From positions 1-34,758 of the forward strand of contig JAPPLW010000032.1 in NCBI GenBank assembly GCA_028819345.1: a stretch of DNA of 34,758 nucleotides, in the 5' to 3' direction. This DNA is from a bacterium. Lineage in GTDB: Bacteria; Actinomycetota; Acidimicrobiia; Spongiisociales; ZC4RG35. Under the pieces are notes generated by a model, which ran no database searches, was not told the origin of the DNA, and saw nothing but the letters and a program-made list of their open reading frames with translations. The translations under genes were made by a program, and so were the position numbers. The first letter of the stretch is position 1. Each line of letters opens with the position of its first letter. Shown in pieces: positions 1-34,758 of this stretch.

Positions 1-480
1 CCTGGTCAGAGCTACCCCACGATTTGATCGCCGGCGTCAGGACTCGCGATCTGCGGGAACCAGTACCGAGGCGTGAGAGGAGGGTGGCATGGGTTTGGAG
101 TTCTTCGGCGGCGTGGGAGAGGGTGATCTGGGTTTGTTGGTCTCTCGCACCGCCATGTCGCTCAAACCAGTAACCCCTTTTCAACCTCGCAGACACCAAC
201 AAACCATGCCCCTGAACACCCCCGAGGTCGCTGAATCTACCCCTCAGGCATCAACTCCCCGACCGAAAGGGCCACCGGAACGACCGGACCGAACCAACAC
301 GGGCCTCACCACCCAAGACCCTCCACAACAGCAGAAAACAGCGCGAGGCTGATCGAGAGGACATGAGGAGGAGCCAGGGGACAGGGTCATGGGGACCAGA
401 ACCCGAACGAGATGGATGCAGAGGGGAACCTTGAATCGGCCGGTGTCAGAACCGAAGGGGATCGGCGGAACGCCGGCCGC
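1..480. other. Left-edge region without a convincing gene
   Basis: I see no recognisable gene here. A minus-strand frame runs off the left edge from a possible GTG at 196. Its translation (about 65 codons, with stretches such as SHAAEELQTHATLLSRL) looks mildly protein-like but matches no family I know. It could be the 5' end of a gene lying mostly outside the window. Plus-strand frames in 89-352 are rich in Pro, Arg and Thr and look like non-coding translation. Confidence 0.3.
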
Positions 481-502
481 GAACGTTTTTCAGGTGGGCG
501 AA

Positions 503-775
503 CTCGACCACACGTTTGCACTAAAGCCTGCCCACAACCAAAAACGCGTGGGCAACCACCAGCCGCCCGGGGCGGCGCAGGCAGGTTTGATGGCCGGTTC
601 GGGGGGCTCCTAGCGAAACGTTCGTCGAGTACCTGGTCCGGCTTCTCACGAGACAAACGGCTGGCGAACAGTTTACGAACGCCTGCCGCTTCGAGCCGGT
701 GTTCCCCCAGGTCAGACCCCAAACGAACGGTTTGCGAACGCTACGAACGCTACAGCGAACGGTTTACGAACGTTT
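503..775 (+). repeat. Long inverted repeat, copy 1 (left end of cassette A)
   Basis: This is one of four related copies in the window. From its outer end inward it has: a 25-bp tip at 503-527 (contains CCACACGTTTGCACTAAAG); a hairpin with stem GCCCAC (530-535) and GTGGGC (548-553) around a 12-nt loop; a variable middle; a conserved block at 706-740; and an array of CGAACG hexamers starting at 724, 735, 744, 756 and 767. Two more hexamer-like sites lie at 665 and 676. The outer flank from about 482 also resembles the flank of copy 4, so the true end may be 482 rather than 503. It faces copy 2 in inverted orientation. No copy encodes a plausible protein. Confidence 0.85.
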
Positions 776-1067
776 TGAAGTAGACGTGGGCAGGCATTTC
801 CACTTCTACCATGCCTTGTAGGGTGTGGGCCACATCCCCGTTGAGAACCCGGTTGACGCCGGAGGTTGCTAGAACGCCGGCAGTGAGATCTAATCCACGT
901 ATTAACCCAGGAGTGGTGGCTGAACTAATCGAGGCTTCGCGACCTTCTGTTGTTCTGGCCCTTCGCGATGCTTCAGGGAATGACGTCAGCATATCCAGAT
1001 CCTTTGTCACGACTGTAACTTGGGAAGAGCGACTCAATCGGTGGTTTGAGTCCGTGATCGCCATCAT
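750..1067 (-). CDS. Doubtful small hypothetical protein downstream of the protease
   Basis: This 105-codon frame begins 48 bp after the protease stop and runs in the same direction. Its last eight or so codons read into the iteron array of repeat copy 1. It has a mixed composition with no membrane segment, signal peptide or motif that I recognise. There is no convincing ribosome-binding site before the tandem ATG codons at 1067 and 1064. It could be a real short cargo gene, a decayed remnant, or a chance frame. I list it only because nothing else explains 776-1115. Confidence 0.22.
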   Translation of the reverse strand: MMAITDSNHRLSRSSQVTVVTKDLDMLTSFPEASRRARTTEGREASISSATTPGLIRGLDLTAGVLATSGVNRVLNGDVAHTLQGMVEVEMPAHVYFKTFVNRSL

Positions 1068-1115
1068 CCGGGGAGCCGGGCCGTCGAGGCTCTGTTTCCA
1101 GGCGCACTGGGTGCT

Positions 1116-3008
1116 TCAACTCTTTCTTGCGGTTGGCATCACCGGTTCTTTGGATGGTGGGCAGATCGCCCGATCAAGGGTGCGGCACATGAATAGCATG
1201 GTTTCTTCCCTGGAAGGCGTTGATCGGAAACCGAATGTCCTGTCTGCCGTCCCGCCCGTTATTCCTTGGTCATAGGCCCAACCTATGGGTGTCTGGTACC
1301 AGGCGTCCGCGTTGGGGGGAACGTCATCGTAGTGGTCTGTGCCCAGAGTGCCGGTGTCTGGTGCTCCTTCCGCCCGGTGGAGGAATGCCATGGTTTGTTC
1401 TCTGGTGAGAGTCTGGCCCATCCCGAATAGGCCGTTCCCGACTCCGCTGGTGATGCCGTTCTCGAAAGCCCAGCCGATCGTGGTGTTTGCCCAGTGATCG
1501 CCTGGGACGTCGGTGAAGTAGGCGCTACCGTCGTACTGGGTCCTTGTGCACTCATCGGGTGCGTAGGCTCGGCACAGGAATGTTATCATTTCTTCTCGTT
1601 TCAAACCTGACCGAATCCCGAACCGGTCTTCGCCGACGCCGGCGGTTATCTCCCAGGACTGGGCCCACCTTACCGGAACATAAAAGAAACTGTCGGTGGG
1701 TACGTCGGTGAAAGTCGGGTAGTCATTGCCTGGGGCTATTTCGATTATGAAGGTGTCTCCGTACCGTTCGATCACATTGAGTTCGTATCTGTCCGGATCC
1801 GTTTCGCTGTCTCCCCACCAAACACCTTCGCCCAGACCCTGAACATGGAGCACCGGGTCATCTTCGCCCGAGAGGGCCGGTGACGTGCGTCTCTCAGAAC
1901 CCCAACAAGCATCAATGTAGGGGTAGTCGCACTGAGACGTGGATTGATCAATTAGATAAATCTCGACGCCTTCTTTCGGGACAAGGGAATCATATTCTTC
2001 CTGTACGCGGACCCCCATGGATGCAAAAACGCCGGTGGACCATTCCATGATCACCATCTGAGCACCGGGTAAACCGACCGGGCTGATTGCATGCAGCGAC
2101 AGGTAATCCCAAGGATAAAACTCGACTTGATCGGATTGAATCCACCCAGCCGCGTAACGATTCAACGCGTGAGTCCCCGCCAGTACCCTTCCGCTGACAG
2201 TTACTCGGTTATCTTCATACGTTGCGGTTGGCCGGCGGCTCATCAAATCCATGGGATTGTCGTATTCGTCTATGGTGCCATCGTCACGTATCGTCGTGCC
2301 AGTAAAGGAATGCGGCCAACTGAGCGTATGCCCGATCTCATGAGCCACGGTGCTAATCACATCTAGAGCATCAAGGGCATCAAGTGAACCTATGCCGCCC
2401 TCGATAGAAGACAGAGCGATCGGGGACCACCGAACTCCTACGTTCGTAAACCACCCCATCCAAACCCACCGCTCGTTCTCAGGGTAAAACTCGCACCACA
2501 ACCAATAGGAAACAACATCATCCCAACAAGTAGTACCAGCCCCACCCAGAGACAAGACACCGGCAGCATCCGCAACATGCAGAGTCGAGACGACAATAGC
2601 TGCATGGTTCCCACCCGCCGACCGATTACCGACCGAATCCAAACAACCTTGCTGGCTGTTGGCCCGAACCGACCCACCGGGAACGAACGACAAAACATAA
2701 CGCCCCTCCGAAAGCCACGAAAAAAACGGAGGTAGCTCAGCATTCAGCAGTCCCGATACGTTCTCAGGCGTCAGATCCAACGAACCATGAACCCCATCGC
2801 ACACCCACACCTCGAACCGGTCAGGCGCGGTCCCCCGAAACGACGTAAGCCCAAAGTGGGCCACCAACCCCAACGGGTCAGCCGCATAAGGATCGGGATC
2901 AGCCGACTGCAAAACCACCCGATCAGTCAATGACTGAGCACCTACGGGAGCAGGCAGGACAACCATCACCAAACCAGCCATCACAAACCACGCCCGCAAC
3001 GCAGCCAA
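1116..3008 (-). CDS. Secreted metzincin-type metalloprotease with three SLH repeats
   Basis: This is probably an exported zinc peptidase held at the cell surface. The frame is open up to 3083, but I prefer the TTG at 3008. It follows a GGGGAGAGG ribosome-binding site by 6 nt and puts a compact signal peptide first (AALRAWFVMAGLVMVVLP, likely cut after PVGA). A GTG at 3038 is the alternative. The motif HEIGHTLSWPH lies about residues 223-233 and fits the HExxHxxxxxH zinc site of metzincins, with Ser where Gly is usual. A methionine-turn-like NPMDLM follows about 35 residues later. The last 190 residues hold three S-layer-homology-like repeats, each with a W-A-x-x-x-x-I-T-x-G pattern and an R-E-x-x-x-F ending. 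The length of 630 residues suits catalytic plus anchoring domains. It is the only clear cargo of cassette A. The substrate is unknown. Confidence 0.8.
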   Translation of the reverse strand: MAALRAWFVMAGLVMVVLPAPVGAQSLTDRVVLQSADPDPYAADPLGLVAHFGLTSFRGTAPDRFEVWVCDGVHGSLDLTPENVSGLLNAELPPFFSWLSEGRYVLSFVPGGSVRANSQQGCLDSVGNRSAGGNHAAIVVSTLHVADAAGVLSLGGAGTTCWDDVVSYWLWCEFYPENERWVWMGWFTNVGVRWSPIALSSIEGGIGSLDALDALDVISTVAHEIGHTLSWPHSFTGTTIRDDGTIDEYDNPMDLMSRRPTATYEDNRVTVSGRVLAGTHALNRYAAGWIQSDQVEFYPWDYLSLHAISPVGLPGAQMVIMEWSTGVFASMGVRVQEEYDSLVPKEGVEIYLIDQSTSQCDYPYIDACWGSERRTSPALSGEDDPVLHVQGLGEGVWWGDSETDPDRYELNVIERYGDTFIIEIAPGNDYPTFTDVPTDSFFYVPVRWAQSWEITAGVGEDRFGIRSGLKREEMITFLCRAYAPDECTRTQYDGSAYFTDVPGDHWANTTIGWAFENGITSGVGNGLFGMGQTLTREQTMAFLHRAEGAPDTGTLGTDHYDDVPPNADAWYQTPIGWAYDQGITGGTADRTFGFRSTPSREETMLFMCRTLDRAICPPSKEPVMPTARKS

Positions 3009-3443
3009 AAAGCGCCTCTCCCCGGAAGGACGAAACACAACTAGGGAAAACACATCAGCAACCTCGCCACCGCACGGACGCAAGCGTCCCGGCAGGAGAT
3101 GATGCGCACCAACCAGCGCACCCTTTTCCTCTCAGACGGTCTCTTCGCTTCAGACGGTGCCCTACGGATCGTCAACAGTATGGGCTGCTAGGAGGCATGG
3201 GTCACAAATCCTCGTCCGGTCTCTGAGCAGCTGAGCCGACTCCAACAGGCCATGGACTCCAAACAATAACGACCGCGGGCATGCCCGTCACCTGAGACAA
3301 CCCACCAAGGAACGGGCCAGAGTCACGATAGAAAGGGGACGGCCCAGCCTTGAAGGGGACGGTCAGAGGGAGATATAACGATGTTTCCTGCCCACCGCCA
3401 CGCAACAACACCCAGAAAAAGACGTTTGTTTAACCGAGCTTCT
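3009..3443. other. Upstream region of the protease gene, no gene seen
   Basis: This stretch separates the protease start from repeat copy 2 and should contain the protease promoter, reading leftward. Short direct repeats are visible: CAGACGGT twice near 3134-3161 and AAGGGGACGG twice near 3330-3365. A TTATAT sequence on the minus strand near 3375 could be a -10 box. No frame here looks coding. Confidence 0.4.
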
Positions 3444-3447
3444 ATGA

Positions 3448-3685
3448 CGTTCGCAAACCGTTTGCAAACCGTTCGTTTACGGTCTGACCTGGGGCAACAC
3501 CCACCGGAAACAGTCAAGCGCTCGCAGCCGTTCGCCAGCCGTTTGTCTCGTAAGAACCCGGATCACGTACTCGACGAACATTTCGCTAGAAGACCCTCAA
3601 ACCTGCCCACGCCGCTTCGGGTTGCCGGAGGGCTGCCCACGCGTTTTCGGGTGTGGGCAGGCTTTAGTGCAAACGTGTGGTCGAG
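3448..3685 (-). repeat. Long inverted repeat, copy 2 (right end of cassette A)
   Basis: This is the inverted partner of copy 1. On the plus strand it begins with CGTTCG-type hexamers at 3448, 3459 (CGTTTG) and 3470, then the conserved block ending near 3494. The hairpin GCCCAC (3635-3640) / GTGGGC (3653-3658) follows, and then the 25-bp outer tip at 3661-3685. It shares with copy 1 a middle segment (about 3530-3610, around ACGAGACAAACGGCTGG in the other strand) that copies 3 and 4 lack or keep only in part. The two ends of cassette A are therefore closer to each other than to those of cassette B in that segment. Its iteron array is shorter than in the other copies. Confidence 0.85.
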
Positions 3686-3759
3686 ATGCCCCGCGACCAA
3701 AACGCTGATGACGGATGGCTTCAACCGGCTCCACGCGCCCTGGGACAGCTCCGCTGTGG

Positions 3760-4059
3760 CTACCAACACCAGGTCACCACACCCGGATCACCACCCTGAT
3801 CCCAGTTTCAGGCACCACCCTCACCGACATTTGCGGCGTAGGTGACCTTCTCGCTGCCGAAATCCTCGGGGAGGTGGGGATCCCAGTCGCTACCCCACCA
3901 GGACGAATACTGCCGTGGCCCATGGCACAGTACCAATGGACCCCAGCATCAGCGAACAAAATGCCACTGACTCACCGGGGCGCCAACCGTCGCCTGAACC
4001 GGGCCATACACATCGCCGCTATCAACCCAACCCGAAGGGATTCATTTCTTATTGCCCGC
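3760..4059 (+). pseudogene. IS110-family transposase, C-terminal remnant
   Basis: The translated frame contains LTDICGVGDLLAAEILGEVG followed, about 45 residues later, by a sequence ending NRRLNRAIHIAAINPTRRDS. These match the C-terminal helix-hairpin-helix and GNRxLNxAxHxxA parts of IS110/IS1111 transposases. The N-terminal RuvC-like catalytic part is absent, and the middle (where a Phe-Ala-Gly-Pro-rich segment is expected) is corrupted. The remnant starts about 75 bp outside the right tip of cassette A, so an IS110 copy was probably broken here. It cannot be active. IS110 elements carry a bridge RNA in a flanking non-coding region, but nothing here can be assigned to one. Confidence 0.72.
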
Positions 4060-4204
4060 CCAGATAGCAGTTCGAACCCACCCCTTACAGATCGATTGAC
4101 AAACCAGGCCTCTCAGGGTGGGCGCGCCGTTCCTATTGTTCGTCTCGGAACCGGCGCTGGTCTCGGTTCCAGAGGAGTGATGTTTGCTTTAACCTAGGGG
4201 GATC

Positions 4205-7129
4205 ATGGCTCGGACCAAAGAGGTTGCTTTCAATGTGTTGTTGGCTGAGGAGTTGATGGCTCGGCACCCGCGGTGGGACAAGGGCCTGGTCACCGCGGAG
4301 TCGACTGACGTGCTGGTGGACGCCGCGGCGAAGAGTCCTGACATCGTGGTGGGGTATCCGGGAGAGTCGTCGGTGATCGTGGAGACGGAGTTCGAGCCGG
4401 CTAGCACAGTGGAGGAGGATGCACGGGGTCGCCTGGGGGTAACGATCAAGTCCACGGGTGACACCGTTGAGCAGGTCGTGGCGGTGCGAATCCCCGAAGG
4501 CCTGCGTGAACAGGCAGGTGGAGAGGAGATCGCTAAGGGTCAGTTCTCCTATTGCTTGTTCTCAGCGTTGCCTTGGCTTGGATCGGACGGTTCTTCTCAA
4601 TGCCGACGGTTTCCTAGAAAGGGCTGGATCAGTGGAGGGATCGACGACCTGACGGGATTCATAGAAAGGGCAGCGCTGTCGGAGTCCCGGATCATAAGAG
4701 GAGCTGACATTCTGGAAGTCGGCGTTGAAGCCGCAGCGGGCCGGTTGCATCAGGATCTGGGTGCTACGCATTCCGGGGTGCTGGACACCATTGGCAACGT
4801 GCTGCATCAGGAGAAGGGCTGGCAAACTACCCGGATGGCTATGGCGGTGGTTGCCAACGCCTTGATATTTCACACCGCCATCGCCGGAACGCATGGCATC
4901 CGAACCATTGATCAAATGCGGTCAGCCAGTGGGGACTTAGCCAAAACGGATGTGCTCGACGCCTGGCGGGAGATTCTCCAAATCAATTACTGGCCAATCT
5001 TTGACATAGCCACGCGGGTGATGGCTCCCATCCCGAATGGTGTAGCCAACGAGACTTTCAGACGACTGTCCACCGTGGCTGGGAGGCTCGCCGGTCTGGG
5101 TGTCACGACCACGGGAGACCTGGCTGGACAGATGTTCGGGCAGCTGATAACCGACCGGAAATTCCTGGCCACGTTCTATACACTGCCGTCCTCCGCGGCG
5201 CTACTTGCGGAACTTGCGGTGGAGCGTCTGGGTATTGACTACGGTGACGCTGACCAGGTGACCGGCCTTAAGGTCGCAGATCTAGCCTGTGGAACCGGTG
5301 CTCTGCTCTCCGCCGCTTACAACAGGATCACAGCAAGAACCCGCCGATCCGGGATAGATGACCAGGTTTTGCACCCCCGGATGATCGAAGAAGTCCTGGT
5401 AGGAGCTGACATAATGCCAGCAGCAACCCACTTGACCGCGGCCATACTGTCCTCAGCCCATCCTTCAGTTACGTTCGGGCGCACCAACATATACACAATG
5501 CCATATGGTGAGCAACCCGAAGGAAGAGCGGTAGCGATCGGCTCCTTGGATCTCATTGATGATGTCAACGCAATGACTCTCTTCGGCACGGGAAGACGCC
5601 TAGCAACTGGGAGCGGCGAAGTGGACGCGGACGAGAGCACGAACCTGTTCGTGATGGACCACCGTTCCGCTGATTTGGTGATTATGAATCCTCCCTTCAC
5701 TCGCCCCACCAACCACGCGACGGCCACGGCCGCGGCTGTTCCCGTTCCTTCCTTCGCTGGGTTCAGCACCGAAAAAGACGAACAAAAAGCGATGGCCAAT
5801 GCCCTGAAAAACCTTCACAAAACAATCAAGGGGCTAGTTGGCCACGGCAACGCAGGGCTAGCTTCCAACTTTCTGGACCTGGCCCATGTCAAGACCAGGA
5901 CAGGGGGTACCATTGCGCTGGTTCTGCCTGTAGTGGTGATTACAGGTGCCTCCTGGGCGAAGACCCGACAACTTCTGTGCACCGAGTACAAGAATGTGAC
6001 AGTGATCACCATCGCTACGGTGGGGTCAACCGATCGGGCCTTCTCAGCCGACACCGGCATGGCCGAGGCCCTGCTAATAGCCACTCGCCACTCACCGAAT
6101 CCACCATCCGATCTCACCACTTTGTGGGTCAATCTCACCCGCCGACCCAAAAGCACTGCGGAAGCTGTCGAAATAGCTCGCGCGATCGCCCACACGGCCC
6201 ATGACGATTCAGGCTGGCTGCAGGTAGGCGAAGACAGAATGGGCTGCTACATACGGGCACCGCTTGAAGAAAGCGGATGTGCCCAGACAGCCGAACTGGA
6301 TGTGGTGAGAACTGCATTGGGCTTGGGTACAAGCAAGTTGGTCTTGCCGCGGATCGCTCCCCTCGCGTTGTCGATGACTCGGCTTGCCAAACTCGGACAG
6401 CCCGGACTCGTCCACAGGGACATCAACGGTATGAATTCTGATGGGACATCGCGAGGCCCTTTCGACATCGAACCTCTATCCGTCGGCCAGATAGCGTCCT
6501 ATCCAAGTTTGTGGGCGCACAGACATATGCGGGAAAGGCGCTTGATTGTTGATCCGGACAGCCAGGGCAGGGTTCGCTCGGGCTGTGAGGATCACGCCCG
6601 CAGGGTTTGGGAAACAGCTACTCGGCTCCACTTCAATCTGGATTTCCAAATCAACTCCCAAGCATTGGCGGCGTGTCTAACTCCGCGTGTAACGATTGGC
6701 GGACGGGCCTGGCCCAACTATCATTTGCTTGACGACTCTTGGGAGAAAGTGCTGGTGTTGTGGGCCAACACCACGCTGGGGCTGATCGGTTTCTGGTGGC
6801 GAGGGACGCGTCAGCATCAAGGCCGGGCTGTGCTAACCATCACAAGGTTGGGCGAACTTCCGGTGCTGGATCCTCGGCAACTCTCCGAGGGACAGATCGA
6901 ACGCGCACAAGCCATGTTTGACGAGTTTGCTGACCGAGCGTTACTACCTGCGAACGAGGCATACCGTGATCCCAGCCGGATTGCTCTGGATGAAGCAGTG
7001 TTGATTGACCTACTCGAAATGCCCAAACAGGTTTTGGAGCCTTTGGCTGTCCTCCGTCAGCAATGGTGCGCCGAGCCCACCGTTCACGGTGGGAAAGGAA
7101 CTCGACCCGGAGGGACCAAAATGGGGTAG
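4205..7129 (+). CDS. Large DNA adenine methyltransferase with possible N-terminal nuclease domain
   Basis: This 974-residue protein carries the N6-adenine (gamma-type) methyltransferase signature. The SAM-binding motif ADLACGTGALLSAAY lies near residues 356-370 and the catalytic NPPF at 495-498. The first 80 residues contain PD at 45-46 and VIVETE at 57-62. This could be a PD-(D/E)xK-like nuclease core with an ExE variant, as in BamHI, but the assignment is weak. The C-terminal 250 residues would carry target recognition. The size and single-gene layout fit a type IIG-like restriction-modification protein or a defence-island methylase. No separate specificity or restriction gene lies beside it. 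A GGGG-type ribosome-binding site precedes the ATG. Upstream is the IS110 remnant; downstream is a long stretch with no clear gene. The methyltransferase call is firm; the nuclease call is not. Confidence 0.8.
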   Translation: MARTKEVAFNVLLAEELMARHPRWDKGLVTAESTDVLVDAAAKSPDIVVGYPGESSVIVETEFEPASTVEEDARGRLGVTIKSTGDTVEQVVAVRIPEGLREQAGGEEIAKGQFSYCLFSALPWLGSDGSSQCRRFPRKGWISGGIDDLTGFIERAALSESRIIRGADILEVGVEAAAGRLHQDLGATHSGVLDTIGNVLHQEKGWQTTRMAMAVVANALIFHTAIAGTHGIRTIDQMRSASGDLAKTDVLDAWREILQINYWPIFDIATRVMAPIPNGVANETFRRLSTVAGRLAGLGVTTTGDLAGQMFGQLITDRKFLATFYTLPSSAALLAELAVERLGIDYGDADQVTGLKVADLACGTGALLSAAYNRITARTRRSGIDDQVLHPRMIEEVLVGADIMPAATHLTAAILSSAHPSVTFGRTNIYTMPYGEQPEGRAVAIGSLDLIDDVNAMTLFGTGRRLATGSGEVDADESTNLFVMDHRSADLVIMNPPFTRPTNHATATAAAVPVPSFAGFSTEKDEQKAMANALKNLHKTIKGLVGHGNAGLASNFLDLAHVKTRTGGTIALVLPVVVITGASWAKTRQLLCTEYKNVTVITIATVGSTDRAFSADTGMAEALLIATRHSPNPPSDLTTLWVNLTRRPKSTAEAVEIARAIAHTAHDDSGWLQVGEDRMGCYIRAPLEESGCAQTAELDVVRTALGLGTSKLVLPRIAPLALSMTRLAKLGQPGLVHRDINGMNSDGTSRGPFDIEPLSVGQIASYPSLWAHRHMRERRLIVDPDSQGRVRSGCEDHARRVWETATRLHFNLDFQINSQALAACLTPRVTIGGRAWPNYHLLDDSWEKVLVLWANTTLGLIGFWWRGTRQHQGRAVLTITRLGELPVLDPRQLSEGQIERAQAMFDEFADRALLPANEAYRDPSRIALDEAVLIDLLEMPKQVLEPLAVLRQQWCAEPTVHGGKGTRPGGTKMG

Positions 7130-7804
7130 GCAAAAGGGTGACAGACACTGCACCGCCCTATCCTCCCCAGGGACTTCCTCAGACTGCCCTTCGGCGATGG
7201 TGTTAACGATTCGCCCATTACCGTCGGACGGCCCGCCAGAGGCTGAAATAGAGGCCCCTGAGAGGCCCATAGAGGCTCTGGAAAGTTGCTCTGGCACTCT
7301 CTGGGGTGCACTCAAGCCCTGTTTTGTGCAAAACCGTGGCTGGTGCCTCAAACCCTCCGTAGGCTGGACGGCGATCATCACAGCATCAGACATCTCAGCC
7401 TCCACCAACTCATAAAACACCACACCAGCCCATCCCACTGGAGAGAGGGGCCAGGTGGCACACCTAACGGCCTCCCGTTCCTGACCGGCTCACCGTGGGG
7501 CACCGGGCTAGCCTCGAGCTTCAACCTACAGACCGACCGATTATCCCGTTTTCTAGCGGAGGCGGACGGAATCATGCAGCTGGGTCGAACAATTCGCCAT
7601 AGTCCCAAGCCAACCGCATTGCTGGTACATGGGCTGAACCTCATAGCAAACCCCCTCCGAGGCCTTCAACGAACACCTACACCTCCCTCAAACAAAGCAG
7701 TGTTGCGACCACCCGTTGAATCCGGGTCATTGACCTGGGCGATGTTTCGACTCCATCTGTCGGAGGAGGCATGGTGACGGTGGGTTGAGACTGGGAGTCT
7801 GGCG
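7130..7804. other. Stretch without a recognisable gene
   Basis: About 675 bp lie between the methyltransferase stop and the integrase stop. Several frames are open for 60-160 codons on both strands. None has a recognisable motif, good ribosome-binding site or consistent codon use. A small cluster of AGAGGCC-like repeats sits at 7245-7280. It may be decayed island DNA. I see nothing further. Confidence 0.35.
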
Positions 7805-8944
7805 TCAAGACCCGGTTAAGTAGGTCGCCCATGAGTTCATCACCTCCCGCCTTACGGAGATTAGATCACTTCTCGCGTAGGCTCTTTCAGCTGCATTTGC
7901 GACTTGATGAGCAAGGCAGGCTTCAGCAACTTCCCTTACCACTCCAGATTCCGAGCACCAATCCCGAAACGCTGATCGCATCCCGTGGAGAGTCCCTCCG
8001 AGGTCAAGGTCAGCGGCCAGTTTTGACATCTTCCATGCTGGCCACTCCCGCCCATCCTCCCGAGGGAACAGCAACCCAGACTCGGTTTCATACTCCCGTG
8101 CTGTGGCTAGCACCTCTAATGCCTGTGCCGACAGTGGAGCTCGATGCGGACGGCCTCCCTTCATCCTGACCGCCGGTATTTCCCACAACGCTTCGGGTTG
8201 GTTGATCTCTTTCCAACGGGCGCCACGGGCCTCGCCGGACCTAGTTGCAGTGAGCACAGCGAATTCGAAGGCGAGGCGAACAGTGGGATAGACGCTAGAG
8301 TCTCGGACTTTGGCAAGAGCCGCGGCCACCTGGGTGTGGTGAAGAGCTTGGAGGTGCTGCGCTCTCTTTGCGTTACTACCTAGAGCCGCCGTGATCCGGT
8401 CGTCGGCCGGATTGTCTTCTCGGAACCCCTGGGCGATGCTCCACCTCATAATGGAAGACAGTCTCTGCAAGACCCTTCTCGCTGTAGTGGAATGGGAATG
8501 CCAGATCGGCGCCAGGCATGCCATTACATCAGCCGAATTGACCTCGTCGATCGGTTTGGACCCGATCTTCGGGAAGACATAATTCGAAAGGGAAGATCTC
8601 CAGTGTTTCTCGGAAAGGCCTCCTGGTTTCCACTTTGCCGCGTGAATCTCGATCACCGCATCGGCTGCTTCCCGGACTGTTGGCAGGGCCGTGGAGCAGA
8701 GCGCCACCGGGTCACGGCCTTGACGGGCGATCTTGCGGTATTCAGCGGCTTTCGCCCTCGCTTCTGCGAGGGCGAACATCGGATAGCCACCCAAGCCGAG
8801 GTCCCGTCGTTTGCCGTTAATAGTTGTTCGCAGTACCCAACTCTTGGATCCAGACGAGCGGATCAGCAGGAATAACCCGCCGCCGTCGTAGTGTTTTCCG
8901 GGTTTTTTGGCGGACCGAACGCCTACAGCTGTCAGTTTTGTCAA
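7805..8944 (-). CDS. Tyrosine-type site-specific integrase (P4-like, DUF4102 N-terminus)
   Basis: This recombinase would integrate and excise a genomic island at a tRNA gene. Residues 1-90 fit the DUF4102 arm-binding domain of P4-type integrases (GGGLFLLIRSSGSKSW and LGGYP segments). The catalytic set is complete: R235 (LTATRSGE), K262, H320-xx-R323 (HGMR), H346 and nucleophile Y356. The length of 379 residues is close to the family's usual 390-420. The start is a TTG at 8944 with GGAGAG a few bases upstream. It starts 201 bp from the 3' end of tRNA-Leu(CAA) and is transcribed away from it, the normal arrangement for such islands. The island should therefore extend leftward and include the methyltransferase and cassette A. 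The enzyme looks intact. Confidence 0.92.
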   Translation of the reverse strand: MTKLTAVGVRSAKKPGKHYDGGGLFLLIRSSGSKSWVLRTTINGKRRDLGLGGYPMFALAEARAKAAEYRKIARQGRDPVALCSTALPTVREAADAVIEIHAAKWKPGGLSEKHWRSSLSNYVFPKIGSKPIDEVNSADVMACLAPIWHSHSTTARRVLQRLSSIMRWSIAQGFREDNPADDRITAALGSNAKRAQHLQALHHTQVAAALAKVRDSSVYPTVRLAFEFAVLTATRSGEARGARWKEINQPEALWEIPAVRMKGGRPHRAPLSAQALEVLATAREYETESGLLFPREDGREWPAWKMSKLAADLDLGGTLHGMRSAFRDWCSESGVVREVAEACLAHQVANAAERAYARSDLISVRREVMNSWATYLTGS

Positions 8945-8958
8945 ATGGACTCTCCTAA

Positions 8959-8979
8959 TCGTCCCACAATTCGTCCCAC
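8959..8979. promoter_or_regulatory. Direct repeat TCGTCCCAC upstream of the integrase
   Basis: Two copies of TCGTCCCAC lie at 8959-8967 and 8971-8979, a 12-bp period, immediately upstream of the integrase ribosome-binding site. Between integrase start and tRNA is where arm-type integrase-binding sites and excisionase sites are normally found, so these may be arm sites or an operator for autoregulation. This is inferred from position and repetition alone. Confidence 0.4.
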
Positions 8980-9145
8980 GCTACTGTGAAACTACCTGGC
9001 ACTATAGCAGACTCTCTGAAACAAATGAAAGACCCAAACCTGCTGTGAAGACGAGGCTGGACCGTAAGGTGGTTGTGGTGTAGCAGGCCTGTGACCTGGA
9101 CTTACACTACTTAATGAAACCGCATGCAACCCAGCGAATCATCAG

Positions 9146-9230
9146 TGCCGGGAGTGGGATTCGAACCCACACGGAGTTGCCCCCAATGGATTTTGAGTCC
9201 ACCGCGTCTGCCAGATTTCGCCATCCCGGC
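9146..9230 (-). tRNA. tRNA-Leu (anticodon CAA)
   Basis: Read on the minus strand, the 85-nt gene folds as a class II tRNA. The acceptor stem GCCGGGA pairs with TCCCGGC, the discriminator base is A at 9146, and there is a variable arm and the T-loop GGTTCGAATCC. The anticodon loop CTCAAAA gives anticodon CAA, reading UUG codons as leucine. The 3' CCA is not encoded. A TACAAT box on the same strand just upstream (about 9241-9246) is a possible -10 element. Its 3' end faces the integrase gene, so this tRNA is the likely attachment site of the left-hand island. No second copy of its 3' end is visible in the window, so the far attachment site lies outside. Confidence 0.95.
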
Positions 9231-9289
9231 CAGGCGAACCCGATTGTAGAGGGGAGCGGGGGCAAAGTCTTCCGATATCCTCCACCACC

Positions 9290-9589
9290 ATGGGTAGGCG
9301 CCGTCTCTCCAAGCAGGTCTTCGCGGTCAACGACCGGTTGAAGCACCTCGAGCAGGAAGAGGCTAGGGTCTCGGCGGAATTGGATTACCACCGCCACCTG
9401 GCTGATGACGCGGTTCGGGACGCGGCGGTGATCGGTTCCTCGATGCATCAGGACGAGGCGGAGCGGGCCCTGGCCGACGTCGAGAGGTTCGAGAGGGCGC
9501 TGGACGAGATCGATCACCGCAGGGCGGTGCTACTGCACAAGCGGGATCGTCTTCTGGATCGTATGGATCCCTTCGAGGACCACTTCTGA
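9290..9589 (+). CDS. Small coiled-coil protein upstream of polA
   Basis: This 99-residue, highly charged protein is almost entirely predicted helix. Heptad-like runs such as RLKHLEQEEARVSAELDYH and ALADVERFERALDEIDHRR suggest a coiled coil. It has no signal peptide, membrane segment or catalytic motif. Its TGA stop overlaps the polA ATG (TGATG), which implies translational coupling and a shared transcript. Small uncharacterised proteins of this sort occur beside actinobacterial core genes. The function is unknown; a structural or regulatory partner role is only a guess. Confidence 0.75.
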   Translation: MGRRRLSKQVFAVNDRLKHLEQEEARVSAELDYHRHLADDAVRDAAVIGSSMHQDEAERALADVERFERALDEIDHRRAVLLHKRDRLLDRMDPFEDHF

Positions 9590-12210
9590 TGTCGACCCTG
9601 GCGTTGATCGACGGCCACTCGATCGCCTACCGGGCTTTCTACGCCCTTCCCAAAGATCTGGCTACCTCCTCCGGCCAGGTCACCAATGCGGTGTTCGGAT
9701 TCACCCGCATGCTCATCCGGCTCTTGACCGATGAGAATCCCGAGGCTCTGGCGGTGGTGTGGGACGTGTCCCGCCAGACGTTTCGGACGGAACTGTATCC
9801 CGAGTACAAAGCGCAGCGGTCCAGCACTCCCGATCTGCTGGCTCCACAGTTCTCCCTCCTGCAGGACTTCCTCGAGGCCCTGGAAGTGCCGCAGTTGCGC
9901 AAGGAAGGCTTTGAAGCCGATGACGTGATCGCTTCGATTGCGGGCCGAGCCGCCGCCGAGGGATGGGAGGTGCTGGCGGTAACGGGTGATCGGGACGTCT
10001 TTCAGTTGGTGGACGAGAACTTCAGGGTTCTCTACACCCGCCGGGGCGTGAGCGACACGGTGAAGGTGACCCCCGGGTGGGTGGAGAAGCGCTACTCGGT
10101 CCCTCCTGCCCGGTATGTGGAAATCGCGGCTCTGAGGGGGGACAACTCCGACAATCTTCCGGGAGTCCCGGGGGTGGGGGAGAAGACCGCCGCCCGGCTG
10201 ATCGGCCAGTACGGCGAGGTGGAGAGGGTCTTTGAAAACCTCGACGAACTGACCCCGCGGCTTCGCGCCAATCTTTCCGACAACCATTCCCAGGTTCTGT
10301 TGAACAAGGAGTTGATGACGCTCCGTCGGGATCTGGAGGTGGAGGTGGAGATCCCCGATCTGGTGCGCCGGGCCTGGGATTCGGAGCGGGTTCGGGAGTT
10401 GGTCACTTCCCTGGAGTTCTTCAGCCTCTGGGCGGACCTCCAGTCGGTTCGGGTGGGCGGAAGCGGCGAGCCGGAAACCGGCCGGGTGGAGGTGGAGACC
10501 CGTGTCCTGACCACACCTCAAGCTGTTGCGGGCCTTCCGAACCTCGACCCCGTGGTAGTGGAATTGATCAGGGATGAGCACTTCGAGGGGTTGGCGGTAA
10601 GGGAAGGGGAGAACCGGGTGGCGCTGGTGCCCGAGGATCTCGTGACCGGCTTGGAGGAGGTGCTGGCTGATCCCAAACGTCGCAAGGTTACCCACGACGC
10701 CAAGCCTCTCATCCGGTGGCTCGGAACTCGGGGTGTGACGTTGCGGGGTCTGGAATTCGACACCGCCCTGGCAGCCTACGTGATCGATCCCGCCACCGGC
10801 CGGTACCAACTGGACGAGTTGGCCGAGCGGATGATCCGCATGCCACTCACCGAAGACCTCGCGGACGAAGACATCCCCACCCAAGGAAGCCTCGCCTTCG
10901 ACCCCCGCCCCCGGTTCGACCAGATCGGTTTGAGGGCCGAGGCCATCTCCCGGCTGATCCGACCGCTCCGTTCCGAACTGGAGGAGCGGGAGGAGATGGA
11001 GCTCTTCATGGATGTGGAATTGCCCCTGGTTGGGGTTCTGGCCGAGATGGAGGATGCGGGGATCGGGGTGGACCGGGAGTACCTCCTGGAACTGAGCGGG
11101 AAACTGAGAGCGGACATCGCAGGGCTGGAGCAGCGCATCTACGGAATGGCCGGGGGAGCGTTCAACGTGAACTCCACGTTGCAGTTGCGGGAAGTCCTGT
11201 TCGGAAAGCTGGGGCTTCCGGTGTTGAAGAAAACCGCCACCGGGAAGCCTTCCACCGATGCCTCGGTTCTGGGCAAGCTGGATCATCCCCTGGTGGATTT
11301 GCTTTTGGAATTCCGGCAGTTGGAGAAGATCCGCTCGGCCCATGTGGACGGGTATCTCTCCCTCATAGGCGCCGACGGGCGGATCCACACCCGGTTCAAC
11401 CAGATGGGCACCTCCACCGGTCGGGTCTCATCGGAGAACCCCAACCTGCAGACCATACCGATCCGCACCGAGGTGGGGAGGACGGTGAGAAGAGCCTTCG
11501 TGGCCGGCCCGGAGCAGGTGTTGCTGGTGGCCGACTACTCCCAGATCGAATTGCGGGTGCTATCCCACTTCAGCCGCGATCCGGGTCTCCTGGAGGCGTT
11601 CCTGTCCGACGTCGACATTCACACCGCCACCGCTGCCCGGGTCTTCGAGGTGGACGTTTCGGATGTAACCACCGACATGCGGCGACGGGCCAAGACCATC
11701 AACTTCGGACTGCTGTACGGGATGGAGGCATTCGGGCTCTCCCAGCGACTGAACATCTCCCGGGAGGAGGCGGCCGAGCACATAGACGCGTACTTCTCCC
11801 AGTTCCCCGCCGTGAAGTCCTTCATGGACGGCATGGTGCTCGAGGCCAGGCGGAACGGGTACACCACCACGCTGTTCAAGCGTCGCCGCTACCTGCCTGA
11901 ACTCCGGAGCGACAATTTCCGGATCCGGCAGATGGGGGAGCGGATGGCGCTTAACGCTCCCGTGCAGGGGACGGCCGCGGACATCATCAAGAAGGCGATG
12001 ATCGTTCTTGCCTCCCGACTCGGACAGGTGAGTCCTTCGTGCAGTCTCCTCCTGCAGATCCACGACGAACTGGTCATTGAGACACCCGAGGACGACCTCG
12101 AGGATGTGGTGGCGCTCACCGTGGAGGTGATGGAGGGCGTGGCGGATCTGGCGGTTCCCCTGAAGGTGGATGTAGCCTTCGGACGCAACCTTGCGGAATG
12201 CAAGAGCTAG
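9589..12210 (+). CDS. polA: DNA polymerase I
   Basis: PolA fills gaps during excision repair and removes Okazaki primers. At 873 residues it has the standard three-part build. Residues 1-300 form the 5'-nuclease domain (VTGDRDVFQLVDE, and the helix-hairpin-helix GVPGVGEKTAARLIGQYG). Next is a 3'-5' exonuclease-like domain, then the polymerase domain with motif A DYSQIELRVLSHF near 648, motif B RRRAKTINFGLLYG near 698 and motif C LLLQIHDELVIE near 820. In the middle domain the usual DxE metal site is replaced by a VVVELIRDEHFEG-like segment, so proofreading is probably lost, as in Taq polymerase and many actinobacterial PolA proteins. The gene is coupled to the small upstream gene and followed by rpsA, as is usual in Actinomycetota. 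Confidence 0.97.
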   Translation: MSTLALIDGHSIAYRAFYALPKDLATSSGQVTNAVFGFTRMLIRLLTDENPEALAVVWDVSRQTFRTELYPEYKAQRSSTPDLLAPQFSLLQDFLEALEVPQLRKEGFEADDVIASIAGRAAAEGWEVLAVTGDRDVFQLVDENFRVLYTRRGVSDTVKVTPGWVEKRYSVPPARYVEIAALRGDNSDNLPGVPGVGEKTAARLIGQYGEVERVFENLDELTPRLRANLSDNHSQVLLNKELMTLRRDLEVEVEIPDLVRRAWDSERVRELVTSLEFFSLWADLQSVRVGGSGEPETGRVEVETRVLTTPQAVAGLPNLDPVVVELIRDEHFEGLAVREGENRVALVPEDLVTGLEEVLADPKRRKVTHDAKPLIRWLGTRGVTLRGLEFDTALAAYVIDPATGRYQLDELAERMIRMPLTEDLADEDIPTQGSLAFDPRPRFDQIGLRAEAISRLIRPLRSELEEREEMELFMDVELPLVGVLAEMEDAGIGVDREYLLELSGKLRADIAGLEQRIYGMAGGAFNVNSTLQLREVLFGKLGLPVLKKTATGKPSTDASVLGKLDHPLVDLLLEFRQLEKIRSAHVDGYLSLIGADGRIHTRFNQMGTSTGRVSSENPNLQTIPIRTEVGRTVRRAFVAGPEQVLLVADYSQIELRVLSHFSRDPGLLEAFLSDVDIHTATAARVFEVDVSDVTTDMRRRAKTINFGLLYGMEAFGLSQRLNISREEAAEHIDAYFSQFPAVKSFMDGMVLEARRNGYTTTLFKRRRYLPELRSDNFRIRQMGERMALNAPVQGTAADIIKKAMIVLASRLGQVSPSCSLLLQIHDELVIETPEDDLEDVVALTVEVMEGVADLAVPLKVDVAFGRNLAECKS

Positions 12211-12319
12211 GCAATTTGCGGAGTGCGCTTGGGTGTGCCAAACTTAGGCGGAGTCCGACTGCCACTGGCGCTTGCTTGGACGGAATAACATCTACCTCTT
12301 CCCCTATCCCTATTCCTAC

Positions 12320-13894
12320 ATGAGCGACGAACAAATAAACCTGCCCGCCGGCGAGACGTCGGCGCCGGTTTCATCCAAGACCGCGACATTGCAGGAGGAG
12401 CCACCGGCAGGAGACACCGGTGCGGACACCGTCCAGACCCCGGAGCAGAGCGACGGCGCCGCAGGGGAACTCGAGGCGACCGCCGACGGAGCTGCAGGGG
12501 ATACAGGGGAGATCGAGGCTCCCGACGCTGCGGAGGCCGCAGGGGAGCCGGAAGAGACCGAAGCCCCCCAAGCCGCGGGAGAAGCGGAGGATGCGGACAC
12601 TCCCGAGGCCTCGGAGGAAAGCGGCGAGGCAACCGGATCCGAGGGGCCCCTGATCGATGAAGCCGAAGCCAGCCGATTGGACGATGAGGCCATCTTCGAG
12701 CAGGCCCTGGGACGGGACATAAGGGTTTTCAAGGAAAACGAACTGGTGGAAGGCACGGTGGTCAGCGTGGACATCGAGGGGGCGCTGGTCGACATCGGCT
12801 TCAAGTCGGAAGCCCTGATTCCCGCCAACGAGTTGTCCATCAAGAAGAACGTCGATCCCCGAGAGATCGTTTCGGTGGGAGACCAGGTGGAAGGGGTGGT
12901 GCTCACCCGCGAGGATGAGAACGGCCGCCCGATTCTCTCCAAGAAGCGGGCCCAGTACAAGCGGGCCTGGAGCAAGGTGGAAGAAGTCCACAGGGAGAGC
13001 AAGTCGGTCAAGGGGACCGTCATCGAAGTCGTCAAGGGAGGCCTGATCGTGGACATCGGCCTCAGGGGTTTCCTTCCGGCCTCGCTGGTGGGCCTGCGCA
13101 GGGTGTGCAACCTCCATCCCTTCGTCGACACCGAGATCGAGGCCAAGGTGATCGAGTTGGACCGCCAGCGGAACAACGTGGTGCTCTCCCGGCGCGCCTT
13201 CCTGGAGGAGGAGCAGGCAGAGGAGCGGGACTCCTTCATGAACCTCCTGGTGGAGGGAGAGACCCGCGAGGGCACTGTCTCCTCGGTCGTGCCTTTCGGA
13301 GCTTTCGTGGACCTGGGCAAGATGGACGGACTGGTGCACGTCTCCGAACTTGCCTGGACGCACATCAGCCATCCCTCCGAAGTGGTGGAGGTAGGCGAGA
13401 AAGTGATGGTGAAGGTGCTGGAAGTGGATCGTGAGAGGGAACGGATATCCCTGTCCATGCGCCAGACGCTCGAAGATCCGTGGACGGTGTTCTCCGACTC
13501 TCACGAGGTCGGGAACATCATCGAGGGCAAGGTGACCAAGACCGTGCCCTTCGGTGCCTTCGTCTCCATCGCCGAAGGGGTGGAGGGGTTGGTGCATGTC
13601 TCGGAGATCGCCATGCACCGGGTGGAGTCTCCCGAGATGGAACTCTCCGTCGGACAGCAGATCACAGTGAAGATCACCGAACTCGACACCAACCGCAGGC
13701 GCGTCAGCCTGTCGGTGAAACAGGCCCTTCCGGAGTGGAAGACCCGCAGCCAGACGCGCCCTCGCCCCCGGAGGACCGAACACCCCCGGCCCAAGAGAGA
13801 AAAGCCCGAGCCCGAGCGGCGGTCGGTCCGGGTGGACTCCTCCCTGGAAGCCATCCTGGAAGAACTCAAGAAGCGGGGCATCGGGGGTCGATAA
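12320..13894 (+). CDS. rpsA: Ribosomal protein S1 with long acidic N-terminal extension
   Basis: S1 helps the 30S subunit bind mRNA. Four S1 (OB-fold) RNA-binding domains are visible from about residue 136 to 465, starting near ELVEGTVVSVDIEGALVDIG, KSVKGTVIEVVKGGLIVDIG, REGTVSSVVPFGAFVDLG and IEGKVTKTVPFGAFVSIAEG. A basic, Pro/Arg-rich tail follows. I chose the ATG at 12320; the frame can be extended to a TTG at 12272, but that adds an unlikely hydrophobic leader. The product has 524 residues. The first roughly 125 residues are Ala/Glu/Asp/Pro/Gly-rich, strongly acidic and probably disordered. They are clearly longer than the short leader of the about 480-residue mycobacterial RpsA. The 109-bp gap after polA leaves room for its own promoter. 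Confidence 0.95.
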   Translation: MSDEQINLPAGETSAPVSSKTATLQEEPPAGDTGADTVQTPEQSDGAAGELEATADGAAGDTGEIEAPDAAEAAGEPEETEAPQAAGEAEDADTPEASEESGEATGSEGPLIDEAEASRLDDEAIFEQALGRDIRVFKENELVEGTVVSVDIEGALVDIGFKSEALIPANELSIKKNVDPREIVSVGDQVEGVVLTREDENGRPILSKKRAQYKRAWSKVEEVHRESKSVKGTVIEVVKGGLIVDIGLRGFLPASLVGLRRVCNLHPFVDTEIEAKVIELDRQRNNVVLSRRAFLEEEQAEERDSFMNLLVEGETREGTVSSVVPFGAFVDLGKMDGLVHVSELAWTHISHPSEVVEVGEKVMVKVLEVDRERERISLSMRQTLEDPWTVFSDSHEVGNIIEGKVTKTVPFGAFVSIAEGVEGLVHVSEIAMHRVESPEMELSVGQQITVKITELDTNRRRVSLSVKQALPEWKTRSQTRPRPRRTEHPRPKREKPEPERRSVRVDSSLEAILEELKKRGIGGR

Positions 13895-13917
13895 CCCCGA
13901 GGGGCCTGCGCGGGTAG

Positions 13918-14508
13918 ATGAGCGGGACTCCTCCCCGGGTGGTGGTAACCGGAGGGATCGGTTCGGGCAAGAGCCTGGTATGTTCCCTTCTCCACGCCCT
14001 GGGAACAGCCGTGATCGACGCGGACTCTCTGGGGCATGCAGTCCTGCGGCCGGATGGCGAGTGCTTCGCCCAGGTGGCGGCCCGCTGGCCCCAGGCGGTC
14101 TCCGGAGGGAGGATCGACCGGGCGGCGCTGGGCAGGATCGTGTTCTCCGACTCCGGTCAACTCACCGAACTGATGGCTATGACTCATCCTCACATCCGCG
14201 CCCGCCTCTTCCGGGAGGTCGATCGCTATCCCGACCGCCCGGTGGCCGTTGAGATATCAGCGCCCTCCGACCTGGTGATGCCCGACTGGCCGGTGCTGGT
14301 GGTGGACGCCGAACCTGGGACCATCCGAACCCGTCTGAGGGAGCGGGGAATGAGCGAGGGGGACATCCGGCGCCGCATGGGCTCCCAACGCTCCCGCCGG
14401 GAGTGGATGGAAATGGCCGACATGGTGATCTCCAACCGGTCGGACCGGGATGCCCTGGCCGAAGAGGTAAAAAGGGCTGCCCGGGAGTTCGGCATTCTGT
14501 CCCAGTAG
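13918..14508 (+). CDS. coaE: Dephospho-CoA kinase
   Basis: CoaE catalyses the last step of coenzyme A synthesis, phosphorylating the 3'-hydroxyl of dephospho-CoA with ATP. The P-loop TGGIGSGKS lies at residues 11-19. The [10 protein letters not shown] segment matches the D-A-D-x-x-x-H acceptor-binding region, and the R-x-x-R-E lid-type arginines ([12 protein letters not shown]) follow near 150-160. The 196-residue length is normal for the single-domain enzyme. It lies 23 bp after rpsA and 22 bp before uvrB on the same strand, so the four genes polA to uvrB may be one transcription unit. Nothing odd is seen. Confidence 0.95.
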
Positions 14509-14530
14509 TCCGATACGATTCGGGAGAGCG

Positions 14531-16540
14531 ATGAATCGTTTTGAGGTCAAAGCCGACTTCGCCCCTTCGGGCGATCAACCATCTGCGATCTCCTCCCTGG
14601 CCAGGGGTCTGGAGGAGGGCGACCGGTTCCAGACGCTCCTGGGAATCACCGGCTCCGGCAAGTCCGCCACCGTGGCGTGGACCATCGAGAAGGCCCAGCG
14701 CCCCGCGCTGGTAATCGCTCCCAACAAAGCCTTGGCCGCCCAGTTGGCCAACGAGTTCCGCCAGTTCTTCCCGGACAACCGAGTGGAGTATTTCGTCTCC
14801 TACTACGACTACTACCAGCCCGAGGCGTACATGCCCCAGACCGACACTTACATAGAGAAGGACTCCTCCATCAACGACGAGATCGACGGTTTGCGCCACT
14901 CCGCTACATCGGGGTTGATGGTGCGAGACGACGTGATCATCGTGGCGTCCGTCTCCTGCATCTACGGGCTGGGCTCCCCCGAGCAGTACGAGGGACAACT
15001 CCTGCGGCTGATCCGGGGAGTGGAGTTCCCGATGTCCGAGGCGCTGCGCCGGCTGGTGATGCTCCAGTACAACCGCAACGAGGTCAGCCTCACCCGGGGC
15101 CGATTCCGGGTGAAGGGAGACACCCTGGACATCTTCCCGGCTTACCAGGAGCACGTGGTGCGGGTGGAGTACTTCGGCGACGAGGTGGAGCGGATCGTCT
15201 CCCTGAACCCGGTCACCGGAGACGTGATCTCGGAGATGAAAGAGCTTCATGTGTTCCCTGCCACCCACTACGTGACTCCCGAGGAGCGGATGGCCGAGGC
15301 CATCCGGGGAATCCAGCAGGAACTGGCCGGGAGGCTTGCGGAGTTGGAGAGCGAGGGAAAACTGCTGGAGGCGCAGCGGCTCAGGATGCGGACCAACTAC
15401 GACCTCGAGATGATGCGGGAGATCGGCTACTGCGCGGGCATAGAGAACTACTCCCGCTACCTGGACGGGCGGGAGCCGGGAGAACCCCCATACACGCTTT
15501 TGGACTACTTCCCGGACGACTACATAACCATCATCGACGAATCCCACATCACCCTTCCCCAGATCGGCGGTCAGTACGAGGGCGACCGGAGCCGAAAGGA
15601 GGTGCTGGTGGAGCACGGGTTCCGTCTGCCGTCCGCCCTGGACAACCGCCCGCTCCGATTCGATGAGTGGCTGGACCGCACCGGGCAGGTGATCTGCATG
15701 TCCGCCACCCCCGGTCCTTTCGAACGGCAGCGGTGTCCCGAGCCCGTGGAACTCCTCATCCGTCCCACCGGCCTGGTGGACCCCGAGGTGATAGTCCGGC
15801 CCACCAGGGGCCAGATCGACGATCTGCTGGCGGAGATCCGCCAGCGGGCGGTCGCCGACCAGCGGGTTCTGGTCACCACCATCACCAAGAAGATGGCCGA
15901 AGACCTAGCCGACTACCTGCTTGAGATGGGAGTGCGAGCCAGGTACCTGCACTCGGAGATAGACACCCTGGAGAGGGTGCAGATACTTCGGGAACTCCGG
16001 ATGGGCGAGTTCGACGTCCTGGTGGGAATCAATCTGCTGCGAGAGGGACTCGACCTGCCCGAGGTGTCGCTGGTGGCCATCCTCGACGCCGACAAGGAGG
16101 GGTTTCTGCGCTCCGACACGTCCCTCATCCAGATCATCGGCCGAGCGGCGCGGAATGTGGACGGGCAGGTGGTGATGTATGCCGACGAGATCACCTCGTC
16201 TATGGAGAGGGCGATAGGGGAGACCAACCGGCGCCGGAGACGCCAGTTGGAGTACAACGCCCGGCACGGAATCGACCCCCAGACCATCCGCAAGCGCATC
16301 TCCGACATCCTGGAGTTGGTTGCCTCCGAGGCGCCATCGGTGGAGAGACGCCGCTCATCCCGGGCCGAGCGGGAGGTGATCGACTTGACCGGCGACGATC
16401 TCTCCCGGGTGATTCTTTCACTGGAGGAGGAGATGCGGGAAGCCGCGGCCGAACTCCGCTTCGAGTACGCCGCCCGGCTCCGCGACGAGGTGGCCGAGCT
16501 CAAGAAGGAGCGGCGACAACTCTCCCAGATCCTGGCCTGA
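14531..16540 (+). CDS. uvrB: UvrABC excinuclease subunit B
   Basis: UvrB is the damage-verifying helicase-like subunit of nucleotide excision repair, loaded by UvrA and recruiting UvrC. Residues 38-45 are the Walker A motif GITGSGKS, with Ser in place of the common final Thr. The damage-probing beta-hairpin is intact near 90-120 ([20 protein letters not shown]). DESHITLPQ near 337 is the motif II box, and [16 protein letters not shown] near 535 is motif VI. A C-terminal UVR motif that binds UvrC closes the protein ([15 protein letters not shown]). Its 669 residues are full length. It is the last gene of the core block; the next gene is convergent. Confidence 0.97.
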
Positions 16541-16589
16541 TCAAGCTGAAGGTACATTCCTCTTCCATCCACCCAGCAAGACAGGGTGT

Positions 16590-16630
16590 GATGGGAGGCC
16601 CAGCCAACGGCCAGTGCCGACGCTCCCATC
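16590..16630. terminator. Possible hairpin between convergent uvrB and AIPR genes
   Basis: GATGGGAG at 16590-16597 and CTCCCATC at 16623-16630 form a perfect 8-bp inverted repeat around a 25-nt, GC-rich loop. It sits in the 199-bp gap between two converging genes, where a bidirectional terminator is expected. There is no T-tract, so it would be a weak or factor-dependent terminator at best. Confidence 0.3.
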
Positions 16631-16739
16631 CCAACCCAGTCTCTGTTCGCTGGAGCTACCCTGGAAGAAGCCTTACCCTTGGCCCCCCAACTTGACCGTC
16701 TGTCACAAGAGCAGGTCAACAAGGGCCTAGGGGCTGCCC

Positions 16740-17972
16740 TTATAAGGCACTCCTTCGTTCCGCATCGATGAGAGCCAACTCCTTGTAAAGCGAACCCCAT
16801 AGGGCAGGTGATCGACCAGAAGCGTGTAGATCGCGGCCGGTTGTGTTGAAGTGTTCGTAGAAAGCCTGCAACAAGGGCCCACCGGCTTCTGTCCACAACT
16901 CCAACACTTCATCAAAACCGTTGCGCCACCTTACCGGTTGGAGGTCGCCATTAGTGGCTATCGAATTGTCATCGACAACAAAGAGGCGGAATGTCGCCAG
17001 GATTGGGAGTACTGCAGGGCGGCGAAGACGCTTTTCTGAGTCAAGTCCATTTGGAAGGAATGGGAACTCAAAATTCGGCCTGCCATTTCTCTTGGTCTCG
17101 ACCATCTCCAACCGACCATACCTGCCACCTGCACCGGAGGCACCGCCTACCTCCTGCCATCGCCTTTCCGAGTCGTATTGGATCCAATCGTGCAGTTGGA
17201 GTACATCTCGCACAATGGGGATCAGGCGTCGGTACCGCTCCGGGTGCTTTTCGAAGCGGTCCAGCATGGACCTCTTACGGCGGTAGGCATCCACCGGATG
17301 ATTGTGCCGATCCGGATAGCTCGCGATATCGAAACAGGAAAGAATGGCGATGACGTCTACCACATCGATCATCCCGTCTTCGTTCTCGTGCCATGAAATG
17401 CGGTCTGTCCATCCGTCCATTGCGAGTTCGACCTTGAGAAACTCGAATTGTTTGTTGAGGTCAAGTAACGACTTTGCATGAACCTGGATGCTTGTATTGC
17501 GTCCTCCAGCTATGTCTGTTACTAGTTGTTCTCGGGCAAGACCCGTTATTACCTCAAGTTTGATGTATTCGTTGTCGGGGATGGAGTTTTCGCCCTGGGC
17601 CTTCCGGACAATCTCGTAGGAGTGTCCCCCATCGACGATCCCGTAATTGCCCTCCGGAAAGTGCAACTCCAAAACGTCGAGTCCCGGATGGGTAGAAGGG
17701 GCCTTGGTCACTTTCGAAGCAATGAGCGTAAGTCCTCTGTGCTTGAGGTGAAAGCTGCCCGGGATGGTCTCACCTTCCTGGGACAGAGAGCGACCGACCG
17801 TCCGATAAATAGGACGATTGATGTTTTGCTCCCGAGGGTTGGGATCCAATGGGATGTCCATTGGAAGCCTCTTAGCTGGAACCAGCATGAAATGAGTGTG
17901 GGCCCCGTCGAAATTCGGGTCTGGCATCCGCCGTGACCACTTGACGGGAACCTTGACGATGCGATTTAACAT
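16740..17972 (-). CDS. AIPR-family protein (abortive-infection-type)
   Basis: The protein resembles shorter members of the AIPR family, named after lactococcal abortive phage infection. The supporting segments are DPNPREQNINRPIYR, SFHLKHRGLTLIASKV, GNYGIVDGGHSYEIVRKA (the family's DGGHT-like box), a GRNTSIQVHAKSLLDL segment and SCFDIASYPD. The biochemical activity is not settled for this family. I chose the ATG at 17972 because AAAAGGAG ends 7 nt before it; an in-frame ATG at 17978 would be too close. The product has about 410 residues. It sits between uvrB and a catabolic cluster, with lower GC than either, so it looks like an acquired gene in an otherwise core segment. An inverted-repeat operator lies upstream. 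Confidence 0.72.
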   Translation of the reverse strand: MLNRIVKVPVKWSRRMPDPNFDGAHTHFMLVPAKRLPMDIPLDPNPREQNINRPIYRTVGRSLSQEGETIPGSFHLKHRGLTLIASKVTKAPSTHPGLDVLELHFPEGNYGIVDGGHSYEIVRKAQGENSIPDNEYIKLEVITGLAREQLVTDIAGGRNTSIQVHAKSLLDLNKQFEFLKVELAMDGWTDRISWHENEDGMIDVVDVIAILSCFDIASYPDRHNHPVDAYRRKRSMLDRFEKHPERYRRLIPIVRDVLQLHDWIQYDSERRWQEVGGASGAGGRYGRLEMVETKRNGRPNFEFPFLPNGLDSEKRLRRPAVLPILATFRLFVVDDNSIATNGDLQPVRWRNGFDEVLELWTEAGGPLLQAFYEHFNTTGRDLHASGRSPALWGSLYKELALIDAERRSAL

Positions 17973-17984
17973 CAGCATGCTCCT

Positions 17985-18076
17985 TTTGTCGTGCCCGCTA
18001 CCGCGAGCCGTTTTCACTTACTCGCTCCCGGCTCCTGCCGAGGCGATGTGCACAGTATAACATGTGGGCACGACAA
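17985..18076 (-). promoter_or_regulatory. Paired inverted operator and promoter of the AIPR gene
   Basis: TTTGTCGTGCCC at 17985-17996 recurs as its reverse complement, GGGCACGACAAA, at 18065-18076, about 68 bp apart. Read in the gene's direction, the distal copy lies just upstream of a TATACT -10 box near 18050, and the proximal copy directly abuts the AAAAGGAG ribosome-binding site. A repressor bound to both sites, possibly by looping, would cover the promoter and the leader. Autoregulation by the AIPR protein is a reasonable inference. No other regulator gene is adjacent. Confidence 0.55.
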
Positions 18077-18119
18077 ACCTCTTTTGTTACGAAAGGGGGT
18101 TTGCGAGGGAATCCAGCCG

Positions 18120-19355
18120 TCAGGTCAATCTTCCCTGGGTGTCCTTGTAGATCCGGCCGCCCTTGATGACCGCCACTATCCGGTCGGGGTCGGCCAAGGC
18201 TTCGATCTCATCCAGGGGGTTGCCATCCACCAGGATCAGGTCGGCTTCCTTGCCAACCTCGACGGTGCCGATCCGGTCCTCCATGTAGAACAGTTCGGCG
18301 TTGCCGGTGGTGGCGGTGGCGATCGCCTCGGCGGGGCTCATGAAATTGGCCTTGTGAGGCAATTCCCGGCCGCGGCGGTCCTGGAGCGGACCGACGATGT
18401 CCGAACCGGAGCCCACCTTGAGTCCGGTCTCTCCCATGATTTCGAGGCTCCGGTGTACGGCAGACTCGACCGCTTTGAGTTTGGTCAACTGGGCGGGCGT
18501 GAGTCTCGCTCCTTCCGGATCGCCCAGGAGATCGTACTTCACCGAAAGCGTGACAACCGCGAAGGCGTCGGCATCCAGGATTCTTTGAGCCGCCTCCTCA
18601 TCGAGGATGCTGGCGTGCTCGATCGAGCGAATACCGGCGGTGAGCGCCCGGCGGATGGCGTCGGAGGTGTGGCAGTGGGCGAGCACGTAGGTGTGCCAGT
18701 CGGCCGCCGCCTCCACCGCCGCCCGGAGTTCGGCGTAGCTGAACTGGAGGCTGTCGAAGGGATCGGTGGGGGAGAGAACCCCGCCCGAACTGAACACCTT
18801 GAGCTGGGTGGCGCCTTTTCTAAGTTGCTCCCTTGCCGCCCGCCGCACCTCGGCAACCCCGTCCACGATCTCGGGGGTGGCAGAGAGGCCGGGAATGCTC
18901 CCGCGGGGATGGGCGATGTGGTGGGCAGGACGCAGGTCCCCGTGCCCGCCGGTCTGTGACAGCACCGATCCCGAGGGGAGTATCCGGGGGCCGTCGATCA
19001 CTCCCTGCTCCGACAGCCGCGCCCAGTGAGGGTCTAGTCCCCCTGCGTCCCGGACGGTGGTGAAGCCCTCCTGGAGGGTGTTCTCGATGACGCCCCGGAC
19101 GGTGAACACGTAGTCGATCCAAGGCAGGTCTCCGATCCCGCCCGCCGGGTCCACCAGACCCATGTGGACGTGGGCGTCGGTCAAACCGGGCATGAGGGTC
19201 AGTCCGGCGCCGTCGATCACCTGGTCGGGCGAACTTCCCGCCCCAGGTCCGATGTCGCTGATCAGAGAGCCCGACACCGCCACGTCCACACCGGCTCGCG
19301 GTTCGGCGCCGGTGCAGTCCAGGAGTTCGGCGTTGCGGATTACGAGATTCGTCAC
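18120..19355 (-). CDS. Metal-dependent amidohydrolase (prolidase-like)
   Basis: This is a member of the amidohydrolase superfamily, in the group that includes Xaa-Pro dipeptidases and imidazolonepropionase-like enzymes. The metal site is complete: H62-x-H64 (DAHVHMG), K186 (the residue usually carboxylated, in QLKVFSSGG), H227, H247 (SIEHAS) and D319 (GSGSD). The 411-residue length and the C-terminal beta-domain sequence (EVGKEADLILVDGNPL) are typical. The start overlaps the stop of the upstream NicX/M29-like gene by 4 nt (ATGA), so the two are one operon. With a proline racemase-type enzyme and a P5C-dehydrogenase-type ALDH nearby, a role in proline-containing peptide or cyclic-amide breakdown is plausible but unproven. 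Confidence 0.85.
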   Translation of the reverse strand: MTNLVIRNAELLDCTGAEPRAGVDVAVSGSLISDIGPGAGSSPDQVIDGAGLTLMPGLTDAHVHMGLVDPAGGIGDLPWIDYVFTVRGVIENTLQEGFTTVRDAGGLDPHWARLSEQGVIDGPRILPSGSVLSQTGGHGDLRPAHHIAHPRGSIPGLSATPEIVDGVAEVRRAAREQLRKGATQLKVFSSGGVLSPTDPFDSLQFSYAELRAAVEAAADWHTYVLAHCHTSDAIRRALTAGIRSIEHASILDEEAAQRILDADAFAVVTLSVKYDLLGDPEGARLTPAQLTKLKAVESAVHRSLEIMGETGLKVGSGSDIVGPLQDRRGRELPHKANFMSPAEAIATATTGNAELFYMEDRIGTVEVGKEADLILVDGNPLDEIEALADPDRIVAVIKGGRIYKDTQGRLT

Positions 19356-20404
19356 GAGTGGTTGCCTTCCTGGTAGTCGAGTTGCAGTTCGGGTATGACG
19401 AAGTTCCCCCGGTCGATGATCTGGGTGTCGTCAACCCAGATGGAGTGGTTGCGGGTGGGGATGTCGAAATGGAACGGCACCCGGTTCTCCCCGTCCAGTC
19501 CCCGCATGTAGTTGGCGCCGAAGGCGATCAGCATGTTGCCATAGTAGCTCTCGACGTCCATCACGCCTCCTCCTTCCCAGAACCGCAGTCCCAGGGCGTT
19601 CCAGTCGGCCCGGTGCTCATAGCCCCAGCCGATGTGGGAGACGCCGTAGGACCGTGAGTCCCGGGGAAGCTCGAAGTAGTCCTTTGCCAGGCGGGCGTCG
19701 GCTCCGCCGTCGATCGAGACGATGCTCCCTTCCCGAAGCTCCAGGCGGATGGGTGACATCACGTACCTGCCCAGGTTGATCATGCAGTCGCCCTCGTCGA
19801 GCACCAGGGTGCCCTCTGCCGAGTGCTCGAGGGGCGCCAGCGCCACCTGTCCCGAGGGCCAGTGGTCCCAGCGCCCGGGCGTGTCGGAGTAGCCATACTG
19901 GACCCCCACCGGACGGCCCTCGTAGCTGAGGGTGAGGTCGGTGCCGGCCTCCGATTGGACCCGCAGGGTGGTCCCCGCCTCCATGAGCCTCTGGCTGATT
20001 TCCGCCCGGCGCCGGATCTCGGGGGTGGGGAACATGCGGAGCAGTATGTCCTCGGGCTCCTCGATCATCAGGGTGCGCGCCCCGGCGTCGAGCGCCGCGT
20101 TGTGAGCATCGCTGTATATCCAACCGGTGGTGAGCATCCCCACCACCAGGTCGGAGCCCTTCCATGCGTCGATGATCGCCTCGGACTTCATCCACTCCTC
20201 GTCGCCGGAAACCACGATCTGGAAGAACGTGGCGCCCAGTACGCGGGCCGCCGCGCCGAGCGCGGTGGTGTAGGCGTCGTTGCTCATGGTGTCGGTGAAG
20301 CCCAGCACCGTCTCGCCCGGCTTCACATCGCAGAGCAGCAGTTGATCCCGGAAGAGGGGAACCAACTCCGCTCCGGCCGCGGAAGTGTTTGGAACTCGAC
20401 GCAC
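19352..20404 (-). CDS. NicX / M29-like metalloenzyme
   Basis: The protein resembles 2,5-dihydroxypyridine dioxygenase (NicX) and its relatives, which share a fold with M29 aminopeptidases. Supporting segments are VVGMLTTGWIYSD, VSHIGWGYEHRADW and the C-terminal HFDIPTRNHSIWVDD, all with likely metal-binding His, Glu and Asp residues. I chose the GTG at 20404 because AAAGGAG lies 5 nt upstream; an ATG at 20455 extends the frame by 17 poorly fitting codons. The product has 350 residues. It is coupled to the amidohydrolase gene and divergent from the Gfo/Idh/MocA gene, with about 90 bp between starts for both promoters. Whether it opens an aromatic ring or acts as a peptidase cannot be told from sequence alone. 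Confidence 0.72.
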   Translation of the reverse strand: MRRVPNTSAAGAELVPLFRDQLLLCDVKPGETVLGFTDTMSNDAYTTALGAAARVLGATFFQIVVSGDEEWMKSEAIIDAWKGSDLVVGMLTTGWIYSDAHNAALDAGARTLMIEEPEDILLRMFPTPEIRRRAEISQRLMEAGTTLRVQSEAGTDLTLSYEGRPVGVQYGYSDTPGRWDHWPSGQVALAPLEHSAEGTLVLDEGDCMINLGRYVMSPIRLELREGSIVSIDGGADARLAKDYFELPRDSRSYGVSHIGWGYEHRADWNALGLRFWEGGGVMDVESYYGNMLIAFGANYMRGLDGENRVPFHFDIPTRNHSIWVDDTQIIDRGNFVIPELQLDYQEGNHS

Positions 20405-20494
20405 GTTGACTCCTTTGTCAGCTTGGTGCTTCGTTATGGTAAGGGCGATGAACATGGTTCCGCTGCGGGGCTCGGCAACTTTCCATTACCTGCC

Positions 20495-21541
20495 ATGAGC
20501 CTCCGGTTCGGCCTGGTGGGCACCGGGGGTGCGGGGCACCTCTTTGCGGGCGCGCTGGCAATGCGGCCCGGCGGCGCCCGGCTAGTCTCGGTGTGTTCCC
20601 GCAACCGCGAGAAGGCCACCGAGTTCGCCCGCGGGTACGGAGTCTCGGAGGTGTTCACTGACTGGCGAGAATTGCTGGATGCTCCCGGCATCGACGCAGT
20701 GTGCCTGGCCACCCCCACCGGGGACCACGCCCCGATGACCGTCGTCGCCGCGGCCCGGGGTCTTCATGTTCTCACCGAGAAACCGATCGCCACCAGCGTG
20801 GCCGACGCCGACCGGATGATCGCGGCCTGCGACGAGGCCGGTGTGACCCTGGGTGTGATCTTCATGTACCGCTTCATGGAGGGAGCGCTCCGGATGAGAG
20901 AGGCCGTGACCGGGGGACTGATCGGTCGGCCGCTGATGGCCGAATGTCGGGATCTGTGTTTTCGATCCCAGGCCTACTACGACTCGGCTGAGTGGAGGGG
21001 CGGGTGGGCCTCGGAGGGCGGAGGGTCGCTGGTCACCCAGACCAGCCACATCCTTGACCTGATGGTGTGGATGCTGGGTGACGTGGAGTCGGTGGCCGGG
21101 TTCTACACCACCACTCCTCTTCACCGCATAGAGGTGGAGGACCTCACCCTCGGGGTGGTTCGCTTCGGCAACGGCGTCCTGGCCACTGTGGCAAGTTCCA
21201 CGGCCACTGTCAATCCGGAGCCCCGGAGCCTCCTGATCCGCGGCACGGAGGGGACCGTGGGCATGGTGGACGATGACCTGGCTCGGTGGGACGTCCCCGG
21301 CGGGCCCACCCCCGAGATCCAGAGGTTGCTGGAGTCGGGATCAGTCGACCGGGGCGACACCCTCACCTCCAGCGGCTATGCGGACCCCACCCTGCATTTC
21401 CATCAGATGGAGGACTTCGTTGCGGCGGTTGCCGAGGGCCGCCCACCCCTGGTCGACGGTTGGGAGGGGCGCCGGACCATGGCTGTGATGGAGGCCCTGT
21501 ATGAGTCTTCCCGCCGTGGCGAGGTGATCAAGCCGAGCTGA
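20495..21541 (+). CDS. Gfo/Idh/MocA-family oxidoreductase
   Basis: This is an NAD(P)-dependent dehydrogenase of the glucose-fructose oxidoreductase / inositol dehydrogenase family. The N-terminal Rossmann motif is FGLVGTGGAGHLFAGAL and the conserved EKP box is HVLTEKPIATS. The C-terminal alpha/beta domain contains GGGSLVTQTSHILDLMVWML, where the active-site His is expected. The start at ATG 20495 gives 348 residues, the usual family length, although no clear ribosome-binding site precedes it. The substrate, probably a sugar, cyclitol or similar alcohol, cannot be deduced. It diverges from the NicX/amidohydrolase operon and precedes the Cache gene by 58 bp on the same strand. Confidence 0.9.
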   Translation: MSLRFGLVGTGGAGHLFAGALAMRPGGARLVSVCSRNREKATEFARGYGVSEVFTDWRELLDAPGIDAVCLATPTGDHAPMTVVAAARGLHVLTEKPIATSVADADRMIAACDEAGVTLGVIFMYRFMEGALRMREAVTGGLIGRPLMAECRDLCFRSQAYYDSAEWRGGWASEGGGSLVTQTSHILDLMVWMLGDVESVAGFYTTTPLHRIEVEDLTLGVVRFGNGVLATVASSTATVNPEPRSLLIRGTEGTVGMVDDDLARWDVPGGPTPEIQRLLESGSVDRGDTLTSSGYADPTLHFHQMEDFVAAVAEGRPPLVDGWEGRRTMAVMEALYESSRRGEVIKPS

Positions 21542-21599
21542 AAGCCCGTCGGCGGTTAACCTGTTTTATTGAAAGTCTTCGGAACGGGGTGAAGGTCCA

Positions 21600-22094
21600 A
21601 TGTCTACACGGAGGAACAGCAGTTCGTCCTCGCAGATGCTGATCCTGGTGGCGGTGATGCTGGCGGTCCTGATCGGGTACCGGGCGCTCACCGGCAACGA
21701 CGCTCCCACCAAAGACGACCCGGCCGCATACACCCAGCATGTGGTCTCCGAAGCCATCGAACGCTACCAGGAGGACGGCCGGGAACTCACCATTGCCTAC
21801 CACAACACTCCCATGAACGTCGACGGGCCGTGGTACGTGTTCATCATTGACGAGAACGGCTACACCATCGGGCATCACAATCCGGATTTCAGATACCGCG
21901 ACCCGGCCCTTCGGGTGGACTCCACCGGCTATTTCTACGGCGACGACCTGCGGGCGGCCACCGGGGACGGCCACTGGGTGTCCTACGTCTTCGTGAACCC
22001 CGAGACCGGGGAGGAGCAGCGGAAGCACGCCTGGGTGGTCCTCCATGACGGACTGATCTTCGGCTCCGGCTGGTACGAACCGGTCGAGCCCTAG
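21600..22094 (+). CDS. Membrane-anchored single Cache-domain protein
   Basis: One hydrophobic helix (MLILVAVMLAVLIGY) near residues 13-27 serves as an uncleaved anchor or signal peptide. The remaining 135 residues resemble a single Cache sensor domain, with the typical EAIERYQEDG, GPWYVFIIDENGYTIGHHNP and GYFYGDDL segments. Cache domains bind small ligands outside the cell. Here the domain stands alone, without histidine kinase, cyclase or chemotaxis output. It may work as a ligand-binding partner protein. GAAGG lies 5 nt before the ATG. The stop overlaps by 4 bp the stop of the convergent racemase gene. Confidence 0.8.
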   Translation: MSTRRNSSSSSQMLILVAVMLAVLIGYRALTGNDAPTKDDPAAYTQHVVSEAIERYQEDGRELTIAYHNTPMNVDGPWYVFIIDENGYTIGHHNPDFRYRDPALRVDSTGYFYGDDLRAATGDGHWVSYVFVNPETGEEQRKHAWVVLHDGLIFGSGWYEPVEP

Positions 22095-23113
22095 GTTCCT
22101 CCCGCCGCCGGGATGAAGATCCCTTCTCCCAGGGGGTCGTGCTGGTCGAGGACCAGTTGGCTGAAGGCGGTGAGATAGGCCGAGCCGGTGATGGTGGGGA
22201 GGATCGCCTTCTTCCCAAACGCCTCCGTCTCCGCCTCGATGGTCCCGGTGAACATGGTGTTGAGCACGCTTTCGTGGACGAAGGTGTCGCCCACCCCCTG
22301 TTCTCCCCGGGCGTGCGCCCGCGCCATGCGAGCACAGCTTCCGGTCCCGCAGGGAGAGCGGTCGAATCCCAGGCCGGTGGAGGTGGCCATGTTCTGCCCG
22401 TCTGCGCCGGGGCTGGCCGAAGGCCCGAAGAAGAGAAGTTGGTCCACCTGGCCCGGCGTCCCGGGGGGCCATCCGGCGTTCGCCGACAGCATCCTGTTCA
22501 CCTCGAGGCGGATGCGATGGCTGAGCGCCACCAGGCCGGGAATACGATCCACCGCAATCTCCATGCCTGCCTGCTCGACTTCTACCAAGGCATACCAGAT
22601 GCCTCCGAAGGCCAGGTCCACGTCAAATGTCTGACCATCAACTCTCACCTCCAGTCCGGACACCGCCACCCAGGAGGGCACTCCCCGGAAAGTCACCGCC
22701 CGGACCTTGGTGCCCTCCACGTGGGCATCGGCCACCACGAGGCCGCTCAAGGTCTCCACGGCCACCTTGGTGACCGGCTCGGTCGGCTGGACCCTGCCGG
22801 TTTCCACCAGAGTGGTCACCGTGCCGATCAGGGCATGCCCGCACATGGTCAGGGAACCGAGCGACGAGAGAATCAGGATCGAGAGGTCGGCGTCGGAGCG
22901 ATAGGGGGGCAGAGGCAGGACGGCATGTGTGGGTGCGTGTCCCCGCGGTTCGCCGACCAGCATCCGGGCCACATCCCAATGGTTGGAGACGAGGTCCGCC
23001 TCCACCTCCTCGAGCGAGTTGCCCTCCAGTTCGGGAAAGCCCCCTGTCACCACCCGGGTCGGCTCCCCGGCCGTGTGGGAGTCGATCACGTGCAGGCGCC
23101 GGCGGAAGCTCAT
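22091..23113 (-). CDS. Proline racemase / hydroxyproline epimerase family enzyme
   Basis: The enzyme belongs to the cofactor-free proline racemase family. Both catalytic cysteines are present: C91 in TMCGHALIGT and C255 in DRSPCGTGSCARMA. Having two Cys fits racemases and 4-hydroxyproline 2-epimerases. Family members with Thr in place of the second Cys are trans-3-hydroxyproline dehydratases, so dehydratase activity is less likely. The 340-residue length is normal. The start ATG at 23113 has GGAGAA upstream. It is divergent from the ALDH gene, with 87 bp between starts, suggesting joint regulation. Conversion of hydroxyproline or D-/L-proline feeding the dehydrogenase next door is the natural inference. 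Confidence 0.88.
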   Translation of the reverse strand: MSFRRRLHVIDSHTAGEPTRVVTGGFPELEGNSLEEVEADLVSNHWDVARMLVGEPRGHAPTHAVLPLPPYRSDADLSILILSSLGSLTMCGHALIGTVTTLVETGRVQPTEPVTKVAVETLSGLVVADAHVEGTKVRAVTFRGVPSWVAVSGLEVRVDGQTFDVDLAFGGIWYALVEVEQAGMEIAVDRIPGLVALSHRIRLEVNRMLSANAGWPPGTPGQVDQLLFFGPSASPGADGQNMATSTGLGFDRSPCGTGSCARMARAHARGEQGVGDTFVHESVLNTMFTGTIEAETEAFGKKAILPTITGSAYLTAFSQLVLDQHDPLGEGIFIPAAGGT

Positions 23114-23155
23114 GGGCGGGTTCTCCGATCGAGGGGGTTAGAAGGCATGCTAAAA

Positions 23156-23190
23156 TTTACCCCGTCTTCCAACCAAAGCTTCGGGGTAAA
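23156..23190. promoter_or_regulatory. Inverted repeat in the racemase-ALDH divergent promoter
   Basis: TTTACCCCG at 23156-23164 pairs perfectly with CGGGGTAAA at 23182-23190 (9 bp each, 17-bp spacer). The left arm abuts a TAAAAT sequence (23151-23156) that could be a -10 box for the ALDH gene. The right arm runs into its AAAGGA ribosome-binding site (23188-23193). It could be an operator for a substrate-responsive repressor or an RNA hairpin near the start codon. An operator is more likely, because the left arm lies around the expected transcription start. Confidence 0.5.
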
Positions 23191-23200
23191 GGAACAAACC

Positions 23201-24757
23201 ATGGGAAAGATCACTTATACCACCATGTCGGCCGACGATCCGGCCCTTCACCAGGCCTATGAAGAGGGACTGGCGGCGGCCACCGCCCAGATCGGCCGGA
23301 CTCACCCGCTTCTGATCGACGGTGAGAAACGGTTCACCGAAGAGACCTATGTGGAACGTTCTCCCATCGACTCCGAACTTGTGGTCGGTGTATATTCGCA
23401 GGCTTCCGACGACGATGTCGATGATGCCATAGCCACCGCTCGCGCCTTCCAGGCAGAGTGGGAGGCCACTCCCTGGCAGGAGAGGGTGGCGATCGTCCGC
23501 CGGGCGGCGGAGATCATGGAGGAGGAGACCCCGCTCTTGGCCGGGTTCCTGAGTCTGGAGATCGGCAAGAACCGGCTCGAGGCCCTGGGGGACGTCTCCG
23601 AGGGAGCGGCCTTCGCCCATTATTACTGTGACTGGCTGGAGGAAGCGGGAGGATTGGAGAGGGCGATGGGAGCGTACGGGGTGGGGGACACCAACCGTTC
23701 CGTACTGCGGCCCTGGGGCGTGTGGGCGATCATCTCCCCCTTCAACTTCCCCATGGCCCTCGTGGCCAGCCCCACGTCAGCCGCCCTTCTGACCGGGAAC
23801 ACCGTGGTGCTGAAGCCGTCCAACACGGGTGCCCTGGGCTCCATGCTCCTGGCCGACATCTTCTTCCGCGCCGGGCTGCCCTCGGGCGCCCTGCAGGTGA
23901 TCACCGGCGGCGATGAGGCGGGCGACCGCCTTGCCCACAGCGACGATGTGGACGGCGTCACCTTTACCGGTTCCTATGACGTGGGAATGTATCTGTACCG
24001 GACCGTGGCGGCCAGCCGCCCCAAGCCGGTGGTGTGCGAGATGGGCGGGAAGAACCCGGCGGTGGTGACTGCCTCGGCCGACCTCGACCTGGCCGCCGAA
24101 GGAGTGATGAGAGCGGCCTTCGGGCTCTCGGGACAGAAGTGTTCCGCCAACTCCAGGGTGTATGTTGAGCGCCCGGCATTCGAGGAGTTCGTCGACCTTT
24201 TAACCCAGAAGACCGCCGAGATCGAAGTGGGCGACCCTCGCCAGCGCGACATCTTCCTGGGACCGGTCATCGATCAGGAGGCGGTGGAGCGGTTCCGCTC
24301 GGCCGTGGCCGAGGTGAAGGAGGCCGGAGGGGAGGTTCTGGCCGGCGGCGAGGTGGTAACAGACGGCGATCTGGCCAGAGGGAACTTCCTCCAGCCCACC
24401 GTGGTGACGGCTCCTCAGGAGTCCTGGGTATGGGAGAAGGAGTTGTTCGTGCCGTTCGTGGCCGTCACCGCGGTTGACTCCCTGGACGAGGGAATCGACA
24501 AGTCCAACGACACGATCTTCGGGCTCACCGCCGGGGTCTTCGCCGGCACCGACAAGGAGGTGGACCGGTTCTTCCAGAGGATCGAGGCCGGAGTGGTGTA
24601 CGCAAACCGCCGAGCCGGGTCCACCACCGGCGCCTGGCCCGACATCCAGCCCTTCGGCGGTTGGAAGGGATCCGGCACCTCAGGCGCGGGAAGCGGCGGT
24701 CCCTGGTACATGCGATCGTATGTTCGGGAGCAGGCTCGCACCCTGATCCGGGAGTAA
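23201..24757 (+). CDS. Aldehyde dehydrogenase, P5C-dehydrogenase type
   Basis: This NAD(P)-dependent aldehyde dehydrogenase oxidises an aldehyde to an acid. N182 in SPFNFP, E280 in VCEMGGKNP and the nucleophile C314 in SGQKCSANSRVYV are all present. The 518-residue length and the C-terminal RAGSTTGAWPDIQPFGGW segment fit the group that includes 1-pyrroline-5-carboxylate dehydrogenase, which makes glutamate from proline-derived P5C. I chose the ATG at 23201 because the family N-terminus begins there and AAAGGA lies 7 nt upstream, although the frame stays open far upstream. The gene is divergent from a proline racemase-type gene, consistent with (hydroxy)proline catabolism. No proline dehydrogenase gene is in the window, so the exact substrate stays open. 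Confidence 0.88.
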   Translation: MGKITYTTMSADDPALHQAYEEGLAAATAQIGRTHPLLIDGEKRFTEETYVERSPIDSELVVGVYSQASDDDVDDAIATARAFQAEWEATPWQERVAIVRRAAEIMEEETPLLAGFLSLEIGKNRLEALGDVSEGAAFAHYYCDWLEEAGGLERAMGAYGVGDTNRSVLRPWGVWAIISPFNFPMALVASPTSAALLTGNTVVLKPSNTGALGSMLLADIFFRAGLPSGALQVITGGDEAGDRLAHSDDVDGVTFTGSYDVGMYLYRTVAASRPKPVVCEMGGKNPAVVTASADLDLAAEGVMRAAFGLSGQKCSANSRVYVERPAFEEFVDLLTQKTAEIEVGDPRQRDIFLGPVIDQEAVERFRSAVAEVKEAGGEVLAGGEVVTDGDLARGNFLQPTVVTAPQESWVWEKELFVPFVAVTAVDSLDEGIDKSNDTIFGLTAGVFAGTDKEVDRFFQRIEAGVVYANRRAGSTTGAWPDIQPFGGWKGSGTSGAGSGGPWYMRSYVREQARTLIRE

Positions 24758-24909
24758 ACCCCATGCCGGCCGGGGGGAGGTCGGACAGGATGCGAAAGCG
24801 GCGTACGTCTGCAGGGTTAGCCGACCTTCTTCGCCTGGATCGATGTCGCCGGGATGAACAAGGGTCAGAGTGGCAGGGAAGCCTCGCAGGTATACTTCCG
24901 AGACCTCAA

Positions 24910-24993
24910 GTCGGAGTGGCGGAAATGGCAGACGCGCTAGGTTGAGGGCCTAGTCCTCTACGGAGGGTGAGGGTTCAAGTCCCTCCTCCGACA
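24910..24993 (+). tRNA. tRNA-Leu (anticodon GAG)
   Basis: The 84-nt gene has an acceptor stem GTCGGAG / CTCCGAC, anticodon stem CTAGG / CCTAG around loop TTGAGGG (anticodon GAG, reading CUC/CUU), a class II variable arm, and T-stem GAGGG / CCCTC around TTCAAGT. The discriminator is A and CCA is not encoded. A TATACT box at 24891-24896 is a good -10 candidate. Downstream the DNA changes character to low-density accessory genes, so this tRNA may also mark an island boundary, but no integrase gene or repeated 3' end is seen on this side. Confidence 0.95.
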
Positions 24994-25066
24994 CTAGGGA
25001 TACCACTATTCTCCCAGGTCATAACCCTTACTCTCCTACCAGTTACTACTTAAAATACTACTGGCT

Positions 25067-25097
25067 GCTTCCCGCCTTCCGAAGTCAGGCGGGAAGC
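25067..25097. terminator. Perfect 10-bp hairpin between tRNA-Leu and the next gene
   Basis: GCTTCCCGCC (25067-25076) and GGCGGGAAGC (25088-25097) form a perfect stem around an 11-nt loop. In the leftward direction the stem is followed after about 10 nt by TATTTTAAG, so it could terminate transcripts of the leftward toxin-like frame. In the rightward direction it could end the tRNA transcript, although no T-run follows. Confidence 0.5.
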
Positions 25098-25209
25098 TTG
25101 ATCGTCGATGTGCCGGTTTCGCGGTGCCCAGCGACTCTAGCGGGGTCAGCCTACTGAGGTCATAGTTACCTTCAGCATTGCGGTGCAGATGGTCAGTCTC
25201 TTGTCTTCA

Positions 25210-25473
25210 TCACCAGGGGTTGCGCCAAAGCATCCTCTCATACTTGCGTTCCATCCGGTAGACATGAAACACGACCCCGTCGTCCATTCTTTGTAAGACG
25301 ACGATGGGGTTGTCATTCATGTCGAAACCAATCAGCGTCCGAACGCCGTCTCTTGGGGTGTGATCCCGGCCTCCCAGAGGATGGAGAAGTGCTCTTGTGA
25401 TGTCTTCCTCTGTGTAGCCGTGATCAAAGGCTGATGGGAGCGCCCCTAACCCGATGCCGAGACTCCGCTTCTT
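25210..25473 (-). pseudogene. Toxin-like small protein frame lacking a start codon
   Basis: An open frame of 87 codons reads SAFDHGYTEEDITRALLHP near its start, LIGFDMNDNPIVV in the middle and VFHVYRMERKYERML near its end. This resembles the small toxin-like proteins of the FxHGxTxEDIxxAL type that are common in actinobacterial toxin-antitoxin loci. No ATG, GTG or TTG occurs in frame before the conserved part; the frame opens after a TGA at 25476-25474. An ATG at 25477, out of frame by one base, begins a short reading (MKEAESRHRVRGA) that would join the conserved part after a single-base change. The frame overlaps the end of the upstream gene by 28 bp. It is most likely a frameshifted toxin gene or a sequencing indel. 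Confidence 0.5.
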
Positions 25474-25823
25474 TCATCCCAGTATGTGTCAAGAGTTTCC
25501 CGCACCTCTGAAGAAAGCAACGAAGCTAAGTGAACCCTTAGCTGGGCATCCATCCGCTCAAGCATCGACGCCGCTTCATCCGCGGGTAAGTCACTTAAAA
25601 ACCTCAGTTGCTTAGCAGTGGGCCACTGAGCGAACCATGAAGCCACTTTTGCCTGCATACTCTCCAATTCCTCTCGTGGAATCGGGATCCCGTCCAGCGT
25701 CTCCTCTGCGGAAGCGTGAGCTAGCCTCAGGTCACGTAAATGTTGTCTCGACTCGGCACTGTCGTAGCAAGAATGCCTTTTCATGGACCGAAGTGTAGTG
25801 AGGTGCGATGATTGCCTTGGCAT
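25446..25823 (-). CDS. Hypothetical protein, possible antitoxin partner
   Basis: The predicted product has 125 residues from ATG 25823, or 112 from ATG 25784. It is largely helical (RQHLRDLRLAHASAEETL, then PTAKQLRFLSDLPADEAASMLERMDAQLRVHLASLL). I recognise no ribbon-helix-helix or other DNA-binding motif. The helical Leu-rich second half somewhat recalls the alpha-solenoid-like Mg-transporter N-domain repeats, but too weakly to assign. Its 3' end overlaps the toxin-like frame, as in many two-gene toxin-antitoxin operons, so an antitoxin role is inferred from position only. A terminator-like hairpin sits 8 bp upstream of the first ATG. Confidence 0.5.
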   Translation of the reverse strand: MPRQSSHLTTLRSMKRHSCYDSAESRQHLRDLRLAHASAEETLDGIPIPREELESMQAKVASWFAQWPTAKQLRFLSDLPADEAASMLERMDAQLRVHLASLLSSEVRETLDTYWDERSGVSASG

Positions 25824-26148
25824 GGTGTGCGAAGACCTGGACGGGAGGTCTTCCTTTGTTGATCTTTTTTCTCTCTCGCCGTACGCCCTTTTAGATCTAG
25901 GAGGCCGCTACGACAAGGCGGCTGCCTCTGGGATGCCAGGGCCGGAGAGCATCACACGTCCACCAAGTCCGTTCGCAGCTTCTCTCTGCCCAGTATTTCG
26001 ACCTCACACCTCAACTAGTGGATGACCGGCTGCTCGGTGTTACATTCCGAAGAGTGGACTTGCCGCAGGCTGTCCCTGAGAGCGACCTGTTCACCCAGGG
26101 ATGAGGCAGCGCCACCCGGTACCGAGTTGAGTGGGAAATGGGAGGGGA
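25824..26148. other. Intergenic stretch, no gene seen
   Basis: It lies between the SIR2-family stop and the start of the small hypothetical gene. Apart from the terminator-like hairpin at 25831-25853 and a pyrimidine-rich run after it, I see no structure. The promoter for the leftward small gene should be in its left part. Confidence 0.35.
25831..25853 (+). terminator. Rho-independent-type hairpin on the plus strand
   Basis: GAAGACCT (25831-25838) and AGGTCTTC (25846-25853) form a perfect 8-bp stem with a 7-nt loop. CTTTGTTGATCTTTTTT follows directly, giving a textbook terminator shape in the rightward direction. No rightward gene ends here; the adjacent gene runs leftward. It may end an antisense transcript over the small gene, or act as a leader hairpin in the leftward transcript, where its mirror lies 7 nt before an ATG. 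Confidence 0.5.
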
Positions 26149-27957
26149 CTATTGCACCCTGTGATGGCGGTTTGAGAGTATGAATTTGTCATATTGCGGG
26201 ATTGTGGTTACTAGCTGGTTGATGTTGGTGAAGAGTCCGCTCTCGGTGAGTGCGGAGTGGTGTTCCCTGACTGTGATTCCTGGAAAGTCATCATCGGAGT
26301 TATCTGGCCATAAGGAGAACAGTGGTGGTGGAGTTGTGGGTTTGTGGCGCCGAAAGCTGCGCCACACTGCTCTTCCTATCGGCCCGTAGTCGGTGTCGAG
26401 GCCTACAGCGTAGGATATGCCCAGCAGATATTCCACCTCATCGAAGCAGTCAGCGTAAACCTCTTCGCTTGGTACAAGATCGGAGACAATCGGGCGCAAC
26501 ACTTCGAACAGGTGTTCAGAGATGGGAGTTGGATGTCTATTGAGTTTTGGAATGGCTTGTTTCACGATGTCGCGGTCAAGCACATCCCAGGAGCTAGCCG
26601 CGACCGCCACTGGCCGCGGGGGCCTTTCATCGCGAACTTTGACTTTTGCTAGGACATGGGCAATGGATTCGAGGCGGCCGGTTGCAACAGATCCAAGGCC
26701 GGTAGCGTAGATTGCCAGGAGTGTTGGGTATTGCTGAAGGTTCAAAAGGGCCACATTGCCGTTTCGTTTGAGGTGGCGAGACGCCAGCCGATCAACACAC
26801 CGCTGCCAAAGTTCATCATGCTCTAGACAGTCCGAAAAGCAGGCCCCGACTGCTAGGAGTCTGAGTAGCCGCGCCGTTGCTTCCTCGTAGGCGGCCATTT
26901 GCTCTGCATAGTGCTCAAAACCTTGCAATGTGTCCACCGCTGATTCCTGAACCCGGTTGATCACGTGATCGGCTTCTCCGATGATGAGGTCGTGAAGTTT
27001 GATGCGGTGGATTGGATCGGGAAGAAAAAGCTTGAGTTGTGCGACCGCTAGCTCCGTCTCGAACGGTCTCTGGTCCGTAAGGCTTTCCAGCGCCTCTACC
27101 TTGGCTGCCAGGTCTTCGAACACAGTGTCGGCATCCTGGATTGAGACTTCCTTAGCGTCTCGATGTCTGATGATCTCTCGGGCTGCTTCATTGATTGGTC
27201 CACGATGGAACCAGTAGGTGGTAAACCGTCGACCCGGTGCTCGTAGGATGGCGTTTCGGAGAGCGCTGTCCCAAACACCGGACCATCCGCAGACAATGAG
27301 GCCGTACTGGTCGAACACTTCGTCAAGAAGGCGATCAACCGCCGGGTCGTATTGGGATAACTCCTCAATGGTGTTTTTGAGGTCCGGCGAGATATAGTCG
27401 CCGTGAACTTTGATGATCGTGCAATCACTATGGGTGATGGGTAAAGATCCCTCTGCGTGAGCAGAGGTGGATACAACGTTCGGCTCAACTCCGGCCTCCC
27501 CGAGCGCGGTTTCGAGCAGCCGATCGAAATTCGTGGTCACGATCACCTTTACATAACCCTTGGACACGAGTTGAGCGATGGCGTGATGGGCCGGGGTGGG
27601 AACCTTCAATCCGTTGGCTCGGTCTTCTTCTGTGGGCTCAAAGTACGGCTTCAGAAGGTTCCGGCGGTCAACCTGGGAGGGTGCTAACTCAGCAAGCAAC
27701 TCAGAGTAGTTTGGGTCACCCGCGGTATGGCTTCGATACCAAGAAACGGGATCCTCCCCAGCATCATCGTCTTGCAGGACGGCATAACGCTTGACGAGAT
27801 CAAGGACAACATCCCAGCCGCTCGGGACTCCAGCACCGGTGCTGATGCCCGAACCCAGCAAAAGGGCAAAGGTCCGAGGGCCAGCATGGATGCTTGAAGC
27901 AAGTGCCACCAAAGGGTCTCTTTCCATCCTGGCAAGTCTATTTGCAGCCAGTGACAC
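26149..27957 (-). CDS. SIR2-family protein with large C-terminal helical region
   Basis: The N-terminal 300 residues form a SIR2-like NAD-binding domain. The segments are LLLGSGISTGAGVPSGWDVV near 32-51, VTTNFDRLLE at 140-149 (the N-D pair is intact), KVHGDY with the catalytic-type H185, and VCGWSGVWD near 222-230. The remaining 300 residues are helix-rich with no motif I know. Standalone SIR2-domain proteins of about 600 residues in islands often act as NAD-depleting phage-defence effectors (as in Thoeris ThsA, DSR and pAgo-associated SIR2); a similar role here is inference. The start is a GTG at 27957 or the ATG at 27927, which gives a more usual N-terminus. No partner gene is adjacent. Confidence 0.8.
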   Translation of the reverse strand: MSLAANRLARMERDPLVALASSIHAGPRTFALLLGSGISTGAGVPSGWDVVLDLVKRYAVLQDDDAGEDPVSWYRSHTAGDPNYSELLAELAPSQVDRRNLLKPYFEPTEEDRANGLKVPTPAHHAIAQLVSKGYVKVIVTTNFDRLLETALGEAGVEPNVVSTSAHAEGSLPITHSDCTIIKVHGDYISPDLKNTIEELSQYDPAVDRLLDEVFDQYGLIVCGWSGVWDSALRNAILRAPGRRFTTYWFHRGPINEAAREIIRHRDAKEVSIQDADTVFEDLAAKVEALESLTDQRPFETELAVAQLKLFLPDPIHRIKLHDLIIGEADHVINRVQESAVDTLQGFEHYAEQMAAYEEATARLLRLLAVGACFSDCLEHDELWQRCVDRLASRHLKRNGNVALLNLQQYPTLLAIYATGLGSVATGRLESIAHVLAKVKVRDERPPRPVAVAASSWDVLDRDIVKQAIPKLNRHPTPISEHLFEVLRPIVSDLVPSEEVYADCFDEVEYLLGISYAVGLDTDYGPIGRAVWRSFRRHKPTTPPPLFSLWPDNSDDDFPGITVREHHSALTESGLFTNINQLVTTIPQYDKFILSNRHHRVQ

Positions 27958-28463
27958 ATCGTCAGAACCACCGAGAACGATCGCCCCGGGGCAGCGGACC
28001 CCTCAAAGCCCTATCGTCGGACTGTCAACGGTGGAGAATCAGCCAACCGGTCGAGAATCCCTGCACCCTCCAAGGCACCCAAGACTGCCGGCGCTTACGC
28101 CTGGTCCGGCACGGCGGAGCAGAGAATGGCCGCCATGCGGGACGATCACGCCCTTGCCGAACTGCTGGCAGCGGCGGACAAAACCACAGCACACGTTCAC
28201 CGCTTCGGGAACGGGCCCAGTCAACCAGGCAACCACGAACCCCTGAAACGAATCGCGTCAAGCAGCGGAACAGGTATGCGCAGGCGGAGGTGACCCGGCT
28301 CGAATACCAGCCGGTCCGGCAGGACGAAAAGGGATCGACTAAACGGCCCGGGAAACAGAATCCGGCCCACCAGCTAAGAAGGCAGTCAGAAGCTACGAGC
28401 GATCGGCAAGCCCAAAAGACGCGATCACAGAGCCACGACGAAATCGAAAAAATGTCCGTAGAA
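27958..28463. other. Gap between SIR2 gene and cassette B
   Basis: No gene with a start and recognisable motif is present. One plus-strand frame is open from about 27953 to 28302 and contains a helix-like stretch (AEQRMAAMRDDHALAELLAA). It lacks a start codon before ATG 28132 and has no known relatives to my eye. It could be a decayed gene end. The leftward SIR2 promoter should lie in 27960-28020. Confidence 0.3.
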
Positions 28464-28745
28464 CTCAACCACACGTTTGCACTAAAGCCTGCCCACACCC
28501 AAAAACGCGTGGGCAACCACCAACCGCCCGAAGCCGCCGACCGGGATCGGGAATGGCTTCGGGCATCATCAACCGAAACCTTCGTCGAGGCCTCACCCGG
28601 ACCCCTTGCGGGGAAGTTCCCGGCGAACAGTCAGCGAACGCTTTGCGAACGCTTGCTGTTGCGAGTCGGTGTTTCCCCAGGTCACACCCCAAACGAACGT
28701 TTTGCGAACACTGCGAACGCTTCCACGAACGGTTTGCGAACGCTT
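28464..28745 (+). repeat. Long inverted repeat, copy 3 (left end of cassette B)
   Basis: It has the same architecture as copy 1: outer tip 28464-28488, hairpin GCCCAC (28491-28496) / GTGGGC (28509-28514), a divergent middle, the conserved block 28676-28710, and CGAAC hexamers at 28694, 28705, 28714, 28726 and 28737. Those intervals of 11, 9, 12 and 11 bp equal those of copy 1 exactly. An upstream trio lies at 28624, 28635 and 28646. The middle segment differs from the other copies, while tip, hairpin, conserved block and array are kept, which points to function rather than recent duplication. Confidence 0.85.
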
Positions 28746-29081
28746 CGATATGGACGAGGATCGGCATTCTTCACCCCGACCATGCTCTACAAATGGGACT
28801 ACATGCGTTGGAGAGGGACACTTCCCACAGGAACGAAATGTCCAACGGGCTTTTAGTTCTGCTCTACTACCTTCAGGCCACCCGATCCACTTTCTTGGAA
28901 GGACCGCGGTGCGAGGCCATGCACCTTGGAACTCTCTCCTGGTGTCCGGAACGCTTGATGTATTGTGGTGTGTGGGTTGGGTAAAGTGCGAATTATGACC
29001 GAGCAGCGTACTTGTTCTCGACCCTGACCAGTGCATCTGCGCCCGGGTGCAGCCAACGGTGCGGTAGTGGGAAGGCGGGCG
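28746..29081. other. Leader region inside cassette B, no gene seen
   Basis: It lies between repeat copy 3 and the first cargo gene. Open frames crossing it on both strands run into the repeat and look like chance translation. TTGATG near 28955 and TATTGTG after it, followed by TAAAGTGCGAATTATGA, may include a rightward promoter for the 165-residue gene; this is a guess. Confidence 0.3.
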
Positions 29082-29579
29082 ATGAGCGCAGCGAAGTCTA
29101 GGGCACAGAGAGATCGGGGGAAGTGGTCGATGCCAGGCGTCCCGCACAAAGGATGGTGGTGCATTGGGCTCAAAGACCTCAAGGGACTCTTCGGGATCTG
29201 CGAGATGTGCGAAACGCAATCCATTCGGTACGTTCACTACATGGAGCACCCCGACTACCCTGATGTCCTTGGCGCGGGGAGCGTGTGCGCCGGACACATG
29301 GAAGGTGATTACGCCGCGCCGCAACAGCGGGAGAAGCAAGCCATCTCGCTAGCTGCCCGGCGATCAAGGTGGATGAACACTAAGTGGAGACAATCTGCCA
29401 AGGGCAATCCCTACCTCAACCGCAGCGGCTTCAACATCGTGTTGTATCCAAGCGGCAGACATTGGGCATTCAGGATAGAACGGCGCAATTCGGGGCAGTC
29501 TTGGAGACGCGCCGGGTATGCCACCATCGACGATGCAAAACTTGCGGCATTCGAACGCTTCACGAAGCTACAACAATAG
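29082..29579 (+). CDS. Small protein with CxxC...CxGH zinc-finger-like motif
   Basis: The product has 165 residues from ATG 29082, which has GGAAGG a few bases upstream; an upstream in-frame ATG at 29031 lacks this signal. Near residues 45-85 lies GICEMCETQSIRYVHYM followed by VCAGHMEGDY, that is CxxC and CxxH pairs spaced like a treble-clef or similar zinc site. After a basic linker comes a compact C-terminal region (GFNIVLYPSGRHWAFRIER, then YATIDDAKLAAFERFTKL). I have seen this overall pattern in uncharacterised proteins scattered over bacteria, but I know no function. It is the first cargo gene of cassette B. A nucleic-acid-binding role is possible. Confidence 0.7.
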   Translation: MSAAKSRAQRDRGKWSMPGVPHKGWWCIGLKDLKGLFGICEMCETQSIRYVHYMEHPDYPDVLGAGSVCAGHMEGDYAAPQQREKQAISLAARRSRWMNTKWRQSAKGNPYLNRSGFNIVLYPSGRHWAFRIERRNSGQSWRRAGYATIDDAKLAAFERFTKLQQ

Positions 29580-30030
29580 GCCGCCCTCGGCGTAGGATTT
29601 TCGCGTCGGGATCCGTCACGCCCAACGAACTCCGCCAGCTCGGACTGTTCGCTGCCCATCTGACGCCCAAATGCTGTCGGCACCATATACGCTCCGAGGA
29701 TCGCTGCGCACAAGGACCGGTTGATCCGCGGCCAGCATTCGAGCCGTGACAGCAGGAAGCTGCTCGCCGCAGGTTAGACGTCACAACCTGGGTGCGATCA
29801 AACCGGAACCTACACCAATACGCTTGCCGAGCGTGGCAAAGAGATACGCCTTGACCTCGTTCCGGTCTTAGTATCGGGCTCCTCGGGCAGTTCATCAAGC
29901 GCGCGGAGCCGGTCCTCTTCGATTAGCTCCTCGAGGGTGTTTGATGACACATATAGGCGCAGGGCTGTATTGTCTGGAACCACAACAGACCTCAACCAGC
30001 TCATCAACCGACCGAAGAAAGGCACCCACC
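29580..30030. other. Gap between the two cassette B genes
   Basis: No convincing gene. A 71-codon leftward frame (30025-29810) includes the stretch SSNTLEELIEEDRLRALDELPEE and might be coding. However, it would overlap the leader of the rightward 117-residue gene and has no family I recognise. The rightward gene's promoter is expected around 29930-30010; TTGTCT and TACAAT-like elements are not clear. Confidence 0.3.
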
Positions 30031-30384
30031 ATGGACCCTATCGAACTCGAAAGGCTTACGGCTGCGGTGTTGCAGAGGTTCCTTGACGACGAGGAGGGCG
30101 AATACAGTCTGAAACGGCTACGGGAGACTGTTCATCTCATGCAAAAGGAACTGGCGATCGCTCACCACCACTCCCTGACGTACATTTCAGGTTTTCTTCG
30201 TCAATACAAGAACACTTCCCCGAAGGAGTATCGATGGCCCGAACGCGAATTGACGACCGCAGATTACGTGCGAGTTCTAGAGGGAGCGATTCAATCTCAA
30301 CTGGATCAAGGTGTGAACCTAACCCACCAGGACATCCTGCTTCTGAAACTCCTTGCCCAAGAGCGATACGATTCGAAGTCATAG
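30031..30384 (+). CDS. Hypothetical small helical protein in cassette B
   Basis: The product has 117 residues from ATG 30031 (MDPIELERLT...), preceded by GAAAGG 11 nt upstream. An upstream in-frame ATG at 29941 would add an atypical Ser/Thr-rich leader. It is acidic to neutral, largely helical (LTAAVLQRFLDDEEGEY, then KRLRETVHLMQKELAIAH), with no Cys pair, membrane segment or known motif. It might be a small regulator or an antitoxin-like protein, but nothing in the sequence proves this. It is the second cargo gene of cassette B, same direction as the first, and ends about 105 bp before repeat copy 4. Confidence 0.6.
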   Translation: MDPIELERLTAAVLQRFLDDEEGEYSLKRLRETVHLMQKELAIAHHHSLTYISGFLRQYKNTSPKEYRWPERELTTADYVRVLEGAIQSQLDQGVNLTHQDILLLKLLAQERYDSKS

Positions 30385-30489
30385 GGAGACAGTCCAGTAG
30401 ATTGGGAAAACACCTGAAGCGAGCAGGCTAAGTTCTGCCGTCTGTAGTCCACGCCTTCTAGCGACATGTTCGAATACTCCTCCAGCTAC

Positions 30490-30761
30490 AGCGTTCGCTA
30501 ACCGTTCGTTACAGTGTTCCTAGCGTTCGCAAACCGTTCGTTTGGGGTCTGACCTGGGGAAACAGCGACTGAGATCGTCAACCGTTCGCAAACCGTTCGC
30601 CGGGCGCGGTTCTCGTTATGGGTGGCGTGAAGGCGCGATGAACGCTTCGGAAGAAAACACCCGAATCCACCCTCAAACCAGCCTGCGCCGTCCCGGGTTG
30701 TTGGTGGTTGCCCACGCTAAATCTGGTGTGGGCAGTGCTTTAGTGCAAACGTGTGGTCGAG
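30490..30761 (-). repeat. Long inverted repeat, copy 4 (right end of cassette B)
   Basis: On the plus strand it begins with CGTTCG hexamers at 30492, 30503, a degenerate one near 30515, 30524 and 30535. The conserved block runs to 30559. Two more hexamers lie near 30582-30599, then the hairpin GCCCAC (30710-30715) / GTGGGC (30728-30733) and the outer tip 30737-30761. Its hairpin loop differs in sequence from the other three copies while stem and 12-nt loop length are kept, which supports selection on structure. Its outer flank resembles that of copy 1. Confidence 0.85.
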
Positions 30762-31123
30762 ATCGCCCACCTCAAACGTCCTCAGGCATTCACTACCCCA
30801 AAGCCACCGCGCCCTTTAGTGGCTTGGTTCGAGGGCATTCCGTACTTGCCTTGATCGAAAATGGCCCCTGTTCCTTCGTGGATCGTCTCCCTAACCTCAG
30901 ATTCACACACCTGACTTCAGTTTCTCAAGGGGCTTGCACCGCCTGTCTAAGGGGAGAAGGTGATGCCGCCCGGCCTGGGTAGAAGTGTGCTTCGCCGATG
31001 TCGGGACAAAGGAGAAGTCGATGCGTCGGGTGTGCTAGGAAAGATGGTGCATGGTCCCTGGACGTCCATTCCCGAGTTTGGAGCCTGGATATGAGCTTGG
31101 GAAGGATTGTGTAGGATCGCTGT
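30762..31123. other. Upstream region of the DUF4062-TPR gene, no gene seen
   Basis: It contains no recognisable gene. The rightward promoter and leader of the next gene should be here. GTGTAGGATCGCTGTATG at its end supplies an AGGA ribosome-binding site 7 nt before the start codon. Confidence 0.35.
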
Positions 31124-32860
31124 ATGGCGACACCGGTGACTCGGATTCGGATTTTCTTGGCCACCCCCGGGGGTCTGGAGGGAGAACGGCAACTCTTTCG
31201 CGATACGATGGACGAATTCAGCGAGGTTTATGGCGATGCCGAGGGCTTTGTAATGAGTCCAGTGGGTTGGGAGGTAGTTTCACCTGGCACCGGCCGACCC
31301 CAGGATCTAATAAACGATCACGTCCGAGGTGCCGATTATCTCGTTGCGTTGCTCTGGGACCGGTGGGGAACGACTACGTCGGCAGAATCGCGGTACTCCT
31401 CAGGCACTTATGAAGAACTGGCTGTGGCTTTGGAATGTCTAAGTGATCCGGATGCGGAGATGCGAGATTTAGCGGTGTTTTTCAAGGGTGTCGGTGATCG
31501 ACAACTTAGTGATGCCGGGCCGCAGCTCGCACAGGTACTCCAGTTCAAGAACGCGTTGGAATCGAGAAAGGAATTGTTTTTCGGGACCTTCGACACCAGA
31601 GAAGAGTTGAGGCGCCATCTGTTGCGTTTGTTCATGCGGTGGCTCAGGGGTTTCGGTGAGAAGGTCCCGAGGATGGTTTCGTTACCGGTGTTGGGCGATG
31701 GTTCGTTGGAGGTGCAGGCCTCAATGGCAGCGTCCACCGAGAGTTCTGATTTGTTGGGAAGGGCTGATGAACTGGCCCGTAGGGGGCTGGTGACTCAGGC
31801 TGAGGTAGCCTATGCGACTGCGGTGTCCACGGATGATCGCGAGAGTCTGATCTCCTACGCTAAGTTTCTTCGTCGAACTGGTCGGCTTGAAAGAGCGTTC
31901 ACGATCAACAAGAGGATTCTCGGTCTCCGCGAGACTCTGGTCGAAGTCCCGTTGGCGTCATCAGCGGCTGATCGTTCCTATGTATTGGCGAACATGGGTG
32001 TAATCCGCCGCAAGCAAGGCGATTTGACATCATCCAGGGATCTCCTCAATGAGGCAGTACGGACAGTTGACATGTTTCCGGACTCATCAGCAGCCGAGTC
32101 AAAAGCGTACGCCCTAGACAACTTGGGGCTGACGCTGCGACGTCTTGGGAATCACGCCACTGCCTTGAGCAGTCATAAGCAGGCTCTGAACCTGCGCCAC
32201 CAGACCGGGGACGAACCAGGGCAGGCGAAGACTCTGCTCAACATTGCCAGGTTGTTTAAGGACCAAGATCAACTCGAGGATGCACGGATCTCCGCCTCGC
32301 AGGCTCTAGAGATGCTGATGGACACAGACAACGAGAAGCACACACTGGCGAATGCCTATTCGACATTAGGTGACATTACCCGAGCGGAAGGAGATCTTCC
32401 AAAGGCGTATGCACACTACGAGAAGGCGTTAGATCTGAACGAGACCATCGGCCACACAGACGGTGTCGCTGTGGTCTCCTGTCAGTTGGCGTCTCTCTTA
32501 TTAGACGACAACGACGCTACAGGAGCTTTGCCATACGCGGAGCGTAGCCTGGAGGAGAACCTGCGCTCTGGTAACAAGGAAGGGGAGGCAATCGCGCTGC
32601 GGGTGCTTGGAGATGTGCAGATGGCCAGGGGGTGCTTCGGTGACGCGAGGACCTATTACCAAGACTCCTTTAGGATGTTCCAAGAGCATCAGAACCAAAC
32701 CGGCGCGTTGCTGGCGAGGATCGGTGTGGCAGAGGCGCTTGCAGGCGAGGGCAAGACCCGTGACGCCGCTTGCGTGGCAGAGGCGCTTCAGGAGCTGGCC
32801 ACCGAGGACCGGCTTAGTGACGAGGACATGGCCAGGATACGAAGGCTTCATTGCGGCTAG
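31124..32860 (+). CDS. DUF4062-like N-terminal domain with TPR array
   Basis: The first 120 residues fit the DUF4062 pattern: RIRIFLATPGGLEGERQLFR, then GADYLVALLWDRWGT, then SGTYEELAVAL. DUF4062 is a TIR-like Rossmann-type domain found at the N-terminus of STAND and other conflict proteins. Residues from about 205 to 570 form tetratricopeptide repeats (AYALDNLGLTLRRLGNHATA, AYSTLGDITRAEGDLPKAYA and others). No NTPase domain sits between, so it would be a compact sensor or effector built from a signalling domain and a TPR scaffold. The 578-residue frame is complete. It converges, with 29 bp between, on the phosphatase gene. A defence or signalling role is inference from the domain pairing and the neighbourhood. 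Confidence 0.75.
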   Translation: MATPVTRIRIFLATPGGLEGERQLFRDTMDEFSEVYGDAEGFVMSPVGWEVVSPGTGRPQDLINDHVRGADYLVALLWDRWGTTTSAESRYSSGTYEELAVALECLSDPDAEMRDLAVFFKGVGDRQLSDAGPQLAQVLQFKNALESRKELFFGTFDTREELRRHLLRLFMRWLRGFGEKVPRMVSLPVLGDGSLEVQASMAASTESSDLLGRADELARRGLVTQAEVAYATAVSTDDRESLISYAKFLRRTGRLERAFTINKRILGLRETLVEVPLASSAADRSYVLANMGVIRRKQGDLTSSRDLLNEAVRTVDMFPDSSAAESKAYALDNLGLTLRRLGNHATALSSHKQALNLRHQTGDEPGQAKTLLNIARLFKDQDQLEDARISASQALEMLMDTDNEKHTLANAYSTLGDITRAEGDLPKAYAHYEKALDLNETIGHTDGVAVVSCQLASLLLDDNDATGALPYAERSLEENLRSGNKEGEAIALRVLGDVQMARGCFGDARTYYQDSFRMFQEHQNQTGALLARIGVAEALAGEGKTRDAACVAEALQELATEDRLSDEDMARIRRLHCG

Positions 32861-32889
32861 AGGCGGTTAACTTGTGGATTCGATGTCTG

Positions 32890-33501
32890 CTACCGGGCTT
32901 GGATCCAGTCTCCGGTGGGCCAAAAGAAGCAGGTAAGCAAACCTTTGGACCATGTACCACATCCGGTGTCAATCAGAGCCAGATTGTCCGTGATGCGCGG
33001 CCTATACCCAGGCTGAGGTCGATGACCGGAGACTCTGAAGACGCGGCTCGCCGAATCAGTCAGGTCGGGCGGCAAGGGGTCCGTCGGGCTGTGGGTCACC
33101 AACAGTTCACCAGCCCGATAGTTTTCACGCAGGTCTCTTAGGAATTGTATGTGAGAAAGGGGAACGGTCCTGCGGGGTTCAGTAAAACCGGGTGATTTGT
33201 GTTTCAGAGCGTAAGCCCTCAAAGTTGCTGCGCCCCCGATTCGCAAGAAGTCCGCGGACAATCCACCGCCGAGGTAACGCAAAAACGCCGCCTCGTGATG
33301 CCCGCGCAGGAACGTGGCTTGAATAGGGCTAGCCTTTAGCTGGATCAGAAACTCGATGACATCCGCGCTGCAGGGTCCCCGATTGATGTAGTCACCGACG
33401 AAGACAAATACTTCTGTTCTTCGCACCGCATCGTCGACAATCTTCTTGAGGGCGGCTAGGTTTCCGTGTATATCCCCAATAATGGCTATCTCGTGATTCA
33501 T
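32890..33501 (-). CDS. PPP-type metallophosphatase
   Basis: A calcineurin-like phosphoesterase of the PPP/ApaH type, 203 residues. GDIHG is at 9-13, GDYINRG at 36-42 (usual GDxVDRG), RGHHE at 66-70 (usual RGNHE), LLVTHS near 132 and SGHRPQ near 157, ending in a LIDTGC segment. The N-to-H change in the GNHE box hits a residue that normally binds metal, so activity or metal choice may differ. Relatives remove phosphate from proteins or split diadenosine tetraphosphate. The start codon overlaps the stop of the nucleotidyltransferase gene by 4 bp (33498-33501), so the two proteins are co-produced. The pairing suggests one enzyme reverses or limits the other. Confidence 0.85.
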   Translation of the reverse strand: MNHEIAIIGDIHGNLAALKKIVDDAVRRTEVFVFVGDYINRGPCSADVIEFLIQLKASPIQATFLRGHHEAAFLRYLGGGLSADFLRIGGAATLRAYALKHKSPGFTEPRRTVPLSHIQFLRDLRENYRAGELLVTHSPTDPLPPDLTDSASRVFRVSGHRPQPGYRPRITDNLALIDTGCGTWSKGLLTCFFWPTGDWIQAR

Positions 33502-34319
33502 AACAGGACCTTCGGCAAGTCAGAGTAACCCACCTTCTGATCTTCAGAGGTCATCGCCATTATCGCAAGCGTTGCCCTCTCACGATCGTCATCCCACTCT
33601 GCCACAGCAAGACTCTCCAGGGACTCATAGATGGTTGGGGGCGGCTCGCCAACCGCCTCTACCAGCCTTCTCTGTAGCTTTTCAAGCTCGTCCAAGGAGG
33701 GTTGAGACACAATGCGAGGATCCGATGACAAGAGAGTGACGAGGCCCGGTTCGTTGAACCGATCCGCCAATTCCCGTACTGAGAAGCAGGGTCGCCCCTC
33801 GGCCAGCGCAAGCGAGTAGATAGCAGTACGGAGCAAGTATCGGCCGAGACGACAGAGGCCAGGCAAGTGAAGACCCAACTCCGTCTCCTCACAATCCAGA
33901 ATCGCTGAGAAATGCCGAACCCGGGAAAGAAGCAGGGACGCGTCCGGTCGCTCAAGGTCACGAATGAGGTTCAGTAACTCCCCTGTCGGATCCAAAATGA
34001 TAACCCCGTCCCGTCGGATGTGCATTCCAAAAAGAGTCCGAGAAGCGCTAATCATTTGTGGTCGGGTGTAACAACTAAGATTCACGTTCCTGTAGGTTCG
34101 CGACCCCAACGGCTCTGGAACTAAAGCAAGCAGATCAAGGTCCGACTGCTGTACAGAATCGCCCCGTGCCCGACTCCCATAGACCAACAGTCCAATCACA
34201 CCCGCAGGAACAATACACATAGCTGCATCCACAAGGCACCGTGGTACACCTAAAACTGCAAGTTCCCTCTCAACCTCCGCAACATTGAAAGTGACTCGAC
34301 GGTGCAAATGCCTATCCAC
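33498..34319 (-). CDS. MNT-type nucleotidyltransferase
   Basis: A 273-residue protein with a polymerase-beta-type nucleotidyltransferase core: VYGSRARGDSVQQSDLDLLAL near 46-66 gives the GSxxxG and DxD (D60, D62) signature. The C-terminal 150 residues are helical, with YSLALAEGRPCFSVRELADRF resembling the helical partner domains of this superfamily. Such enzymes transfer NMP to proteins, tRNA or drugs. The start is a GTG at 34319 with GGGAG at some distance; no better start is visible. It is the first gene of a two-gene operon with the PPP-type phosphatase. A toxin-antitoxin or nucleotide-signalling role is possible, but the sequence does not identify the substrate. Confidence 0.82.
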   Translation of the reverse strand: MDRHLHRRVTFNVAEVERELAVLGVPRCLVDAAMCIVPAGVIGLLVYGSRARGDSVQQSDLDLLALVPEPLGSRTYRNVNLSCYTRPQMISASRTLFGMHIRRDGVIILDPTGELLNLIRDLERPDASLLLSRVRHFSAILDCEETELGLHLPGLCRLGRYLLRTAIYSLALAEGRPCFSVRELADRFNEPGLVTLLSSDPRIVSQPSLDELEKLQRRLVEAVGEPPPTIYESLESLAVAEWDDDRERATLAIMAMTSEDQKVGYSDLPKVLL

Positions 34320-34699
34320 AGGTACTCGAATCTCCCACGCAACGATACACAGCAGCCTCGAAGCAGAAGTTCACTAAATCATCGCAGGGCATGGGAAAGT
34401 GACGGGAGCTATGGGACTCCAGGTAGGCGTCCCCAGTCTCGGCGAACGCACGGATGCTGTTAGCTCGGCAGGGTTATATGAGGTTGGTGGTGTGCTCTTT
34501 GACGGCGGGTCCCCACGCGGGCATATTGGGTCGGCCGCTAGTTCGATGGCATCCTGAGCAACTCGGCATCCCCGTAGCCGGTGCTGGGTTGGGTCTGGTG
34601 ACGGATCAAAGACTTAGCTGTGTACCAGATCGAATTGTCGGCTCCAAAGAACTCGACAACCAAGGTTAGTGTGTGCAATGCCGGTGGTACTCTTCATCC
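34320..34699. other. Intergenic stretch before the IS-like end
   Basis: No recognisable gene. A 71-codon rightward frame (34454-34669) has no motif and no good start signal. The promoter for the leftward nucleotidyltransferase operon should lie in 34330-34400. Confidence 0.35.
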
Positions 34700-34758
34700 T
34701 GTGCTGACGGCGATCATCGAAAGTGCCCAGAGTCGATCACCGAAAGTGCCCAGTCTGG
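34700..34758 (+). mobile_element. Probable IS21-type element, left end, cut by the window edge
   Basis: TGTGCTGACGGCGATCATCG begins at 34700. A 20-bp unit at 34711-34730 (contains TCATCGAAAGTGCCCAG) recurs with one mismatch at 34734-34753, a 23-bp period. A terminal TGT and tandem subterminal repeats of the CGAAA-TGCCCA style are characteristic of IS21-family ends, where the IstA transposase binds. The transposase genes would lie to the right, outside the window. The call rests on the end structure alone. Confidence 0.55.

Follow-up and report, generated by a model that had tools for sequence, protein, structure and literature searches.

Five copies of the hexamer CGAACG follow one another at regular distances within a repeat in this stretch of bacterial DNA, and the locus raises the question of which protein such an array serves and what it does there. 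The window, that is, the whole stretch of 34,758 nucleotides analysed here, is contig C43 of the 2.8-Mb draft genome G000, from a genus that is probably sponge-associated, judging by bin names. The original prediction was that a helically phased array lies inside each copy of the repeat, as for cooperative binding of a transposase, a replication initiator or a nucleoid protein. With a probability of about one half, the array serves a recombination directionality factor (RDF; Xis/AlpA/Apl type) as an operator or accessory array, at the ends of cassettes that lack a recombinase and reside in islands of integrase and defence genes.

The sites in and around the arrays of the window are the following.

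665..681, plus strand: doublet upstream of the copy 1 array, CGAACA...CGAACG, same 11-bp unit (starts 665, CGAACA, and 676, exact CGAACG)
698..718, plus strand: near-invariant block directly upstream of the copy 1 array, by column conservation; GGTGTTCCCCCAGGTCAGACC in copy 1, consensus GGTGTTTCCCCAGGTCAGACC
724..772, plus strand: copy 1 array, five exact CGAACG (starts 724, 735, 744, 756 and 767; spacing 11-9-12-11)
28694..28742, plus strand: copy 3 array, exact at 28694, 28714, 28726 and 28737, with the one-base variant CGAACA at 28705
30492..30540, minus strand: copy 4 array (11-21-11), exact at 30492, 30503, 30524 and 30535, with a degenerate middle unit near 30515

The predicted starts in copy 1 are all exact. 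Copy 3 keeps the same register except for the variant at 28705, and the mirrored array of copy 4 was correctly placed apart from its degenerate middle unit. The spacing 11-9-12-11, described as identical between copies, is exact at the hexamer level in copy 1 but only there, being one of 15 patterns. An array inside each repeat is found in three of the four copies, whereas that of copy 2, which the earlier list did not contain, has decayed to exact CGAACG at 3448, 3470 and 3529. Copy 4 has two more exact CGAACG on the minus strand, at 30583 and 30594. The range first delimited, 665-772, covers the copy 1 array and doublet but leaves out the rest of the 290-bp repeat.

The CGAACG array is real and far beyond chance. 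The window contains 42 CGAACG against 24.9 expected, a count reached by none of 100 shuffles, and five same-strand hexamers within 49 bp are absent from 400 first-order Markov windows, where the maximum is three. Across 24 arrays of the genus the spacing is varied (11-9-12-11, 9-12-11, 11-12-11, 11-21-11, 11-13-11 and others), and the differences among copies amount to gain or loss of a unit. When each distinct pattern is counted once (n=15), the 10.5-bp phase is retained, with a mean resultant length of 0.776 as compared to 0.448 ± 0.053 at random (0 of 5000 placements), which agrees with the claim that the sites would lie on one face of the helix, as for cooperative binding.

Common descent alone would mean that an inert repeat has been duplicated and that the hexamers are meaningless. 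The copies are clearly related, and the block GTGTTTCCCCAGGTCA directly upstream of the array is conserved as strongly as the hexamers. However, the outcome that had been named as pointing to simple descent, spacers as conserved as hexamers, is not what is observed. Among 26 non-redundant R copies, the hexamer columns of the arrays reach 1.49 bits (92% consensus) and the spacer columns of the same arrays 0.93 bits (72% consensus), a difference never matched in column permutation (p < 5e-5); because kinship among the copies was left in, this figure and that for the phase are strong indications and not probabilities. Moreover, the phase is retained despite gain and loss of sites. Descent alone is thus already disfavoured and appears highly improbable. 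As the upstream block is equally conserved, the control region extends beyond the array, and the block at 698..718 is possibly a further protein site, judging by its conservation.

The array is carried by a repeat of about 290 bp, here called R. About 30 near-full copies of R are spread over four to five genomes, most of them in inverted pairs with varied cargo of 0.9-4.5 kb in between. Two inverted pairs stand in the window, those of elements E1 (489-3700) and E2 (28461-30776), and further pairs with other cargo occur in G002, G003 and G004 (spacing 0.9-4.5 kb). An outer extension, X, of about 200-230 bp, accompanies most copies.

353..501, plus strand: outer extension X of copy 1, lying beyond R, with weak conservation
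489..775, plus strand: copy 1 of R, left end of E1 (outer edge about 489-503, inner edge 775; nhmmer model 2-289, E 5e-82)
3422..3700, minus strand: copy 2 of R, forming the right end of E1 in inverse orientation to copy 1 (nhmmer E 1e-66)
28461..28745, plus strand: copy 3 of R, left end of E2, no outer X (nhmmer E 1e-67)
30490..30776, minus strand: copy 4 of R, forming the right end of E2 in inverse orientation to copy 3 (nhmmer E 2e-81)
30763..30911, minus strand: outer extension X of copy 4

The array forms the control region in front of a pair of genes, first one of the AlpA family and then a triple ribbon-helix-helix gene (rhh). The binders first named find no support here, as the elements have no transposase or Rep gene of their own, whereas the gene that adjoins the array is of an RDF family. 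The alpA gene lies just inside one R (Pfam PF05930, E 3e-14) and its product has a profile match to the solved AlpA-family protein 8c3t. In L037 and L048 its ATG is found 32 nt past the last hexamer position, after a purine-rich GGAGGG-like ribosome site; L052 has ATA at the same position, and in L049 the distance from the end of the last exact hexamer to the alpA start is 43 nt, with a degenerate hexamer at 32. The rhh product of about 165 aa consists of three strand-helix-helix repeats in an AlphaFold2 model (pLDDT 80; first strand weak). Both genes are intact or nearly so in three copies only (L049, L052 and L037), and remnants persist in L046, L047, L048, L055, L039, L041, L040 and copy 2 of the window.

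3268..3336, minus strand: alpA remnant just inside copy 2 (tblastn E 7e-4)
3050..3262, minus strand: remnant of the triple ribbon-helix-helix gene, with an in-frame stop (tblastn E 3e-11)

Since alpA or rhh has been lost in most copies, many units may be dead. The alpA traces at both ends of L046 and L048 suggest that two convergent R-alpA-rhh copies, with cargo between them, may have given rise to the element ends. A further alpA gene, 89% identical to those linked to arrays, stands just downstream of a tRNA-Met (L165 1243-1420, G001:C120), with a single CGAACG before it.

It has been reported that the RDFs of tyrosine recombinases bind cooperatively to direct repeats set one helix turn apart and bend the DNA, both at attachment sites and at promoters; phage 186 Apl recognizes five direct repeats at attP, spaced by 10-11 bp, and further ones at the pR-pL promoters (PMC7498355). 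RdfS likewise binds attP and its own promoter (PMC11963761). An RDF operator fits closely, because four to five phased direct repeats stand directly upstream of alpA and recur at the other end, and the linked gene is of an RDF family (PF05930 in L049, L052 and L037). The cassettes would then follow the plan X-R-alpA-rhh-cargo-R'-X'. AlpA, whose gene lies immediately inside an R, would occupy the CGAACG units in head-to-tail order, with one protomer to each helix turn, and bend the DNA. Binding at the alpA end would autoregulate the alpA-rhh operon; at both ends AlpA may shape the DNA, the R ends acting as recombination ends, so that a tyrosine recombinase provided in trans can excise or rearrange it. 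This enzyme would most likely be a P4-type integrase from the islands around the cassettes. A likely co-binder would be the triple ribbon-helix-helix protein.

Several observations speak against an RDF operator. The end repeats are inverted rather than direct, which is unusual for integrase att sites; the elements have no recombinase gene, and neither an exact terminus nor a target duplication was found. The alpA and rhh genes are largely intact in three copies only, and in G003, which has 13 R matches, no match to AlpA passes the threshold. The likeness to the operators of Apl, lambda Xis and P2 Cox is one of arrangement: these too have several direct repeats at intervals of about one helix turn, both at the recombination region and at promoters (PMC7498355), but the R arrays stand inverted at both ends of an element without integrase. 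RdfS of ICEMlSym(R7A), a winged-helix RDF (PMC11963761), has no consensus motif, whereas the R arrays conserve a strict hexamer.

The ribbon-helix-helix protein could equally be the binder of the array and is the main rival to AlpA. According to this alternative, it would act like TraY, in a relaxosome or in partition, and R would serve as an oriT-like or operator region through which an ICE mobilises the cassettes in trans. The predicted three-repeat fold resembles TraY in joining ribbon-helix-helix units in one chain, TraY being one dimer-equivalent and the rhh protein having three repeats. The best Foldseek matches of the model are F-plasmid relaxosome chains (prob 1.00, E 1.9e-3, a marginal value), identified as TraY by elimination because entry 9f10 lacks TraM. 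TraY proteins line up on DNA like a train in the relaxosome (PMC12117103). In addition, the tRNA-Ala island L151 (G002:C73:178000-197000), which has two tandem P4-type integrases, AlpA and a tandem repeat of about 200 bp before alpA, encodes a type IV coupling protein and, about 0.4 kb away, a distant three-RHH homologue (31% over the alignment); the island is possibly a relative of the parent element. However, no relaxase, oriT or nic site was seen in the elements, which have no relaxosome genes nearby other than that coupling protein, and arrays also occur in elements with an alpA remnant but without rhh (L046 and L047). On this evidence, the ribbon-helix-helix protein is an unlikely, though serious, candidate for the principal binder.

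The cargo between paired R copies varies from element to element. The coding sequences in the window are the following.

1116..3083, minus strand: E1 cargo, secreted protein with S-layer homology (SLH) domains and a metalloprotease-like HEIGH motif
29031..29579, plus strand: E2 cargo, 182 aa, no Pfam match
30031..30384, plus strand: E2 cargo, 117 aa, without a convincing match in Pfam

In other elements the cargo is a HEPN/RES protein (L035), DUF4268 proteins matching the PADLOC defence candidate PDC-S11 (L046, with relatives in L036 and L053) or a protein with a weak PD-(D/E)XK match (L047), and L049 holds alpA and the three-RHH protein alone. By these matches, the cassettes often seem to carry defence-like genes. 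No recombinase gene lies inside any element.

Inverted ends around varied cargo also suggest a family of non-autonomous transposons, in which R, with or without X, would be a long terminal inverted repeat moved by a DDE transposase in trans and the hexamers would be transposase sites. The R pairs are indeed terminal inverted repeats, and capture of cargo is indicated by homologues of the E1 cargo protein without R elsewhere in the genus. TGTGGG is conserved at the R edge, and at L154 the core flank reaches to about 25 bp from the R edge, the orthologous site being empty in G000. Yet no autonomous relative with a transposase and the same ends was found in the genus genomes, and no transposase was seen between paired R copies bar an IS110 inserted in L039, both in incomplete assemblies. 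No exact terminus or target duplication was found at R copies, where draft contigs often stop; the left junction is resolved in one element only, and its right end is decayed. The outer X, being conserved, does not resemble a transposon end, and the array is in promoter position of alpA. Compared with MITE/TIME-type elements, which share inverted end repeats, lack of a transposase and varied cargo, the R cassettes differ in that their ends span about 290 bp or more and contain a promoter-like array, and that no target duplication was found. A transposon family of this kind is therefore quite improbable. The TGTGGG edge might also be likened to Tn7-like ends; no tns genes were seen.

Two readings of the edges were set aside. 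X as a pre-existing target is disfavoured, as X-X' surrounds an rhh remnant in L105 and breakpoints relative to G005 and to an IS3-like gene place X on the element side. Likewise rejected was a simple transposon end at the R edge, with duplication of the target: the left flanks vary and X usually lies outside R, so that no terminus can be fixed. Little or no X is found at four copies (window 28461, window 3685, the right end of L035, and L154). Nearly all R copies have an invariant inverted repeat TGCCCAC...GTGGGCA with a 12-bp spacer (528-557 in copy 1), and the R edge has a near-palindrome TGTGGG..TCGACCACA; both are possible recombinase sites. A second dispersed repeat family of the genus, whose members often form pairs less than 1.2 kb apart, overlaps the L048 element at its left end (3676-3791, 4848-4964). 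In Rfam, R of the window matches no RNA family at gathering level, and three element loci have no relevant hit at relaxed level.

R is restricted to the genus. It is present in five of six genomes, one with a fragment only; the 35 genomes sampled from other genera of the same family and order all lack it. A 20-base pattern of the most conserved R end, searched among 84,980 bacterial and archaeal genomes, matches solely in metagenome-assembled bins; IMG/VR has no contig with this end and no relative of the rhh protein, and phage records gave no match. This distribution bears on host nucleoid proteins and replication initiators. Phased direct repeats fit either in principle, but nucleoid proteins should be common to the related genera from whose sampled genomes the arrays are absent, and no rep gene was seen in the elements. 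Such sites are the least probable explanation of all.

Mobility is suggested by the setting of E1, whose island contains a candidate recombinase that may act in trans.

7805..8944, minus strand: P4-type tyrosine integrase of the tRNA-Leu island holding E1 (Pfam Arm-DNA-bind_3, Phage_int_M, Phage_integrase)
9145-9230: tRNA-Leu

In G000, E1 lies within the island beside tRNA-Leu, and in G003 a 95% identical E1 lies at another site. The G003 region matching tRNA-Leu and polA has no match to the island, and the right-hand similarity between the two E1 copies ends at window 3707, the R edge. One element thus occupies two non-equivalent places in two species. In G004 the right flank of E1 is followed by X and a truncated R, then by a DUF4268-like reading frame instead of E1. 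On G003:C27, an R element adjoins ATP-synthase genes, and in G000 the flanks of this site are joined without it; only the left junction is clear. P4-type integrases occur near some R copies, one of them about 350 bp away at a tRNA-Ala (L050), and no att core or direct-repeat ends were seen there. AlpA-bearing islands (CP4-57, P4-like satellites, PICI/PICMI) have in common with the cassettes an AlpA-family gene, tRNA islands with P4-type integrases and defence-like cargo; the cassettes differ in having no integrase in the unit, long inverted ends and a tandem ribbon-helix-helix partner gene. In the open-access literature, no described element combining AlpA, ribbon-helix-helix and inverted ends was found.

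A wider picture, which we hold tentatively and consider rather doubtful, is that these are genus-specific mobile cassettes without recombinase, with an RDF and a tandem ribbon-helix-helix protein inside long inverted RDF-array ends, between which island enzymes would swap largely defence-like cargo. If so, an excisionase and its binding array would be the portable end of small cargo cassettes without their own recombinase, and a route for shuffling defence-like genes (DUF4268/PDC-S11, HEPN-RES, PD-(D/E)XK) within islands of uncultured sponge-associated bacteria. About 25 RDF-type arrays varying in site number and spacing would form a natural, testable set.

Beside copy 2, window 3715-4150 on the plus strand resembles the C-terminal part of an IS110-type transposase that is intact in G003 (69% identity to L039 4921-5146), and the G003 copy of E1 has an intact IS110 at the inner edge of R. 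The island in window 1-9230, beside tRNA-Leu(CAA), combines its P4-type integrase with a 974-aa methyltransferase-like defence protein (weak MTase_II match). E2 is flanked by a SIR2-like protein at 26149-27957 (PADLOC PDC-S65 match, E 5e-191) and on the other side by a DUF4062/TPR protein at 31124-32860 (PDC-S60 match).

Follow-up and report, generated by a model that had tools for sequence, protein, structure and literature searches.

The AIPR gene of the window (the whole 34,758-nt stretch of DNA analysed here) is preceded by a leader of two bulged hairpins, which, judging from covariation among its relatives, is almost certainly a conserved RNA element. We give an even chance to the reading that the gene is single-gene cargo in a swapping spot, and that this structured 5′ leader is its cognate control partner, bound by AIPR itself. 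The original prediction for this locus was a two-site DNA operator made of a 12-bp inverted repeat, a candidate that we dropped after tests of conservation and shuffling.

The leader RNA of the window

The minus-strand ORF scores 55.5 bits with PF10592 (cut-off 25), over residues 57–376 of its 425 aa, and by this profile match it is a true AIPR family protein. Its likely start is the ATG at 17972–17970 rather than the GTG at 18017, in alignment with the starts of close relatives (Table 1). TAnnnT-like letters occupy the matching alignment columns of seven close relatives at the position of the window’s TATACT, and transcription would begin at about 18047, at the foot of hairpin 1.

Table 1. 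Features of the AIPR locus, in window coordinates.
Feature	Position	Strand	Basis or remark
Variable stretch from the uvrB stop codon to that of the amidohydrolase gene	16541..18119	.	Related genomes differ in what it contains
AIPR gene, 410 aa from ATG at 17972	16740..17972	-	PF10592 and relatives’ starts
Ribosome-binding site AAAAGGAG	17980..17987	-	Sequence reading; 7 nt upstream of ATG
Inner repeat arm	17985..17996	+	Overlaps hairpin 2 and ribosome-binding site
Structured mRNA leader, about 60 nt, two bulged hairpins	17989..18048	-	Covariance model R1 and covariation
Hairpin 2: lower stem 2 bp, bulged A 17992, upper stem 6 bp, loop GGTA	17990..18010	-	
Hairpin 1: lower stem 4 bp, bulged A 18026, upper stem 6 bp, loop AGGA	18022..18046	-	
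Probable -10 box TATACT	18054..18059	-	Sequence reading and TAnnnT-like letters in relatives
Outer repeat arm	18066..18077	+	Just upstream of -10 box; not found in relatives

A conserved block lies between the -10 box and the ribosome-binding site in the window and in seven relatives with AIPRs of 64–68% identity. Six of these eight sequences were aligned; L072 and L076 were excluded, their hairpin 1 being longer and diverged. In the six, both hairpins are built to one plan: an RGNN loop closes an upper stem of 6 bp, a single A bulges out on the 3′ side, and the lower stem measures 4 or 3 bp. Hairpin 1 comprises 10 pairs (100% of cells paired), of which four are changed on both sides, and hairpin 2 comprises nine (96.3% of cells paired), of which three are changed on both sides; the lower stem of hairpin 2 is 3 bp long in four of the six sequences. 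Taken over the whole leader, 98.2% of 114 cells are paired, and neither this value nor the covariation score was reached in any of 500 shuffles. Seven of the 19 pairs have changed on both sides (equalled in 6 of 500 shuffles), and the count of further pair types does not exceed the shuffled level (155 of 500 reach it). Control alignments slid out of register are at most 46.5% paired. The alignment also contains many sense-strand G-U pairs, which favours an RNA structure over a DNA palindrome. The folding energies are unremarkable (z-scores of -0.6 to -1.9 in the window class), so that the case for the leader rests on covariation and architecture.

Against the covariance model R1 the window leader scores 68.4 bits, being itself one of the six seeds (68–80 bits), and it is the only match in the window genome at E values up to 0.01. 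The L072 leader scores 15.7 bits (E 0.23), that of L076 has no R1 match up to E 1, and no match was obtained at E 0.01 in G108 and G022, two of the three AIPR-bearing genomes of the order; R1 misses these leaders because hairpin 1 differs there. Six other genomes of the order, which lack this AIPR, contain seven weak matches, with rough E values of 5e-4 to 8e-3. Hairpin 2 was also matched (21.5 bits, E 0.0067) at the AIPR gene of a viral contig, L152, whose protein is 39% identical. In this contig (2275–3807 and 4004–5164) the AIPR gene with hairpin 2 lies just after a terminase large subunit gene, an instance of phage-borne carriage.

The AIPR leaders searched have no significant match in Rfam 15, the overlaps being at chance level (osmY, E 4.5, for the window leader; KCNQ1OT1_1, E 0.53, for L073), and the abiF family RF03085 was not matched at E values up to 5 for the window leader or up to 1 for 13 loci. 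We also considered a regulon, and rejected it: the motif RGWAGCGGGCA has 20 matches in the genome, and only the AIPR copy is directly followed by a ribosome-binding site.

Leaders of remote AIPR genes

Remote AIPRs (about 25–36% identity) have leaders with a like hairpin shape and other sequences. These were counted with a strict descriptor (a tetraloop, an upper stem of 5–7 bp, one bulged base on the 3′ side, a lower stem of at least 3 bp, and at least 9 bp in total). In the 90 nt before the AIPR start, the descriptor was found at 33 of 82 genes and its 5′-bulge mirror at 3 of 82, although the definition of the descriptor, including its 3′ side, was itself suggested by reading the leaders that were later counted. 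The corresponding background was 2.4% in 4812 random segments of the same loci and 3.0% in 2460 dinucleotide shuffles. Since the descriptor imposes perfect pairing on the hairpins that it picks, we do not count their pairing as evidence.

Free folding of the 90-nt leaders with RNAfold gave a similar asymmetry. A 3′-bulged hairpin was present in 48 of 93 AIPR leaders and a 5′-bulged one in 5 of 93, compared with 7.0% and 6.6%, respectively, of random segments (n = 1794); the minimum-energy folds of the other 45 leaders have no hairpin of the 3′-bulged kind. With a tetraloop required, the counts are 38 for the 3′ bulge and two for the 5′ bulge. In the same loci, leaders that belong to other genes show the 3′ bulge in 4 of 142 cases and the 5′ bulge in 7 of 142. 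Among 11 held-out loci, whose leaders had played no part in framing the descriptor and which do not include L071 (already counted), L172 (from the genome of L115) or L158 (a copy of L157), the strict descriptor was found at two and the folded hairpin at four, and the mirror form at 0 of 11 by either method.

Near-copies, recognized by eye from their leaders, were dropped before counting (L122, L132, L134 and L154, and L158 too in the folded count), while some near pairs were retained (e.g., L073/L084 and L110/L112). L100 was left out because its start could not be resolved, and L168–L173 repeat earlier loci. Loci of one clade are not independent, so p-values from such counts would overstate the significance. 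With these caveats, the counts support a leader RNA that extends to AIPRs beyond the class of the window.

A second class of hairpin (GATG...GTATC), mostly from Clostridia, was aligned in 11 sequences, including two (L118 and L126) that the descriptor had not picked; 97.9% of its cells are paired, and its covariation score was reached in none of 500 shuffles. Six of its nine pairs have changed on both sides, which was equalled in 3 of 500 shuffles. When hairpin classes were placed on a tree of 78 AIPRs, with labels assigned by eye and 39 of the 78 rows unlabelled, they required 13 changes as against 36.5 with shuffled labels, and none of 200 shuffles was as low. Thus the hairpin sequences appear largely to follow the AIPR protein clades; L133, with a class D hairpin, falls inside the class B protein clade.

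DNA-level control is also seen in this family. HTH_3 domains occur in 30 of 72 ORFs upstream of AIPR, and a divergent HTH gene was present at all three of the first Firmicutes plasmid loci examined and at three of four examined later; the many AIPRs with such a gene indicate that control at the DNA level exists too. The notion that HTH regulator and hairpin are alternatives to each other was rejected, as they are not exclusive (the upstream ORF has HTH_3 in 10 of 29 cases with the hairpin and in 18 of 39 without it). The AIPR gene of the window has the amidohydrolase and uvrB genes as its neighbours, with no HTH gene alongside. In two closely related Acidimicrobiia loci, the divergent gene upstream of AIPR encodes a Swt1-like HEPN protein (L073:2784–3809 and L084:2784–3512, both on the minus strand).

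Proposed control by the leader, and alternatives

If AIPR and leader are indeed partners, control might work as follows. The two-hairpin leader would begin with the first transcribed base or close to it and end beside the ribosome-binding site, and AIPR would bind the bulged hairpins of its own leader. This binding would block translation of the AIPR mRNA, or the leader RNA would hold AIPR inactive, or both. We infer that infection would upset the balance between protein and leader and so release AIPR, the toxicity of which is likewise presumed. AIPR itself is probably the binding partner, because the hairpins change with the AIPR clade and yet keep their shape. A bound partner also seems to be needed because the Shine-Dalgarno sequence is partly free in the bare leader: its computed probability of being unpaired is 0.50 in the window and 0.27–0.82 over the 18 leaders scored out of 19, the strings having been chosen by pattern and possibly wrongly in L074, L075 and L084.

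The same arrangement may be more general, although we regard this extension as doubtful. Short AIPRs of several phyla could form an RNA-gated immune family, in which each clade recognizes its own 3′-bulged leader as translational operator and RNA antitoxin at once, and the effector is set free when a phage attacks RNA or translation. AIPR would then gain a defined trigger and a cognate RNA. In any case, a leader that follows the protein clades supplies a candidate ligand, an operator that can be mutated, and a prediction for each clade.

A precedent is AbiF, where, according to the available portion of PMC12373285, an RNA (RCd22) with two abiF motifs upstream of abiF neutralizes AbiF by direct binding. 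Here, too, the leader of a presumed Abi gene carries conserved hairpins, a pair built alike within a single short RNA that directly precedes the gene, and control by AIPR binding, if true, would make AIPR a second Abi family, after AbiF, governed by RNA hairpins. The resemblance might also be closer than we propose, with the leader released by cleavage or termination as a stable small RNA and serving AIPR in trans, either as its antitoxin or as its cofactor, in the manner of AbiF or of type III systems. We consider this unlikely, as hairpin 2 stands only two bases before the ribosome-binding site in the window, leaving no room for a terminator, and the leader is unmatched by RF03085. Nor do the repeat families listed for 16500–18200 include an adjacent tandem repeat such as type III systems have; the window’s hairpins are alike in shape and unlike in sequence, which is not the tandem-repeat RNA of a type III toxin-antitoxin pair.

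Less likely still is a translation switch in which a host or phage protein binds the hairpins and turns AIPR translation on or off. The model for this is AbiD1, for which the accessible text of PMC2661086 describes phage Orf1 binding to stem-loops in the translation initiation region of abiD1, and the position of hairpin 2 beside the ribosome-binding site would suit it. However, AIPR as the partner would account more readily for a leader that varies from one AIPR clade to the next. The abiD1 hairpins are described in the same text as weak and AU-rich, with the upstream one sequestering the ribosome-binding site, whereas those of the window class are strong, covarying, and placed before it. The hairpins might instead stabilize the mRNA in a general way, or resist RNase at its 5′ end, and so have no specific partner; they do lie near the predicted end, but we judge this very unlikely because the 3′ bulge and tetraloop persist in several clades despite changes of sequence, and are infrequent before other genes (the 4 of 142 given above). 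A metabolite riboswitch or thermosensor, which a structured leader adjoining the ribosome-binding site might suggest, is hardly credible: apart from the lack of a significant Rfam match, the stems and loops are for the most part particular to a clade and do not form one invariant pocket.

There remains the inverted repeat. The repeat exists and its 12-bp arms match perfectly, separated by 69 nt, although the right arm lies at 18066–18077, one base from the predicted 18065–18076. The only two exact copies of the 12-mer in the 2.8-Mb genome are these arms, and a copy with one mismatch, on contig C22 inside the ORF of a second AIPR, looks like chance. As an operator for AIPR or an HTH protein acting as repressor, the repeat would have a parallel in DndB, a transcriptional repressor according to the available part of PMC12704722. 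We nonetheless hold this reading to be highly improbable, since the repeat is neither conserved nor beyond chance. No inverted pair of this kind of at least 9 bp is found upstream of eight relatives (seven at 64–68% identity and one at 39%), the upstream region of L081 having an unrelated, overlapping inverted pair. Block-wise dinucleotide shuffling of the window produced at least one 12-bp repeat with a gap of 10–120 in 26 of 100 shuffled windows (mean 0.36), and given a scan of the whole window the repeat is not beyond chance. The inner arm is the end of hairpin 2 joined to the start of the ribosome-binding site, and half of it is the conserved GGGCAC of the RNA hairpin.

Of the original prediction, the contact of the repeat with the ribosome-binding site is borne out and the coverage of the promoter is plausible (the outer arm is closely followed by a -10-like TATACT), while the two-site operator itself found no support. 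The idea of a control element next to the ribosome-binding site is supported in so far as a conserved one stands before that site, but this element consists of RNA hairpins and not of the repeat. The prediction had proposed searching for the repeat upstream of other AIPR homologs, where it proved absent in all eight examined, and had named as refuting it the gene’s conservation at this place together with lack of conservation of the repeat upstream of homologs; the latter was observed and the former was not.

The AIPR protein and its genomic surroundings

The window AIPR contains the motif DGGHSY and has a helical C-terminal part, and DGGH, N159 and R47 are conserved. We take DGGHSY to stand where DGQHR or DGQQR stands in DndB and DUF262 proteins. 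Pfam gives no match to HEPN, DndB or DUF262 in this protein at E 0.1 and none to the AbiF family, and there is no match in PADLOC, NCBIfam or PHROGs. A structure predicted by AlphaFold from an alignment of 64 AIPRs is of good quality (pLDDT 93.5, pTM 0.87), and neither Foldseek with this model at E 0.001 nor a search of solved structures yielded a match. In a VIA-align comparison, where all Z scores are under 8 and so below the level that stands alone, rows 1–6 are ParB, Noc and PadC domains (Z 6.6–5.5, rmsd 3.2–3.9), and rows 7–9 are BrxU (GmrSD) and SspE, which contains DUF262 (Z 5.0–4.5, with an rmsd near 12 for BrxU). The alignments of rows 1–6 and 9 cover about residues 15–163 of the model, so the N-terminal part of AIPR resembles ParB-type domains with moderate scores, while no sequence-profile link connects AIPR with DndB, GmrSD, SspE or the ParB-CTPase fold. 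This resemblance agrees with published statements, in the parts available, that the N-terminal domain of DndB belongs to the AIPR family (PMC3506569) and that DndB is a ParB-like, ATP-dependent transcriptional repressor (PMC12704722). If it holds, the leader would pair a ParB fold with RNA.

The AIPR is presumably an anti-phage or abortive-infection gene. Like other members of PF10592 (AbiU1/AIPR), it is sporadic and has relatives on plasmids (48 records) and in viral contigs (8 loci). It differs in being short, in lacking a HEPN match and the weakly Mrr-like N-terminus of the second AIPR of its genome, and in having a leader RNA; the accessible portion of PMC3506569 states a HEPN domain at the N-terminus for the family. 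The available parts of the literature describe AIPR genes as frequent in restriction-modification operons (PMC3506569, PMC2292703) and present in a P4-satellite hotspot (PMC9122126), and in those parts the three papers give no tested AIPR mechanism and describe no AIPR leader RNA, the search having covered neither preprints nor most subscription papers. An alignment-based search found 232 AIPR relatives, of which 80 were kept. No relatives came from three viral scans that used single proteins from classes B, C and D, nor from a single-protein search of genome contigs.

As predicted, the AIPR gene is the odd one out at its locus. In all six genomes of the genus, uvrB and the amidohydrolase gene stand side by side in convergent orientation, and AIPR is absent from the gap between them in the five others, as the prediction had proposed to check in related genomes. 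The gap there holds a few tens of bases (G106), an ORF of 70 aa (G109) or DNA 75% identical to it (G107), an XRE-HTH ORF (G110), or a PLD-like ORF with a weak zinc-ribbon match (G108). This supports insertion or swapping of AIPR into the gap, and because the contents vary within the genus, we read the gap as a small swapping spot for single genes in this genus. In other genera the amidohydrolase was beside uvrB at none of 14 loci (L054–L067), with flanks of up to 1.5 kb. This AIPR occurs in three of 138 genomes of the order, counting that of the window, in the same three among 395 sampled from the class, and in the window genome alone among 396 sampled from the phylum.

Some further details of these loci are worth recording. 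Despite the varied single ORFs in the uvrB/amidohydrolase gap, no recombinase is visible there. In G105 (contig C10:90540–92490) uvrB appears as two overlapping pieces, one with an internal TGA, which may be a frameshift or an assembly fault. The AIPR of G108 (66% identical) is located elsewhere, near integrase/HTH_21 pieces; at this locus (L015, G108:C128, 3953–8157) it is flanked on one side by an MT-A70 methyltransferase gene that includes an HTH part and on the other by IS3-like rve/HTH_21 pieces, and the divergent upstream ORF (L076:3029–3919, minus strand) matches the BglII restriction endonuclease family (E 3.3e-22). The AIPR of G022 (L016/L072, G022:C8, 750–2516) is 588 aa long, about 170 aa of them forming a C-terminal extension, and Pfam finds only AIPR in it. 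The second AIPR of the window genome (L017, G000 contig C22, 452–2251, plus strand) is also longer (599 aa, AIPR at 264–427), and its N-terminal stretch is weakly Mrr-like, under the cut-off. It is followed by a gene with a Piwi domain (L017:2510–4453, plus strand; Argonaute-like), and the two possibly form an AIPR-pAgo pair.
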